Assembly (NCBI RefSeq): GCF_000522985.1
Contig: NZ_CP007129.1
Location: 930,001-994,000 of the forward strand
Reading direction: 5' to 3'
DNA length: 64,000 nucleotides
DNA from: Gemmatirosa kalamazoonensis
Lineage (GTDB): Bacteria > Gemmatimonadota > Gemmatimonadetes > Gemmatimonadales > Gemmatimonadaceae
Shown here piece by piece: positions 1 through 64,000 of the stretch; position 1 is the stretch's first letter; the number at the start of each line of letters is the position of its first letter. The notes under the pieces were generated by a model. That model worked only from the letters and a program-made list of their open reading frames with translations. It was not told the origin of the DNA and searched no databases. The translations under genes and the position numbers were made by a program.

Positions 1-742
1 CGACCTCGGCGTCGTTGTGATACAGCTTCACCCAGTCCTTCGGGAACGCGTCGCAGATCCGCTTCAGGTACGGATGGCAGAACTCCAGGTAGTGCTCCTC
101 GTTCACGAAGCCGACGATGTCGTCGAGGATGAAGATCCCCTCGACCGTGTCGCCGATGACCTTGTGCTGCGCCTTGAGCCAGTCGATGACGACGCGCGTG
201 CACAGGTCGAGCAGGCGGTGCACCTCGTCGGGCTTCTCCACGAGCTCGATCATGAGGTTGCTCGTGCTGCGCACGAAGCCCGCGGTGCACATCGGGCCGC
301 GCGCCGTCACGAACGGGATGATCTCGCCCATCGCGCGGATCTTCGGCAGCGCCATCTTGTAGCGGTGCAGCGTGAGCGCGGCGAAGCCGTCCGCCTCGAC
401 CTCGTACTCGGGGAACTCGTCGATGTCCTCGAGCCGGTAGAGCGTGTGGTACTCGCTCGGCGTGTTGTTGTCCCAGAACTTGATCTTCGCGCCGAGGATC
501 GACGGCTCGGCGGCCATGCCGTACTCCATCCACCACGACGGGATCATGATCACGTCGGGGAAGTCGCGGATGACCTTCACGTTCGCGTTGAACCACGCGT
601 CCGGGTCGAGGTAGTAGTCCATGTGCGGCACGCCGACGTAGCCCGGGATCCACGGGCTGTCGACGATCATCGCCATCGGGATCTTGTCCTGCGGCTCGAG
701 TCGCGCGGCACGCTTGTACGCTTCCCACTGTTCCGGACGCAT
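1..742 (-). CDS. URO-D-fold (uroporphyrinogen decarboxylase-like) protein, cut by window edge
   Basis: About 247 residues are visible from an ATG at 742; the frame runs off the left edge, so the C-terminus is missing. Blocks such as IPMAMIVDSPWIPGY, FVTARGPMCTAGFVR and GIFILDDIVGFVNEEHYLEF fit the URO-D superfamily, which includes haem HemE and the MtaA/CmuA corrinoid methyltransferases. The gene is last in the glycan/uronate operon, 54 bp after mannonate dehydratase, so a methyl-transfer or sugar-linked role is more likely than haem synthesis. That role is inferred from context only. Confidence 0.75.
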   Translation of the reverse strand, partial: MRPEQWEAYKRAARLEPQDKIPMAMIVDSPWIPGYVGVPHMDYYLDPDAWFNANVKVIRDFPDVIMIPSWWMEYGMAAEPSILGAKIKFWDNNTPSEYHTLYRLEDIDEFPEYEVEADGFAALTLHRYKMALPKIRAMGEIIPFVTARGPMCTAGFVRSTSNLMIELVEKPDEVHRLLDLCTRVVIDWLKAQHKVIGDTVEGIFILDDIVGFVNEEHYLEFCHPYLKRICDAFPKDWVKLYHNDAEV

Positions 743-796
743 TCGGATCCTCTCAGAGTACGTGGCTGGTGGCTTTCACGTGGAGACGCGGAGACA

Positions 797-1906
797 TCAA
801 GTGGAAGCGAACACGGGAGCCAGGGCCCCGCGCTCGACGGCCTGCAGGGCGCAGCGAATGTAACCCAGGGCGTACGCCATGCCCGCGTGCCAGGGGGCGG
901 CACACGTCATCTCCGGGGTGTGGTCGGGGATCAGGACGCCGTCGTAGCCCGTGTCGTGGAGGATCTGCACGACGCGCAGCATGTCGATGTCCCCCTCGTC
1001 GACGAACACCTCCTGGTAGAGCGGCACCTTGCCGCGCACGTTGCGGAAGTGGACGTAGGCGATGCGCCCGGCCCGCGCGAACTTCTCCGTCGCCTCGTAC
1101 ACGTCGAGCGTCGCGCCGTCGGTCGGCATCTCGGACAGGGAGCCGAGGCAGAACTCCAGTGCGCTCGCGCGGCTCGGCACAAGGTCGAGCATCTTCTGGT
1201 ACTTGTCGGGGCGGTTCACGAGGCGCGCGCCGCCGCGGAGCTGGTCGGTCGGCGGATCGTCGGGGTGGAGCGCCATGCGCACGCCGCACTCCTCGGCCAC
1301 CGGCAGGATCTCGGAGAGGAACCACTCGAGCCGCTGCCAGATCTCCTCGCTGGAGATCGGCGCCACGGTCCCCTCGGGCGCGTCGGGATCGTAGACCATG
1401 TTCCACACCATGCCGTTAGGCAGCGGCGTGCTCTTGTCGATCTTCGACTCGTCGTACACGAGCGCCTTCGCGCCGCCGCGGCCGAACGGGCCCTTCGTCC
1501 ATCCCCACACGCCGGCGATGGAGAAGTTGTAGCCCATGATCGGGATGCCCGCCTTGCCGACCGCCTGGATCGTGCGCTTGAGCTGCTCCATCTGCTGTCG
1601 CTTCTTCGGGCCGTCGAGCAGCACGTCGTGCCAGTGCGACGGATCGAAGTTCTCGATCGCCTCCCACGTGAGGCCGTTCGCCTCGATGTCCTTCTTGATC
1701 GCGGCGAGGTCCTCGTACGTCCACGGCCTGTCCTGGTTCTGCGTCACGCCCCACCCGAGCCGGTTCGGGCCGCTCGCGAGCACCGGGTTCGAGCCCTTGA
1801 AGTAGTCCACGAGGTGCACGACGAGGTGCGTCACCCCCGCCTGCTTCGCGAACGCGTAGTTGTCCTGCGTGAGCAGGCTGCGGTACAGACCCAGGCCTAA
1901 CTTCAT
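797..1906 (-). CDS. uxuA: Mannonate dehydratase
   Basis: 369 residues, opening MKLGLGLYRSLLTQDNYAFA. UxuA dehydrates D-mannonate to 2-keto-3-deoxygluconate in cytoplasmic glucuronate breakdown. It is a TIM-barrel metalloenzyme; the expected conserved blocks are present (MALHPDDPP, LEFCLGSLSEM, VHFRNVRG, IPDHTPEM), which carry the metal-binding Cys/His residues. Length is close to the usual 350-390. The ATG at 1906 lies 41 bp after the SDR stop. Its place below two GH2 enzymes and SusCD says the glycan releases uronic acid. Family assignment is firm. Confidence 0.9.
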   Translation of the reverse strand: MKLGLGLYRSLLTQDNYAFAKQAGVTHLVVHLVDYFKGSNPVLASGPNRLGWGVTQNQDRPWTYEDLAAIKKDIEANGLTWEAIENFDPSHWHDVLLDGPKKRQQMEQLKRTIQAVGKAGIPIMGYNFSIAGVWGWTKGPFGRGGAKALVYDESKIDKSTPLPNGMVWNMVYDPDAPEGTVAPISSEEIWQRLEWFLSEILPVAEECGVRMALHPDDPPTDQLRGGARLVNRPDKYQKMLDLVPSRASALEFCLGSLSEMPTDGATLDVYEATEKFARAGRIAYVHFRNVRGKVPLYQEVFVDEGDIDMLRVVQILHDTGYDGVLIPDHTPEMTCAAPWHAGMAYALGYIRCALQAVERGALAPVFAST

Positions 1907-1947
1907 CGGAGGGTTGGTGAAGTGTGTGCTGCGTGGAGGTGTCGGGG

Positions 1948-2760
1948 TCAGACGCCGCTGTACGCGCTGAAGCCGCCGTCCACCGGGATGACCACGCCGG
2001 TGACGAACGACGCCGCGTCGCTGCACAGGAACACGACCGCGCCCACCAGCTCGTGCGGCTCGCCGAACCGGCCGATCGGCGTGCGGTTGACGATGGTCTT
2101 CGCGCGATCGGTGTAGCTGCCGTCGGGGTTGATGAGGACCGCGCGATTCTGCTCCGCGACGAAGAACCCCGGTGCGATCGCGTTCACGCGGAGCCCCGGC
2201 CCGCAGCGGCGCGCGAGATCCACGGCGAGCCACTTCGTCGCGTTCTCCACCGCGGCCTTCGCGACGGAGTAGCCGAGCACCCCGCTGATCGCCTGCATCG
2301 CGGCCATCGACGAGATGTTGACGATGCTGCCGTGTCGCCCGCGCGCCATCGGCTCGCCGAAGACGAGCGACGGCCCGACGGTGCCATGGAGGTTGAGGCT
2401 CACGACCTCGTCGAACGCCTCCATCGACAGCGAGAACGGCGTCGTCTTGTCGGTGCGCGCGCGCGCCACGTTGCCGCCGGCCGCGTTCAGCAGGATGTCG
2501 ACGCTCCCCCATGCGGCGAGCAGCTCGTCGCGCGCAGCGCGGAGCGACTCCTCGTCGAGCACGTCGGCGACGAGCGGCATCGCCTCCGCGCCCGCCGCGC
2601 GCAGCTCGTCGCACTTCGCCTCCGCGCGGTCGCGGCTGCGGCCGAGGATCGCGACGCGCGCGCCGGCGGCCGCGAGGCCGGTGGCCATGGTGCCACCCAG
2701 CACGCCGTAGCCGCCGGTGACGACGGCGGTGCGGCCGCTCAGGGTGAAGGTATCCAGCAT
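1948..2760 (-). CDS. SDR oxidoreductase, probable mannonate/fructuronate reductase
   Basis: 270 residues starting MLDTFTLSGRTAVVTGG. The Rossmann nucleotide site TGGYGVLGG is near residue 14, the NAAGG block, the catalytic Ser (NISSMAAMQ) and YxxxK (YSVAK) are all present, and the C-terminal VIPVDGGFSAYSGV is typical of this subgroup. It lies directly upstream of uxuA in the operon, so reduction of fructuronate to mannonate (the UxuB step done by an SDR) is the likely job. The SDR family is certain; the substrate is inferred from the neighbour. Confidence 0.85.
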   Translation of the reverse strand: MLDTFTLSGRTAVVTGGYGVLGGTMATGLAAAGARVAILGRSRDRAEAKCDELRAAGAEAMPLVADVLDEESLRAARDELLAAWGSVDILLNAAGGNVARARTDKTTPFSLSMEAFDEVVSLNLHGTVGPSLVFGEPMARGRHGSIVNISSMAAMQAISGVLGYSVAKAAVENATKWLAVDLARRCGPGLRVNAIAPGFFVAEQNRAVLINPDGSYTDRAKTIVNRTPIGRFGEPHELVGAVVFLCSDAASFVTGVVIPVDGGFSAYSGV

Positions 2761-2823
2761 CGGTCGCCTCTCAGGGTTGGAACGTGCCAAGCGTTAGGCG
2801 CGAGGAGCGAGCCGGCCGCTCGC

Positions 2824-5811
2824 TCACTGGAACGCCGTCTCGCGCAGCACCAGCCGCCGGTCGCCGCGGAACGTCAGCGCGAGATCCGGCGACGAGACCG
2901 GCGTCTCGCACCGCGCGGTGGCGTTCGCGCCGACCGGGCACACCGAGCGCGCGCCGTTCACCGTGATCTCCAGCGCCAGCGCCCGCGGCGCGGGATTCTC
3001 CACCGTCGTCACCATCGCGCGCGTGCCGTCGGGCGCGCGCAGCCACACGCGCCCCTCGCCTAACGGTCCCGCGTCCTTCGCCAGCTGCACCGAGCCCCCC
3101 GAGGTGAAGCCGTACGGCCCGAACGGCCGCCGTCCGCGGCCCACGTACTGGATCGCCGGCCGCGTGTTCCAGCCGCCGCTCGACCCCGCGAACCAGAAGC
3201 CTAGCGAATCCACGTGCACGGGGTACTGCTCGCCCAGCTCGCGCGGCACCACCGGCACGGTGTTCAGGAGGAGCCCGCTCTGGATGCCGACGACCGCGCC
3301 GCGCTCGGACGCGTAGTCGCCCCACGTCACCGTAGGCGCCACGCGCACCTGCGGCTCGTGCGGCAGGTCGCCCGCCGCGTAGCGCACGAGGTTGCGCAGG
3401 AACCGGTCGGCCACCGGATCGCGCCCCACGCGCGGCACGACGTCGAACCCGGAGACGAGTACCGACCCATCACCGACGAAGCACTCCGCGAGCGCGACGC
3501 CCTCGAGTCCGTGATCGTAGTCGGCGAGCAGCGCGACTCGGCCGAGCTCCGCGGGGCGCGTGACGGCGAGGCCGTGCGTCACCGGATAGACCGCGGGGAA
3601 GCCGGGCTTCGACTCGTCCCAGCCGGTGTGGTCGGACCAGAGGAAGAAGCGGTCGCGCGACAGCCCGTCGAACACCGGGTGCGCGGGGCGCTCGGGGTTG
3701 ATCGCCATCCCCTGCGCGAACGGCCGCCCGCCGGGGAAGACGAGCGGATGGTCGAGCGCCGACGTCTGCACGCGCAGCCCGCCGGGCAGCCACGCCGCGT
3801 CGAGCGCCGTCTGCTCCAGGATCACCGCGCGCCCGCCACGCTCGACGAACGTGCGCAGCGCCGCCGAGTCGTCCGCGAGCCGCGCGTCCCACGAGCCGGC
3901 GCCGACGACGAGCGCGTCGCGCCGCGGATCGAGCGCGCCGATCGACGTCACCGGCTGCGGCGCGAGGCCTAACGCGACGAGCGCGCGCGTCGTGCGGCCG
4001 CTCGGGTCGTAGACGCGCACGCGGCGCGCGAGCGTGCCGGTCTCACCCGCCGCACCCGCGTCGCCGCGCGCCGCGACGAACAGCCGCGTGTCGTTGCGCG
4101 AGACGGTGTCGGCGCCGCGCAGCAGCGCGCCAGCCAGCGTGTACGTGCCCGTGGGAAGCGCGGCGGGGAGCGCGACGGGGACCGCGCGGCTCGTCGCGGC
4201 GTAGTAGGCCACGTCGCCGAACGGCTGCGTGCCGCTCGCCCGCACCGTGCCCGCGCTGTCGAGCAGCGTCCAGCGCACCGCGACGCCGCGCAGCGCGCGC
4301 CCCGTGGTGTCGTCGTTCACGACGTGCGCGACGGGATGGATCGTGCTGCCCGCGTAGACGTTGGGCGTCCACGACTCCCAGCTCAGGAGCACCGGCTGAT
4401 AGCTGCGCGCATACTGCGCGACGACCGGCTTCGCGCCGAGGTCCGCGACGCCGGTGGCGCGGTGCCAGTTCGCGAACGCGATGGTGAACGGGCTGAGGCC
4501 CGAGAGAGACGGGTTGCGCTCGCGCAGCCGCCGCGTGATCTCGATCGCCTGCCCCGCCATCCACGCCTGGTACGCGAGCGCGCGCGCCGACTGCTCCGCC
4601 TCCGGCGCGTGGCCGGTCCAGTTCAGCTGCGAGTCGGGCTGCTTCGTGTCGCTCGCCAGGTTGAAGCGGCCGTCGGGCCCCGTGTAGTTGCCCGTGTTCT
4701 CGGTCAGCGTCATCGGCTGCATGGCGCTCGACCGCCAGCAGATCTTCGGATCGCGCAGCGTGTAGAAGCTGAGGAACGAGTTGTAGTACCAGCCCCAGTA
4801 CCGGTGCAGGTCGCACACGTTGCCGGCGCGCCCGAAGCCGTAGCCGGCGTTGCCGATGTAGAGTCGCGTATCGTCCCACCGCGACAGCGTGTCGTACGCG
4901 GTCTGCAGGAACGCGGTGACGGCGGCGTTGTTCTTCGACAGGTAGTGGATGTCGGGCGACGACTGCTCGTTCGACAGCGCGTAGATCACCACGCTCGGGT
5001 GGTTCGCCTGCGGCGCGACGACGGAGTCGCGGTACCAGCGGAGCGCGGCGCGCGTGTCCTTCGGGGGGCTGGTCGAGGTGCCGCCGCGCGGCGTGCCGTA
5101 GTGTCCCTGAAAGATCAGCATCCCCGCCGAATCGGCCGCGTCGAACCACGTCTGGTTCGGCTCCGTGAGGCGGATGATGTTCACGTTGTGCGCCTTCATG
5201 AAGCGCATGTACTCCAGCGCGAAGCGCGGGCTGTCGTCGAGCGAGTCGGGGAGGTTGCGGCCGGGCGGGTTGATGGCGTTGCCGCGCAGGAACACGGGGC
5301 GGCCGTTCAGCACGATGCGGCCGTTCTCCGCGCGGATGGTGCGGAACCCGAAGCGCACGAGCTGCGCGCCGGCCCCACGCGGCCCGTCGGCGTTCACCTC
5401 CGCCAGATACAGGCTCGGCGACTCGGGGCTCCACAATCTCGGACGCAGCCCATCGACGCGCTTCACGAGCTTCGCCGTGCCGGCGGAGTCGGCCAGCGTG
5501 CCTAACGTGCCCCGCCAGAGCACGGACCGGTCGGCGGTGCTCGTGATCTTCGCGATGACCGTCGCGCCCGTGAGCGCAGCTCCGTTAGGCGTGCGGACCT
5601 CGAACCGCACGCCGCTCGTGTCGGCAAACGCGAGCACGTTCATGGGCACGAGACGCTGCGCATGAACCACGGAGGAGCAACCCAACGACAACGAGAGCAA
5701 CAGCGCAGTCCTCTGCGTCCTCTGCGTCCTCTGTGGTTCATGCTCTTGAAAGGCACGAACCACAGAGGACGCAGAGGACGCAGAGGAAACCTCTTTCGTG
5801 AACTTCTTCAT
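2824..5811 (-). CDS. Secreted glycoside hydrolase family 2 protein
   Basis: 995 residues. The start at 5811 forms an ATGA overlap with the upstream GH2 gene, which fixes it. Acid/base Glu is in VVIYALSNEQSS and the likely nucleophile in PMTLTENTGN; the C-terminal half has an amidotransferase-like domain as in beta-galactosidases. The signal peptide is odd: its n-region (VSSASSASSVVRAFQ and EPQRTQRTQRT) is the translation of a perfect 31-bp inverted repeat, followed by the hydrophobic ALLLSLSLGCSSVVHAQ. No start codon lies between the hairpin and the mature protein, so the repeat must be translated for export. Beta-galactosidase or beta-glucuronidase activity cannot be separated by eye. Confidence 0.85.
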   Translation of the reverse strand: MKKFTKEVSSASSASSVVRAFQEHEPQRTQRTQRTALLLSLSLGCSSVVHAQRLVPMNVLAFADTSGVRFEVRTPNGAALTGATVIAKITSTADRSVLWRGTLGTLADSAGTAKLVKRVDGLRPRLWSPESPSLYLAEVNADGPRGAGAQLVRFGFRTIRAENGRIVLNGRPVFLRGNAINPPGRNLPDSLDDSPRFALEYMRFMKAHNVNIIRLTEPNQTWFDAADSAGMLIFQGHYGTPRGGTSTSPPKDTRAALRWYRDSVVAPQANHPSVVIYALSNEQSSPDIHYLSKNNAAVTAFLQTAYDTLSRWDDTRLYIGNAGYGFGRAGNVCDLHRYWGWYYNSFLSFYTLRDPKICWRSSAMQPMTLTENTGNYTGPDGRFNLASDTKQPDSQLNWTGHAPEAEQSARALAYQAWMAGQAIEITRRLRERNPSLSGLSPFTIAFANWHRATGVADLGAKPVVAQYARSYQPVLLSWESWTPNVYAGSTIHPVAHVVNDDTTGRALRGVAVRWTLLDSAGTVRASGTQPFGDVAYYAATSRAVPVALPAALPTGTYTLAGALLRGADTVSRNDTRLFVAARGDAGAAGETGTLARRVRVYDPSGRTTRALVALGLAPQPVTSIGALDPRRDALVVGAGSWDARLADDSAALRTFVERGGRAVILEQTALDAAWLPGGLRVQTSALDHPLVFPGGRPFAQGMAINPERPAHPVFDGLSRDRFFLWSDHTGWDESKPGFPAVYPVTHGLAVTRPAELGRVALLADYDHGLEGVALAECFVGDGSVLVSGFDVVPRVGRDPVADRFLRNLVRYAAGDLPHEPQVRVAPTVTWGDYASERGAVVGIQSGLLLNTVPVVPRELGEQYPVHVDSLGFWFAGSSGGWNTRPAIQYVGRGRRPFGPYGFTSGGSVQLAKDAGPLGEGRVWLRAPDGTRAMVTTVENPAPRALALEITVNGARSVCPVGANATARCETPVSSPDLALTFRGDRRLVLRETAFQ
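5709..5787. repeat. Family A hairpin inside a signal peptide
   Basis: Perfect 31-bp inverted repeat, arms 5709-5739 and 5757-5787, built from a 9-bp unit (GAGGACGCA). It lies wholly within the first 35 codons of the GH2 gene starting at 5811. The same sequence family occurs between genes at 45490-45658, 55396-55529, 58231-58410 and 63594-63678. Confidence 0.9.
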
Positions 5812-8588
5812 TTCCGTCGAATCCGGATGGCGTTCAACACGGCCTGACCCGCGATGGGCCTGAACGTCACGACGACGCCCGACCCGTTCGTCGCCGAGAC
5901 CTCGGTGGTGATCGGGCGGGCAGGTGCGACGTTGCGGCGCGTGGCGAGGTCGAGTCGCTCGACGAGCGTGCGGCCATTCACCGCGACGCCGAAGGCGTGC
6001 GCGCCCGGCGCCTCGCCCGGCGGCAGCGCCCCGCCCGCGGCGCCCGCTCCCTGCGCGCCGCCCGGCTCGGCGAACCGCAGCTCCAGCTCGTAGTCGCCGT
6101 CGGGCACGTCGAAGCGGTACGCGTCGAGCCCCGCGCGGTACGTGACGTAGAGCGGCGTCTGCTTCGTGTCGGTGATCACGATCTCGCGCGCCATGAGCGC
6201 CGCCTTGCCGCCGACGTAGCCGAAGCTCCCCGGCGCGTACGCGCGGTCCTCGAGCCACACCGGGCCCGTGTCGTCGAAGTACTGCGCGTTGGAGCCCACG
6301 TTCACCGCGATCTCGCGCCACGTCGTGTCGCGCAGCGCGCGCGGCACCACGTCCATGCGGATCACGAGGCGGTCGACCACCTTGCCCGCGCGCGCCTCGA
6401 TCACGTTGTCGCCGGCCGCGAACGGCACCTGCCAGCTCGCCTTCGTGACGTCGTCCGGCGCGCGGGTGCCCAACGACTTTCCGTTCACGAGCAGCTCCAC
6501 CGGACCCGCGTTCGAGTACACGTCCACCGGCTGCGTCACCGTGCGCGCGCCGGTCGAGTCGATGCCGGCGCGGTGGCGCCAGTCGCGGCTCGCGACGTAC
6601 ACCATCGGCGTCGGGTTCCAGTTCGCCTTGTAGAGGTAGTAGACGTCCTTCGGCTGCCGGTCGAACGTGAGCAGCCCTTTCTTGTTCATGTTCGGCGTCG
6701 ACTCGCCGATGTGCGGCTGCGCGAAGTCGAACTCGTTCCACACCGCGGTGCCGGCGAGCCACGGCCGCGCGCGCGCCTGACGCAGGTAGCTCTCGTGGTA
6801 CAGGCGATGATACGCGCCCGAGTGGTCGAAGCGCTCGGGCACCACCGCGTTCAGCCGCAGCTCGCTCCCCGACCCGTACTCGCTCACGACGATCGCCTGG
6901 CTCGGGCTCTTCGCGTGGCGCCGGTCGAGCGTGGGACCGAACTCGTCGAGCGTGCCGGAGTACCAGCCGTTGTACAGGTTGAGCCCGAGGATCTGCGTGA
7001 TCGCCGCGACGCCGCTCTCGTCGTACGACGTCGCGCCGTGGATCGCCATCGTCGTGAAGCGCGACGGATCCTCGGCGCGGGCCACGGCGTCCATGCCGTG
7101 CGCGAAGTCGCGCACCTCGCGCATGTACGTCGTGTCGCTCTGCCGACCGATGCGCTCACCGGCCTCGCTCCACAGAAACACCTCGTTCATGATCCCCCAC
7201 GTCACCACGGACGGGTGGTTGCGGTGCTGGCGGATCATCTCCCGCAGCATGGTCTGCGCGTTGCGCGTGAACTCCGAGTCGACGGTGATGTGGTTCACCA
7301 CCGGTACCTCCTCCCAGATCAGGAGGCCGAGCCGGTCGGCGGCGTCGAGCACCGCGGGGTCCTGCGGGTAGTGCGCGAGCCGCAGGAAGTTCGCGCCCAT
7401 CGTCTTGATGATCTCCAGGTCGCGCACGTGCTGCGTGTTGGAGAGCGCCGAGCCGAGCCCCGCGTAGTCCTGGTGACGGTTCGTGCCGCGCAGGAACGTC
7501 TTCTTCCCGTTCAGGAAGAACCCGTCGGGCCCGAACCGGAACCAGCGGAAGCCGAGCGGGCTCGTGACGCGGTCGGCGAGTCGCGCGCCGTCGTAGACGT
7601 CGGTGTACACCGCGTACAGGTACGGGTCGTCGGGCGACCAGAGGTGCGGACGCGCGACCGGCGGGAGCGCCGTGTCGAATCCCGCGCTCGCGTTGGGCGC
7701 CGCCGTCACGCTCGTCTCGCCGCGCGCCACCTCGCGCCCCGCGGCGTCGAGCACGGTGCTCACGACGCGGAGCTGCCGCGCCGGCGCGCCGTCGTTCGTC
7801 ACCGCGCCGCGCACGCGCACCGTGCCCCGCTCCGCCGACACCTCGGGCGTCGTCACCGCCACGCCGCTCGAGCCGAGGTCGCTCGTGGTGACGTGCACCG
7901 GGTCGGTCGCGACGAGCCACACGTCGCGGTAGATGCCGCCGTACAGCGCGAAGCCCACCGACAGCGGCGGGATCATCGGGTCGTGCGAGTTGTCGACCTC
8001 CACCGCGACCAGGTTGTCCGCGCCGAACCGCGCGTGGCGCGTGAAGTCGACGGTGAACGCCGTGTACCCGCCCTTGTGCTGCCCGACGAACGCGCCGTTC
8101 ACGTACACGCGCGCCACCTGGTTCGCGCCCTCGAAGTGCAGCAGCAGCCGGCGTCCGCGGAGCGAGTCGGCGAGGGTGAAGTGCTTGCGGTACCAGCTCG
8201 CCCCGCGGCGATAGCTCTCGACGTCGTCGAACGGGTCGGTCGCGTTCCACGTGTGCGGCACGTTCACGCGCTGCCATCCCGCGTCCGACAGCCACGCCTT
8301 CTCGGCGAACTCCACGCCGTCCGGCAGGAAGCGCCAGTCGTCGTTCAGCGTGTAGCGCACGCGCGGGTCGGGCTGCGACGCGGCGACCGCGGGGACGAGG
8401 ATGCAGAGCGCCGCGAGCAGCGAGCGGAGGCGCGCCGTGGCGGAGCTCCACGTACGAGGTCTCGAAGGACTGAAGAAGGACTGAAGAAGGACTGAAGAAG
8501 GACAACGACGGGTGTTCTTGCAGTCGTCCTTCTTCAGTCCCTCTTCAGTCCCACCAGAAATTCGTACGTGGAGTCGTCCCACGGTCAT
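5808..8588 (-). CDS. Secreted glycoside hydrolase family 2 protein with malectin-like C-terminus
   Basis: 926 residues; start at 8588 overlaps the DUF4838 stop as ATGA. The GH2 sugar-binding, Ig-like and TIM-barrel parts are in order (LNDDWRFLPDGVEF, VPHTWNATDPF). Acid/base Glu is in VVTWGIMNEVF, nucleophile in IVVSEYGSGSE. The last 150 residues (YELELRFAEP, FGVAVNGRTLVERLDL) look like a malectin carbohydrate-binding domain. The signal-peptide hydrophobic core is RSLLAALCILVPAVAA; before it lie about 50 residues encoded by a nested hairpin, with no alternative start codon in frame. Probably acts with its downstream partner on the same periplasmic or outer-surface substrate. Confidence 0.88.
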   Translation of the reverse strand: MTVGRLHVRISGGTEEGLKKDDCKNTRRCPSSVLLQSFFSPSRPRTWSSATARLRSLLAALCILVPAVAASQPDPRVRYTLNDDWRFLPDGVEFAEKAWLSDAGWQRVNVPHTWNATDPFDDVESYRRGASWYRKHFTLADSLRGRRLLLHFEGANQVARVYVNGAFVGQHKGGYTAFTVDFTRHARFGADNLVAVEVDNSHDPMIPPLSVGFALYGGIYRDVWLVATDPVHVTTSDLGSSGVAVTTPEVSAERGTVRVRGAVTNDGAPARQLRVVSTVLDAAGREVARGETSVTAAPNASAGFDTALPPVARPHLWSPDDPYLYAVYTDVYDGARLADRVTSPLGFRWFRFGPDGFFLNGKKTFLRGTNRHQDYAGLGSALSNTQHVRDLEIIKTMGANFLRLAHYPQDPAVLDAADRLGLLIWEEVPVVNHITVDSEFTRNAQTMLREMIRQHRNHPSVVTWGIMNEVFLWSEAGERIGRQSDTTYMREVRDFAHGMDAVARAEDPSRFTTMAIHGATSYDESGVAAITQILGLNLYNGWYSGTLDEFGPTLDRRHAKSPSQAIVVSEYGSGSELRLNAVVPERFDHSGAYHRLYHESYLRQARARPWLAGTAVWNEFDFAQPHIGESTPNMNKKGLLTFDRQPKDVYYLYKANWNPTPMVYVASRDWRHRAGIDSTGARTVTQPVDVYSNAGPVELLVNGKSLGTRAPDDVTKASWQVPFAAGDNVIEARAGKVVDRLVIRMDVVPRALRDTTWREIAVNVGSNAQYFDDTGPVWLEDRAYAPGSFGYVGGKAALMAREIVITDTKQTPLYVTYRAGLDAYRFDVPDGDYELELRFAEPGGAQGAGAAGGALPPGEAPGAHAFGVAVNGRTLVERLDLATRRNVAPARPITTEVSATNGSGVVVTFRPIAGQAVLNAIRIRRK
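8446..8573. repeat. Family D nested hairpin inside a signal peptide
   Basis: Outer 12-bp arms CTCCACGTACGA (8446-8457) and its complement (8562-8573) enclose inner arms made of an 11-bp tandem unit (GGACTGAAGAA). It is translated as the n-region of the GH2 protein starting at 8588. Confidence 0.85.
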
Positions 8589-10465
8589 TCCCTGGTCCCG
8601 TAGTGTCGAAGGACGCGCGCGCGGTCGCTGCGCCCGGTGTGGAGGAACACGCCGCGTCCGCCGTTCGCGAGATAGAGATCGGCCACGCGTTCCACCGCCG
8701 CGCGCGCCGCCGCGGAATCGCCCGCCACGCGCGCGGCTTGCACGTCGAGGTCGCGCCGCGCGTAGTCGAGCATGAGCCGCAGCCGCGCGATCGCCGCCGT
8801 GTCACCGCGCGCGGTGCCTAACGCGGACTCGGCGGCGGCCAGCCGGGAGCGCGCGTCGTTCACGCGCTCGCGCGTCGGCGGCGCGGAGTACGGCACGGTG
8901 CCGGCGACGCGCACGGTTCCCTCCAGCGCGACGATGGCGTTCAACGCGGCCGGGCCCGCCGCGCCGTAGCGCGCCGCGACGTAGCGCTTCAGCAGCGAGT
9001 CCGCGGCAAGCGTCGGATCCCACGCGAGGTGCGCGAGCATCCAGTGGTTCGGCTCGTACGTCGCCCAGTCGCCAGGCTCCGCGTACGTCGTGATCCCCCG
9101 CAGCGACTGGCCCGCGTACCAGCGCAGGTCGTGCTGCAGGTAGTGCGGCAGGATCACCGGCAGCGACATCCACGCGTACTTGCGGTAGTAGGAGTAGATG
9201 GCGACGTCGCCCGCGAACGCCGCGCGCCAGCGGCCGAGCGCCTCGACGTACTGGCGGTTGTTCGCGCCACGCGGGTCGTCGATCTGCACGTCGAAGTTCT
9301 GGCCGATCGGGCAGAAGTCGACGAGGATGCGCGGATCGAGCATGACGCCGGTCGGCGGCTCCTTCGCGCTCGCGTAGGCGATGACCTCGAGCCGCACGCG
9401 CGAGCCGCGGCCCGCGAGCGCCGCCTGCACCGCGTTCGCGAGCGCCGCCTGCCGGTCGGCCGGCGTGCCTAACGCCGTACGCTCGGCCGCGCACTCGGCC
9501 CACTTCGCGCCGTCGGGCGGCCAGAAGTCGAACACGTCGATCTCCGGACGCGCGTCGAGATACGCGACGACCGCATCGACGACGTGGCGCACGGCGTCCG
9601 CGTTGCGCGTGTCGAACACCACGCTCGGGTCGCGGCTCGGTCGGCAGGCGGCGTCCTTGCCGAACCACTCGGGGTGGGCGGCGAACAGCGCGTCGTCCGT
9701 CGGCGACAGGAAGTTCTGCCACCCGTGGCCGCCGACCTCGATCGTGACGCCGCGCCGCACGAGCTCCGGCGTGAGCGCGGCGCGCCACGCGTCCCACCGC
9801 ACGCGGCCACTGCCGCCGTAGTCGAGCGGCACGACGAGCGTGTTGAGCCGCGCCTTCGGCATCCACCGCGCGATCGCGGCGAGCGACTCCGAGTCGTGGG
9901 ACAGGCCCTCCTCCACCTCGAGCGCACGGCGCGTGAACGCCGGCCGCACGACGACGTCCGCCGGCCCCGCGTACGCGAGCCGCTCGACGCGCGGCACGAC
10001 CTCCGCCGCGCCGTGGTAGAACGCGAGCTCCGGCGCGAGCCACGCGCAGCCGAGCCGCTCGAGCAGGTCGTACGCGGCGAACAGCACGCCGCGCGGCGTG
10101 GCCGAGGCGAGGATGATGGAGTCCCGACGGACGCGAATGGCGTATGCGTCGCCCGCGACCGCCGAGTCGTTAGGCAGGCGACGAAGCGCGATCACCGGGC
10201 CGCGCGCGTCGCGTACGACGGGATGCGCGCCTCCCGTCATGCGCGACAGGTATGTCGACAGCTCGCTCGCCGCGAGCCGCACCGGCGCCGCCGTGTCGGA
10301 TACGACGATCGCGCGACCCGCAATGGGAACAGGACGCTGCGCGAGGGCCTCTTGGCTCGGCAGTGTGGACAGGATGAACAGGATGGACAGGATGTGAACA
10401 ACAACACCAAGGCGGTCGTTGTTCACATCCTGTCCATCCGGGTCATCCTGTCCAGAGAACGGCAT
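8585..10465 (-). CDS. DUF4838 (alpha-glucuronidase-like) secreted protein
   Basis: 626 residues; the ATG at 10465 overlaps the SusD stop as TGATG. The N-terminal half (APVRLAASELSTYLSRMTGG, LFAAYDLLERLGCAWLAPE) is the domain found in front of GH67/GH115 alpha-glucuronidases; the rest (FDFWPPDGAKW, PRILVDFCPIGQNF, NHWMLAHLAWDP) is DUF4838. Presence beside uxuA supports action on glucuronic-acid side chains, but no activity is proven for the family. The signal-peptide core (LGVVVHILSILFILSTLPS) is encoded by one arm of a hairpin repeat. Confidence 0.82.
   Translation of the reverse strand: MPFSGQDDPDGQDVNNDRLGVVVHILSILFILSTLPSQEALAQRPVPIAGRAIVVSDTAAPVRLAASELSTYLSRMTGGAHPVVRDARGPVIALRRLPNDSAVAGDAYAIRVRRDSIILASATPRGVLFAAYDLLERLGCAWLAPELAFYHGAAEVVPRVERLAYAGPADVVVRPAFTRRALEVEEGLSHDSESLAAIARWMPKARLNTLVVPLDYGGSGRVRWDAWRAALTPELVRRGVTIEVGGHGWQNFLSPTDDALFAAHPEWFGKDAACRPSRDPSVVFDTRNADAVRHVVDAVVAYLDARPEIDVFDFWPPDGAKWAECAAERTALGTPADRQAALANAVQAALAGRGSRVRLEVIAYASAKEPPTGVMLDPRILVDFCPIGQNFDVQIDDPRGANNRQYVEALGRWRAAFAGDVAIYSYYRKYAWMSLPVILPHYLQHDLRWYAGQSLRGITTYAEPGDWATYEPNHWMLAHLAWDPTLAADSLLKRYVAARYGAAGPAALNAIVALEGTVRVAGTVPYSAPPTRERVNDARSRLAAAESALGTARGDTAAIARLRLMLDYARRDLDVQAARVAGDSAAARAAVERVADLYLANGGRGVFLHTGRSDRARVLRHYGTRE
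10366..10454. repeat. Family C hairpin encoding a signal-peptide core
   Basis: 37-bp arms at 10366-10402 and 10418-10454, a few mismatches, made of a 9-bp unit (GGACAGGAT). It spans codons 4-33 of the DUF4838 gene, including the hydrophobic part of the signal peptide. Confidence 0.9.
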
Positions 10466-12066
10466 CAGAAGCCGGGGTTCTGCTTCATCGGCTTCCCCGT
10501 GTTCGCGTCGATCACGTCCTGCGGGATCGGCAGCAGCGTGTCGCGCGCGGCGATGAGCGGGGCGCTGATCGGGTTGTACTTCTTCACCCGGTCGAGGAGG
10601 GTCCCCGTGCGGATCAGCGTGTAGCGCCGCTGCTCCTCCGTCACCAGCTCGCGCGACCGCTCGTCGAGGATGAAGTCGAGCGTCACCTGCGCCGGCTGGA
10701 TCTGCGACGCGCCGGCGCGCGCGCGCACCTTGTTGATGCTCGCCGCCGCCTCGGCCAGCTTGCCCTGCTTGAGCTGCGCCTCGGCCAGCAGCAGGTACGT
10801 CTCGGCGAGCCGGATGTACGGCTGGTCGTTGTACTGCTCCGCGACCGTCGGGTCGACGGGGCTCGCCCAGTCCCACTTGCGGGTGCTCGGCCACAGCGGG
10901 TCGTTCGCCTTCTCCGCGCCGACGACCGTGAACAGCGTGTCGCCCACCTTCTTCCCGGGCGGCAGGTTCGACGCGTTGTTGTACTGGTAGAAGCGGCGGA
11001 TCGCGAACGGGCCGCCGCGCACGTCGCTCGGCTCGTACAGGTTGATCGCGTAGCGCGTCATCGCGAGGCGCCCGATGCCGCGGCCGCCGTAGTCCGCCGA
11101 CACCGCCATGCCGCGGTTGCTCTCGTAGCGCGTCACCCAGCTGCGGCGCATGATGCTCGCGCCGCCGCCCGCGGTGTTCATCGCGTACTCGAACGCCCAC
11201 AGCACTTCCGTGTTGCCCTGGCTGCGATTGACGTTGCCGTCCTTGAACTGATCCATGAACGCGACGCCCGGCTGCGCGGCGGCGGGGCCGTAGCGCGCGG
11301 TGACGAGCGAGTACTGCCCGCTGTTGATCACCGCGGCGGCCTTCGCCTCCGCGTCGGCCGGCCGGTTCATCGCGAGGTACAGCTCCGCGAGATAGTGGTC
11401 GGCGACCGCCTTGCTCACGTGGCCCGGCACCGTCGGCACCATCGGCAGCTTCGCGTCGGCGTAGAGCAGATCCTGCTCGATGATCCTGCGCACCGAGTCG
11501 CGCGGGATGCGCTCCCAGTCCGTCTTGATCGCCTCGCCGCTCGATTCGGTGAGCGACACCGGCACGTCGCCCCAGAGATACGTGAGATGGCGATAGGCCC
11601 ACGCGCGGATGAGGCGCGCCTCGGCCACCACGCGCTCCTTGTCCGCCGTCGTCCACGCGACGTCCGGGTTCTCGGCGCGGCCGATGATCGTGTTCGCCGC
11701 GTTGATCGTCTGGTACAGCCAGTTCCAGATCGAGTTCGTGAAGTCGTTCGTCGACGCGTTGCGCACGCCGAACTCGGTGAACGTGCGCTCCGGCGGCGAC
11801 AGGTACATGCCGTAGCCGTTGTCCACGCCGATCGAGTACGCGGTGGACATGATGTTGTTCACCGAGTTGTCCTGCCCGAACCGCTCGCGGCGCACCTGGA
11901 AGTACAGGCCGTTCAACCCGGCCTCGAAGCCGGCCGCGTTCGTGAACAGGTTCTCGGCGGCGATGATGTCCTTCGGCGTCTCCGTGAGGAAGTCGTCGGA
12001 GCACCCCGCCGCGAGAACGGCGAGGCCGAGCGTGCAGACGGCGGCGGCGCGCAGGCGGCGTCTCAT
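10465..12066 (-). CDS. susD: SusD/RagB outer-membrane glycan-binding lipoprotein
   Basis: 533 residues starting MRRRLRAAAVCTLGLAVLAAGC, a lipoprotein signal with lipobox LAAGC. SusD features follow: DDFLTETP, TPR-like helices (EARLIRAWAYRHLTYLWGDVPVS), and the C-terminal FILDERSRELVTEEQRRYTLIRTG. It caps the SusC barrel and captures oligosaccharide at the cell surface. The ATG at 12066 is 10 bp after the susC stop; an in-frame ATG at 12090 would overlap susC and place residues before the signal, so it is less likely. Confidence 0.93.
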   Translation of the reverse strand: MRRRLRAAAVCTLGLAVLAAGCSDDFLTETPKDIIAAENLFTNAAGFEAGLNGLYFQVRRERFGQDNSVNNIMSTAYSIGVDNGYGMYLSPPERTFTEFGVRNASTNDFTNSIWNWLYQTINAANTIIGRAENPDVAWTTADKERVVAEARLIRAWAYRHLTYLWGDVPVSLTESSGEAIKTDWERIPRDSVRRIIEQDLLYADAKLPMVPTVPGHVSKAVADHYLAELYLAMNRPADAEAKAAAVINSGQYSLVTARYGPAAAQPGVAFMDQFKDGNVNRSQGNTEVLWAFEYAMNTAGGGASIMRRSWVTRYESNRGMAVSADYGGRGIGRLAMTRYAINLYEPSDVRGGPFAIRRFYQYNNASNLPPGKKVGDTLFTVVGAEKANDPLWPSTRKWDWASPVDPTVAEQYNDQPYIRLAETYLLLAEAQLKQGKLAEAAASINKVRARAGASQIQPAQVTLDFILDERSRELVTEEQRRYTLIRTGTLLDRVKKYNPISAPLIAARDTLLPIPQDVIDANTGKPMKQNPGF

Positions 12067-12076
12067 CGTGTGTTGG

Positions 12077-15037
12077 TCAGAACGTGACATTGATCCCCCC
12101 CGTGACGGTGCGCTCGAGCGGGATCGCGCGCTGGTTGGAGAGCTCGGGGTCGAGCCCCGTCCACTTCGTCCACGTCTTCAGGTTGCGGCCGTTCACGTAG
12201 ACGCGCGCCGAGCTGGCGCCGAGGCGGCTCGCGAACGTGCGTGGCAGGTCGTAGGAGAGCGACAGGTCGCGCAGGCGCACGAAGCTCGCGTCCTCGTAGA
12301 ACGGCACGCTGAGCGGGTTGCTCACGTTGCTGTTCTCCGGGTACGTGTCGATCGGGTTCGCGCGCGTCCAGTACTGGCGGAACACCGTGTTGCGCCGCAC
12401 GTCCGAGAAGACCTGGTTCGTGCCCAGCAGGATGTTCGACCGCGTGACGCCCTGCACCGTGTAGACGTACGCGCTCAGCGTGAAGCCGCGGTACCGGAAG
12501 GAGTTCTGCAGCCCCGCGATGTAGTCCGGCTGCAGGCTGCCGATGAGCGTGCGATCGGTCGGATCGATCTTGCCGTCGCCGTTCGTGTCCTGGATGCGCA
12601 CCCAGCCCGGCTTCGCGCCGAAGCTCGCGGCGAGCGCGGAGTCGGCCACCTGCCAGATGCCGGCGAACTTGTAGCTGTAGTTCACGTCGATCGGCTGGCC
12701 GATGAACCACCCGTTCGCGAGATCGTCCGTCGCGTCGCCGTACAGGTCGACGATGCGGTTGCGGTTCGCCGAGATGTTGAAGTCCGACTGCCAGCGGAAG
12801 CCGCCGCGCGTGCCGTTCCGGTCGACGTTGATCGTCGAGAGCTGCAGCTCGATGCCCTTGTTCGCCGTCTTGCCGATGTTCTGGGTGATGCTCGTGATGC
12901 CGTGCACCGACGAGATCGTGCGGCGGAGCAGCAGGTCGCGCGTGTTCGCGCGGTACGCGTCGAGCGTCGCGTGCACGCGGTCGTTCCACAGCCCGAGGTC
13001 GACGCCGAGGTTGCCGGACGTCGTCGTCTCCCACTTCAGGTTCGGGTTGCCCAACGACACCGGGATGTAGCCGGCGGCGGGCGTGTCGCCGTTCAGGTAC
13101 GAGCGGTCGTCGAGCTGCGCGAGCGTCTGGTACGGGCGGATCGCCTGGTTGCCGTTCTGCCCGTACGTGAGGCGCACCTTGAGCGTGTTCACCGCGTGCT
13201 TCCACGGGAAGAACTTCTCGTTCGCCGCGTTCCACGCGAGCGCGGCCGACGGGAACACGCCGTACTTGTTGTTCGCGCCGAACCCCGAGTAGCCGTCGCG
13301 GCGCACCGTGAACGTCGCGAGGTAGCGCTCGTCGAAGCCGTAGTTCAGGCGCCCCATCTGGGACACGAGGTTGTACTGCGTCACGCTGGCGACCGGCGTG
13401 GCGAGCAGCGGCACCGTCGAGCGGAAGTTCAGCACGTCGTTCGGGTAGCCCGTGCCGTTCACGCCGTTCACCTCGAGATCGCTCCCCTGGCGGCTGAGCA
13501 GCCCCGTGAAGTCGAGGTTGTGCTTCCCGAAGCCGCGCTGGTAGCGGAGGATGTTCTCCCACGTCCAGTCGGTGCGGTCGGTGTTCGCGACGCTCGACTG
13601 GCCGTTCACCGAGCGGCCCGTGTTCGTGTTGAGCCCCCAGTACGTCGCCTGCTCGCGGGTCGCGACGTCGAGGCCACCGTTCATCGTGAACGTGAGCCCC
13701 TTCACGCGGGGCACGGTGAGGCGCAGATAGTTGCTGGAGAACAGCCGCTTGTTGACGTCGTCGTCGACCGCGTTCAGCGCATCGAGCGGGTTCGTCGTCA
13801 CCGGATCCTCGGGCCACGGCACGACGGCGATGTTGCCGTTCGCGTCGTACGGCGTGAGCAGCGGGTTCGCGAAGAACGCGCTCTCGAACGTCGCCGCGCG
13901 GCCGCCGCGGTCCATGTCGGAGACCTGCGTGTTCGTGCCGATGTTGAGCCACGACCAGAGCTTCTGGTCGAGGTTCGCGCGCACCGTGAGGCGGTCGATG
14001 CGGTCGCCGAGGCCGATGCCGTCGACGCCGAGGTACGAGCCGCCGAGGAAGTACTTCGTGTCGGTGCTGCCGCCGCGCACGCTCACGTCGTGCTGCTGCG
14101 TCTTGCCCGTGCGCATCGCGACGTCGAGCCAGTTCGTGTTCACGCCCGCGGCGAGGTTCTTCTGCTCGGTCGCGGTGAGCGCGGTGCTGCAGTTCGCGCC
14201 GGCGTTGATGCGCACGCACTTGAAGTCGGCGAACTCCTGCGCGTTCATGAGCCGCGGCACGTTCGTGTAGTTCGCCGAGCCCACGTAGCCGGAGTACGAC
14301 ACCGTCGGCTTGCCTTCCGTGCCGCGCTTCGACGTCACGAGGATGACGCCGTTCGAGCCGCGCGCCCCGTAGATCGCGGTGCTCGACGCGTCCTTGAGGA
14401 TCTCGATCGACTGGATGTCGTTCGGGTTCAGCTCGGAGAGCGACCCGTTGTACGGGATACCGTCGACGACGACGAGCGGCGCGGTGCTCGCCGAGATCGA
14501 GTTGCGGCCGCGGATCTGGATGTCGATGGTCTGCTCGGCGCCGGCGCCGCTCGTCGTCACGTTCACGCCGGGGAGCGCGCCCTCGAGCGCCTGCGCGACG
14601 TTGACGTTCGGCTTGTTCTCGAGGCGCTCCTGGTTGATCGACGTCACGGAGCCCGTGATGTCGCTCCGCTTCTGCGTGCCGTAGCCGACGGTGACGATCT
14701 CGCTCAGCACCACCGCGGTGCGCTCGAGGCGCACGGTGACGAGCGTCTGGCCGCGTAGCGGCAGCCGGCTCGGCGCGTAGCCGAGCCGCGTGACGACGAG
14801 CGTGTCGTTCGGGCCGGGGACGCGGAGCGTGAACTCGCCCTGGTCGTTCGTCTGCGTGCCGACGCGCGTGCCGGCGACGGCGACGTTCGCGTTAGGCACC
14901 GGCTCGCCCGTCTGGCCGACGACGACGGTGCCGCGCACCGTGACCTGCGCTCGGCCCTCGCGCGCGGCGAGCAGGAGAACGGCGGGCGCGAGGATTTGCA
15001 GGACCCGCCAGAGACTGCGTGGGGAGAAGATCATCAT
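12077..15037 (-). CDS. susC: SusC/RagA TonB-dependent outer-membrane receptor
   Basis: 986 residues. A signal peptide (LQILAPAVLLLAAREGRAQ) is followed by a CarboxypepD-like domain (VRGTVVVGQTGEPVPNANV), the plug with the SusC-specific VVVDGIPYNGSLSELNPNDI and SIEILKDASSTAIYGARGS, and a beta barrel ending GGINVTF with the usual terminal aromatic. It imports oligosaccharide into the periplasm with energy from TonB. It is the first gene of the glycan operon, with susD 10 bp downstream. Confidence 0.95.
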   Translation of the reverse strand: MMIFSPRSLWRVLQILAPAVLLLAAREGRAQVTVRGTVVVGQTGEPVPNANVAVAGTRVGTQTNDQGEFTLRVPGPNDTLVVTRLGYAPSRLPLRGQTLVTVRLERTAVVLSEIVTVGYGTQKRSDITGSVTSINQERLENKPNVNVAQALEGALPGVNVTTSGAGAEQTIDIQIRGRNSISASTAPLVVVDGIPYNGSLSELNPNDIQSIEILKDASSTAIYGARGSNGVILVTSKRGTEGKPTVSYSGYVGSANYTNVPRLMNAQEFADFKCVRINAGANCSTALTATEQKNLAAGVNTNWLDVAMRTGKTQQHDVSVRGGSTDTKYFLGGSYLGVDGIGLGDRIDRLTVRANLDQKLWSWLNIGTNTQVSDMDRGGRAATFESAFFANPLLTPYDANGNIAVVPWPEDPVTTNPLDALNAVDDDVNKRLFSSNYLRLTVPRVKGLTFTMNGGLDVATREQATYWGLNTNTGRSVNGQSSVANTDRTDWTWENILRYQRGFGKHNLDFTGLLSRQGSDLEVNGVNGTGYPNDVLNFRSTVPLLATPVASVTQYNLVSQMGRLNYGFDERYLATFTVRRDGYSGFGANNKYGVFPSAALAWNAANEKFFPWKHAVNTLKVRLTYGQNGNQAIRPYQTLAQLDDRSYLNGDTPAAGYIPVSLGNPNLKWETTTSGNLGVDLGLWNDRVHATLDAYRANTRDLLLRRTISSVHGITSITQNIGKTANKGIELQLSTINVDRNGTRGGFRWQSDFNISANRNRIVDLYGDATDDLANGWFIGQPIDVNYSYKFAGIWQVADSALAASFGAKPGWVRIQDTNGDGKIDPTDRTLIGSLQPDYIAGLQNSFRYRGFTLSAYVYTVQGVTRSNILLGTNQVFSDVRRNTVFRQYWTRANPIDTYPENSNVSNPLSVPFYEDASFVRLRDLSLSYDLPRTFASRLGASSARVYVNGRNLKTWTKWTGLDPELSNQRAIPLERTVTGGINVTF

Positions 15038-15125
15038 GGGGAGACGGGAGATCCGCGTTAGGCGGGGTCCGTACAGACGTCGTACGAACGGCGCACGACC
15101 GCGCGCGACCGACCGACCGGCATCG

Positions 15126-15857
15126 TCAGTCGCGCTCGGGTTCCCAACGGCGCAGCACGTCGCGCACGCCGTCGAGATGGGCCTGCATCCGCGCCGCGGC
15201 GAGCGCGGGGTCGCGACGCTCGAGCGCGTCGAGGATCGCGAGGTGCTCGTCGTGGTCGCGCCGGCGCGAGCCGAAGATGTCGATGATGAGCCGCTGCTCC
15301 TCGCGGAACAGACGCGAGAGCACCTCGAGCAGCTGGCGCAGCACGACGTTCCCCGACGCGGCGGCGATGCGGCCGTGGAACGCGAGGTTCGTCGCGTTCA
15401 GGACCATCGCGTCGTCGAGCGACGCGCCGGCGTTCGCGAGCAGCTCGCGCATCGCGTCGAGGTCCGCCGCCGTGGCGTGCGTGGCGGCGAGCGTCGCCGT
15501 CGTGACCTCGATCGGCGTGCGCGCCTCGAGGAGGTCGACGAGCAGCTTCTTCGTCGCGCGCCCCTCGAACACCGGGTTCGAGATGACGAGCGAGTCGGCG
15601 GTGCCGGTGACGTAGACGCCGGAGCCGTGCCGGATGTCGACGACGCCGACCGCCTCGAGCTTGCGGAGCGCCTCGCGCACGGTGGGCGACCCGACGCCGA
15701 ACTGCCGGGCCATGGACGTGATCGCCGGCAGGCGGTCGCCGGCGTGGTACGTCCCCGCCTGGATGAGGCGCGAGATGCGCTGGGCCAGGTCGTCGGCCAG
15801 GCGCTGCCGCGCGATCGGGGTGAGGCTCGCTTCCACAGGACCTTCAGGATTGCTCAT
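15126..15857 (-). CDS. FadR-family (GntR/FCD) transcriptional regulator
   Basis: 243 residues. The winged helix is near residues 20-85 (AGDRLPAITSMARQFGVGSP, TVREALRKLEAVGVVDIRHG); the FCD ligand domain follows, with metal-site-like Asp/His residues (NLAFHGRIAAASGN, DHDEHLAILDALERRD). It sits 88 bp upstream of susC on the same strand, so it is the likely operon regulator. FCD regulators in such settings often sense uronates (UxuR/ExuR type). A perfect dyad just before the start suggests autoregulation. Confidence 0.9.
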   Translation of the reverse strand: MSNPEGPVEASLTPIARQRLADDLAQRISRLIQAGTYHAGDRLPAITSMARQFGVGSPTVREALRKLEAVGVVDIRHGSGVYVTGTADSLVISNPVFEGRATKKLLVDLLEARTPIEVTTATLAATHATAADLDAMRELLANAGASLDDAMVLNATNLAFHGRIAAASGNVVLRQLLEVLSRLFREEQRLIIDIFGSRRRDHDEHLAILDALERRDPALAAARMQAHLDGVRDVLRRWEPERD

Positions 15858-15863
15858 GTGAGC

Positions 15864-15880
15864 AAGTCATCGGATGACTT
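15864..15880. promoter_or_regulatory. Candidate operator of the FadR-type regulator
   Basis: AAGTCATC-G-GATGACTT, a perfect 8-bp-arm dyad with a one-base centre, ending 7 bp upstream of the regulator's ATG at 15857. The outer GT...AC pattern suits GntR/FadR operators. Confidence 0.6.
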
Positions 15881-15994
15881 TGACGGCATGCTACGGCCCG
15901 GACCGGGGACTGTCAACGGCGCCCTCGGCGGCCCGCAGGCTCACGGGGCGGCCCGCATCCGTATAGACTGCGCACGCATCCAACCGACCACGAC

Positions 15995-16693
15995 GTGCCG
16001 CGACGCGCTCCCGCTCCCCCTTCCGTTCCCGCCTCGCCGTCCGCCGGACCCGGCGGCGTCGCCCGCTGGGCACTCGCCCTCGCCGCGCCGGCCGTCCCGC
16101 TCGCGGTCGCGATACTCGGCCACCTGCCGGTGACGGCCGAGGTCCTGCGGCTCCTCCTGATCCTCGTGACCGCGATCGTCGGCGTCGGCCTCGGCGGCGG
16201 GCCCGCGGTGCTGACCGCGCTCGTCGCCACGGCGCTCGCCTGGTACCGCACCGACGTCGGCCGCTGGGTCGTCGATCCCGCCGTGGACGGCCCCGCGATC
16301 GCCGCGTTCGCCGCCACCGCGATCGTCGTGGCCGTGACGGCCGGCGCGCGGCGCGGCGCCGCGGTGAGCGCCCGGTGGCTCCAGCGTGAGCTCGAGGCCG
16401 CGGCCGAGGATGCCGAGGCGCGCCAGGAGACGATCGCCCGGCTCACCGCGGAGACGGCGGCGCTGCGGGCGGAGTCGACGCGGACCGCAGGCGAGCTGGC
16501 CTCGGCACGTGCCGCCGCCGACCGGGCGGAGCGGTCGCGGAAGGCGATCCTGGACAGCCTGCCGCCCGAGCTCCGGGCGCCGCACGTCATGCCCCCGGCG
16601 GCGCTCCAGCTCTTCCCGCCGCTCCTCGCCGCCGCGCCGATCGGCATCGCCCCGCCGCCGGTCGGCCCCGCGGCGGCGGACGAGGTGGCCTGA
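15995..16693 (+). CDS. Membrane protein with a C-terminal coiled coil, unknown function
   Basis: 232 residues from a GTG start. Two or three hydrophobic segments (ARWALALAAPAVPLAVAILG, VLRLLLILVTAIVGVGLGGG, AIAAFAATAIVVAVTAG) resemble the DUF4118/KdpD-type sensor membrane part. A charged coiled coil follows (ELEAAAEDAEARQETIARLT) and then a proline/alanine-rich tail. No kinase or effector domain is attached. The stop overlaps the next ATG by one base. Function not recognised. Confidence 0.6.
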   Translation: MPRRAPAPPSVPASPSAGPGGVARWALALAAPAVPLAVAILGHLPVTAEVLRLLLILVTAIVGVGLGGGPAVLTALVATALAWYRTDVGRWVVDPAVDGPAIAAFAATAIVVAVTAGARRGAAVSARWLQRELEAAAEDAEARQETIARLTAETAALRAESTRTAGELASARAAADRAERSRKAILDSLPPELRAPHVMPPAALQLFPPLLAAAPIGIAPPPVGPAAADEVA

Positions 16694-16938
16694 TGGCGCG
16701 AAGCTGGCGCCCGCTCGTCCAGGGGTGGCTCGGGACCGCGGTCCTCGAGCTGCTGCTGTACGGGTTCGCGCGGTTCCTGCCGCCGGTGGAGGACATGCTG
16801 CGGCCCGTGTACGTGATCGCACTGCTGCCGGGGCTCGTCGGGACGTGGCGCTGGCTGCGTCCGCGCGGCTCGCGCGACCGCCGCACCACCGACCGTCGGG
16901 TCTCGCCGCGACGAACCGACGAGCCGCCGGACCGTTAG
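16693..16938 (+). CDS. Small membrane protein, unknown function
   Basis: 81 residues, start coupled to the preceding gene as TGATG. Two hydrophobic segments (GTAVLELLLYGFARFL, VYVIALLPGLVGTWRWL) are followed by a strongly basic, Arg-rich cytoplasmic tail. No family recognised. The overlap suggests it works with its upstream neighbour. Confidence 0.55.
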   Translation: MARSWRPLVQGWLGTAVLELLLYGFARFLPPVEDMLRPVYVIALLPGLVGTWRWLRPRGSRDRRTTDRRVSPRRTDEPPDR

Positions 16939-17024
16939 GCGCCAGGCCGCGCCCGCCCGAACCGGCCCCGACGGGCGTGGCGAGCTCCTTGCGCACCGCC
17001 CGCCCGACCAGCGACCGATCGTCC

Positions 17025-17924
17025 ATGCTCTTCCAGCCACCGCCACCGCCCGAGCCGGGATTCACCTGGGCGCACGCCGCGACCGAGCTGCTCGGCTTCA
17101 TCGGATCGTTCGCCCTCTACGGCGCCGTCGGGTTCGGCAACTTCGTGCTCCCCGGCGCCGGGCCGACGCCGAGCGTCGTGCGGCGCGCGACGAGCGTGGG
17201 GATCGTCGGCGTGCTGGTGACGTTTCTCACGCAGCTCATCGCGCTCGCCCGCACGGCGACGGAGAAGCACCTCACGTTAGGCGCCGCGTTCGAGGCCGGC
17301 GGCGGTGCGCTGCTGGCGCGGCTCGCGTTCCTCGTCCTCGCGCTCGTGGGACTCCTGCTCGCGCGCCGTCGCGGCGGCCACACGGCCGCGGCGCGTCCCG
17401 GGTGGGCGCTCGCCGCGCTCGCGGCGCTCGGCCTCGCGCTGCGCGGCATCGTCACGGGCCGGCTCACGGCGGTCGTGAACCCGCTCCACGTCCTCGCCGG
17501 CGGGCTGTGGATCGGATCGCTGTTCGTGCTCGCGTTCTCCGCGCTGCCGCTGACCGTGAGCCGGTGGTGGCCGGAGGGGAAGCACGCCGCCGCGGTCGCC
17601 GTCATGGTGCGCCGCTTCTCGACGCTCGCGCTCGCGTCGTCGGCGCTGCTCGTGGTGACCGGCGTGACCACGGCGTGGCGCCACCTGCACCGGCTGGACG
17701 CGCTGTGGACGACGCCCTACGGCCGGACGCTGTGCGTGAAGCTCGTGTTCGTGCTCGCCGTCGCGGGACTCGGCGCGTACAACTGGCGGCTCGTCTCGCC
17801 GCGGCTCGGGCACGACGATGCGACGGAGACGCTGGTGCGGTCGGCGCGCACGGAGCTCGGGCTCGCGCTGGTGGTGCTGGTCATCACGGCGATCCTGGTG
17901 AGCATTCCGGCGCCGAAAGGGTGA
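17025..17924 (+). CDS. CopD-domain copper resistance/transport membrane protein
   Basis: 299 residues, about eight membrane helices. The CopD region is clear: VVNPLHVLAGGLWIGSLFVL, VTAWRHLHRLDALWTTPYG and RTLCVKLVFVLAVAGLGAYN, with the conserved His and Trp residues. CopD proteins sit in the inner membrane and are linked to copper uptake or handling. It converges on the response regulator, 36 bp apart. No CopC partner lies next to it. Confidence 0.8.
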   Translation: MLFQPPPPPEPGFTWAHAATELLGFIGSFALYGAVGFGNFVLPGAGPTPSVVRRATSVGIVGVLVTFLTQLIALARTATEKHLTLGAAFEAGGGALLARLAFLVLALVGLLLARRRGGHTAAARPGWALAALAALGLALRGIVTGRLTAVVNPLHVLAGGLWIGSLFVLAFSALPLTVSRWWPEGKHAAAVAVMVRRFSTLALASSALLVVTGVTTAWRHLHRLDALWTTPYGRTLCVKLVFVLAVAGLGAYNWRLVSPRLGHDDATETLVRSARTELGLALVVLVITAILVSIPAPKG

Positions 17925-17960
17925 TCGCCGGGCCGAGCCTCGCGGCGCCGACCCCGCGCC

Positions 17961-18626
17961 TCACTTCTCCCCGCCTAACACCCCCAGCGCCAGCGCCAGC
18001 TTCACGTAGTCCGCACGCTCGCCGATGCCGAGCTTCTCGTTCACGCGCCGCCGATACGTGTCCGCCGTCTTCGCGCTGATGAACAGCCGCTCGCCGATCT
18101 GCGACGTCGAGTACCCCTCGGCGATGAGCTGGAACACCGACTTCTCGCGGTCGCTGAGCGACTCGTAGCCGGCCCGCGCCTCGTCCTCCGCGCTGCGCTG
18201 CCGCCACCGCTCGGCCAGCACGCGCGCCGCCTGCGGACGCACGAACGTGTCGCCGCGCGCCACCGCGCGTACCGCGCGCAGCAGGTCGGTGCTCGCGCTG
18301 CTCTTCACGACGTAGCCCGCGGCACCGGCGTCGAGCGCCGGCACGAGGTACTCCTCCTCGTCGTGCATCGTGAGCACGAGCACGCGCGTCGGCGAGCGGC
18401 GGCGCACGAGCTCACGCGTCGCCGTCACGCCGTCCATGCCCTTCATCGTGAGATCCATGATGACGACGTCGGGCGCCGTCGCCTCGACGCGCGCGAGCGC
18501 CTCCACGCCGTCCGACGCCTCGGCCACCACCTCGACGTCGGGTGCCGCGCCGAGCAGCGTGCGCAGGCCGAGCCGCACGACGTCGTGATCGTCGGCGAGG
18601 ACGACGCGGATCTTGGCGTCGCTCAC
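17961..18626 (-). CDS. NarL/FixJ-family response regulator
   Basis: 221 residues from a GTG at 18626 that overlaps the kinase stop (GTGA). The receiver domain has the acidic pair (LADDHD), phospho-acceptor Asp in DVVIMDLTMKG, and Lys in GYVVKSSAS. The LuxR helix-turn-helix is at the C-terminus (LSDREKSVFQLIAEGYSTSQ, IGERLFISAKTADTYRRRV). Partner of the kinase upstream; probably controls the SulP/carbonic anhydrase operon it belongs to. Confidence 0.93.
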   Translation of the reverse strand: MSDAKIRVVLADDHDVVRLGLRTLLGAAPDVEVVAEASDGVEALARVEATAPDVVIMDLTMKGMDGVTATRELVRRRSPTRVLVLTMHDEEEYLVPALDAGAAGYVVKSSASTDLLRAVRAVARGDTFVRPQAARVLAERWRQRSAEDEARAGYESLSDREKSVFQLIAEGYSTSQIGERLFISAKTADTYRRRVNEKLGIGERADYVKLALALGVLGGEK

Positions 18627-19708
18627 GCGTCTGCCGCGTCGGACGGCGCGCACGCGATCACGCGCGTGCCCACGCCGCGCCCGCTGTCGATCGTGAGCGT
18701 GCCGTCGACGAGCGCGAGCCGCTCGCGCATGACGAACAGCCCGAGCCCTGCCCGCGCCGCGTCGGTCGCCGCGACGTCGAATCCGACGCCGTCGTCGGCG
18801 ACCGTGAGGCGCGTCGCGCGCGCGTCGGCCTCGAGCCGCAGGTCGATGCGCGACGCGCCGGCGTGTCGCAGCGCATTCCGCAGCGCCTCCTGCGCCACGC
18901 GGTACAGCACCGACGCCACCGGCGCCGACGGCGGCGAGTCTCCCGATGCGGTGACGTGCACCGCCACCCCGCTCTGGTCCTGCGTGCGGCGGGCGAGCGT
19001 CTCGAGCGCCGCGGCGAGCCCGAGATCGTCGAGCACGCGCGGGTGCACGGTGTGCGACAGCGTGCGCACCTCGCGCAGCGCCTCGGTCACGATGCCGTGC
19101 ATCACACGCAGCCGGCCACCGAGAACACGCGGAATCGGATAGTGTGGGATCGGCACCGGGGGAAGCGGGTGTGGCGGCGGAGCCGATTCCGCCGCATCGG
19201 CTTCCGCCGCATCCGCTTCCGCCGTCTCGTTCATGGTTGCGGTCACGAGCATTTCGAGCGCGGAGAGCTGCTGCGCCGTGGAGTCGTGCAGCTCCCGCGC
19301 GATGTGCGCGCGCTCCTCGTCGCCGGCCCGGATCACCTGCGCGGCGAGCGTGCGGACGCGTGCGCGGTCGGCCACGAGGCCGTCGAGCACGCGGTTGAAC
19401 GTGTGGCCGATGCGCGCGACGTTGCGGTCGGCGAGGCGCGACGGCGGCACGCGCACCGACAGGTCGCCGCGCGCCACGCGGTCGGCGGTGAGCTCGAGCG
19501 CGCGCAGCGGCAGCAGCGCCCAGTACACCATCCCCGCGTTCAGCACGAGCGTCACGAGCAGCGCGACGACCATGATCTCGTCGGCGTACTGCGCCCGCGC
19601 GTTCCGCATCACGACGAACGCGAGGATGTTGATCAGCAGGTCGGCGACGACGAGCTTCTGCAGCAGCGGGACGCGCAGCAGCCCGCGCCACCCGCCCGGC
19701 GCCGTCAT
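18623..19708 (-). CDS. NarX-type sensor histidine kinase with a hairpin-encoded insert
   Basis: 361 residues; ATG at 19708 overlaps the carbonic anhydrase stop (ATGA). Two membrane helices (LLINILAFVVM, IMVVALLVTLVLNAGMVYWA), a HAMP-like linker (LTADRVARGDLSVRV), HisKA_3 with phospho-His in AHIARELHDSTAQQL, and an HATPase_c end (EALRNALRHAG, DDGVGFDV, GLGLFVMRERLAL). Between the two dimerisation helices sits a foreign acidic and proline-rich stretch (TAEADAAEADAAES, PPPHPLPPVPIPHYPIP) encoded by repeat DNA. There is no large periplasmic sensor, so the signal is unknown. Confidence 0.9.
   Translation of the reverse strand: MTAPGGWRGLLRVPLLQKLVVADLLINILAFVVMRNARAQYADEIMVVALLVTLVLNAGMVYWALLPLRALELTADRVARGDLSVRVPPSRLADRNVARIGHTFNRVLDGLVADRARVRTLAAQVIRAGDEERAHIARELHDSTAQQLSALEMLVTATMNETAEADAAEADAAESAPPPHPLPPVPIPHYPIPRVLGGRLRVMHGIVTEALREVRTLSHTVHPRVLDDLGLAAALETLARRTQDQSGVAVHVTASGDSPPSAPVASVLYRVAQEALRNALRHAGASRIDLRLEADARATRLTVADDGVGFDVAATDAARAGLGLFVMRERLALVDGTLTIDSGRGVGTRVIACAPSDAADA
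19130..19233. repeat. Family E imperfect hairpin inside the kinase gene
   Basis: Imperfect inverted arms made of GGAATCGGAT/GGAAGCGGATGCGGC-like units. It is in frame and encodes about 30 residues between the two DHp helices of the histidine kinase. Confidence 0.65.
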
Positions 19709-20375
19709 CCCGCGCGCCGCGCGCGCGCCACGTCGTCCCGCGCGACCGCCTTCACCTTGCCGAGCGCCGCGCGCAGCGGCGCGCCGTCCATCGTCACGCC
19801 GAGGTCGCGCAGCAGCCCGCTGCCGATGCCGTACACCCACCCGTGCACCCGCAGCGTGCGCCCGGCGGCCCACGCCGACTGCACGATCGGTGAGCGGCTG
19901 ATGTTGAAGACCTGTTCCATCACGTTGAGCTCCACGAGACGCGTGAGACGCCGCTCGAGATCGGGGATCCGCGACAGCTCGTCGGCGTGCAGCCGCACGA
20001 TCGTGCGCACGCCCGCCACCCACGTGTCGACGAGCGGCGGCGCCTCCTCGTGCATCGCCGCGCGCACGCCGCCGCATCCCTCGTGGCCGCACACGACCAC
20101 GTCCTCCACCGCGAGCGCCTCCACCGCGTATTGTAGCGCCGCGTTGAGGTTCGTGTCGGTGGGGTGCGCCTGGTTCGCGATGTTGCGGTGCACGAACAGC
20201 TCCCCCGGCGTCGCCTGGGTGATCACCTCCGCCGGCACCCGCGCGTCGGAGCAGCCGACGAACAGCGCGTGCGGGCGATGCTGGCTGGCGAGCCGGGGAA
20301 AGTAGTTCGGGTCCTCGGCGGCGCGCGCGCGCGCGCCCAGTGGCCGTTGTTCTCGAGCAGGGTGCGATGGCACAT
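19705..20375 (-). CDS. Beta-class carbonic anhydrase, N-terminus frameshifted at a (GC)n tract
   Basis: Zinc ligands are in GCSDARVP and CGHEGCGGV, with the Asp/Arg dyad, so the class is certain. The enzyme interconverts CO2 and bicarbonate. The family's usual opening, MCHRTLLENNGHWARARA, is encoded from the ATG at 20375, but the rest (AEDPNYFPRL onward) is in a different frame. The switch falls in the 16-bp (GC)8 run at 20321-20336; removing one GC unit restores one frame. As written, only a GTG at 20373 gives a continuous protein with a nonsense N-terminus. It lies 17 bp after a SulP transporter. Confidence 0.85.
20321..20336. repeat. (GC)8 dinucleotide tract at a frameshift
   Basis: Sixteen bases of alternating GC inside the carbonic anhydrase coding start. 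A change of one unit joins the two frames. A similar tract breaks an ABC permease at 62951-62963. Confidence 0.9.
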
Positions 20376-20392
20376 GGATCGGATCTCCGTGG

Positions 20393-21997
20393 TCAGTGGG
20401 CGGCGGCGAGCGTCGGCGGCGTCGGGATGTTGCGCAGCAGCACCGTGATGCCGCGGCGTCGCGCCGACTGCTGGAAGTCGTGTAGGATCTCGACGACGTC
20501 GATGTCCAGGTGGCGCGTGCGGCCGCCGTCGATCGTGACCGCGCTGCCCGACGGGAGCGCGGTGAGCTCGCTCAGGATCTTCGCCTTGTTCAGGAACGTG
20601 ACCTCCTCCGCCAGCGTGAGGCGCACGTGGTGGTGGTCGGCCGACTCGCGACGCTCGTACGAGTACGCGTTGCGATAGCTGTCGCGCAGCACGAAGAACA
20701 CGCCCGCGGCGAGCCCCACGCCGATGCCGACGAGCAGATCCTCGACGACGATCGCGATCGTCGTCACCGCGAACGGCAGCAGGTACGACCACCCGCGCCG
20801 CCACGCATCGCGCACCACCGTCGGCGCGGCGAGCTTCACGCCCGTGGCGATGAGCACCGCGGCGAGCGCCGCGAGCGGGATGCGGTTGAGCAGCGTCGGC
20901 ACCGCGAGCACCATCGCGGCGAGGATCACGCCGTGCACGAACGCGCTGCGCCACGACCGCGCGCCGGCGTCGACGTTCGCCGCGCTGCGCACGATGACGC
21001 CCGTCATCGGGAGCCCGCCGAGCAGCCCGGCCACGACGTTGCCCGTGCCCTGCGCGAGCAGCTCGCGGTTCGCCGGTGACGTGCGTCGCTCGGGATCGAG
21101 CTTGTCCGTCGCCTCGAGGCTGAGCAGCGACTCGAGCGTCGCCACGATCGCCAGCGTCGCGCCGACCTTGTAGACCGCGGGATTCGCGATCGCGCTCCAA
21201 TCGGGCCACGTGAGCAGCGCCGCCACGTCGCCGAGCCCCGCGGGCACCGGCAGCTTCACGTACGCCCCCGCGGGCAGCGCGAGCGACGGCAGCGCCGCCG
21301 CGACGATGGTGGCGATCACCGCGGCCCCCACCACCACCGCGAGCGGCCCCGGGAGGAGCCGCCGCACCGCCGCCGGCGCCACGCGTCCCCACACGGCGAG
21401 GAGCGCGAGCGACGCCGCGGTGATCGCCACCGCCGTGAGCGAGAGCTCGCGCGCCGCCGCGACGACGGGCGCGACGAGCCCCGGCGGCGTGCCGCCTAAC
21501 GACGCGCCGAGCGCGTACGGCAGCTGCTTCATCACGAGCAGCAGCCCGATGCCGGCGAGCATGCCGCGGATCACCGACGACGGGACGAAGTACGCGATGA
21601 GCCCCGCGCGCAGCGCGCCGAGGGCGAGCTGGAACAGTCCCGCGAGCACCACCGCGAGCAGGAACGTCGGAAACGATCCGAGCTCCGCGATCGCGGCCAC
21701 GACGATCGCCGTGAGCCCGGCCGCGGGCCCGCTCACCATGAGCTGCGAGCCGCTGAGCCGCGACACGAGCAGCCCACCGACGACGCCGGTGATGATCCCC
21801 GAGAACAGCGGCGCGTTCGAGGCGAGCGCGATGCCGAGGCACAGTGGGAGCGCCACGAGCGCGACGACGAGCCCGGCGCTCACGTCCTGGCGCCAGGTGG
21901 AGGGCTGCGGCCGCGCGGGCGTCGGGCCGGCCGGCCGGGGTGCCGCTGCGCGGGCGGGCGCAGGGGCGGGCGGGTCGAGGGGATGCGGGAGTGACAT
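20393..21997 (-). CDS. SulP-family anion (probable bicarbonate) transporter with STAS domain
   Basis: 534 residues. Proline/alanine-rich N-terminus, then about 11-12 membrane helices with SulP signatures (ALPLCLGIALASNAPLFSGI, SGPAAGLTAIV, LPMTGVIVRSAANVDAGARS). The C-terminal STAS domain is cytoplasmic (SGSAVTIDGGRTRHLDIDVV, EILHDFQQSARRRG). It is followed by carbonic anhydrase 17 bp later, an arrangement known for BicA-like bicarbonate uptake. First gene of the SulP-CA-kinase-regulator operon. Confidence 0.9.
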   Translation of the reverse strand: MSLPHPLDPPAPAPARAAAPRPAGPTPARPQPSTWRQDVSAGLVVALVALPLCLGIALASNAPLFSGIITGVVGGLLVSRLSGSQLMVSGPAAGLTAIVVAAIAELGSFPTFLLAVVLAGLFQLALGALRAGLIAYFVPSSVIRGMLAGIGLLLVMKQLPYALGASLGGTPPGLVAPVVAAARELSLTAVAITAASLALLAVWGRVAPAAVRRLLPGPLAVVVGAAVIATIVAAALPSLALPAGAYVKLPVPAGLGDVAALLTWPDWSAIANPAVYKVGATLAIVATLESLLSLEATDKLDPERRTSPANRELLAQGTGNVVAGLLGGLPMTGVIVRSAANVDAGARSWRSAFVHGVILAAMVLAVPTLLNRIPLAALAAVLIATGVKLAAPTVVRDAWRRGWSYLLPFAVTTIAIVVEDLLVGIGVGLAAGVFFVLRDSYRNAYSYERRESADHHHVRLTLAEEVTFLNKAKILSELTALPSGSAVTIDGGRTRHLDIDVVEILHDFQQSARRRGITVLLRNIPTPPTLAAAH

Positions 21998-22028
21998 GGC
22001 GCGGACGATAGGCCGCCGCCGCCGCGCC

Positions 22029-22066
22029 GTCTGTCAGAGCGCGGCGCGTCGTGTGTCAGACCGCGA
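22029..22066. promoter_or_regulatory. Direct repeat upstream of the SulP operon
   Basis: Two related 16-mers, GTCTGTCAGAGCGCGG (22029-22044) and GTGTGTCAGACCGCGA (22051-22066), 22 bp apart, about two helical turns. They lie 32 bp before the SulP ATG in a divergent promoter region and are candidate sites for the operon's own response regulator. Confidence 0.35.
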
Positions 22067-22241
22067 CGTACCGCGGCGTGCGACCGGCCGGGGCGCGGGC
22101 CTAACGAATTCGTCATGGTCGCCACGCGGGCGGCGCGCCCGTTACGTTCCCCGCGATCGGTCGTCTGCGGCGTGGTCGGGCACCTCGCATCGGCCGTGCG
22201 CTGCGTCACACTCCCGCCCCGCGGCGCGTCCCGACTTTGCG

Positions 22242-22562
22242 ATGGCACTGGACGCACCGACGTCCCCGCGCATGTCCGAGCTCTGCATCCCCCGCGCACT
22301 CGACCGGCACCTGGTGAGCACCGCCCACGCGGCGGCCACCGCGGGCGACTTCGCGCTCGGCGCGTTCGACGCCGTCGTCGAGCAGATCACGCTCGCGCTG
22401 CGGGACCAGGGTGCCGGGCGCGCCGACGTGGAGGCCGCGCTGCGCGACGCGTTCGCCGGGCTGGCCTACCCGTACCAGCGCACCCCCGTCGCCGACCGCT
22501 ACGCGCGGCTCGAGGAGCGCGCGGTCACCCTCGCCGCCGGCGCTGCGGCGGGACGCGGTTAG
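22242..22562 (+). CDS. Small soluble hypothetical protein
   Basis: 106 residues starting MALDAPTSPRMSEL, divergent from the SulP operon. Mostly helical and alanine-rich, with no signal peptide or membrane helix. Codon use is like its neighbours and an ATG follows a 240-bp promoter-sized gap, which supports a real gene. No family recognised. Its stop lies 17 bp from the end of the convergent type VI operon. Confidence 0.5.
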   Translation: MALDAPTSPRMSELCIPRALDRHLVSTAHAAATAGDFALGAFDAVVEQITLALRDQGAGRADVEAALRDAFAGLAYPYQRTPVADRYARLEERAVTLAAGAAAGRG

Positions 22563-22578
22563 GCGCGGTGAGGCGCCG

Positions 22579-23790
22579 TTAGGCGCGCGGCGCGAGCACC
22601 TCGAGCTGGGCCGGCAGGCCGTGCCACGTGTTGAGGTAGCGCGCCCGGAGGAAGAGGTCCCAGCGCGACTCCATGTCCATGCGCGCCGCCGCGTCGGCGT
22701 CGATCGGGCGCGCCACGTCGATGCCGCCGCAGATCCGCTCCGCGCCCGCGAGCGCGGGGGCGAGCTTCCCCCACACGGCGCGCGCGCGCTCGGGGTCGGG
22801 CAGCGCCACCGTGTCGGTGAGATCCTCGTCGACCGTCACCTCTGCCGTGCGCGTCGACGTCACGTCGTGGCCCGTGAGCTTCGCGAACGTGGCGCCCGCG
22901 GCGACCGCCGTGGCCGCGTCGTCGCCCGCCATCTCGGCGATGAGCGGCTCGACGAGCTCGGGGCGCCCCGACGCGCCCGCGCACGCGAACCGCGCCGGCC
23001 CGAGCTCCGGCACGCGCACGACCGCCGCGACGCGGCGCGCGTCGTCCGGCCCGCCGAGCACCGCGAGCAGCCGCAGGGCGTCGAGCGTCTCCGGCGCCGG
23101 CCGCGCGGCCGCCTGCCGCGCGTACGCGACGACGCCCGGCACGCGCGCCCACGCCGCCGCCTCGAGCGCCGCGACGCGCAGCCCCGGCGGGTCGTCGGCG
23201 AGCGCCGCGCTGTAGTGCTTCGGGTCGACCGGCGCGCAGAGGTACGTCGCGACGCGCCACGCGGCGGCACGCACCGCGCCGTCGTCGTGCGCGAGCAGCG
23301 CGTCGAGCGTGGGACCGACCGCCTCGGCCTGCAGCGCGCCGCGGAACGCGAACACCTCGAGCGCGAGCGCCACGTGCGCCGGCTCGCCGGAGCGCGCGAG
23401 CGCGGCGAGCGACGCGTGCACCGCGGGGTTGTGCGCGTGCCGCAGCGCCTCGGCGAGCCCGCGCCGCGCCTTCGGCGACGCGTTAGGCACCGCGTCGACG
23501 ACGCGCGCGGCGAGCGCAGGATCGCCGGCGCGGAGCAGCGCGTACGCGGCGGCGAACGCGGCGTCGGGGCCGCCCTCGGTGAGCGACGGCTCGACGAGCG
23601 GCAGCATCTTCGCGCCGACGACGAGCATCCCCTGCGTGTGCGCTTCGACGCGCTCGTCGAGCGCGGCGAGCGTGCGCGCGGTCTGCTGCGGGGAGCGCAG
23701 CGCGGCGCGGCGGCGCGCCCAGAGGAACTGGAGCTCCTCGAAGTGGAGCTCCAGCAGGTCGGGGATGAACGTGAGCGGGGGGGCGGTCAC
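22579..23790 (-). CDS. TIGR02270-type HEAT-repeat protein of type VI clusters
   Basis: 403 residues from a GTG at 23790, 17 bp after the DUF6484 stop. The opening (LLELHFEELQFLWARRRAAL) matches the TIGR02270 family of uncharacterised proteins found next to VgrG. Alanine-rich HEAT-like repeats follow (PKARRGLAEALRHAHNPAVH, DGAVRAAAWRVATYL). Last gene of the operon. A scaffold or effector-handling role is inferred from location only. Confidence 0.75.
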   Translation of the reverse strand: MTAPPLTFIPDLLELHFEELQFLWARRRAALRSPQQTARTLAALDERVEAHTQGMLVVGAKMLPLVEPSLTEGGPDAAFAAAYALLRAGDPALAARVVDAVPNASPKARRGLAEALRHAHNPAVHASLAALARSGEPAHVALALEVFAFRGALQAEAVGPTLDALLAHDDGAVRAAAWRVATYLCAPVDPKHYSAALADDPPGLRVAALEAAAWARVPGVVAYARQAAARPAPETLDALRLLAVLGGPDDARRVAAVVRVPELGPARFACAGASGRPELVEPLIAEMAGDDAATAVAAGATFAKLTGHDVTSTRTAEVTVDEDLTDTVALPDPERARAVWGKLAPALAGAERICGGIDVARPIDADAAARMDMESRWDLFLRARYLNTWHGLPAQLEVLAPRA

Positions 23791-23807
23791 GACGGCTGCT
23801 GGCTGTG

Positions 23808-24242
23808 TCAGTTGATCGAGACGGCGCCGCCCTTGATGCGGTTCAGGCGTTGGGCGTGGGAGATCAGATCCTTGCCCTTGATCTGGATCTTGCCGTCGGC
23901 GCGGAGCGTGATGGAGCCGTCGCCGACACGGAGCGTGAGCTGCTCCTTGGCCTCGAGCACGAGCTCGTCGGGGGTCTCCTCCGGACGCGCGACGGCGGCC
24001 GGGGCCACGCGCCCAAGCACCACGCCGCGTGTGCTCGCGTCGCCGTCGAACCAGACGAGCACCTCGTCGCCCTGCTCGTACGACCGCGACGGCCCGGCGC
24101 CCGGGTGGAGGGCGTCGCACGGGCGCGGGCGCTCACCGGGGGCGAGGCGCACGTGCAGCGTGCCGTCGGCCGTGGCGTACGCGACGACGGCACGCGTGAT
24201 CTGTCGGGCGTCCGCCGCGGCGGCGATATGATCGATGGACAT
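23808..24242 (-). CDS. DUF6484-domain protein of type VI clusters
   Basis: 144 residues. The core (DEVLVWFDGDASTRGVVLGR) followed by LVLEAKEQLTLRVGDGSITL and a spike-like end (KIQIKGKDLISHAQRLNRIK) fits DUF6484, a beta-rich family seen with VgrG. The C-terminal repeats resemble the VgrG needle end. Two short gaps link it to Imm11 and the HEAT protein. A role in spike decoration or cargo docking is inferred. Confidence 0.65.
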   Translation of the reverse strand: MSIDHIAAAADARQITRAVVAYATADGTLHVRLAPGERPRPCDALHPGAGPSRSYEQGDEVLVWFDGDASTRGVVLGRVAPAAVARPEETPDELVLEAKEQLTLRVGDGSITLRADGKIQIKGKDLISHAQRLNRIKGGAVSIN

Positions 24243-24265
24243 CGGATCTCCGGTTAGGCGGGCGT

Positions 24266-24853
24266 TCAGTACGCGATGCGCTCGTCCAGGGGGGCAGCGA
24301 TGACGCCCACCAGCCCGACGGCGTCGAGCGCGTCCTTCACGCCCTGCGCGACGAGAATGTACGACGGGTTCTCCGCGAGCCGGAACATGCGCAGCTCGCC
24401 CACCGCTGCGGGGTCGACGACGACGCGGTCGAACTCGATCATCGGGAACTCCGACGCCGCGTCGTAGACGGAGCTCGTCATGTCGGCGGCACGCGCGAGC
24501 CCCACGACGTTGACCGCGCGGTAGTCGCCGACCGGGGCGCCGGTGCGCGGATCCACGAGTTGCGCGTCGTACGCGTCGAGGTTGTCGGCGCCGGCCGCGC
24601 GCAGCGCGTCGACGAGGCGCGCGGACATGATCGGGATCGCCTCGGCGAGGAACGCATCCGGCAGATCCGGTCCCCCGCTCTCGTCCAGCGTGCAGCGGAT
24701 CGGCGTCGCGGGCGGCGCGGCGAAGCGGGCGCCTACCCACCACGGCAGATCCGAGTCCGCCTGTCTGTCGATGCGCGCCAGATGCAGCCCCTTCCGGCGT
24801 GCGAGAGGGTCGGAGCGCAGGCGGTAGAAGCGCGACGCGTCGTGATCGCTCAT
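24266..24853 (-). CDS. Imm11-family immunity protein
   Basis: 195 residues; ATG at 24853 overlaps the AHH nuclease stop (ATGA). The second half (YRAVNVVGLARAADM, IEFDRVVVDPAAVGELRMFR) then LAENPSYILVAQGVKDAL is typical of Imm11 (DUF1629), immunity proteins found beside polymorphic toxins. It is placed to protect the cell from the nuclease encoded just before it. Direct binding is inferred from the overlap. Confidence 0.75.
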   Translation of the reverse strand: MSDHDASRFYRLRSDPLARRKGLHLARIDRQADSDLPWWVGARFAAPPATPIRCTLDESGGPDLPDAFLAEAIPIMSARLVDALRAAGADNLDAYDAQLVDPRTGAPVGDYRAVNVVGLARAADMTSSVYDAASEFPMIEFDRVVVDPAAVGELRMFRLAENPSYILVAQGVKDALDAVGLVGVIAAPLDERIAY

Positions 24854-25749
24854 TTGCGCGAGACCACGCCGCGGGAGGTCAGCCCGACGTGGTCCTCCAT
24901 CAGGTCGTGGGTGAACTCCTGCGCGAGCGGCGACACCCACGAGCTCCAGTACCGCGGGTTGCCGGTGATGCGACGGCGCAGCCAGTTCGCCTGCCCGTAG
25001 AGGCGCCCCACGAGGCCGTACGGCGGGTAGTACTTGCCGTCCAGTGGGTCCTTGCCGTCCGGGCACTTCGGCGCGTGGAAGGCCGTCATCACGTTCGCGA
25101 GCAGGTTGCAGCGCGTCTTCGCCTCGTTGTTGTAGTTCTCGTCGTCGTCCACGTACTTGTACGAGCCCTTGTGGTCGGTGTAGTGCATCTGCAGCCACGT
25201 CTCGCTCATGATCACGTACCCGACGGCCTTGCGTCGATAGTCGCTGAGCGAGCTCCAGGTGCCGAAGACGTCGCTGAACCTCGTCTTCGTCGCCTTGTTC
25301 ATGAAGCGCGTCCAGTGGATGTGCGGCAGGTGCGGCAGCCAGATCCCGTTCGGCGCGCCGTCGATGTTGTAGCCGATGTCCTCCTTGATCTTCCCCTTCG
25401 ACTCGCACGTCCACTGCTCGATCTGCGTCTTCGCCATCACCGCGTCGCCCGGGATCAGGTGGTGCGCCGCGGGCGGGATGTGGACCTCGATCTCCTCGAA
25501 GACGTTCTCCTGCACCACCCACCCGTCGTGCGGCTGGTTGCCGCCCGGGGCGGGATAGACGGGGCCGACTGCCGGGTCGCTCGTCACGTCGTTTTCCGCG
25601 GCGAGGTTCTTCTCGAGCTGATCCTCGTCCTTGAGCTCCCCGTGCTTCGTCTTGTAGTGCAGCAGCTTGGGCGGCTCGCCCCCGCAGAACGGGCACGACT
25701 TGTCGTGCAGCCCCAGCGCCGGCGGGGCGACCGATTCGAGCATCTCCAT
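24850..25749 (-). CDS. AHH-domain nuclease, probable type VI effector
   Basis: 299 residues. The signature AHH is at residues 95-97 (IPPAAHHLIPGDAVM), followed by the expected IGYNIDGAPNGIWLP and a later conserved His (PHIHWTRFMN). AHH is a family of HNH/ENDO VII-like toxin nucleases. An N-terminal CPFCGG may bind zinc. There is no signal peptide. Position between a PAAR-like tip and an Imm11 protein suggests a stand-alone cargo effector acting on DNA in the target cell. Confidence 0.8.
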   Translation of the reverse strand: MEMLESVAPPALGLHDKSCPFCGGEPPKLLHYKTKHGELKDEDQLEKNLAAENDVTSDPAVGPVYPAPGGNQPHDGWVVQENVFEEIEVHIPPAAHHLIPGDAVMAKTQIEQWTCESKGKIKEDIGYNIDGAPNGIWLPHLPHIHWTRFMNKATKTRFSDVFGTWSSLSDYRRKAVGYVIMSETWLQMHYTDHKGSYKYVDDDENYNNEAKTRCNLLANVMTAFHAPKCPDGKDPLDGKYYPPYGLVGRLYGQANWLRRRITGNPRYWSSWVSPLAQEFTHDLMEDHVGLTSRGVVSRK

Positions 25750-25767
25750 GATTCGTCGCGCTCCCGC

Positions 25768-26148
25768 TCAGCCCATGATGTTCTTCTTGTTGTGGAACAG
25801 CGGGTCACCCATGCGACACACGTTGTTCCCCTCGAACTTGACGTCGAACGAGTACATCATGAACTCGCACTCGCTCATGTTCACACTGGAGACCACGCCG
25901 CCTAACGTCCCCGCCTCGTCGCCTGAGGAGCGCGAGTACTTCGCGCCCTTCACCATCGGCATCTGTCCGTCGGTCTTCACCGACGACGGGCCCTGCGAGG
26001 TGTCCGACGCCTGCCCGATGTTCGGGTAGGGGATCGGAATGGGACTCGGCGCCGCGGGGGTCTTGCACACGTCGGGGAACGCGATGCTCATCCCGCCGCT
26101 TCCCTTGTGCGCGACCCCACGCATGTTCGCGAACGTCGTCTGCCCCAC
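25768..26148 (-). CDS. PAAR-like DUF4150 spike-tip protein
   Basis: 126 residues. Opening GQTTFANMRGVAHKGSGGMS, then AFPDVCKTPAAPSPIPIPYP and a C-terminal NNVCRMGDPLFHNKKN are characteristic of DUF4150, which caps the VgrG needle like PAAR. The Cys/His residues probably bind the metal at the tip. The AHH effector follows after 18 bp, suggesting it is the effector carried by this tip. Confidence 0.85.
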   Translation of the reverse strand: MGQTTFANMRGVAHKGSGGMSIAFPDVCKTPAAPSPIPIPYPNIGQASDTSQGPSSVKTDGQMPMVKGAKYSRSSGDEAGTLGGVVSSVNMSECEFMMYSFDVKFEGNNVCRMGDPLFHNKKNIMG

Positions 26149-26202
26149 GTCATCCTCCGTGTCGGTCCCACTCCACCATACGCGCCGGTCCGGCGCGCGC
26201 CA

Positions 26203-27279
26203 TCACGCCGCCAGAACCCCCACCGCCGCGCGCGGACCGTCGTCCGACGATCCGTAGACCAGGCACGGGCTGCGGCGGTAGCCGCCGGCGAGGCCTAACG
26301 CGGCCAGCCCCACCATGAGCGGCCCGCACGCCGCACCCGTGTCGCCGGTGCAATCGGCCGGGTGGTGCACCTCGTGCCCAGGGTCGAACGCTGTGTGGTT
26401 GCGCGTGTGGCTCACCCCCCACTCCTTGGCCCAGTGCTGCTCGCCGTTCATCGACGAGTAGACCTCGCGCACTGGAAGCGGCAGCGCGCCGCCGCCGACC
26501 AGCGCGCCGACGGTCTGCGCGAGCCCGTCGCCGCGATACGGCGCCTCGCTGTAGAGGTGCCCCGGCTCCTCACCGAACGCGCCCGGTGTCACGGCCGCGA
26601 GCGCCGGGACGCCGGCCCGCCTCGCGGTGTCGCGCGTGGCGAGCAGCACGAACGCGGCGGCCTCCCCCGGGATGAATCCATCGAGGTGCGTCGCCGACTT
26701 CACGCGCTTTTCGAGGTCGAGCGTGCCGAGCACGTAGGCGTCGCGGAACGTGTCGACGCCGCCCGCCACCATGAACGGCGCGTGTCCCGCGCTCACGTAG
26801 GCCGCGGCCATGTGGATCGCCGCGATCCCGCCGGCGCGCCCCGTCGGCGATGCGTCGCTGCGGCCCAGCTCCACGGCGCCTCCCACCTGCGCCGACAGGC
26901 GCGCGAGAAACGCGACGGGGTCGAGCGGTCGCTGCCCGCTGGTGAGGCGTGGCGCTGGCAGCGCGACGACCACCCCCGGCTTGGGCGCCTCGGCGGGTAG
27001 CACCGTGAGGCACTCGCGCAGCGGCTGCGTGGCCAGCCGCAGCAGCCGTGCCTCGCGTGCCGTCAGCCCCGCGTCCACGGTCCCGAGCCCTGCCATCCCG
27101 TCGTCCGGCACCTCGCCGAGCACGAATGGCTCGAAGTGGTGGTCGAGGAGGCTCGATTGCGCGAACAGCGCCAGCCCCGCGCGCACCGCCGCCGCGGTCT
27201 CCGCGGCCGTGAGCCCCACTGGCGTCGTCATTCCGACGCCCACGATCACGGCATCGGTCGGTCGCGGCTCGGTCGCCAT
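26203..27279 (-). CDS. Degenerate beta-ketoacyl-synthase (thiolase-fold) protein of the type VI cluster
   Basis: 358 residues; start at 27279 has a strong AAGGAGGG site. The thiolase fold is visible (VIVGVGMTTPVGLTAAETAA, AGGIAAIHMAAAYVSAGHAP, FMVAGGVDTFRDAYVLGTLD, GDTGAACGPLMVGLAALGLA). The segment expected to hold the nucleophilic Cys reads SDASPTGRAGG, with no Cys, and the usual HGTGT is replaced by SSMNGEQHW. So it is probably not a condensing enzyme. Such proteins recur beside DUF2169 and DUF4150, hinting at a structural or cargo role. Confidence 0.75.
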   Translation of the reverse strand: MATEPRPTDAVIVGVGMTTPVGLTAAETAAAVRAGLALFAQSSLLDHHFEPFVLGEVPDDGMAGLGTVDAGLTAREARLLRLATQPLRECLTVLPAEAPKPGVVVALPAPRLTSGQRPLDPVAFLARLSAQVGGAVELGRSDASPTGRAGGIAAIHMAAAYVSAGHAPFMVAGGVDTFRDAYVLGTLDLEKRVKSATHLDGFIPGEAAAFVLLATRDTARRAGVPALAAVTPGAFGEEPGHLYSEAPYRGDGLAQTVGALVGGGALPLPVREVYSSMNGEQHWAKEWGVSHTRNHTAFDPGHEVHHPADCTGDTGAACGPLMVGLAALGLAGGYRRSPCLVYGSSDDGPRAAVGVLAA

Positions 27280-27292
27280 GGATCGCCCCTCC

Positions 27293-28381
27293 TTACGCGC
27301 GGGCCACGGCTGCCGGCGCGGCATACGACGCTCCGCCACTTGGGGGCGCCGCCACGCCGGGTGCGGCCCGCCGCGCCGCGACGCGAATCTCGCTCACCCG
27401 GAGCACCTGCTTGTCGCACCGCAGCGCCGCGCGCCACACCATCGTGAGCCGGGCCGCATCGGCGTCGATGAGCACCGTGTCGAGCACGGCCGCCCGCGGC
27501 TGTTCCGCGCCGTCCAGGACGAAGCTCACACCCACCTGCGCACGCGGCAGGACGAAGCGCACCGGTCCCCACGGCGACACGCCGTGCAGCTCCACCGGCT
27601 CGCCGCCTAACAGATGGCCGGGCGCGATCTGGTCCGCTGGCGCGAGATGGAAGAATCGCGGATCGAAGTCGGTCGGGAGGTACGGCGCGCGCGTCGACTG
27701 CCACCGCTCGTCGTACGTCCCCGCCCACCGCCGGCGCGGCATCCAGTGCGCGCACAGCGGCGCGAAGCACGCCGGCGTGTGCCCCGACTTCCACGACGTC
27801 ACCGGGTCCGCCGGATCCTCGAGGTTGGGTAGCGGCATGCCGACGGTCGGGCCCGGACCGTTAGGCGCGCGGAGTCCCGCGCCGACCGGGTTGCGCGGCT
27901 CCTCGTGCCGCACGCCCTCGACCTCCTCCGCGCCGCCGAACGCGCGCTCCCACACGAGGGGCATCTTCGTGAACGGCGCCGGTGCCGACGGGGTCCACAC
28001 GGCATCGTGCAGCCACACGCGGTCACCGAACACGCGGACCACCTTGCGAATCGGGCCTACCGCGAGGCCCACGTCCATCCACGTGGTGGGCCGGCCGTTA
28101 GGCGCGTGCGCGTGACCCACGAGCAGCACGTCGGTCGCCGGCTTGAGCAGGGAGATGTCCGACGCCGCCTTGAGGCTCGACGTCGCCGGATCGCCCCAGT
28201 GCTCGGGGCTCACCGTGACGGGAATCTGCTCCGCGGCGAGCGGCGGCTCGCCGGCCGCGTCGAGCGGCTGGTCGAGCGCGAACGTCCCCTTCACGACGGC
28301 GTAGAGCGTGTCCACGCCGTCGGGGTCGGGGCTCAGAAACATCGTCGCGGCGAGCCCGGTGGGGTTCTTGAGCTGGAGCAC
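27293..28381 (-). CDS. DUF2169-domain type VI adaptor
   Basis: 362 residues. DUF2169 is recognised by MFLSPDPDGVDTLYAVVKGT, TDVLLVGHAHAPNGRP and VWERAFGG with the matching C-terminal half. Proteins of this family act as adaptors that load effectors on VgrG/PAAR-like tips. It lies between vgrG and the ketosynthase-like gene, 18 and 13 bp away, consistent with loading of the island's cargo. Confidence 0.85.
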   Translation of the reverse strand: MLQLKNPTGLAATMFLSPDPDGVDTLYAVVKGTFALDQPLDAAGEPPLAAEQIPVTVSPEHWGDPATSSLKAASDISLLKPATDVLLVGHAHAPNGRPTTWMDVGLAVGPIRKVVRVFGDRVWLHDAVWTPSAPAPFTKMPLVWERAFGGAEEVEGVRHEEPRNPVGAGLRAPNGPGPTVGMPLPNLEDPADPVTSWKSGHTPACFAPLCAHWMPRRRWAGTYDERWQSTRAPYLPTDFDPRFFHLAPADQIAPGHLLGGEPVELHGVSPWGPVRFVLPRAQVGVSFVLDGAEQPRAAVLDTVLIDADAARLTMVWRAALRCDKQVLRVSEIRVAARRAAPGVAAPPSGGASYAAPAAVARA

Positions 28382-28399
28382 GGAGGGCTGTCAGGCAGC

Positions 28400-30556
28400 T
28401 CAGTTCATCGCGACCTTGCTGCCCTTCACCACCACGTCCGACGACGCCTTCACGTTGATCTTGCCGGAGCCGTCGATCGTCACGTCCTTGCCCTCGATCT
28501 TGATCGTGCCATCCTTCTTCATCGTGATCGTCGCGTCGCCGGTCTTGAACACGATCTCGTCGGCGGCCTGCACGAGCAGCTTCTTTCCGACATCGAGCTT
28601 GTCGTCCTTGGCGACGCTCGTCGTCCGCGCCTCGCCGACGGTGTGCTCCTCGTTCTTGCCGATCGTCGTCTTGAGCTCCTCGCCGATGTCGGTCGTCTGG
28701 TCCTTCGCCACGGTCACCGTGCGATTGGCGCCGACGTCGATCGACTGGTCCTTGCCGATCGAGACCGTCTGGCCGTCGGCCACGCTGATCGACTCGGCCT
28801 TGCCCACCGACTCGGTGCGATTGCCACCGATCGTGATCGTCTCGTTGCGCCCGACGTTCTCCGTGCGGTCGCGGTCGATCTTCACCGTCTGGTCGCGCCC
28901 CACCCACTGCGTCTCGTCGTTCTCCACCTCGATGTCCTGATTCTTCTCGGCGTGGATGAACAGCTGCTCGCTCCCCTTCTTGTCCTCGAACCGGATCTCG
29001 TTGAAGTTCGCCGCCGTCCCCTTGAGCGACGACCGCGACTTCACCCCGCTCTGCGTCTTGTTCGCCGGCAGCGCGTAGGGCGGCATCTGCTCCGCGTTGT
29101 ACACCGACCCGATGATGATCGGCCGGTCCGGGTCGCCCTCGAGGAAGTCGACCACCACCTCCTGGCCGATGCGCGGGATGTGGATCGCCCCCCACTGCTG
29201 CCCGGCCCACGACGTCGACACGCGCAGCCACCCCGAGCTGTTCGCGTCGTTCTTCCCGGCGCGGTCCCAGTGGAACTGCACCTTCACGCGGCCGTACTTG
29301 TCCGTGAAGATCTCCTCGCCCGCCGGGCCCACCACGGTCGCCGTCTGGCAGCCGTGCACGAACGGCCGCGGCGTGAGGCGGGGCGGCCGGTGCACCACCG
29401 CCGCCGGCACGCACGTGAACGTGTTCTCGTAGTTCTGCGGCGGCGCGGCACCCGCCGGGCCGCCCGTCGGCGGCGTCGCCTCGACGCGCCCGACGTGCGT
29501 CACCGTGAGCAGCAGGTAGTCGCCGTCCCCGTTCGCGTGGTTCGTCAGCGTGAAGCGGAACCCCGACGCCAGGTTCCGGCAGTTGCTCATCCCGCGGATC
29601 ACCACCGCGCCCGAGTCCATCTGCCGCGCGCGGATCTTCGCCGTGCGCGCGTTGTCCTGGAAGATCTTCTGCACGTCCGCCGGCCGGTCGCCGCCGCCCG
29701 GCGCGGTGCCGGAGAAGCGCTGCGCGTACTCGCCCGGGTAGTCGTAGAGCTCCAGCTTGTCGGAGACGGAGAGGTGCAGCTTGTGGGTCACCTTCCCCGC
29801 CGTCACCGAGTCCACGACCGCCGCGTCCGCCGACAGGTTCTTGTGCGGCAGCTCGAACGTGTGGTCCCACAGCGTCACCTTCCCCGACGTGATCGTCTGC
29901 CGCTTCTCCCACAGCTGGATCCGATCGTCGGTGCGCGTGCCGCCCGTGAGCGGCTCGAACTTGATCGTCGCGCCGGTCGGGAGCGTCGGGTGGCCCTGCG
30001 GCGTGTCGCCGACGACGAGCGTGTGCGCGCCGTCTTTGTGCTCGAAGAAGTAGAACATCCCTTCCTCTTCCATCAGCCGCGACGCGAACGCGAGGTCGGT
30101 CTCGCGGTACTGCGTGCAGTAGTCGCGCGGCTCGTACGTCCCGTTCAGCTCGAAGCGCACGTCGAGCCCCGTGAGCACCTGCTCGAGGATGTCCGGCACC
30201 GTGACGTGCTGGAAGATCCGGCTCTGCGTGCGCCGGCCGAGGAGCCACAGGTTCGGCACGATCTCGAGCCGGTACGGCACCTTCGCGAACGGCCCCGCCG
30301 AGACCGTGACGCCCCCCTCCTCGACGCTGGCCACGATGCCGTTGAAGAACCGGTGGTCCCCGCCCGGCAGGTCCACCACCACGGTCGCGCTCTTGCCGAG
30401 CACCGCGTCGAACGTCAGCAGCCCCGGGCCCGACTTCGCGTCGCGCGGCGCGGACGCCAGGATCGACAGCTCGAACAGCTGCGACACGCCCTCGCGGCAC
30501 GTGAAGTCCTGCACGTCGAGCGGCACGTCCGCGGTCGGGAGCTTGAGCGTGATCAT
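28400..30556 (-). CDS. vgrG: VgrG spike protein (TssI)
   Basis: 718 residues. The gp27-like base is at the N-terminus (FSLSILAS-type start, EEEGMFYFFEHKDGAHTLVV), the gp5 OB-fold in the middle (KYGRVKVQFHWDRAGKNDAN, GAIHIPRIGQEVVVDFLEGD), and a long needle of repeats at the C-terminus (DQTVSIGKDQSIDVGANRTV). It forms the trimeric tip of the injection tube. No toxin domain is fused to its end (KVAMN), so cargo must ride on DUF4150 or adaptors. Confidence 0.96.
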   Translation of the reverse strand: MITLKLPTADVPLDVQDFTCREGVSQLFELSILASAPRDAKSGPGLLTFDAVLGKSATVVVDLPGGDHRFFNGIVASVEEGGVTVSAGPFAKVPYRLEIVPNLWLLGRRTQSRIFQHVTVPDILEQVLTGLDVRFELNGTYEPRDYCTQYRETDLAFASRLMEEEGMFYFFEHKDGAHTLVVGDTPQGHPTLPTGATIKFEPLTGGTRTDDRIQLWEKRQTITSGKVTLWDHTFELPHKNLSADAAVVDSVTAGKVTHKLHLSVSDKLELYDYPGEYAQRFSGTAPGGGDRPADVQKIFQDNARTAKIRARQMDSGAVVIRGMSNCRNLASGFRFTLTNHANGDGDYLLLTVTHVGRVEATPPTGGPAGAAPPQNYENTFTCVPAAVVHRPPRLTPRPFVHGCQTATVVGPAGEEIFTDKYGRVKVQFHWDRAGKNDANSSGWLRVSTSWAGQQWGAIHIPRIGQEVVVDFLEGDPDRPIIIGSVYNAEQMPPYALPANKTQSGVKSRSSLKGTAANFNEIRFEDKKGSEQLFIHAEKNQDIEVENDETQWVGRDQTVKIDRDRTENVGRNETITIGGNRTESVGKAESISVADGQTVSIGKDQSIDVGANRTVTVAKDQTTDIGEELKTTIGKNEEHTVGEARTTSVAKDDKLDVGKKLLVQAADEIVFKTGDATITMKKDGTIKIEGKDVTIDGSGKINVKASSDVVVKGSKVAMN

Positions 30557-30615
30557 GGCGATGGACCCTCGGAGACGGATACGTGAGCCGTCGTTAGGCG
30601 TTCGTTAGGCAGCTG

Positions 30616-33387
30616 TCACGCCGGTGCCGCGGCGGCCGCCGCGGGTGCCAGCGAGAAGCCGTCGGCGCGCGCGGCGGGCGTCACCTCGTACGAGAGCTCG
30701 CCGGCGTCGTCCACGGTCACCCGGATCGCGCCCGGCTTCGTGCCGTCGGCGATCGCCTCCAGCAGTCGGCGCCCGATCTCGGGGAGCATCGTGTTCGTGA
30801 GGATGTTGTCGACGTTGCGCGCGCCGCTCTCCACCTCGGTGCACCGCGCCGCCACGGCGTCGATCAGCGTGTGGTCGTGCACGAGCGTCACCTTGTGCGT
30901 CTCGCGCAGCCGGCGCTCGATCTTCCCGAGCTTGAGCCGCACGATCTTCTTCAGGTTCTCGTCGCGCACCGGGAAGTAGGGGATCACGACCATGCGGCCG
31001 AGGAACGCCGGCTTGAACGTCTTGTCGAGCTCCGGCTTCAGCGCCTTCGCCAGCCCGTCCACCGACGGCATCGTCTCCGGGTCGCCGGTGAGCGTCATGA
31101 TCGTCTCCGTGCCGGCGTTCGTCGTCAGCAGGATGATCGTGTTCTTGAAGTCGATCTCGCGCCCCTCGCCGTCCTCCATCCGCCCCTTGTCGAACACTTG
31201 GAAGAACAGCTCCAGCACGTCGGGATGCGCCTTCTCCACCTCGTCGAGCAGCACCACCGAGTACGGCTTGCGCCGCACGGCCTCGGTCAGCACGCCGCCC
31301 TCGCCGTAGCCGACGTAGCCCGGGGGCGAGCCCTTCAGCGTGGAGACCGTGTGGGCCTCCTGGAACTCGCTCATGTTGATCGTGATGACGTTCTGCTCCC
31401 CGCCGTAGAGCAGGTCGCCTAACGCGAGCGCCGTCTCCGTCTTGCCGACGCCCGACGGCCCGACGAGCATGAACACGCCCTTCGGCTTGTTCGGATCCTC
31501 GATCTTCGCCGCCGACGTCCGGATGCGCTTCGAGATCGCCTCGAGCGCGTGGTCCTGTCCGATGACGCGCGCGCCGAGGTGCCGCTCCAGCTCGAGCATC
31601 GTCGACAGCTGGTCGCGCACCATCTTGCCGACCGGCACGCCGGTCCACCCGGAGATCACCTCGCCGATGATCGACGCGTCCACCGCGACGCGCATGAGCG
31701 GCGTCTCGCCCTGCACCGCCTCCAGCTTCGCGGTCAGCTCCGCCAGCTCGGTGCGCAGCTCGTCGGGACTCGGGACTCGGGACTCGGGACTCGAATCCGT
31801 CCCCGAGTCCGGAGTCCCGAGTCCCGAGTCCCCATTCGTGTGCGCCTCCTCCAGCTGCGCGCGGATGCCCCGGATCTTCTCCACGAGCCCGCTCTCCTCC
31901 GTCCACCGCGCCTCGAGCGCGGCGAGCTGCGCCTCGACCTCGGTGCGCTGCGCCGCGATCGCCGCGAGCCGCTCCGTGTGGTCGATGCCTAACGCGGCCT
32001 CGCGGTCCAGCACGCGTGCCTGCACCCCGAGGTCGTCCAGCCGCCGCCGCGCATCCTCGATCGGCGCCGGCGTCGCCTGCTGGCCTAACGCGAGGCGCGC
32101 GCACGCGGTGTCGAGCACGCTCACCGCCTTGTCCGGCAGCTGACGGTCGGGCAGATACCGGTGCGACAGCCGCACCGCCGCGTCGAGCCCGTCGTCGGTC
32201 ACGCGCACCGTGTGGTGCGCCTCGAGCGCCGGCACCACGCCGCGCATCATCAGCAGGCACACGTCCTCGCTCGGCTCCTCCACCTTCACGAGCTGGAAGC
32301 GGCGCGAGAGCGCGGGATCCTTCTCGAAGAACTTCTTGTACTCGGCCCACGTCGTCGCGGCGAGCGTGCGCAGCTCGCCGCGCGCGAGCGCGGGCTTCAG
32401 CAGGTTCGCCGCGTCGCCCTGCCCCGCCTGGCCGCCGGCGCCGATCATCGTGTGCGCCTCGTCGATGAACAGGATGATCGGGCTCGCCGAGTTCTTCACC
32501 TCCTCGATCAGCCCCTTCAGCCGGTTCTCGAACTCGCCCTTCACGCCGGCGCCCGCCTGCAGCAGCGCGAGGTCCAGCGTGCGCACCGTCACGTTCTTCA
32601 GCGGCTGCGGCACGTCGCCCTGCACGATGCGCAGCGCGAAGCCCTCCACCACCGCGGTCTTGCCCACGCCCGCCTCGCCGACGAGGATCGGGTTGTTCTG
32701 CCGGCGCCGCGTGAGGATGTCGACGACCTGCCGGATCTCGAAGTCGCGGCCGAGCACCGGGTCGATCTTCCCCGCCTTCGCGCGCGCCGTGAGGTCCACC
32801 GTGTACTGGTCGAGGTTCGGCGTCCGTCCGCCGACCTTCGGGGTGCCGTCCGCGTTAGGCGCGCCGGCGGCCGCGCTGCCGCCGCCGCGCGCGATCCCCA
32901 GCTCGCCGGCCGCCTCGGTCGACGGCGCGGTGACGGTCGCGAAGTCCTTCTTCAGCGCCTCCGCCGGGATCTTCTCGAACTCGCGGCTGACGTCCTTCGC
33001 CAGCCGCGACAGCTCGTCGTTCGTGAGCAGCGCGAGCACGCAGTGGCCGATGCGCACCTGCGGCGCGGTGAAGTCGATCGAGCCGATCGTCCACGCCTCG
33101 GTCAGCATCTTCACGAGCGAGGGGCTCAGGCTCGGCGTGCGCGCGTTGCCGCTCTTCAGCCGATCGAGCCCGCGCGCGAGGTCGTCGGCGAGGCGCGAGC
33201 GATTGACGCCGTAATGCTTCAGGATCGTCGCCAGATCGCCGTCGGTCGCGTCGAGCGCCTTCGTGAGGAAGTGCTCGATCTCGACGTCGTAGTGCGTGCG
33301 CGACAGGCACAGCCCGGCCGCGGACTCGACGCACCCGCGCGTCGCGGGGTTCAGCTTCCCGATGAGGGATCGCAGGTTCACCGACAT
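30616..33387 (-). CDS. clpV: ClpV ATPase (TssH) with a hairpin-encoded insert
   Basis: 923 residues. Clp_N domain, first AAA+ (GEAGVGKTAVVEG, ILFIDEAHTMIGAG), coiled-coil middle domain, second AAA+ (GPSGVGKTETALALGD, VLLDEVEKAHPDV) and ClpB-type C-terminus. It disassembles the contracted TssB/TssC sheath. Inside the middle domain, after RAQLEEAHTN, lies GDSGLGTPDSGTDS then SPESRVPSPDELR, encoded by a family B hairpin, so the coiled coil carries a flexible insert. It is transcribed just before vgrG. Confidence 0.96.
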   Translation of the reverse strand: MSVNLRSLIGKLNPATRGCVESAAGLCLSRTHYDVEIEHFLTKALDATDGDLATILKHYGVNRSRLADDLARGLDRLKSGNARTPSLSPSLVKMLTEAWTIGSIDFTAPQVRIGHCVLALLTNDELSRLAKDVSREFEKIPAEALKKDFATVTAPSTEAAGELGIARGGGSAAAGAPNADGTPKVGGRTPNLDQYTVDLTARAKAGKIDPVLGRDFEIRQVVDILTRRRQNNPILVGEAGVGKTAVVEGFALRIVQGDVPQPLKNVTVRTLDLALLQAGAGVKGEFENRLKGLIEEVKNSASPIILFIDEAHTMIGAGGQAGQGDAANLLKPALARGELRTLAATTWAEYKKFFEKDPALSRRFQLVKVEEPSEDVCLLMMRGVVPALEAHHTVRVTDDGLDAAVRLSHRYLPDRQLPDKAVSVLDTACARLALGQQATPAPIEDARRRLDDLGVQARVLDREAALGIDHTERLAAIAAQRTEVEAQLAALEARWTEESGLVEKIRGIRAQLEEAHTNGDSGLGTPDSGTDSSPESRVPSPDELRTELAELTAKLEAVQGETPLMRVAVDASIIGEVISGWTGVPVGKMVRDQLSTMLELERHLGARVIGQDHALEAISKRIRTSAAKIEDPNKPKGVFMLVGPSGVGKTETALALGDLLYGGEQNVITINMSEFQEAHTVSTLKGSPPGYVGYGEGGVLTEAVRRKPYSVVLLDEVEKAHPDVLELFFQVFDKGRMEDGEGREIDFKNTIILLTTNAGTETIMTLTGDPETMPSVDGLAKALKPELDKTFKPAFLGRMVVIPYFPVRDENLKKIVRLKLGKIERRLRETHKVTLVHDHTLIDAVAARCTEVESGARNVDNILTNTMLPEIGRRLLEAIADGTKPGAIRVTVDDAGELSYEVTPAARADGFSLAPAAAAAAPA
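31765..31833. repeat. Family B hairpin inside clpV
   Basis: Arms made of a 7-bp unit (GGGACTC), 31765-31793 and 31804-31833. In frame; it encodes the GLGTPDSG...SPESRVPS insert in the ClpV middle domain. Confidence 0.9.
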
Positions 33388-33439
33388 GACGGCTCCGACG
33401 TGACGGGGGGAGAAGGGAATGGTGTTAGGCGGTCGGCAT

Positions 33440-33512
33440 CACGAATTCCGCATCTCGTATCGCGTGGCTGTGCACCCGTCCAGCTTCGCAATACGCAATA
33501 CGGACTGGTTTC
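33440..33512. repeat. Family F degenerate hairpin at the end of tssG
   Basis: Arms resembling CGCAATACGCAATACGG and an imperfect complement lie between the tssG stop and clpV. A related short perfect hairpin is at 44077-44097. Confidence 0.5.
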
Positions 33513-33518
33513 TGCTCT

Positions 33519-34673
33519 TCAGCACAATCGGAGGACGGTGTCGTCCGGATCGCGCGGGAGGGTCCGGGTGGCGAGCCAGCTCCCGCGGCCGAGCGGGCCG
33601 GGCGCGGGGCCGGTGGCAGGCACGCCGAGCACGCTGGGCGGCACCGCGTCGCGCGACAGCACGAGCTGCGCGTCCACCCCAACCTGCTCGTCGGCGTAGA
33701 GGCGCGCCAGCGCGCACAGCGCCCCGTGCTCCTCGCCCCCCGGCAGCAGCGCGTCGAACTGCGCGCGCGTCAGGGGGCCGAGGCGAAGTCGCACGCGCGC
33801 CTGTGGGTCCCACGCTTCGTCGCCGAGCACGCCGAGCCCGAGCCGCCCCGCCTCGCCGTCGGCGCCCACGGTGCACTGGCCGGTCGCGTCCACGCGCCGC
33901 CACTCGCCCACGAACTGGTCGACCGACGCCGGCACGTCGAAGTAGTCGCCGACGAGCCGCGCCAGCCCGTCGGCCGGCCGCGAGCGCACGGCGAGGATCC
34001 CGGCGTAGTAGGCGAGCGCCTCGTCGCGCACCGGCAGCCGCTCGCGGTGCCCCGGCGTGCCGACGCCCACGAGGTCCAGCAGGTGCGCGAGCAGCCGGTC
34101 CTCGCGCGCGCCCCCCGACTCGGCGGCGATCGTGAAGCGGCTCCGCTCCCACGCGCGGTAGAACAGCGACAGCACGCGGTGGTGGAACAGATCCAGGAAG
34201 TCGCGCAGCGCCGTGTCCTTCGTGCGCGCGCGCGCCGCCGCGTACTCCGTGTACACGTGCGGCAGCACCCCCTGCGGCCCCGTGAGGCCGAGGAAGTTCA
34301 CCGTCATGCGCGCCGGCACGTGGCGCTCGGTGCGATCGGCGGGCGGCTTCGCGCCGTCCTCGTCGCCGAACGTCAGCGCGTGGATCTCGCTCGGCGGGAA
34401 CGCGAGCGACGGATGCACCACGAATCGCACGACCTCGTCGGCCGGATCCGCCCACTCGCCGACCGGCGCGCGCCCGGGCCGCAGCCGGCCTAACAGCCGC
34501 ACCGCCTGGAAGAACGCGAACGACGTCGGCTCGTCGCGCAGCACGCGCTCGAGCGCCGCGGCCGCCGAGCGGGAGTCGGAACTCGAGACTCGGGACTCGG
34601 GACTCGTGGGCTGATAGCTCCCGAGTCCCGCGTCCCGCGTCTCGAGTCCCGACTCGCGCGCTTCCACGCTCAT
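33519..34673 (-). CDS. tssG: TssG baseplate protein with a hairpin-encoded N-terminus
   Basis: 384 residues; ATG at 34673 overlaps the tssF stop (ATGA). After an unusual leader (ESGLETRDAGLGSYQPTSPE, SRVSSSDSRS) the family sequence begins: RVLRDEPTSFAFFQAVRLLG, VRFVVHPSLAFPPSEIHALT, VNFLGLTGPQGVLPHVYTEY and FDLFHHR-type DLFHHRVLSLFYRAWERSRF. TssG and TssF build the baseplate wedge. The first 36 residues come from a family B hairpin and no in-frame ATG follows it. Confidence 0.92.
   Translation of the reverse strand: MSVEARESGLETRDAGLGSYQPTSPESRVSSSDSRSAAAALERVLRDEPTSFAFFQAVRLLGRLRPGRAPVGEWADPADEVVRFVVHPSLAFPPSEIHALTFGDEDGAKPPADRTERHVPARMTVNFLGLTGPQGVLPHVYTEYAAARARTKDTALRDFLDLFHHRVLSLFYRAWERSRFTIAAESGGAREDRLLAHLLDLVGVGTPGHRERLPVRDEALAYYAGILAVRSRPADGLARLVGDYFDVPASVDQFVGEWRRVDATGQCTVGADGEAGRLGLGVLGDEAWDPQARVRLRLGPLTRAQFDALLPGGEEHGALCALARLYADEQVGVDAQLVLSRDAVPPSVLGVPATGPAPGPLGRGSWLATRTLPRDPDDTVLRLC
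34571..34655. repeat. Family B hairpin at the 5' end of tssG
   Basis: Arms of the GGGACTC/GGACTCG unit on both sides of a 15-20 base loop. Translated as residues 6-36 of TssG immediately after the tssF/tssG ATGA overlap. Confidence 0.88.
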
Positions 34674-36574
34674 ACGAGCGCCCGCACCCCCGCCCGCGGC
34701 GCCCACTGCCGCACCACGCGCTTGCGCTGCCGCGACCGCACGACCACCTGCGTGAAGCTGTTCATCGTCGCCTGCAGCGCGAGGAACCGCTCCAGCACGC
34801 TCGCGAACAGGAACATGCCGCCGCCCGGAAACTGCTCCTCGTCGAAGTGCAGCTCGACGCGCCGCCCGCGCGCGAACGCGAGTCCCTGATCGCTCACCAC
34901 GCGCGCGAACGCGGGCTCGCTGCGCACCCCCACGAGCCCGAGGATCTGCTGCCGGGCGGCCTCCGAGTCGCCCACGTTGTGCAGGCGCAGCAGCTCGCGC
35001 AGCGCTTCCAGGCCACTGCCGTTCTCGTTGTCGACGAGCGAGAGGTGGTTCAGCGACAGCGTGGAGACGAGACGCCACAGCAGCGGCTTGCCGAGCGCGG
35101 GCTGGCGCACCGGCGTCGGCTTCACGAGGCACAGCACCCGGCGCACCGGCCCGCCCTGCGTCAGCTCGAAGTCGCCGCGCTCGTCGACGCCGAACGGCAG
35201 GCGGCTCGGCAGGTCGCCGTTGAAGCACGTGAGCCGCGGCGACGCCACCTGCGCGTCGGGGGCGCGCAGCGCGCCGCTGAGGTCCGCGAACGACAGGAAC
35301 ACGTCCGTGCCGCGGTCGGTGCGCCACCCGCTCGGCCGCCGCACCGACTGCCACACGACGCGCCCGGCCGACGTCGAGCGGCCGCTGCGGAACGCGTACA
35401 TCGGCTCGATCGGCACCGGCTCCTTCTCGCCCGGTCGGATCCCCACGATGCTGTCCACCGACCAGGTCTCGATCTCCAGCCGGCGGCGCGCGTCGGGCAC
35501 GACGAGGTATTCGGGCTGCCGCTCGGTGAGCAGGATCGGCTCCCCCGACTGCGAGAACAGGTTCACCACGGGCGTGCAGCCGAGGCGGAGCGCGCGCGCC
35601 GAGAGGCCGAGCGACAGCAGCTCGCGCCGCTCCGCCCGCTCGAACGGGGAGACGACGAAGAACAGCTCCGCGCGCGGCCCGGCGCCTAACGACTGGAGCG
35701 CCGCCGCGACGCCGACCACGTCGACGAACTGGAACTTCTGCGGGAAGACGAACAGCTCCTGGAGCAGCGTGTACGCGCGCAGCGCGCGGCGCGGGTACGG
35801 CAGCATCGTCTCGTGCTCGTCGAACCCCACCGGTCGCACGGCGTCGCCGCTCCCGCCCAGCACCACCGGCGCGCGCGTCGGCTGATCGGGATCGCGCACG
35901 ACCACCGACGTGCAGTTGTTGAGCAGCAGCTCGTAGAGCGCATCGGCCACGCTCGGGTCGCTCGCGAGGTGCAGCCGCAGCGGGCCGAGGCCTTCGACGG
36001 CGGGGCCGCCCTCCGTCTCCGGCGGCGCGACCGTGAGCTCTCCGAGGCGCATCCCCTCGAACGCGCGGAGCTCCACGCGCACCGCGCCCACCGCATCGCC
36101 GACGCGCGCGCCGCGCCCCACGCGGTCGGCCGTCGTCCACTCCGCCGCGGCGATCGTCGCCGGCCACAGCGTGGTGTCGTAGCACGTGCGGAAGCGGCAC
36201 GGCATCCCCTGCACGGGGCGCGACCGCAGCTCGCTGCCGCGCGCCACGCGCAGCCCCTGCGGCAGCTGGCCGAGCATCGGGTCGAGCTCCAGCTCCGCGA
36301 TCGCCATCGACGGCACCGGACGCACGTGCTGCGGGTGGAGCACGTCGAGCAGCGTCTCCGACACCTCGGGGAGATCCTCGTCGAGGCGGAGCTGCACGCG
36401 CGCGGCGAGGAACGCGAACCCCTCGAGCAGGCGCTCGACGTGGGGGTCCTCGCACTTCGTGGGCTCCAATTGCAGCCGCGACGCGACCTTCGGGTAGTGG
36501 GCGGCGAACTCCGCGCCGAGGCGGCGGAGGTAGGTCAGCTCCTGATTGTAGAACCTCAGCAGATCGTCCTGCAC
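34670..36574 (-). CDS. tssF: TssF baseplate protein
   Basis: 634 residues. The opening QDDLLRFYNQELTYLRRLGA followed by EFAAHYPKVASRLQLEPTKC and DPHVERLLEGFAFLAARVQL is diagnostic of TssF (VasA/ImpG). Later blocks (VVNLFSQSGEPI, LSLNHLSLVDNENGSGLEAL, FARGRRVELHFDEEQFPGGG) also fit. It forms the baseplate wedge with TssG and TssE around the VgrG hub. Confidence 0.96.
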   Translation of the reverse strand: MQDDLLRFYNQELTYLRRLGAEFAAHYPKVASRLQLEPTKCEDPHVERLLEGFAFLAARVQLRLDEDLPEVSETLLDVLHPQHVRPVPSMAIAELELDPMLGQLPQGLRVARGSELRSRPVQGMPCRFRTCYDTTLWPATIAAAEWTTADRVGRGARVGDAVGAVRVELRAFEGMRLGELTVAPPETEGGPAVEGLGPLRLHLASDPSVADALYELLLNNCTSVVVRDPDQPTRAPVVLGGSGDAVRPVGFDEHETMLPYPRRALRAYTLLQELFVFPQKFQFVDVVGVAAALQSLGAGPRAELFFVVSPFERAERRELLSLGLSARALRLGCTPVVNLFSQSGEPILLTERQPEYLVVPDARRRLEIETWSVDSIVGIRPGEKEPVPIEPMYAFRSGRSTSAGRVVWQSVRRPSGWRTDRGTDVFLSFADLSGALRAPDAQVASPRLTCFNGDLPSRLPFGVDERGDFELTQGGPVRRVLCLVKPTPVRQPALGKPLLWRLVSTLSLNHLSLVDNENGSGLEALRELLRLHNVGDSEAARQQILGLVGVRSEPAFARVVSDQGLAFARGRRVELHFDEEQFPGGGMFLFASVLERFLALQATMNSFTQVVVRSRQRKRVVRQWAPRAGVRALV

Positions 36575-36611
36575 GGTGCTCCTTTCGCGTGGTCTCCGTT
36601 GTCCCGCTGCG

Positions 36612-37238
36612 TCACGCGCCCGGCGTGGTGCCGGCGTCGCCCTCCACCGCGTACTGACCCCGCGCCACCTCGAGCACCGTATCGAACACCACGTGCTCCG
36701 GACCCGGGTCCATGCGCAGGATCGCCTCGACCTGGAAGCGCACCATCGGCGTCGACAGCACGTCGACGTCGCCGATGCGCACGACGGGCGACTCCAGCCG
36801 CGGCTCGAACCGCTCCAGCGCGTTCTGGATCAGGTCGCGCAGCATCGTGCGCCCCTGGGGCGTGTTCACCGCGATGCCCGTCACGTCCGGCAGCCCGAAC
36901 TCGTGCACGGACTCGAGCAGCTCGCGATACGACTCGGGCACCACCACGGTCGAGCGGCGCGTGTTCAGCAGCCACTCGATGTCGGCCTGCACCGCGTCGC
37001 GGAACGCCTGCGCGGAGTCCTTCGGCGTCGTCGTCGGGTCGCGCGGCGACTTCGGCTCCGCGTCCGTGAGGCGATCGATGAGCGACGGCTGCACCATGCG
37101 CTCGATCTCCGTGCGGCCGGCGCGCGGCCGCACGAACTCGCCCGTGGCGCCGCCCGGGCCCATGCGGCCGCCGACCGGAAAGCCGGTCGTGACGCCGCCG
37201 GTCCGGCGACGCGGATGCTCGGAGGGGCGCTCGAGCAT
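36612..37238 (-). CDS. tssE: TssE, gp25-like baseplate protein
   Basis: 208 residues. The gp25-like core is clear: QPSLIDRLTDAEP, VQADIEWLLNTRRS, YRELLESVHEFGLPDVTGIA and ALERFEPRLESPVVRI. A basic, glycine-rich N-terminal extension of about 45 residues is longer than usual for the family. The start is 2 bp after the tssA stop. It starts sheath polymerisation on the baseplate. Confidence 0.93.
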   Translation of the reverse strand: MLERPSEHPRRRTGGVTTGFPVGGRMGPGGATGEFVRPRAGRTEIERMVQPSLIDRLTDAEPKSPRDPTTTPKDSAQAFRDAVQADIEWLLNTRRSTVVVPESYRELLESVHEFGLPDVTGIAVNTPQGRTMLRDLIQNALERFEPRLESPVVRIGDVDVLSTPMVRFQVEAILRMDPGPEHVVFDTVLEVARGQYAVEGDAGTTPGA

Positions 37239-37240
37239 CG

Positions 37241-39163
37241 TTAGGCGCCCGCCTGGAGCCCGAGCGCCTGCATCGGATCCAGGCGGCAGATCCGCAGGTA
37301 CAGATCGCTGCGCGGCTTCCCGGACTCGCCCGCGCGATCCATCACGCGGCAGAGGAGCGCCATCGGCTGTGCGACGAGCGAGCCCGACTCCCACTCGTCG
37401 AGCTTCCGCTCGTTGATGTCCTCGATGAGCTTGTCGAGGATCGGCCGCGCGACCGCGTCGAGCCCCGCCTCCACCATGATGTAGGCGATCTGCGTCTGCC
37501 GGACGAATCGGCCGCGCGGCGAGCGCGTGCGCGCGAGCTCCGCGGCGAGCACCTCGATCGCCTGGCTCGGGCGGTTCTGCGCCAGCTCGGCGCGCGCGAG
37601 CGAGAACGCGTCCGGGGTGCCTAACGCGCGGCCGTCGGCGCGGCGGCGCCCGTTCGGCGTCGCGCGGGCGCGCGCGAGCCCACCGGTGGCCGACGTCGCG
37701 TCGTCCTGCGCGAGCGCCTCGGCGAGCGTGGCGGCGCGCGGGTCCTCCGGCTCCTCGGCGGCGTCGCTGGTCGTCTCGGTGTCGTCCGCGACCAGCCCCT
37801 CGGCCGCGAGCCACTCGCGGGTCTCCGGATTCGCCGTCGGCGTGTCGTCCATGAGCGTCATCTCCGGCAGCCGCGGCAAGGCGGCGAGGAGCGCGCGCAG
37901 CTCGCTCCGCACGGCCGCCGCGACGGCGTCGTACGAGCTCCCGAGCCGGGCGCACGCGGTGAGCGTGTAGCGTTGCAGGTCGAGCCACCCGCGCCCCTGC
38001 GGCGACGCCATGAGCGCCTCGCCCTGCTCGAGGAGCTCCGGCCAGTTGCCGTCGAGCAGCAGCCCCTTGAGCTTCGCGCGGGCCGCCGTCGCCGGGGCCT
38101 CGAGCAGCTTCGGGTCGAGCTGGCCACCCCCCTCGGGGGCCGCGCGCAGCTCGCCCCAGCGCAGCCCGCGCAGCATGAGGAACGGCGCGGGGCTCGTCGG
38201 CATCTGCTTCCGGAGATAGCGCGCCGAGACGGCGATGCGCGTCGTCGCGTCGACGACGCTGATCGGCTCCGGCGGCAGCGACCCGTCCCCGGCCCAACCG
38301 GCCGGCGGCGCGTACGCCCCCACGTCGCCGGGGGCGACCTCCGGGATCTCCTCGATCGGATCCGGGTCGGCGGCGAGCTTCTCGGCGAGGATCGGCGTCG
38401 TGAGGCGCTGCACGTCCTCGAGCGCCTTGCGCAGCGCGTTGAAGCCGGGCGCGTCACGCCCGAACCGCGCGTCGGCGGCCTTGTCCAGCCCGTCGAGCGC
38501 CGCGAGCGCCGCGTTGATGTCGGCGACGAGCGGCTTGTAGAACGCCTTCGTCGCGCCGTCGATCGCCTTGCGCACGACCTCGGGCGGCTTCTTGCCCTGA
38601 TCGAGCGCCTCGGCGCGCTTGGCCCGCTTCTCCTTGTCCTTCTCGGTCTCCCGCTCCAGCGGGATGTCCTGCGACGCCTGCTCGTCGAGGAACGAGACGT
38701 CGTCCGGCGCGATCGGCGTCTGGCGCACCAGGATGCCGAAGTCCGGTCCACCGACCACCGCGAGCGGGCCGGCGCGCACGCCGAGGTCGTCCGGCTCGTC
38801 GGGGTCGAGCGCCGGGTAGAGCCCGTCCCAGTACTGCTCCAGCAGCCCCTTCAGCAGCGACAGTCCCGTGGAGAGTCCGCCGAACCCCTCGCGCTTCAGC
38901 AGCGCCTCGGTGAGCCACGCCGCGAGCTGGAGGTCCTTCGTCTCCTTGGCGAGGAGCTGCGACGAGAGCGAGATGACCTGCGGCCAGTCGGCGATCTTGC
39001 GCTCGGTGGCGAGACCGCCGTCGCTCGGGAGGAACGGGTCCTCCTTCCGGGCCTTCTCGATCTTGTCGTAGCGCTCGTCCGAGTAGCGAAGGTCCTTCCC
39101 GGTCGGGCTGTCGCCCGGGATCGGGGCGAGCAGCGTGGCGAGAAGCTCGGCGTTGGGGGGCAT
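37241..39163 (-). CDS. tssA: TssA (ImpA) sheath-capping protein
   Basis: 640 residues starting MPPNAELLATLLAPIPGDSP. The ImpA_N domain (GDSPTGKDLRYSDERYDKIE, DWPQVISLSSQLLAKETKDL, LLEQYWDGLYPALDPDEPDD) is at the N-terminus, and the C-terminal part (LARTRSPRGRFVRQTQIAYI, LDKLIEDINERKLDEWESGS) matches long TssA types. TssA primes and caps the growing sheath. The C-terminal SDLYLRICRLDPMQALGL is typical. Confidence 0.93.
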   Translation of the reverse strand: MPPNAELLATLLAPIPGDSPTGKDLRYSDERYDKIEKARKEDPFLPSDGGLATERKIADWPQVISLSSQLLAKETKDLQLAAWLTEALLKREGFGGLSTGLSLLKGLLEQYWDGLYPALDPDEPDDLGVRAGPLAVVGGPDFGILVRQTPIAPDDVSFLDEQASQDIPLERETEKDKEKRAKRAEALDQGKKPPEVVRKAIDGATKAFYKPLVADINAALAALDGLDKAADARFGRDAPGFNALRKALEDVQRLTTPILAEKLAADPDPIEEIPEVAPGDVGAYAPPAGWAGDGSLPPEPISVVDATTRIAVSARYLRKQMPTSPAPFLMLRGLRWGELRAAPEGGGQLDPKLLEAPATAARAKLKGLLLDGNWPELLEQGEALMASPQGRGWLDLQRYTLTACARLGSSYDAVAAAVRSELRALLAALPRLPEMTLMDDTPTANPETREWLAAEGLVADDTETTSDAAEEPEDPRAATLAEALAQDDATSATGGLARARATPNGRRRADGRALGTPDAFSLARAELAQNRPSQAIEVLAAELARTRSPRGRFVRQTQIAYIMVEAGLDAVARPILDKLIEDINERKLDEWESGSLVAQPMALLCRVMDRAGESGKPRSDLYLRICRLDPMQALGLQAGA

Positions 39164-39278
39164 CGGATGCGGCAGAGGGGAAACGCAGAGAGACACGAAC
39201 GGCGCGGGCGGGGCGGGACCTGCTCGCCCCGGAGCCCGCGCCGTAGCGGGTCGAGCGTCGGCGCGACGCGCCCGCCGG

Positions 39279-40001
39279 TCAGGCCACCGGCTCGGGCGTG
39301 GGCGTGAGGGTGATGTCGCGAATCTGGAGGAGCGGCACGTGCTCGCCGTCGATCCGCCAGACCTTCTGGCCGACCGGAGCGAAGCCGCCGTCGTCCGGCA
39401 GCTCGTCCCAGTCGGTCGCCCGGCCGAGGCGGATCTCGGGGTCGGTGTGGCGCCACGCGCCGGCGGTCAGCGCCGGCAGCAGCACCTCGCCGAGCTCCAG
39501 GTCACGCACCGACGCGTTCGTCGCGATGCGCGCCGGAAGCCAGCGCACGTCGCGCAGCCGCGTCGGGGCCTCGATCCGCACCGAGGCGACGTGGGCGAAC
39601 GGGATCCAGAGATACCGTCCGCCCGCGATCACCTCGAGGCGGGCGCCGATGCGCGGGTCGGCGTCCTCGATCTCGAGGAACGGCTGGCCGTCCCGCGTGC
39701 CCGCCACCGGCCCGGGCGCCGGCGTGCTCGGGTAGTCGCCGGTGGCGAACATGTGCTCGCGCACCCGCTCCGCCTCGATGGCGGAGCGATACAGCAGCGT
39801 CCCCATCTCGGCCTTCGCGCCGGCGCGGGCGAGGACATCGAGCTGCTTCTCGGCGCGGTCGTACTGCCCGGCGAGGGCGAGCAGCTCGAACAGGAAGACG
39901 CGCCGCTGGGCGTCGGTCGGGTTGTCCCGAAGCTCGGCGCCCAGCGTCTCGATGGCCGCGTCCAACCGCCCAGCAGCGTACAGCTCACGTGCGGAGGGCA
40001 T
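39279..40001 (-). CDS. tagJ: TagJ/ImpE accessory protein
   Basis: 240 residues. ImpE features: N-terminal TPR-like helices (LYAAGRLDAAIETLGAELRD, TDAQRRVFLFELLALAGQYD) and the C-terminal block (GGRYLWIPFAHVASVRIEAP, TRLRDVRWLPARIATN). In other bacteria TagJ binds TssB and helps ClpV recycle the sheath. It lies between hcp and tssA in the operon. Confidence 0.9.
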   Translation of the reverse strand: MPSARELYAAGRLDAAIETLGAELRDNPTDAQRRVFLFELLALAGQYDRAEKQLDVLARAGAKAEMGTLLYRSAIEAERVREHMFATGDYPSTPAPGPVAGTRDGQPFLEIEDADPRIGARLEVIAGGRYLWIPFAHVASVRIEAPTRLRDVRWLPARIATNASVRDLELGEVLLPALTAGAWRHTDPEIRLGRATDWDELPDDGGFAPVGQKVWRIDGEHVPLLQIRDITLTPTPEPVA

Positions 40002-40028
40002 CGGCTCGTCTCCGAAGGAAGATCAGGA

Positions 40029-40526
40029 TCAGGTGGTGACCTTCGTGAGGTCCCAGCTGGCCTGGCCGGCCTTCTTCATCGCGCCCTTGTCGTCCTGCGC
40101 GTAGTACGTGATCTCGACCTTGCCGAAGGCGAAGGAGACCGACTCGGTCGGCGAGTCGTCGCCGCCGCTGGAGCCCGACCACTGGATCGACTCGACCATG
40201 ACGTCGGTGAAGACGTAGGTCAGGAAGATCTGCTGGCCCGCGGTGCCGCCGGCCTTGCGCATCGTGACCGTGGCCGTGTCGTAGTGCTGACCGCTCGCGC
40301 AGGCGTTGAACAGCGGCGCCGACGACGTCTCGGTCTTCTTCATGATGTTGAACGACGAGATCGAGACCTTGCCGCCGGAGAGGCCCGTCGCGCCCGAGCC
40401 GACCGTCACCGGGTTCGAGGCGCCCCACGAGAACGAGTAGACCTCGATCTGACCCTCGTAGCCCGTCGCCGTCGACTCGCCCTTGAGGTCGGGACCTTCG
40501 ATCTTGAGGAAGGTATCGAATGCCAT
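40029..40526 (-). CDS. hcp: Hcp tube protein (TssD)
   Basis: 165 residues starting MAFDTFLKIEGPDLKGEST. The Hcp1 fold is seen in IEVYSFSWGASNP, KVSISSFNIMKKTETSSAPL, FLTYVFTDVMVESIQWSGSS and SVSFAFGKVEITYYAQDDKG. Hexameric rings stack into the inner tube. A 198-bp gap separates it from tssC, the largest in the operon, so hcp may also have its own promoter, as is common for this abundant protein. Confidence 0.96.
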   Translation of the reverse strand: MAFDTFLKIEGPDLKGESTATGYEGQIEVYSFSWGASNPVTVGSGATGLSGGKVSISSFNIMKKTETSSAPLFNACASGQHYDTATVTMRKAGGTAGQQIFLTYVFTDVMVESIQWSGSSGGDDSPTESVSFAFGKVEITYYAQDDKGAMKKAGQASWDLTKVTT

Positions 40527-40724
40527 GGTAGTACGCCTCTCGCGGTGTGGAGGTGTGGAGGGGGGAGTGGATCCGGGTTCGCCCCGGCTTTCCGTTAGGC
40601 GGTGCCGCTCGGTCGTTGAGTGCCGGTCGGTCCGTCCTGTCGTGCCTTACGCGTCGGGCGGCGAAACCCGATCACGGCCGTCACAGCGCCGTCATCCAGG
40701 CGTCACCGCCCCCCCGCGTCGTCG

Positions 40725-42209
40725 TTAGGCAGCCGGCGGCGGCAGCTCGGCGACGAGCCGCATCGACACGGCCAGCTCGTCGAGCTGGAAGTGCGGCTTG
40801 AGGAACGCGACCGCGCGATACACGCCCGGCTTGCCGGGCACCTCGACCACGTCCACACGCGCCTCGCTCAGCGGGTACTTCGCCTTGATGCCCGCCGGCG
40901 CGTCGGGGAGCGCGATGTAGTTCTGGATCCAGCGGTTCAGGAAGTCCTGGATGAGCACCCGGGACGTGAAGCCGCCGATCTTGTCGCGCATCATGACCTT
41001 CAGGTAGTGCGCGAAGCGCGACGTCGCGAAGATGTACGGCAGCTGGGCCGAGAGCCGCGCGCTCGCCGTCGCATTGGGCTTGTCGTAGACCTTCGGCTTC
41101 TGGCACGACTGCACGCTGAAGAAGGCCGCGTTCGGCGTCCCCTTCTGGTGCACGAGCGGCGCGAAGCCGAGGTCCGCGAGCTCCTTCTCGCGGCGGTCGG
41201 TGATCTGCACCTCCGTCGGGCACTTCATCACGATCTCGCCCGCTTCGGTGCGGAAGTTGTGCACCGGCAGCCCCTCCACGAGACCGCCACTCTCCACGCC
41301 GCGGATGGAGGCGCACCACCCGTACATCGCGAACGCCTTGTTGATGTTCGCGGCCATCGCGTAGGCGGCGTTCCCCCACAGGTACTTGTCGTGCTCCGTG
41401 CCGTCGACGCGCTCCTCGTAGTTGAACGCCTCGATCGGCACCGTCGCGCTCCCGTACGGCTCACGCACCAGGATGCGCGGGCCGGTCAGCGCCACGTAGC
41501 GCGAGTCCTCCGTCTCCCGGAACGCCTTCCACTTCGCGTACTCGGTGCTGTCGAAGATCTTCGCGAGATCGCGCGGCTGGTCGAGCTGCGAGTAGCTCTC
41601 CAGGTTGAACATGGTCGACGAGGCCGCGCTGATGAACGGCGCGTGCGCCGCCGCGGCGACGTTGGAGATCTTCTCCAGGAGCGCCATGTCCTGGCCGGTC
41701 TTGTCGAAGAAGTAGTCGCCGACGAGCGCGCCGAACGGCGTGCCGCCGAAGACGCCGTACTCCTCCTCGTAGACCTTCTTGAACAGCGCGCTCTGGTCGA
41801 ACTCCGATGCCCGCTCGAGATCCTTCAGCAGATCCTTCTTCGAGACGTTGAGGATCTTGATCTTCAGCATCGTGCCCGTCTCGCTCTGCCCGAGCAGATA
41901 CTTCAGGCCCCGCCACGACGCCTCGAGCTTCTGGAACTCGGGATGGTGCAGGACCTCGTTCAGCTGCAGCGACAGCAGGTGATCGATCTGCGCGATGCGG
42001 GCGTTGATCATCGCCTCGGTGTCGCGCGCGATGGTCATCTGCCCCTCGAGGACCTCGGCGACGAAGCGCTTCACGAGGTCCTTGCCGCGCTCCTTCGTCT
42101 GCGCGTCGCGGCCGAGCTTCCCCTGCTCGACGATCTGGTCGAGGAGACCGAGCGACTCGGTGTCCGCGGTGTAGCTCGCCGCCTGGGCGTTCGCCTGGGT
42201 CTCAGCCAT
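40725..42209 (-). CDS. tssC: TssC sheath large subunit
   Basis: 494 residues. TssC blocks: FQKLEASWRGLKYLLGQSET, EEYGVFGGTPFGALVGDYFF, LASEFD-like positions in RASEFDQSALFKKVYE, VALTGPRILVREPYG, and the C-terminal NYIALPDAPAGIKAKYPLSE. With TssB it forms the contractile sheath. The ATG at 42209 overlaps the tssB stop by 8 bp. Confidence 0.97.
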   Translation of the reverse strand: MAETQANAQAASYTADTESLGLLDQIVEQGKLGRDAQTKERGKDLVKRFVAEVLEGQMTIARDTEAMINARIAQIDHLLSLQLNEVLHHPEFQKLEASWRGLKYLLGQSETGTMLKIKILNVSKKDLLKDLERASEFDQSALFKKVYEEEYGVFGGTPFGALVGDYFFDKTGQDMALLEKISNVAAAAHAPFISAASSTMFNLESYSQLDQPRDLAKIFDSTEYAKWKAFRETEDSRYVALTGPRILVREPYGSATVPIEAFNYEERVDGTEHDKYLWGNAAYAMAANINKAFAMYGWCASIRGVESGGLVEGLPVHNFRTEAGEIVMKCPTEVQITDRREKELADLGFAPLVHQKGTPNAAFFSVQSCQKPKVYDKPNATASARLSAQLPYIFATSRFAHYLKVMMRDKIGGFTSRVLIQDFLNRWIQNYIALPDAPAGIKAKYPLSEARVDVVEVPGKPGVYRAVAFLKPHFQLDELAVSMRLVAELPPPAA

Positions 42210-42720
42210 TGGTGTTGCCCTCCAGCCCGAGCTCCGTGCGGAGCTTGGCCATCTTGTCCGCGTCGCCCAGCGTGGCCTGCAGCACCTCGTCGAGCTTCTC
42301 GTTCGTCTGCAGGTTCGCCCGCAGGTTCGCGAGCTCGCCGCGCAGCTCGAGGAGCTTGTTCAGCGCCGGCACCTGCTTCGCGACGGCGTCCGGCGAGAAG
42401 TCGTCGAGGCTGCGGAAGTTGAGGTCCACCTTGAGGTTCGGCGCGTCCGACTCCTCGCTCAGCTTGTTCTCCACCGAGAACGCGAGGTGCGGCTTCATGC
42501 TCGCCAGCACGTCGTCGAAGTTGTCCGGCGTCACCTCGACGAACTTCCGCTCCTTCAGCTTCGGCAGCGGCTCCGTGGCGTGTCCGGTGAAGTCGCCGAG
42601 GACACCCATGAGGAACGGGAGCTCCTTCATCTCGATGGCGCCGCCGGTCTCCACCTCGTACGAGATCTGGATGCGCGGCGGGCGGACGCGTTCGAGCTTC
42701 TTCTGGGTGCTTTCAGGCAT
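42202..42720 (-). CDS. tssB: TssB sheath small subunit
   Basis: 172 residues starting MPESTQKKLERVRPPRIQIS. Family features: ISYEVETGGAIEMKELPFLM, GVLGDFTGHATEPLPKLKER, FVEVTPDNFDDVLASMKPHL and a C-terminal helix (LLELRGELANLRANLQTNEK). It is the first gene of the 20-kb type VI operon running to 22579. Confidence 0.96.
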   Translation of the reverse strand: MPESTQKKLERVRPPRIQISYEVETGGAIEMKELPFLMGVLGDFTGHATEPLPKLKERKFVEVTPDNFDDVLASMKPHLAFSVENKLSEESDAPNLKVDLNFRSLDDFSPDAVAKQVPALNKLLELRGELANLRANLQTNEKLDEVLQATLGDADKMAKLRTELGLEGNTNG

Positions 42721-42867
42721 GTCGATCCCCTGCAGCGTGGAGCGGTGGAGTAAGGAGAGGTGCGCGCCGGTGGCGGCGTGGCTCTGGGGGGCGTAGGGGC
42801 CCGGGCGAGGTCCACCCGTTCGATCGTCGGCGACGTCATGCGCCGCCAAATGATTATTTTGGAGGCC

Positions 42868-42898
42868 ATATCGTGCACCTCGCATTCGAGGATGTCAA
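42868..42898 (-). promoter_or_regulatory. Candidate promoter/operator of the type VI operon
   Basis: In the 295-bp divergent gap, a perfect -35 TTGACA lies at 42893-42898 (minus strand). A dyad CCTCG-AATG-CGAGG (42878-42891) follows, and an AT-rich stretch (CGATAT, spacing 19, longer than ideal). The dyad between -35 and -10 could be a repressor site. The rest of the gap shows nothing else clear. Confidence 0.35.
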
Positions 42899-43015
42899 GC
42901 AGATGTGTCTTCCCCGTGACACATCCGAACGCCCGTGCCGCTCGCACGCCCGGCGCGGCGCGGAACTGGCACTCGACGCCGGCCGGGGACCTTCCTGGAT
43001 CCGCGCCGCGTCCCG

Positions 43016-44080
43016 ATGCGCCATTCCACACTTCCGCTCGCTCGGCTCGCCGCGACACGGTGGATGTCCACCGCCGCGGACCTGCGCGCGGTCGCCGCGT
43101 TCGCCGGCGCGCCCCATCGGGTCCTCGCGCCGATCACCACGCCGTCGCTCGTGGCGCAGCTCACGACGCGTCTCGCCACGCCGGCGCCGCTCGCCGAGCT
43201 GCTCGGCGCCCTCGGCGGGCGGTTCGTCGTCACGAACCCGTGCGCGACGGCGCGGCTGCCCAGCCCCATCGGCCCGCTCGTCCGCTCCGCGCTCCGCCGC
43301 GTGCTGTTCGAGGACGGCGCCGCCGAGCGACTCGGCGACCCGTCGTTCGTCGGGCCGCGCGGCCTAACGCTCGGCGACGCGCGCGACGCGGCCGACGCGC
43401 GACGCCTCCGCGCGCTGCTCGCCGCGCTCGACGACGGCGCGCGCGCCGCCCTCGCGCCGGGACGCGCCGCGTGGACCGCGGTGGCGCTGTACGAGCCGCG
43501 CACCCTCGCGGTGAGCATCCCCGACCTGCCCGCGGCCCCCGTCGCGCCGTCGCCGCGCCCGATCGCCGCCACGCCGCGCTACCGCCTGGTGCTCGTCGTC
43601 GGCCGCGGCGCGCACCCCACCGACTGGGCGGCGCTCGACGAGGCGGCATGTGCGGCAACCGCCGCCGCGTGGCCGTTCGGGGAGGAGCCGCTCCCCTGGT
43701 TCGTCGTGCGCGTCCTCGTCTCCGACGCCACCGCGGCGGCGGGCATGGACGCGTCGTCGCTCGCCCAGTGGGCCGCGCTCACCGGCCGCGCCGGTCCGAC
43801 GAGCCGCGACCGGTACTGGTTCCCCGAGACGTGGGAGCGGTTCCGCGAGCCGCAGCGCTCCGTCGGGCACGTGACGCCGGCCGTCGTCGCGCGCTCGCGC
43901 CGCGGCACGCCCTCCGGCCCGCCCGCGCACGCGTCGTACGAGGGCGACCCGTACGCGGAGGCCGTGGGCAACGCGGCATACGCGCTCAACCCGGCGGCCG
44001 AGCGCGGCGTGACGGTGCCCCCGGGCTACTGCCTGGTGGACTGCGCAGGGACGCTGGAGGTGGCGGTCGTGACGGCGTAA
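43016..44080 (+). CDS. Unknown protein linked to the type VI cluster
   Basis: 354 residues from ATG at 43016 (MRHSTLPLARLAATRWM). Alanine- and arginine-rich, no signal peptide or clear membrane helix. The middle (RYRLVLVVGRGAHPTDWAAL) and C-terminus (TGRAGPTSRDRYWFPETWER, NAAYALNPAAERGVTVPPGY) look like folded domains. It stands between the divergent tss operon and tssK and shares the latter's strand, so a baseplate or accessory role is plausible. I do not recognise the family; it is not ImpM/TagF, TssL or TssM by sequence. Confidence 0.6.
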   Translation: MRHSTLPLARLAATRWMSTAADLRAVAAFAGAPHRVLAPITTPSLVAQLTTRLATPAPLAELLGALGGRFVVTNPCATARLPSPIGPLVRSALRRVLFEDGAAERLGDPSFVGPRGLTLGDARDAADARRLRALLAALDDGARAALAPGRAAWTAVALYEPRTLAVSIPDLPAAPVAPSPRPIAATPRYRLVLVVGRGAHPTDWAALDEAACAATAAAWPFGEEPLPWFVVRVLVSDATAAAGMDASSLAQWAALTGRAGPTSRDRYWFPETWERFREPQRSVGHVTPAVVARSRRGTPSGPPAHASYEGDPYAEAVGNAAYALNPAAERGVTVPPGYCLVDCAGTLEVAVVTA

Positions 44081-44097
44081 TCCGCAACACGGATTAC
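44077..44097. repeat. Short perfect hairpin at a stop codon
   Basis: GTAATCCG-CAACA-CGGATTAC covers the TAA stop of the unknown gene and lies 17 bp before tssK. It resembles the family F repeat at 33440-33512 and may lessen read-through. Confidence 0.6.
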
Positions 44098-44114
44098 GCA
44101 TTACGTTGTACGCC

Positions 44115-45470
44115 ATGGCCTCCCTCCACCCGGTGCTCTGGACGAAGGGCACGCTCCTGACGCCGCAGCACCTGCAGGCGCAGGACCGCTACCTCGACGA
44201 GCTGCTGCGCCTCCAGCTCGGCGCGTTCACGTTCTGCCCGTGGGGCTTCTCGCGACTCGAGTTCGACCGCGAGGCGCTCGCCGGCGGCACCGTCGTGCTG
44301 CGCGCGGCGACGGGGCGCTTCCCGGACGGGCTGATGTTCGACGCGCCGGCGAGCGATCCGCCGCCGCCCCCACGCGCGCTCGACGTCGCGTGGGCGCAGG
44401 ACCAGCGCGCGCTGCTCGTGTCGCTCGGCGTGCCGGAGTACCGGCCGGGCGCGCGCAACGTCGCGGTGCGCGAGGCGTTAGGCACCGGCGCCGCCGCGAC
44501 GGCGCGGTGGCGCGCCGAGGAGCTGCTGACGCGCGACGAGACGACGGGGATGGCGGAGCGGCCGATCCAGGTCGCGCGCCCCAATCTGCGGCTGCTGTTC
44601 GCCGGCGAGACGGCCGAGGGCTACACGGCGATGCCGGTCGCGCGGCTGCTCCGCTCCCCGGCGGGCGAGGTCACGCTCGATCCGTCGTTCGTGCCGCCGC
44701 TGCTCGACGTCTCGGCGAGTCCCGCGCTCACCGGCATCGCGCGCCGCGTCGTGGAGCGCGTGGCGGCGAAGGCGAGCGCGCTCGGCGGCGCGCGTCGGCA
44801 GCGGAGCCTGGGGCTCGCCGACTTCTCGGTCACCGACGTGGCGGCGTTCTGGCTGCTGTACACGCTGAACACGCACCTGCCGGTGCTGCGCCATCTGCAG
44901 GAGGTGCGCGGCGGGCATCCGTCGGATCTGTGGGAGGCGATGCTCGCGCTCACCGGCGCGCTGACGACGTTCGCGCCGACGCCGCCGCCGCTGCCGACGT
45001 ACGACCACGCGCGACTCGGCGAGAGCTTCGCGGCGCTCGAGGCGCGGCTGCTCGAGCTGCTGGAGACGGCGGTGCCGGAGACCGCGGTGTCGCTGCCCCT
45101 GCGGCCGGTGCGGCCGAGCGTGCAGGCCGTGGCGCTCGAGCAGGAGAAGTGGCTCAGCGCGCCGCAGTGGTACCTCGCGGTGCGCTCGCCGCTGCGACAG
45201 GCGGACGTCGTGCCGCGCGTGCTGCACGGCTGCAAGGTGGGATCGGCGGACGTCGTGGACACGCTGATCCGACAGGCGCTGCCGGGGCTCGAGCTGGCGC
45301 ACGTCGCGCAGCCGCCGGGGGGCGTGCCGGTGAAGCTCGACTTCCTGTACTTCGCGATACGCCGCGCGGGGCCGGCATGGGACGCCGTGGCGCGGGCGCG
45401 CAACCTCGCGGTGTACGTGCCGACGGAGCTCGGCGAGGCGCGGTTCGAGCTGGTGATCGTGCTGCGTTAG
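44115..45470 (+). CDS. tssK: TssK baseplate protein
   Basis: 451 residues; ATG at 44115 chosen over a TTG at 44106. The opening is diagnostic: HPVLWTKGTLLTPQHLQAQD then RYLDELLRLQLGAFTFCPWG. The C-terminus (EKWLSAPQWYLAVRSPL, LPGLELAHVAQPPGGVPVKL, YFAIRRAGPAWDAVARARNL) is the domain that docks the baseplate to TssL/TssM. Those partners are not encoded in the window. Confidence 0.95.
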   Translation: MASLHPVLWTKGTLLTPQHLQAQDRYLDELLRLQLGAFTFCPWGFSRLEFDREALAGGTVVLRAATGRFPDGLMFDAPASDPPPPPRALDVAWAQDQRALLVSLGVPEYRPGARNVAVREALGTGAAATARWRAEELLTRDETTGMAERPIQVARPNLRLLFAGETAEGYTAMPVARLLRSPAGEVTLDPSFVPPLLDVSASPALTGIARRVVERVAAKASALGGARRQRSLGLADFSVTDVAAFWLLYTLNTHLPVLRHLQEVRGGHPSDLWEAMLALTGALTTFAPTPPPLPTYDHARLGESFAALEARLLELLETAVPETAVSLPLRPVRPSVQAVALEQEKWLSAPQWYLAVRSPLRQADVVPRVLHGCKVGSADVVDTLIRQALPGLELAHVAQPPGGVPVKLDFLYFAIRRAGPAWDAVARARNLAVYVPTELGEARFELVIVLR

Positions 45471-45489
45471 GCACGCGCAACTGCTTCAA

Positions 45490-45658
45490 CTGCAGAGGAC
45501 GCAGAGGACGCAGAGGAAACCCTTTTGAGTTGAACCACAGAGGACACCGAGGACACGGAGGAAACCACTTCAAGAGAGTTGGTTTCCTCTGTGTTCTCCG
45601 TGTCCTCTGTGGTTCAAAAGCAGTTGCCGTTCTCTGCGTCCTCTGCGGTTGAAGCAGC
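45490..45658. terminator. Family A nested hairpins between convergent genes
   Basis: Two nested inverted repeats of the GAGGACRCA unit fill the gap between the ends of tssK and the RND fusion gene. The inner arms match over about 35 bases. Position suits a bidirectional terminator, although there is no T-run. Confidence 0.6.
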
Positions 45659-45663
45659 TCAAT

Positions 45664-48600
45664 TCATGGCATCACCCTCCCGACCGCGCGGGCCAGCTCG
45701 GCGCGCGCGAGCATGACGCCGACTTCGGCCTGCAGCACCTGCGACTCGGCCTGGGAGCGGTTCGCCGTGGCTTCACGGGTCGCGGCGACGAGCGCCATGC
45801 CCGCGCCGCTCTCGCTCGACGCGATGCGCGCCGCGTCGGTGCGGGCCTCGAGAGCGGCGCGCGCGGCGTCGAGTCCCTCTTCCGCGCGCTGCGCCTTGCG
45901 GTACGCGCGGGCCACGTCGGTCGCGATGCGGTCGCGCACGCGGCGCACGTTCTCCGTCGCGCGCGCGGCCTGCGCCGTGCGCTCCTGCGTCGTGGCGCGG
46001 CGGCGGCCGAAGTCGAAGCCGGTGAAGCTCGCCTTCACGCCGACGACCCTGTTGTTGTGCGGCAGGAACGCGACCGCGTCCTGATAGCTCTGCGACGCGG
46101 TGAGCGTCACCTCCGGCAGGTAGTCGGCGCGGGCGATCGCGACGCCGCGGCGCGCCTGCTCCACCTGCGCTTCGGCGGCGATGACCTCGCCGTTCTCGGC
46201 GAGCGCGCGCGCCGTGAGCTCGGCGAGCGCGGGGAGGGACGCGCGATCCGCGCTCGCGAACCGCGGCGTCTCCAGCTCCAGCGGCGTGTCGAGCGGGAGG
46301 CCGAGCGTCTCGACGAGCTGCTGGGCGAGATCCTCCGCCTGGTCGACGAGCTGACCGCGCTCATACTCCGCCTGCCGCAGCGACGCCCGGGCACCGGCCG
46401 CGCGCGCGGGGAGCGACAGCCCGACCTGCACCGCGTGCGTCGCGTCGTCGAGCTGCGCGGCGCGCGCGGCGAGGCTCGCGTCGGCGGCGGCGAGCTGCCC
46501 GCGCGCGACGACGAGGCCGAGGTAGAGCCGCTGCACGCTGAGCGCGACGTCGGCCGCGATGCGCGCGCGGTCGCCCTCGGCCTCGCGCTCGCGCGCACCG
46601 GCGAGCTTCTCCGACTGCCGCACCTTCACGAGCTGCGTCAGCGGCTGCGCGACCGTGGACGTCATGTAGAACGTGCGCGCGCCGCCCTGCTCGATCACGC
46701 CCGTGGTGCTCGGGATCGGCTGACCGGTGCCGTCGCGTCCGAGCACGCCGGCCGGGATCTCGATCGACGAGTGCCCGTTGCCGTGCAGGTACGTCGCCTC
46801 GGTGGACAGCCGCGGGAACCAGTCGGCGCGCGCGGCCCGCCGCGCGGCCTGCATCTCCCGCACGTGCGCGTCGGCCATGCGCGCCGCCGTCCCGCTGCGG
46901 AGCGCGAGCGCGATCGCCTCGTCGAGCGTCAGATGCTTCGGCGCCGGCAACGTCGCCGATGCCGACGATGCCGACGACGCAGCTTCCTGCGCGCGCGCGG
47001 TCGGCGCGAACAGCAGCGCCACGGCCGTCGCGGCGGCGCCGGCGAGCGGGCGCGCCGGCACCGCGCCACTCGCGCCTAACGCGCGGCGCTCGGCGCGGCG
47101 CTCCACGAGCACGTAGAGCACCGGCACGACGACGAGCGTGAACACCATCGAGCAGATGAGCCCCACCGCGAGCACGCTCGCGAGCGGCGACCACATCGTG
47201 GAGCCGGACACGATCATCGGGAGCACGCCGACGGCGGCGGCCATGGTCGTGAGGAAGATCGGACGCAGCCGGCGCCGCCCGGCGTCGAGCGCGGCCTCCT
47301 CCAGCGACTCGCCGTGCGCGCGCCGCTCGTTGATGCAGTCCACGAGGATGATGGCGTTCCGCACCACCACGCCGGTGAGCGCGATCATGCCCAGCTGCGC
47401 GGTGAAGCCGAACGGGTTGCGCGTGACGAGGAGCCCGAGCACGCTGCCGAACAGCGACAGCGGGATCGACACCATGATGAGCAGCGCGAACTTCGTCTGC
47501 CGGAACTGGAACAGCAGGATGAGAAAGATGCCGCCGAGCCCCGCGAGCAGCGCGCCGACCATCTGCGCGGCGCTCTCGTTCGACGCCTCGATCTCACCGC
47601 CGTACGACACCTCGATCCCCTTCGGGAGCGCGAGGGCGGCGACCTGCGGCTGCACCTTCGCGAGCACCTCGGACGGCAGCACGCCGTACGTGGTGTACGC
47701 GCCGAGCGTGATGGTGCGCATGCCGTTGCGGCGCACGACGCGGCTCGGCTGCCACTCGGCGCGCACGTCGGCGATCTGCCGCACCGGCACCCGCACGCCG
47801 GTGGTGGACGAGCGCACGTACGTCGACAGCACGTCGTCGAACCGCGCCGTCTCGCGCTCGTCGAGCCGCGCGACGATGTCGATCTTCCGCCGTCCCTCCC
47901 AGAACGTGCTCACCGGCTCGCCCTCGAAGCCGGTCGCGAGCTGGCGCGCGACGTCGGACTCGGTGAAGCCGAGCCGCGTGGCGATGTCCTCGCGCAGGTC
48001 GACGGCGAGGCCGTAGCTCGCCTCGCGCCAGTCGGAGACGACGTACTGCGTGTGCGGCGTCATCTCGAGGATGCGCTGCACGCTGTCGCCCCACGCGCGC
48101 AGCGCGTGCAGGTCGTCGCCCGTGAGGCGCACCTCGATCGGCGACGGGAAGCTCGCGCCCTGCTGCAGCTCCTTGAGCTGGACGCGTGCCTCCGGCGCGG
48201 CCGCGGTGAGCCGCGCGCGCAGCGACTGCACGAGCGCGGGCGTCTCCTCGGCGCTCGTCGTGTTGACGACGAACTGGCCGTAGTTCGCGGTGGTGGCCTC
48301 GGGGTTCACGTTGTAGTAGAAGCGCGGCGAGCCCGCGCCGACGAACGCGGCGTACGTGCGCACGTCCTTGATGCGCGCGAGCTCGCGCTCGAGCTTCCGC
48401 ATCGTGGCATCGGTCGCCTCGATGCGCGCGCCCTCGGGGAGCCACACGTCGATCACGAACTGGTCGCGCTCGGCGAACGGGAAGTAGCGCTGCGGGATGC
48501 GGCCGAGCAGCACGACCGCGACGACGACGCTCGCGGCGCCGACCGCGACGGTGGTCCAGCGGCGGGGCATCGCCCACGCCATCACGCGCTCGTAGCCGGC

Positions 48601-50202
48601 CTGCATGGCGTCGAGTGGATTGAACCACACGGGACTGGGGACTCGGGACTGGGAACTGGGGACTCGGGGCTGCGGACTCCCGAGTCCCGAGTCCCGAGTC
48701 CCCAGTCCCGGCCTCAGCCCCGTCTTGATGAACGCGAGGCAGAGCACGGGCGTGAGCAGCATGGCGACGGCGTACGACGAGAGCAGCGCGACCGTGACGG
48801 TGATCGGCAGCGGGCGCATGAACTCGCCCGTCGTGCCGGGGAGCAGGATGGCGAGCGGGAGGAACGACGCGACGATGGTGAGCGTCGCGGCGAGCACCGG
48901 CACGGCGAGATCCGACGCGCACTTCCACGCCGCCTCCGACCGCGCCACGCCGTGATCGAGCTGCTCGACGTAGTTGTCGGCGATGACGATCGCGTCGTCC
49001 ACGACCATGCCCAACGCCACCACGAGCCCGGCGAACGAGATCTGGTGCAGCTCCACGCCGATCGCCGACAGCACGGCGAGCGTGACGGCCACGGTGACCG
49101 GGATGGCGACGGCCGCGATCGCGGCGACGCGGAACGGCAGCAGCAGAATCGTCACGAGCACGACCGACACGATCGCGATGCTGAACTCACGCCCGAAGTC
49201 GACGACGCGCTCCTGCACCATCGACGGCTGATCGGCGATGAGGTCGATCGCGATGTCGGGGGGCAGCGTGGCGCGCAGGTCGCCGATGGTGTGGCGGATC
49301 GCCTCCCCGAACTCGACGACGTTCTTCCCTTCCTGCATCTCGATCGACATGAGCACGGCGTCGCCGCCGTTCACGCGCACGAGGAACTCCGGATCCTCGA
49401 AGCGGCGCTCGACGTTCGCGAAGTCGCCGAGCCGCACCGGCTGGCCGAACGGACCCGTGCCGACGAGCATGTGGCGAAGATCCTGCTCGGTGGAGAACAG
49501 CCCGGTGGGGCGCATGGCGACGCGCGAGCCCTCGGCCTTCACGGCGCCGCCTTCCACGACGCCGTTGCGCTGCTGCAGCGTGTTGATCACGCTCGCCGCG
49601 GTTACGCCGTACTGCGCGAGCCGGCCGGCCGACGCCGTGATCTGGAGCTGCTCGCGCTGCTCGCCGTAGCGCCGGATCTTCGAGACCTCCGGGATCGTGC
49701 GCAGATGGTCCTCGATGCGATCGAGGAAGTCGGTGAGCTCGCGCGACGTGTAGCGGTCGCCGCGCACGGCGAGCAGCACGGCGACGACGTCGCCGAAGTT
49801 GGAGTTGACGATCGGGCCCTGGACGCCCGGCGGGAGCTCGCGCTGCCGCAGCTCGTTCATGTCGTGACGGAGCTGCGCCCAGAACTGCTCGGGGTTCTGC
49901 ACCGACTCCTCGAGCGCGACGTTCACGACGACGCCGCCGGCGCGCGAGGTGGAGTACGTCTTCGCCTTCCGCACCTCGGCGTACTGGAAGAGCTTCTGCT
50001 CGATGCGCCGGGTGACCTGCGCCTCGACCTGCTCGGCGGTCGCGCCGGGGTAGCTCGCGAGCACGAGGCCCGAGCGGATGGTGATCTTGGGATCTTCACG
50101 CCGCGGCATCTCGAGCAGCGCGTGGATGCCGAGCATGGTGACGAAGGCGATGAGCACCAGCACGACCTGCCGGTGGCGCAACGCCGCGCGAATCGGATTC
50201 AT
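45664..50202 (-). CDS. RND multidrug efflux pump fused to a TolC-like outer-membrane factor
   Basis: 1512 residues. The first 1020 or so are an HAE-type RND permease: TM4 with GMVVDDAIVIADN, twelve membrane helices, two periplasmic loops. Then comes an internal signal-peptide-like stretch (RPLAGAAATAVALLFAPTAR, AQEAA) and a full TolC-type domain with two OEP repeats (LTLDEAIALALRSGTAARMA; ENGEVIAAEAQVEQARRGVA). No stop or start separates them. Normally the two are separate genes. The cytoplasmic TM6-TM7 loop also carries a hairpin-encoded insert (GLGTRDSGLGS, SQSRVPSP). Start overlaps the upstream gene (ATGA). Confidence 0.92.
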   Translation of the reverse strand: MNPIRAALRHRQVVLVLIAFVTMLGIHALLEMPRREDPKITIRSGLVLASYPGATAEQVEAQVTRRIEQKLFQYAEVRKAKTYSTSRAGGVVVNVALEESVQNPEQFWAQLRHDMNELRQRELPPGVQGPIVNSNFGDVVAVLLAVRGDRYTSRELTDFLDRIEDHLRTIPEVSKIRRYGEQREQLQITASAGRLAQYGVTAASVINTLQQRNGVVEGGAVKAEGSRVAMRPTGLFSTEQDLRHMLVGTGPFGQPVRLGDFANVERRFEDPEFLVRVNGGDAVLMSIEMQEGKNVVEFGEAIRHTIGDLRATLPPDIAIDLIADQPSMVQERVVDFGREFSIAIVSVVLVTILLLPFRVAAIAAVAIPVTVAVTLAVLSAIGVELHQISFAGLVVALGMVVDDAIVIADNYVEQLDHGVARSEAAWKCASDLAVPVLAATLTIVASFLPLAILLPGTTGEFMRPLPITVTVALLSSYAVAMLLTPVLCLAFIKTGLRPGLGTRDSGLGSPQPRVPSSQSRVPSPVWFNPLDAMQAGYERVMAWAMPRRWTTVAVGAASVVVAVVLLGRIPQRYFPFAERDQFVIDVWLPEGARIEATDATMRKLERELARIKDVRTYAAFVGAGSPRFYYNVNPEATTANYGQFVVNTTSAEETPALVQSLRARLTAAAPEARVQLKELQQGASFPSPIEVRLTGDDLHALRAWGDSVQRILEMTPHTQYVVSDWREASYGLAVDLREDIATRLGFTESDVARQLATGFEGEPVSTFWEGRRKIDIVARLDERETARFDDVLSTYVRSSTTGVRVPVRQIADVRAEWQPSRVVRRNGMRTITLGAYTTYGVLPSEVLAKVQPQVAALALPKGIEVSYGGEIEASNESAAQMVGALLAGLGGIFLILLFQFRQTKFALLIMVSIPLSLFGSVLGLLVTRNPFGFTAQLGMIALTGVVVRNAIILVDCINERRAHGESLEEAALDAGRRRLRPIFLTTMAAAVGVLPMIVSGSTMWSPLASVLAVGLICSMVFTLVVVPVLYVLVERRAERRALGASGAVPARPLAGAAATAVALLFAPTARAQEAASSASSASATLPAPKHLTLDEAIALALRSGTAARMADAHVREMQAARRAARADWFPRLSTEATYLHGNGHSSIEIPAGVLGRDGTGQPIPSTTGVIEQGGARTFYMTSTVAQPLTQLVKVRQSEKLAGAREREAEGDRARIAADVALSVQRLYLGLVVARGQLAAADASLAARAAQLDDATHAVQVGLSLPARAAGARASLRQAEYERGQLVDQAEDLAQQLVETLGLPLDTPLELETPRFASADRASLPALAELTARALAENGEVIAAEAQVEQARRGVAIARADYLPEVTLTASQSYQDAVAFLPHNNRVVGVKASFTGFDFGRRRATTQERTAQAARATENVRRVRDRIATDVARAYRKAQRAEEGLDAARAALEARTDAARIASSESGAGMALVAATREATANRSQAESQVLQAEVGVMLARAELARAVGRVMP
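48631..48709. repeat. Family B hairpin inside the RND gene
   Basis: GGGACTC-type arms at 48631-48667 and 48680-48709. In frame, it encodes an insert in the cytoplasmic loop after TM6, where extra residues should do little harm. Confidence 0.88.
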
Positions 50203-51263
50203 GAGCCCTCCTGGCGCGTGGCGCGCACCTTCATGCCGTCCCGGATGTCGTGCTGCCCGCCGACGACGACGAGGTCGCCCTCGCGCAGGCCGCTGAGGAT
50301 CTCGACGGAGAGACCGCGCGGCGCGCCGATCTCGACGCGGCGCGCGTGGACCGTGGCCGACGCGCCGTCGAGCACGAAGGCCAGCGTGGCACCCTCGGCG
50401 TCGCGCACGATGGCGCCGCCGGGGATGGTGAGCGCGCGCACGCGCGTGCTGCCGGCGATGCGCGCCTCGGCCACCATGCCGACGCGAAGCGCGCGGTCGG
50501 CGTTAGGCAGCGTGATCTTCGTCGTGTACGTGCGCGTCGTCGGGTCGGCCGTGACGCCGACGAGCGTCACGCGCCCCGTCAGCTCGCGCCCACCGAGCGC
50601 GGGCACGGTGACCGTCGCCCGCTGGCCGACCCGCACCGACCCGACGTCGGCCTCGGGGATGCCGACGCGCAGCTCCATCGGATCGAGCTGCGCGATCGTG
50701 AACACCGGGACGCCCGGCGCCGCGGTCTCGCCCGGGTCGATCGCGCGCCGCGCGACGACGCCGGAGATCGGCGAGTACAGCCGCGCGTCGCGGAGCTGCT
50801 TCTGCGCCTGCGCGACGTTCACGACCGCCGTCTGCTCGGCGGCCGTCGCCTTCTCGAGATCGTTCGGCGCGAGGCTGCCGGACGCGTGCAGCGCGCGCAG
50901 CCGGACCAGCTCCTCGGCGTTGCGCTGGAGCGAGATGCGGGCGCGCTCGAGCGAGAGCTTCGTGTCCGTGGAGTCCACGGCGGCGACGAGCGCGCCCTCG
51001 CGGATCTCGGCTCCCTCGTCGGTGACGACGGCGGTGACCTTGCCCGGGATCTGAAAGGCGATGTCGATGGTGCGCGTCGCCTCCAGGATCCCGCTGGCGG
51101 GAATGGCGCTCGTCTCGTCGACGGCGCGAACGGGCTGGACCTCCACGGCGCGCAGCGGCGCGGACTGCGGCGCGCGTGTGTCGCGCGCGTCGGCGCTGCT
51201 GCAGGCGGAGCCGCCGCATGCGGCGAGGGCGACGGCGGCGAGCAAGCGATGGACGTTAGGCAT
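50199..51263 (-). CDS. RND membrane-fusion (periplasmic adaptor) lipoprotein
   Basis: 354 residues. A lipoprotein-like signal (LLAAVALAACGGSAC) is followed by the biotinyl-lipoyl halves (FQIPGKVTAVVTDEGAEIRE, LYSPISGVVARRAIDPGETA), a helical hairpin (LSLERARISLQRNAEELVRL) and beta-barrel and proximal domains. It links the pump to its outer-membrane part. It overlaps the TetR stop by 8 bp and the pump start by 4 bp, so the three are one operon. Confidence 0.92.
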   Translation of the reverse strand: MPNVHRLLAAVALAACGGSACSSADARDTRAPQSAPLRAVEVQPVRAVDETSAIPASGILEATRTIDIAFQIPGKVTAVVTDEGAEIREGALVAAVDSTDTKLSLERARISLQRNAEELVRLRALHASGSLAPNDLEKATAAEQTAVVNVAQAQKQLRDARLYSPISGVVARRAIDPGETAAPGVPVFTIAQLDPMELRVGIPEADVGSVRVGQRATVTVPALGGRELTGRVTLVGVTADPTTRTYTTKITLPNADRALRVGMVAEARIAGSTRVRALTIPGGAIVRDAEGATLAFVLDGASATVHARRVEIGAPRGLSVEILSGLREGDLVVVGGQHDIRDGMKVRATRQEGS

Positions 51264-51939
51264 GGTCGGAGGAGTCGTCGGTGGAAGGAGCGGGAGTCGG
51301 AGCGAGCGACTGAATCAGCGTCTCGATCGTCGCCGCGGCCGCGCGGTCGCGGTCCGGGCCGGTGAGACCGGCGTAGATGCCGGGGTAGGCGAACCACAGC
51401 GCGTGCGCGGCGAGCGTGGCGACGATCGTCCGCGCCGCGGCGCGGACGTCGACGGGGCGCAGCTCGCCGCGTACGACGCCGCGCTCGATGAGCCGCTCGA
51501 GCGCGTGCACCTGCCGCTCGAGCGCCTCGACCGCGTGCAGCGTGGCGAGCTCCGGAAAGCGCGGCAGCTCGGCCACGACGAGCCGCAGGATCGCGACGAG
51601 CTCCGGACGCTCCATCGAGCGCCAGTAGCGGCGCGCGACCGCGCGCACCGCGTCGGCCACCGTCGCGCCGGCGAGCACGTTCGTCGACTCGTCGTCGGTC
51701 GCGGTGAGGCTCGCGAGCATCAGCGAGCGGACGGTCTCGCGGAACAGCTCGTCCTTCGACGAGAAGTGCAGCTGCAGCGTGGACGTCGAGACGTGCGCGC
51801 GCCGCGCGATGTCGGCGAGCGTGGTATCGGTGTAGCCGCGCGCGCCGAACGTCTCGATGGCGGCGGCGATGATGCGGCTCGCGCGGGCGTCGTCGGGCAG
51901 CGGGTCGCCGAGCGTGCGCGGAGAGAAGGTGTCGGTCAC
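51256..51939 (-). CDS. TetR-family repressor of the efflux operon
   Basis: 227 residues from GTG at 51939. The helix-turn-helix is at residues 20-65 (SRIIAAAIETFGARGYTDTT, LADIARRAHVSTSTLQLHFS); the rest is a helical ligand domain. A longer reading from upstream is excluded because the sigma-54 start site maps near 51969. The leader is about 30 bases and the ribosome-binding site is poor. As first gene of the operon it probably represses its own transcription, adding ligand control to sigma-54 activation. Confidence 0.88.
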   Translation of the reverse strand: MTDTFSPRTLGDPLPDDARASRIIAAAIETFGARGYTDTTLADIARRAHVSTSTLQLHFSSKDELFRETVRSLMLASLTATDDESTNVLAGATVADAVRAVARRYWRSMERPELVAILRLVVAELPRFPELATLHAVEALERQVHALERLIERGVVRGELRPVDVRAAARTIVATLAAHALWFAYPGIYAGLTGPDRDRAAAATIETLIQSLAPTPAPSTDDSSDHA

Positions 51940-51979
51940 GGGTGTGGGACGAGGTGTGGTGAGGGTCGCCCCACCCGGA

Positions 51980-51995
51980 GGCAACGCCAGGACCA
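51980..51995 (-). promoter_or_regulatory. Sigma-54 promoter of the TetR-MFP-RND operon
   Basis: On the minus strand TGGTCCTGGCGTTGCC: GG (-24) and GC (-12) are ten bases apart as sigma-54 requires. The start site would be near 51969, 30 bp before the TetR GTG. It matches the promoters at 55676 and 58568 at nearly every position. Confidence 0.8.
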
Positions 51996-52095
51996 CGCTC
52001 CACCACCCCCGGCACACGCGAGCGAACGCGTTGCGCCCGCGCGACTTGGCTCGCGTCGACCGCGCCCCGCGGAGGGACGTGCCGCTCTTGTGGGA

Positions 52096-52129
52096 TCGCG
52101 AAATGTCGCAAGATTGGCATATCTCGCAG
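52096..52129. promoter_or_regulatory. Enhancer (UAS) of the efflux operon
   Basis: Proximal site, read toward the promoter: TGCGACATTTCGCGA (52096-52110), 13 of 15 matches to the copies at 55543 and 58425, centred 121.5 bp from the -12 GC. A weaker second site lies at 52115-52129. The sites also stand 36 bp before the enhancer-binding-protein gene, so they may control it too. Confidence 0.75.
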
Positions 52130-52145
52130 TCGAGGAGCGACGCAC

Positions 52146-55395
<3,250 letters not shown>

Positions 55396-55399
<4 letters not shown>

Positions 55400-55529
55400 A
55401 CCACGGAGGACACGGAGGACACAGAGGAAACCAACAAGAAGTGGTTCTCCTCCGTGTCCTCCGTGTCCTCTGTGGTTCAACTCAAGAGGGCAGTCCTCTG
55501 CGGCCCTCCGCGGCCCTCTGCGGTTCAAG
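55396..55529. terminator. Family A hairpin after the regulator genes
   Basis: A near-perfect inverted repeat (about 34-bp arms, 55396-55480) begins at the stop codon of the second regulator and is followed by a further arm at 55491-55529. It probably separates regulator transcription from the sigma-54 unit downstream. Confidence 0.6.
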
Positions 55530-55542
55530 GTCGTGCCCTCGC

Positions 55543-55575
55543 CGCGACATCTCGCGACGCCGCGACATCTCGCGG
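55543..55575. promoter_or_regulatory. Enhancer (UAS) of the hydrolase promoter
   Basis: Two copies of CGCGACATCTCGCGR at 55543-55557 and 55561-55575, 18 bp apart, centred 139.5 and 121.5 bp upstream of the -12 GC. Each is a dyad CGCGA-CATC-TCGCG. Confidence 0.82.
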
Positions 55576-55675
55576 CCGATCGCCATGCTCCGCGCACCAC
55601 CGCGATCCGCTCGAGCGGCGCGCATCCCCGCGATGCACAATGGCTTGCGCCGCGCCGTGCGGCGCCGCCGGGCGA

Positions 55676-55691
55676 TGGTCCCCGCGTTGCT
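55676..55691 (+). promoter_or_regulatory. Sigma-54 promoter of the alpha/beta hydrolase
   Basis: TGGTCCCCGCGTTGCT with GG and GC ten bases apart. Start site near 55702, giving a 37-base leader with a GAGG ribosome site before the ATG at 55739. Confidence 0.82.
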
Positions 55692-55738
55692 CTCGTGTCC
55701 GGGACGTGCCTAACACGACCCGAACCGAGGACCGCATC

Positions 55739-56620
55739 ATGCGCTACATCGAACGCGCCGCCGCGCGCGTCGCGTATTCCACCACCGGGGCCGGACCGGC
55801 CGTGCTGCTCGTGCAGGGCGTCGGCATCGTCGGCGAGGGGTGGCGGCCGCAGATCGACGGGCTGGCCGGCCATCATCAGGTGATCGCCTTCGACAACCGC
55901 GGCATCGGCGCGAGCACGCTCGGCCGCGGCCCGCTCACGATCGACGCGCTGGCCGCCGACGCGCTCGCGATCCTCGACGCCGAGGGGATCGAGCGCTGCC
56001 ACGTCGTCGGACACTCCATGGGCGGGTTGATCGCGCAGGCGATCGCGCTCGCCCAGCCCGCGCGCGTCGCGAGCCTCACGCTGATGTGCACCTTCCCCGA
56101 CGGGCCGAGCGGCGCGCGGCTCACGCCGTCGACGCTCGTCGCATCGCTGCGCACGCGGATCGGCACGCGCCGCATGCGGCGCCAGGCCTTCCTCGAGCTG
56201 GTGATGCCCGCGTCGCTGCTGCGCGCGACCGACCGCGACGCGCTCGCGGCGAGCCTCGCGCCGCTGTTCGGCCGCGACCTGGCCGAGCAGCCGCCGATCG
56301 TCATGCGACAGCTACGGGCGATGACGCGCTTCGACGTGCGCGACCGACTCGGCGAGCTCGCCGCGGTCCCGACGCTCGTCGCCAGCGCGGCGGAGGATCG
56401 CATCGCGCCGCCCGTGCGCGGACGTGCGCTCACCGCTTCGATCCCCGGCGCGCGCTACGTCGAGTTCTCCAATGCGGGCCACGGCCTGCCGATCCAGTAC
56501 CCGCACGCGGTGAACCTGCTCCTCGCCGAGCACTTCGCGGGCGCCGACGCGCTGCCTAACGATCCCGCCGGCTACTGGTACGCGGGGGCGCGCCGCTGTA
56601 TCGTCACGGCACGCCCATGA
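55739..56620 (+). CDS. Alpha/beta hydrolase
   Basis: 293 residues starting MRYIERAAARVAYSTTGAGP. Nucleophile elbow GHSMGG (VVGHSMGGLIAQAIALAQ), oxyanion block VQGVGIVGEGW, acid in ASAAEDRIAPP, and catalytic His in FSNAGHGLPIQYP. There is no signal peptide, so it is cytoplasmic. Substrate unknown; the shared sigma-54 control with two exporters suggests detoxification of a lipophilic or ester compound. It overlaps the convergent racemase by 17 bp. Confidence 0.88.
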   Translation: MRYIERAAARVAYSTTGAGPAVLLVQGVGIVGEGWRPQIDGLAGHHQVIAFDNRGIGASTLGRGPLTIDALAADALAILDAEGIERCHVVGHSMGGLIAQAIALAQPARVASLTLMCTFPDGPSGARLTPSTLVASLRTRIGTRRMRRQAFLELVMPASLLRATDRDALAASLAPLFGRDLAEQPPIVMRQLRAMTRFDVRDRLGELAAVPTLVASAAEDRIAPPVRGRALTASIPGARYVEFSNAGHGLPIQYPHAVNLLLAEHFAGADALPNDPAGYWYAGARRCIVTARP

Positions 56621-57302
56621 TGAACGCGGCGGCCGCGGCGGCGTGCAGCGCGGTGGTGTCGAACACGGGGAGCGGCGAGTCGTCCGCGCCGATCAGCAGC
56701 GTGATCTCCGTGCAGCCGAGCACCACCGCCTCCGCGCCCGCCGCGCGCAGCCGATCGATGACGTCGACGTACGCGGCGCGCGAGCTCGGCTCGATGCGGC
56801 CGAGCACGAGCTCCTCGTAGATGACGCGATGCACGAGCGCGCGGTCGGCGGCATCCGGGACCACGACGTCGACGCCGGCGCGCTCGGCGGCGCGCTCGCG
56901 CCAGAACGGGAGCTCCATCGTGTAGCGCGTGCCGATGAGTCCCGCGCGCCGCACGCCCGCGCGCGCGAGCGCGGCGGCGGTGACGTCGACGATGTGGAGC
57001 AGCGGCACGGACACCGCCGCCTCGACCGCCGGCGCGACGTGATGCATCGTGTTCGCGCAGAGCACGATCGCCTCCGCGCCCGCGCGCTCGAGCCCCGCCG
57101 CCGCGTCGGCGAGCACCGCGCCCGCGCGCGCCCAGTCGCCGGCGACCTGCAGCTCGGCGATGCCGGTGAAGTCGAAGCTGTGCAGCAGCAGTGGCGCGGA
57201 GTGAAGGCCGCCACACCGCTCCGCGACGATGCGGTTGAGGAGTCGATAGTACTCGGCGGTCGACTCCCAGCTCATGCCGCCGATCAGCCCGAGGTAGCGC
57301 AT
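56604..57302 (-). CDS. Aspartate/glutamate racemase family protein
   Basis: 232 residues starting MRYLGLIGGMSWESTAEYYR. The two catalytic Cys are in IVLCANTMHHVA and VVLGCTEITLLI, as in aspartate racemases (RacX/YgeA group). It would interconvert L- and D-amino acids without cofactor. A sigma-54-type promoter lies 65 bp upstream. Confidence 0.88.
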   Translation of the reverse strand: MRYLGLIGGMSWESTAEYYRLLNRIVAERCGGLHSAPLLLHSFDFTGIAELQVAGDWARAGAVLADAAAGLERAGAEAIVLCANTMHHVAPAVEAAVSVPLLHIVDVTAAALARAGVRRAGLIGTRYTMELPFWRERAAERAGVDVVVPDAADRALVHRVIYEELVLGRIEPSSRAAYVDVIDRLRAAGAEAVVLGCTEITLLIGADDSPLPVFDTTALHAAAAAAFIMGVP

Positions 57303-57366
57303 GGTCCCCTCCGGAATTCGTGCGTCTCTGCGAAGATGAGAGAGGATGACGTCCGCCGTCGGAAGG

Positions 57367-57382
57367 GGCAACGTCGGAACCA
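57367..57382 (-). promoter_or_regulatory. Possible sigma-54 promoter of the racemase gene
   Basis: Minus-strand TGGTTCCGACGTTGCC keeps GG/GC spacing and the TGGT...CGTTGCC of the other three promoters. Start site near 57356. No clear copy of the enhancer dyad lies at the 121.5-bp position, so the link to the regulon is weaker. Confidence 0.5.
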
Positions 57383-57447
57383 CGCGCCGCCTCTCCGCAT
57401 CGCCCTCGCCTAACGCGTCGCCCGACGGACCCGAGCCACGACCTTCC

Positions 57448-58221
57448 ATGCGCAGACTCCAGCTCTTCGAGATCGGCGAGCTGTCGGGCTGCCCGCGCGC
57501 CATTCGCGACGGACTCACCGACTATCTCGCGTTCATGATCGTCCGCGGCCGCGCGTACGCCGCCGCCGCACCGCTCCTCGCCCGCGCGTTCGGCGACGGC
57601 CGCACACCGGTGCCCATCGTGGACCTCGCGTCCGGCGCGGGCGGGCCGTGGCGGGCGCTCGCGCCCGCGATGGAGGAGCTCGAGGTGCCGGTGCGCGTGC
57701 GGCTCACCGACCTGCACCCGAACGTGCGCGCGTACGAGCGGCTGGCCGCGGAGAGCGGCGGCGTCATCACCGGCACGCCGACACCGGTGTCGGCCGACGC
57801 GGTGCCGCAGACGCTCGCCGGCGTGCGCACGATGTTCTCCGCGTTCCACCACTTCGCGCCCGCGGACGCGCGCCGAGTGCTCGCTGACGCGGCCACGGGC
57901 CGCGCGCCGATCGCGATCTTCGAGGCGACGCGCCGCGATGCGCGCGCGATCCTGCTCACGTGCCTGACGCCGCTGTTCGTGCTGCTCGCGACGCCGTTCA
58001 TCCGGCCGTTCCGATGGTCGCGGCTGTTCTGGACCTACGTCGTACCCGCGATCCCGCTCCTCGTCCTGTTCGACGGCATCGTGTCGTGCCTCCGCACCTA
58101 CACGCCGGACGAGCTGCGCTCGCTCGCGGCCGAGACCGGCGCCGACGGCTACCACTGGGAAGCGGGCGAGGTGGGCGACGGGCCCATCCCGGTCACGTAC
58201 CTGCTCGGCGCGCCGCGTTAG
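57448..58221 (+). CDS. SAM-dependent methyltransferase-like protein
   Basis: 257 residues starting MRRLQLFEIGELSGCPRAIR. Motif I VDLASGAGGPW, a later acidic residue in RLTDLHPN, and MFSAFHHFAPADARRVL fit class I methyltransferases. A hydrophobic stretch near residues 170-215 (ILLTCLTPLFVLLATPFIRP) could hold it at the membrane, which is unusual. Divergent from the racemase, with a 145-bp gap. Substrate unknown. Confidence 0.75.
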   Translation: MRRLQLFEIGELSGCPRAIRDGLTDYLAFMIVRGRAYAAAAPLLARAFGDGRTPVPIVDLASGAGGPWRALAPAMEELEVPVRVRLTDLHPNVRAYERLAAESGGVITGTPTPVSADAVPQTLAGVRTMFSAFHHFAPADARRVLADAATGRAPIAIFEATRRDARAILLTCLTPLFVLLATPFIRPFRWSRLFWTYVVPAIPLLVLFDGIVSCLRTYTPDELRSLAAETGADGYHWEAGEVGDGPIPVTYLLGAPR

Positions 58222-58230
58222 GCGCCTGTC

Positions 58231-58410
58231 GTTCGACCGCAGAGGGCCGCAGAGAAGTGCCTCTTTGAGTTGAACCACAGAGGACACGGAGAACCCGGAG
58301 GAGAACCACTTCTCGTTGGTTTCCTGCGTGTCCTCCGTGTCCTCCGTGGTAAAAAAGCAGTTGAAGCAGGTGCCGTTCTCTGAGGCCCTCTGCGGCCCTC
58401 TGCGGTTCAT
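58231..58410. terminator. Family A nested hairpins
   Basis: Nested inverted repeats of GAGGACACR and GAGGGCCGC units start about 10 bp after the methyltransferase stop and end just before the enhancer of the ABC operon. They fill most of the 412-bp gap; the remainder holds the enhancer and promoter below. Confidence 0.6.
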
Positions 58411-58424
58411 GAAGTGAACGCCCT

Positions 58425-58467
58425 CGCGACATCTCGCGACATCTCGCGACGTCGCGGCATGTCGCGA
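58425..58467. promoter_or_regulatory. Enhancer (UAS) of the ABC exporter promoter
   Basis: Three copies of the 15-mer: CGCGACATCTCGCGA at 58425-58439 and 58435-58449 (overlapping) and CGCGGCATGTCGCGA at 58453-58467. Centres are 149.5, 139.5 and 121.5 bp from the -12 GC. Confidence 0.82.
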
Positions 58468-58567
58468 CGCGGGCCGCTACGAGACGGACCGCCACGGTGC
58501 CGCGCCCGGCCCCGCATCTCGCTCGGCCGCAACGCGTTAGCGCCCCATGCGCGGGCCGATCCACGCG

Positions 58568-58583
58568 TGGTCCCGGCGTTGCC
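58568..58583 (+). promoter_or_regulatory. Sigma-54 promoter of the ABC exporter operon
   Basis: TGGTCCCGGCGTTGCC with GG and GC ten bases apart. Transcription would start near 58594, downstream of the ATG at 58589, so translation must start at the ATG at 58634. Confidence 0.82.
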
Positions 58584-58633
58584 CTCCCATGACGGTGCAC
58601 GAACCCACCGACCTCTCCGTCCGGATCACCGCC

Positions 58634-59629
58634 ATGCCCACTCGCACACGCATCGCGCTCGCCGCCGTCGTCCTGTCGACGGTCGGCGCGCTCACCACCT
58701 GGCGCATCGTCGCGGCCGCGCCGCGCGACACGTCCATCGTCGCTTCCGGCACCGTCGAGGCGACGCAGGCCGACCTCGGATTCCAGCTCGCCGGCCGCCT
58801 CGCCGTCGTCGCGCCGCGCGAGGGCGACCACGTCGCCGCGGGCGCCGAGCTGGCGTCCCTCGAGCGCGACGAGCTGCTCGCGCAGCGCGACGCGGCGCGC
58901 GCGCAGGTCGCCGCCGCGCAGGCGCAGCTCCGCGAGCTCACCGCCGGCGCGCGGCGCGAGGAGCTCGCGCACGCGCGTGCCGCGCTCGCCGTCGCCACGG
59001 AGTCGCGCGACGCCGCGAGCCGCGACGTCGAGCGGCTGCGTCCGCTGGCCGAGCAGTCGCTCGTCAGCCGGCAGGCGTTCGACCACCAGCGCACGGCGTT
59101 AGGCATCGCCGAGGGCGAGGTGGACAAGGCCGAGGAGGAGCTGCGACTGCTCGAGAACGGCCCGCGGACCGAGCGCATCGAGGCGCAGCGCGCCGCGCTC
59201 GCGCAGGCCACCGCGACCACCGAGCGCGCCGACGCGCTGCTCGCGCAGACCACGCTCCGCGCACCGTTCGCCGGCACCGTCACGGTGCGGCACCGCGAGC
59301 CCGGCGAGGTCATGTCGCCCGGCCTGCCCGTGCTCACGCTCCGCGACCTCGGCGACCGCTGGGTGCGCATCTACGTGCCCGGCGACGAGGTCGGGCGCCT
59401 GCACGTGGGCCAGCGCGCGGCGATCACCGCCGACGGCTACGCCGACCGCCGCTACGACGGCGTCGTGTCGTACGTCGCGAGCGTGGCCGAGTTTACGCCA
59501 CGCAACGTGCAGACGACGAAGGACCGCGTGCAGCTCGTCTACGAGGTGCGTGTCCGCGTCACCGGCGATCCGCGCATCGACCTGAAGCCCGGCCTCCCCG
59601 CCGACGTGCGGTTCGCCGCGGAGCGGTGA
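58634..59629 (+). CDS. HlyD/YbhG-type membrane-fusion protein of an ABC exporter
   Basis: 331 residues from ATG 58634, chosen because the mapped sigma-54 promoter lies over an earlier in-frame ATG at 58589. A membrane anchor is at the N-terminus (IALAAVVLSTVGALTTWRIV), then split lipoyl domains (GFQLAGRLAVVAPREGDHVA; APFAGTVTVRHREPGEVMSP) and a long coiled coil. It connects the ABC pump to an outer-membrane channel. First gene of a five-gene operon. Confidence 0.9.
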   Translation: MPTRTRIALAAVVLSTVGALTTWRIVAAAPRDTSIVASGTVEATQADLGFQLAGRLAVVAPREGDHVAAGAELASLERDELLAQRDAARAQVAAAQAQLRELTAGARREELAHARAALAVATESRDAASRDVERLRPLAEQSLVSRQAFDHQRTALGIAEGEVDKAEEELRLLENGPRTERIEAQRAALAQATATTERADALLAQTTLRAPFAGTVTVRHREPGEVMSPGLPVLTLRDLGDRWVRIYVPGDEVGRLHVGQRAAITADGYADRRYDGVVSYVASVAEFTPRNVQTTKDRVQLVYEVRVRVTGDPRIDLKPGLPADVRFAAER

Positions 59630-59634
59630 CGACC

Positions 59635-60399
59635 ATGCATCCCCTCGATCACTCGTGCGCCGTGATCGTCGATGGGCTGACGCGCCGCTTCGGCGAGCAC
59701 GTGGCACTCGACGCCCTGTCGTTCCGCGTCGCGGCGGGGGAGCTGTTCGGCCTCGTCGGCCCCGACGGCGCGGGCAAGACGACGACGCTGCGCGTGCTCG
59801 CCGGCGTGCTCCGCCCCACGACGGGCGATGCGATCGTCGCCGGCGCGAGCGTGGCGCGCGATCCCGAGGGGGTCAAGCACCGCATCGCGTACATGTCGCA
59901 GCGCTTCGGCCTGTACGGCGATCTCACCGTGCGCGAGAACATCGACTTCTACGCGGACCTGTTCGGCGTGCCGCGGCGCGCGCGTCCGGCGCGGCTCGAG
60001 CGGCTGTACGGGTTCTCGCACCTCGGCCCGTTCGAGAAGCGGCTCGCCGCGAACCTCTCCGGCGGCATGAAGCAGAAGCTGTCGCTCTGTTGCGCGCTGA
60101 TCCACGAGCCGGAGGTGCTGCTGCTCGACGAGCCGACGTTCGGCGTCGATCCGATCTCGCGGCGCGAGCTGTGGCTCGTCGTGCACGAGATGGTCGCCGG
60201 CGGCATGACGGCGATCGTGTCGACGTCGTACCTCGACGAGGCGGAGCGGTTCGACCGCGTCGCCCTGCTGCACCACGGCCGCATCGCCGCGCTCGACGCG
60301 CCTGCCGCGCTGCAGGCGCGCGCGCGCCACGGCGGCGACGCCGAGCCCTCACTGGAGCAGGTCTTCATCGACCTGGTGACCACCGACGATGTCCACTGA
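59635..60399 (+). CDS. ABC exporter ATPase, first
   Basis: 254 residues. Walker A GPDGAGKTTT, signature LSGGMKQKL, Walker B VLLLDEPTFGVD and a switch His replaced by STSYLDEAE. It corresponds to the N-terminal half of YbhF. Start lies 5 bp after the fusion-protein stop; the end overlaps the next ATPase by 11 bp. Confidence 0.92.
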   Translation: MHPLDHSCAVIVDGLTRRFGEHVALDALSFRVAAGELFGLVGPDGAGKTTTLRVLAGVLRPTTGDAIVAGASVARDPEGVKHRIAYMSQRFGLYGDLTVRENIDFYADLFGVPRRARPARLERLYGFSHLGPFEKRLAANLSGGMKQKLSLCCALIHEPEVLLLDEPTFGVDPISRRELWLVVHEMVAGGMTAIVSTSYLDEAERFDRVALLHHGRIAALDAPAALQARARHGGDAEPSLEQVFIDLVTTDDVH

Positions 60400-61348
60400 C
60401 CTCCATACACAGGACCCGGCCATCGCGGTCGAGGATCTCACGCGGCGCTACGGCGCGTTCACCGCCGTCGACGCGGTGAGCTTCGCCGTCGCGCGCGGCG
60501 AGGTGTTCGGCTTCCTCGGGCCCAACGGCGCGGGCAAGACGACGACGATCAAGATGCTCACCGGCCTCGTGCGCCCGACGTCGGGGCGCGGCACGGTCGC
60601 GGGGCTCGACGTCACGCGCGACGGCGCGCGCATCAAGCACGTCATCGGCTACATGTCGCAGCTCTTCTCGCTCTATCACGATCTCACCGTCGACGAGAAC
60701 ATCGAGTTCGCCGGCGGGCTGCACGGCGTGACCGGAGCGCGCCTCGCCGCGCGCCGCGACTGGGTGCTGGCGATGGCCGGCCTCGAGGCCGAGCGGCGAC
60801 GTCCGACCGGGGAGCTGCCGTTAGGCTGGAAGCAGCGCCTCGCCCTCGGCTGCGCGGTGCTGCACGAGCCGCGTGTGCTGTTCCTCGACGAGCCGACGTC
60901 CGGCGTCGATCCCCTCGCGCGGCGCGCGTTCTGGGACGTGATCCGCGAGCTCGCCGCGGCCGGCACGACGGTGCTCGTCAGCACGCACTACATGGAGGAG
61001 GCCGAGTACTGCGGCCGCCTCGCGCTCATGAACCGCGGCCGGCTCGTCGCGTTGGGCACGCCCGCGGGGCTGCGCGACGCGATGCCGGAGCCGGTGCTCC
61101 GCGTCGCCGTGAGCGATGCGCCGCGCGCCGTCGCCGCGCTCGCCGGCGCGGAGGGCGTGCTGGAGGCGAGCCTGTTCGGTCGCGTGCTGCGCGTGGTGGC
61201 CGCCGACGCCGTGTCCGCGACGCGCGCCATCCGCACGCGGCTCGAGGGCGCCGGAATCGTCTGCCATGGCGTCGAGCGTGTGCCGTCGTCGCTCGAGGAC
61301 GTGTTCGTCTCGCGCGTGCGCAGCGCGGGGGGAGCGGTGATCTCATGA
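60389..61348 (+). CDS. ABC exporter ATPase, second
   Basis: 319 residues. Walker A GPNGAGKTTT, Walker B VLFLDEPTSGVD, H-loop STHYMEEAE. The signature reads LPLGWKQRLALGCAVL, the variant typical of the second YbhF half. The extra C-terminal 70 residues are a regulatory-type domain (PRAVAALAGAEGVLEASLFG). It presumably pairs with the first ATPase. Confidence 0.92.
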   Translation: MSTDLHTQDPAIAVEDLTRRYGAFTAVDAVSFAVARGEVFGFLGPNGAGKTTTIKMLTGLVRPTSGRGTVAGLDVTRDGARIKHVIGYMSQLFSLYHDLTVDENIEFAGGLHGVTGARLAARRDWVLAMAGLEAERRRPTGELPLGWKQRLALGCAVLHEPRVLFLDEPTSGVDPLARRAFWDVIRELAAAGTTVLVSTHYMEEAEYCGRLALMNRGRLVALGTPAGLRDAMPEPVLRVAVSDAPRAVAALAGAEGVLEASLFGRVLRVVAADAVSATRAIRTRLEGAGIVCHGVERVPSSLEDVFVSRVRSAGGAVIS

Positions 61349-62457
61349 GCCCCGCCGCCACGCGTCTCCTCGCCGTCGCGCGCAAGGAGGTCATCCAGCT
61401 CCGGCGCGACCCGCGCAGCCTCGGCCTCGCGTTCCTCCTGCCGCTGCTGCTGCTCGTGCTGTTCGCGTACGCCATCACGACCGACGTCACCGACATCCGC
61501 GCCGCGGTGGTGGACCACAGCCGCTCGCCGGAGAGCCGCGCGCTCGTCGCGGCGTTCGCGCGGTCGGGCTACTTCTCCGTCACCGAGACGCCGGCGACCG
61601 ACCGCGACGCGAACACGCTCGTCGAGCGCGGCGCGGTGCGCGTGGCGCTCGTCATCCCCGAGCGGTACGCGCCCGATCTCGCGGCGCACCGCGGCGCGCC
61701 CGTGGAGCTGCTGCTCGACGGCAGCGACGCGAAGACCGCGACGACCGCGCGCGGCTACGCGGACGCCATCGTGCGCAGCCACTCGGCGCGGCTGTCGGTC
61801 TCCGGCAGGCCGGCGCTCCGCGCCGAGTCGCGCGTGTGGTACAACGAGACGCTCGACAGCAAGACGATGATCGTGCCGGGGCTCATCGGCGTCATCATGT
61901 CGATCATCGCGGCGATGCTGACGTCGCTCACCGTGGCGCGCGAGTGGGAGCGCGGCACGATGGAGCAGCTCGCGGCGACGCCGGTCGGCCGCGGCGAGGT
62001 GATCCTCGGCAAGCTGCTGCCGTACCTCGTCATCGGCCTCGTCGACGTGCTCGTGGCGCTCGCCGTCGGCGTGTACGGCTTCGGCGTGCCGTTCCGCGGC
62101 AGCGTGCCGCTGTTCCTCCTCGCGTCGACGATCTTCCTGCTCGGCGTGCTGGGGCTCGGGATCATGCTGTCGTGCAAGCTGCGCACGCAGCTGCTCGCGA
62201 CGCAGGCGGCGATCTTCGCCACGTACATGCCGGCGCTGCTGCTCTCCGGCTTCATGTTCACGATCGACAACATGCCCGCGCCGCTCCGGCTCGCGTCGCG
62301 CGTGGTCGCCGCGCGCTACTTCGTCGAGCTGACGCGCGGGATCTTCCTCAAGGCCAGCGGCGTCGACGTGCTCTGGCCCTCCCTCGTCGGCCTCGCGCTG
62401 TACGCGGCGGCCACCATCGCCCTGAGCGTGCGATCGTTCAGGAAGGAGCTCGCATGA
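61345..62457 (+). CDS. ABC-2 type permease, first
   Basis: 370 residues; ATG overlaps the ATPase stop (ATGA). One N-terminal membrane helix (LAFLLPLLLLVLFAYAI), a large periplasmic domain, then five helices with GLIGVIMSIIAAMLTSLTVA and the ABC-2 block REWERGTMEQLAATPVGRGE. YbhS-like. It ends NH-coupled to the second permease by another ATGA. Confidence 0.92.
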   Translation: MSPAATRLLAVARKEVIQLRRDPRSLGLAFLLPLLLLVLFAYAITTDVTDIRAAVVDHSRSPESRALVAAFARSGYFSVTETPATDRDANTLVERGAVRVALVIPERYAPDLAAHRGAPVELLLDGSDAKTATTARGYADAIVRSHSARLSVSGRPALRAESRVWYNETLDSKTMIVPGLIGVIMSIIAAMLTSLTVAREWERGTMEQLAATPVGRGEVILGKLLPYLVIGLVDVLVALAVGVYGFGVPFRGSVPLFLLASTIFLLGVLGLGIMLSCKLRTQLLATQAAIFATYMPALLLSGFMFTIDNMPAPLRLASRVVAARYFVELTRGIFLKASGVDVLWPSLVGLALYAAATIALSVRSFRKELA

Positions 62458-63583
62458 CGCACGCCTCGACACGCTTCTCCTGGGTGCGCCTGTGGCACAT
62501 GGTGCGCAAGGAGCTGAAGCAGATGGTCCGCGACCCGAAGGCGCGGCCGATCCTGTTCGTCGTGCCGGTCGTGCAGATGATCCTGCTCGGCTACGCGGCG
62601 ACGACCGACGTGCGGAGCATCCGCTTCGTCGTCGCGGACCACGATCGCACGACGGAATCGCGCGCCCTCGTCGACGCGTACCGCACGAGCGGCTACTTCG
62701 ATGTGGTGGTGCGCACCGAGCGCGCGGTCGAGCTGTCCGCGGCGCTCGAGCGCGGCGTGGCGACGGTGGGGCTCACCGTTCCGCCGGGCTTCGCGCGCGA
62801 CCTGCGCGGCGGCCGCGCGCCGGCGGTGCAGGTGGTCGTCGACGGCTCCGATGCGAGCCTCGCCACGGTCGCGCAGTCGTACGCCACGCAGGTCGCGCTG
62901 CAGTTCGGCGCGCGCGCCGTGCGGGGACCTGCGGCGGCACCGGTGGAGCTGCGCGCGCGCGCGCGTGGTACAACCCCGGCCTGGAGAGCCGCTACTTCAA
63001 CGTGCCCGCGGTGATGGGTGTGCTGTTGATGCTGATCTGCCTCCTACTCACGTCGCTCGCCGTCGTGCGCGAGCGCGAGATCGGCACGCTCGACCAGCTC
63101 CTCGTCAGCCCGATCACGCCGACGGAGCTGATCATCGGCAAGACGATCCCCGTGCTCGGCGTCGGCGTGCTCCACCTGCTCATCGCGATCGGCATCGCGC
63201 TGTTCCACTTCGGGGTGCCGCTGCGCGGCTCGTTCGCGGCGCTGTTCCTCGCCACGGTGCTGTACGTGCTCGCGGGACTCGCGCTCGGGCTGCTCATCTC
63301 GACGGTGTCGCGCACGCAGCAGGAAGCGTTCATGCTGCTGATCCTCTTCTTCCTGCCGGCGGTGGTGCTCTCCGGCTTCCTGTCGCCGATCGACACCATG
63401 CCGGCGGCGTTCCGCTGGCTCACGGTCGTGAACCCGCTGCGCTGGTTCCTCGAGATCGTGCGCGGCGTGTTCCTGAAGGGGCTCGGCGTGCGCGAGCTGT
63501 GGGTGCACTACGCGACGCTCGCGACGATGGCGAGCGGGATGCTGTGGCTCGCGATGCGGAGGTTCGCGCGGGCGATCGCGTGA
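62454..63583 (+). pseudogene. ABC-2 type permease, second, frameshifted at a (GC)n tract
   Basis: The N-terminal half reads from ATG 62454 (MTHASTRFSWVRLWHMVRKE) up to APVELRARA; the C-terminal half (WYNPGLESRYFNVPAVMGVL through RFARAIA) is in another frame. The break is in the 13-bp GC run at 62951-62963. Removing one GC unit gives VELRARAWYNPGLESRYFNV, as in its paralogue just upstream. Both halves look fully conserved, so decay is recent, or the tract switches, or it is a sequencing error. YbhR-like. Confidence 0.85.
62951..62963. repeat. (GC)6G tract at a frameshift
   Basis: Alternating GC run where the permease changes frame; one unit too many relative to the intact reading. Confidence 0.9.
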
Positions 63584-63593
63584 AGCACGACAT

Positions 63594-63678
63594 TGAACCG
63601 CAGAGGACGCAGAGGGCCGCAGAGGAGAACCAATTGGTGTTGGTCTCCTCTGCGGCCCTCTGCGTCCTCTGCGGTTCA
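63594..63678. terminator. Family A hairpin, perfect 35-bp arms
   Basis: Arms 63594-63628 and 63644-63678 are perfectly complementary, with a 15-base loop that itself holds ACCAATTGGT. It begins 11 bp after the permease stop, so it can end the ABC operon transcript, and lies 114 bp before a GxxExxY gene. Confidence 0.75.
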
Positions 63679-63791
63679 GACTGACAGCGACGGTCCTCAC
63701 CTGGCGCGAGACGCTCGTGTGACGCGCGCGTGACGCGGGGGTGGAACGTGCGCGTCGGTGTTGCTGTTCCCCGCGAGCCACGGAGGATGCG

Positions 63792-64000
63792 ATGCACCCG
63801 AACGAAGTCAGCGGGCAGATCGTGGACGCCGCGATGAAGGTCCATTCGGCGCTCGGCCCGGGTCTCCTGGAGAGCGCCTACGAAGCGTGCCTCGCGCACG
63901 AGCTGCGGAAGCGAGGCCTTCCGTCCTCGTGCAGCATCCGCTGCCGGTGATCTACGACGGCATCCGCATCGACGTCGGCTATCGCGTCGACATGTTCGTC
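63792..64000 (+). pseudogene. GxxExxY-family protein, frameshifted and cut by window edge
   Basis: ATG 63792 follows a GGAGG site. The family signature is plain (VHSALGPGLLESAYEACLAHEL). The frame ends at a TGA at 63950 after RKRGLPSSCSIRCR, while the expected continuation (VLVQHPLPVIYDGIRIDVGY, RVDMFV) is read from about 63923 in another frame. One missing base near 63920 explains it. The family is thought to have a PD-(D/E)XK nuclease-like fold; its role is unknown. The remainder lies beyond the window. Confidence 0.8.

Follow-up and report, generated by a model that had tools for sequence, protein, structure and literature searches.

In the window, the 64,000-nt stretch of Gemmatirosa kalamazoonensis DNA analysed in the present study, we identified an open reading frame on the minus strand (45664-50202) that encodes a whole RND permease and a whole two-repeat TolC-type channel in a single protein of 1512 aa, hereafter P0001. 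The frame consists of 1512 codons without a stop and begins with an ATG that is preceded by AGGAG. Judged from its sequence and from that of its relatives, P0001 is probably a precursor, which ordinary signal peptidase I (SPase I) would cut at an internal signal peptide to give a 13-helix pump and a free channel.

To describe the two parts, we combined domain searches, hydropathy analysis and structure prediction. The first part was assigned to the RND family by a full-length match to Pfam ACR_tran (PF00873; E 3.5e-187, 624.7 bits), by 12 hydropathy peaks ahead of the junction that correspond to 12 TM helices (TM12, residues 1015-1033), and by the Asp pair of TM4. This pair (D402/D403) lies in the proton-relay motif VVDDA, and together with R948 in TM10 it was invariant in a four-sequence alignment (A2). 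We take R948 to correspond to the Lys of the AcrB proton relay, a position that is Arg in P0001; the R948 codon lies at 47359-47361 (minus strand), and the matched line of the structure 6vej also reads 'rn' at this place. The second part was assigned to the OMF/TolC family by two repeats of Pfam OEP (PF02321; E 3.3e-35; channel domain about 1091-1508) and by its alpha/beta-barrel protomer fold. The AlphaFold model of this part showed a TolC-type fold with a mean pLDDT of 86.3 that was ordered only from residue 1089, a Foldseek search with the model returned TolC/OprM (prob 1.00, E 1e-16), and the OMF homology began at L1091. The coordinates of all features are listed in Table 1.

Table 1. Features of the fusion gene and of its operon in the window
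Feature	Position	Strand	Residues and basis
RND permease part	47098..50202	-	residues 1-1035; ACR_tran 5-1033
Arg-rich cytoplasmic linker after TM12	47044..47103	-	residues 1034-1053; n-region of the predicted internal signal
Internal signal-peptide-like segment	46990..47043	-	residues 1054-1071; hydrophobic core and predicted site
Short N-terminal stretch of the predicted mature channel	46933..46989	-	residues 1072-1090, 19 aa; low model confidence
TolC/OMF channel part	45667..46932	-	residues 1091-1512; Pfam OEP x2, AlphaFold, Foldseek
Periplasmic adaptor (MFP)	50199..51263	-	HlyD_D23, TIGR01730 RND_mfp
TetR-family regulator	51256..52167	-	TetR_N, TetR_C_7
Palindromic dispersed repeat inside the TM6-TM7 loop	48630..48710	-	residues about 498-525, translated

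Between the two parts, the linker ahead of the hydrophobic core carries five Arg/Lys and two acidic residues. The junction reads AAATAVALLFAPTARA/QE at about 47043-46990 (minus strand; the slash marks the predicted cut) and ends in FAPTARA/QE. The SPase I site was predicted at A1071/Q1072, between bases 46990 and 46989, with ARA/QE five residues past the core. We also searched the junction for a lipobox Cys at +1, as in OMF lipoproteins of the NodT type; it contained no Cys and read ARA/QEAASS. The original prediction had described a pump and a two-repeat TolC-like channel in one 1512-residue protein with the look of a signal peptide at the junction. The first of these claims was borne out by the open frame and the Pfam ACR_tran and OEP matches, and the second by the hydrophobic core, the ARA/QE site and the conservation of positions -3 and -1 in the clade of P0001 described below.

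The fusion gene lies in an operon-like arrangement. The adaptor gene overlaps the start of the fusion gene at a stop/start ATGA, and the TetR-family gene is the probable regulator of the operon. The repeat in the TM6-TM7 loop has 36-nt arms that are 89% complementary, and residues 497-525, used as a query, matched more than 20 other places in the genome. The intergenic region after the fusion gene (45480-45660) is made up of short degenerate repeats of the ccacagaggacacggagaacacagagg kind on both strands. By eye, we further assigned type VI secretion-like genes adjoining the efflux operon (40725-45470), including TssB/TssC-like genes at 40725-42885 and a TssK-like ORF at 44106-45470. Two tandem sigma-54 activator-like ORFs with GAF-like N-termini (52146-55399, plus strand), likewise recognised by eye, run divergently from the TetR gene.

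To place P0001 among its relatives, we collected homologous loci from a plasmid collection and from a scan of genome contigs with the four-sequence alignment (80 loci). The plasmid collection yielded two fusions from Persicobacter and one Parabacteroides operon with three separate genes, and a scan of viral contigs returned no relatives. When 91 RND rows were scored with an OMF profile, 34 were fused, 45 had a separate adjoining OMF gene and 12 had no OMF nearby, which left 79 scorable relatives (34 fused and 45 split). The fused forms occurred in Acidobacteriota, Thermodesulfobacteriota, Bacteroidota and other groups, and in each of the 31 fused loci that were checked the adaptor gene was the immediate upstream neighbour. 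P0001 and its paralogue fell into a 24-row clade together with Acidobacteriota and Geobacteraceae, in which 23 rows were fused and one was without an OMF. The fused or split state required six or more changes on the RND tree, and a grouping of all fusions together was rejected (p-AU 3e-58). These results indicated that fusion arose or was lost repeatedly. In five Bacteroidota loci (L095, L106, L111, L121 and L125), the OMF frame directly follows the RND stop in the same frame, so that a single stop codon parts the split form from the fused one. Another locus, L008, was considered as a fusion on account of a 1699-codon open frame and was rejected, as its RND and OMF are separate genes. Relatives in the host's own family were only distant, unfused RNDs. 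The nearest Gemmatimonadota relative outside the same genome (L071; 52% in the pump) is also unfused; it is followed by a peroxidase-like ORF, and its adaptor gene lies downstream.

The junction signal was then compared across the fusions. Every one of the 35 fused junctions had the same three elements: a linker with R/K, a hydrophobic 10-mer with KD values of 2.3-3.5 and, past this core, a small-x-small site. Small residues at -3 and -1 are the classical signal peptidase I rule. The plain small-x-small count was non-discriminating (0.97 after TM3 and TM4, 0.91 at the junction and 0.82 in shuffled junction c-regions) and was therefore replaced by column entropy and an independent set of CzcA/CusA-type fusions. 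In the 24-row clade, column -3 held a small residue in 96% of rows (entropy 1.37) and Ala filled column -1 in 75% (entropy 1.12), whereas columns -2 and -4 were free (entropy 2.92 and 2.93) and the surrounding junction was variable. Because the alignment places gaps at the site in P0001 and P0002 themselves, these figures derive mostly from the other rows. The CzcA/CusA-type fusions of Bacteroidota, found in ten searched genomes, kept a hydrophobic core and an A/Q site in 17 of 17 cases, with a variable -2 position. In most split loci, the signal peptide of the free-standing TolC gene likewise ended in A/Q. The comparison thus shows that fusions from several phyla, belonging to two RND subfamilies, retain a site constrained at -3/-1 and have gained no tether, a demonstration that seems to be new.

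We considered whether the joined frame itself could be an artefact, in which a lost stop codon or an assembly frameshift merged two genes. The junction does contain a TAG in another frame (ttag, at about 47080). However, the same genome encodes on another replicon (C4) a 1599-aa paralogue (L002) of the same layout, 55% identical overall, with its own signal-like junction, an adaptor gene again ahead of it and a similar insert at the equivalent place of the TM6-TM7 loop. Because of this paralogue, and because over 30 fused homologues were found in other genomes, we regard the reading frame as real. The assembly that holds the fusion (7,479,215 bases in 4 contigs) also argues against an artefact, as its size agrees with that of the genome of strain KBS708, which was assembled into four replicons of 5312, 1106, 1041 and 21 kb from PacBio reads at about 100x coverage (PMC3974934). 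Taken together, a merging error is extremely improbable. A second explanation is that the channel is translated separately from an internal start at the junction, the read-through fusion being a by-product. A GTG at V1048 (47059-47061) would yield MPARPLAGAAATAVALLFAPTARA/QE, a normal signal peptide, and could in principle act as a weak internal start in P0001; in many split relatives, moreover, the OMF gene overlaps or abuts the RND gene. Against this, although most junctions hold candidate start codons, a Shine-Dalgarno-like motif accompanied an internal start in only one of 35 fusions, compared with 17 of the 33 RND starts in these loci. Two fusions lacked any candidate start codon, an ATG was available in only 12, and more than 30 genomes had no stop between the parts. 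Separate translation is thus an unlikely origin of the channel.

Alternatively, the fusion could function uncut, in which case the hydrophobic segment would serve as a 13th TM helix by which pump and channel stay tethered to each other across the periplasm. The segments are hydrophobic enough to span a membrane (KD10 2.3-3.5), and a single chain would fix the stoichiometry. However, the P0001 segment peaks at a KD19 of 1.48, weaker than all twelve RND helices (1.93-2.73), and conserved -3/-1 positions would have no use in a tether. The distance from the segment to the OMF fold was about 0-20 residues in all fusions, like that in free-standing OMFs. Measured from the core, it was 11-27 residues in the fused forms (median 14, to P0001 position 1093) and had a median of 11 in the free-standing OMFs of split loci (to position 1091); the similar lengths indicated that no tether was gained. 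In P0001, 19 residues lie between A1071 and L1091. Fully extended, at 0.36 nm per residue, they would span no more than about 7 nm, whereas in solved assemblies the channel tip is 13 nm or more away; the membranes there are 23 nm apart (MexB 7 nm, a gap of about 6 nm, OprM 10 nm; PMC4754349), and the equatorial domain of the OMF lies mid-barrel (PMC8277102). With so short a reach, an uncut chain could not fit such a complex, a geometric argument that presupposes a canonical AcrAB-TolC-like assembly. A working uncut tether is therefore also improbable.

Processing by SPase I thus remains the preferred explanation, and we infer its steps (Sec export, cleavage, 1:1 supply and retention of helix 13) as follows. 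The RND permease would insert co-translationally with 12 helices and a cytoplasmic C-terminus, and the Arg-rich linker would remain in the cytoplasm. The retained signal peptide would then act as a 13th segment in the N-in/C-out orientation and route the channel part through Sec, after which the signal peptidase I of the host would cleave after A1071. The freed channel would reach the outer membrane and trimerise, and the pump would keep the spent signal peptide as its 13th helix. Together with the adaptor encoded upstream, the products could form a tripartite pump, with RND and channel subunits made strictly 1:1. Such production fits the stoichiometry of 3:6:3 reported for such pumps (PMC4754349). 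The proposal that cleavage releases a free channel in a 1:1 ratio with the pump is favoured by the comparative evidence, which makes the cut itself a likely event. Self-processing, which the original prediction had also suggested, found no support because domain searches of P0001 matched only RND-superfamily and OEP/TolC-type families and no protease domain; the host genome carries three ordinary signal peptidase I genes. Nor is the retained signal a peculiarity of P0001, since all fused relatives examined, in two RND subfamilies, have one.

P0001 was further compared with known systems. The CzcA/CusA-type fusions of Bacteroidota (TIGR00914 plus OMF, open frames of about 1450-1485 aa) resemble it in joining RND and then OMF in a single ORF and in their retained signal-like segment. 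They belong, however, to the heavy-metal RND subfamily and exceed the curated TIGR00914 cut-off of 701 bits, whereas P0001 scored 350.9 bits. The fusions of Acidobacteriota and Geobacteraceae (for example Geomonas L050 and Trichlorobacter L060) and of Persicobacter (L048, WP_338399011.1) share its architecture, the MFP directly upstream and the internal signal, but are mostly 37-48% identical and have a shorter mature N-terminal stretch. Among operons with separate genes, that of Parabacteroides (L049) has the same gene order and families, but its channel is encoded by a separate gene with a start codon of its own. The solved structures closest to the RND part by sequence were 6vej (482.7 bits), which we take to be TriC, and MexK (480.6 bits; 20yy/9xwg), both of Pseudomonas aeruginosa. 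MexK and TriC are unfused, and the OMFs that they use are encoded elsewhere. Polyproteins with an internal signal are already known from fbcH of Bradyrhizobium japonicum, a cytochrome b/c1 polyprotein that is cut at its internal signal peptide. P0001 has the same layout of a polytopic membrane protein, an internal signal peptide and an exported domain in one ORF. The products of fbcH, however, belong to a respiratory complex and both reside in the inner membrane, whereas the second product of P0001 would be an outer-membrane protein.

In the literature searched, coverage of which was partial, we found no report on the processing of natural RND-OMF fusions. Such fusions are already present in databases, for example WP_338399011.1, and are labelled plainly as RND permeases; if they are SPase-cut precursors, their annotation and topology need correction. 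Pump and channel would then be supplied at a fixed 1:1 ratio, and the maturation of efflux pumps in the fusion-bearing lineages would include a signal peptidase step. It is conceivable, though on balance doubtful, that pump-channel polyproteins are a widespread and repeatedly evolved means of serving two membranes with one chain. SPase I would then be their obligatory maturation protease, and the spent signal peptide would remain permanently on the pump as helix 13, which may have acquired a separate function, perhaps resembling that of AcrZ, a small AcrB-binding helix. The fused and split relatives offer a direct natural test for selection on pump-channel stoichiometry.
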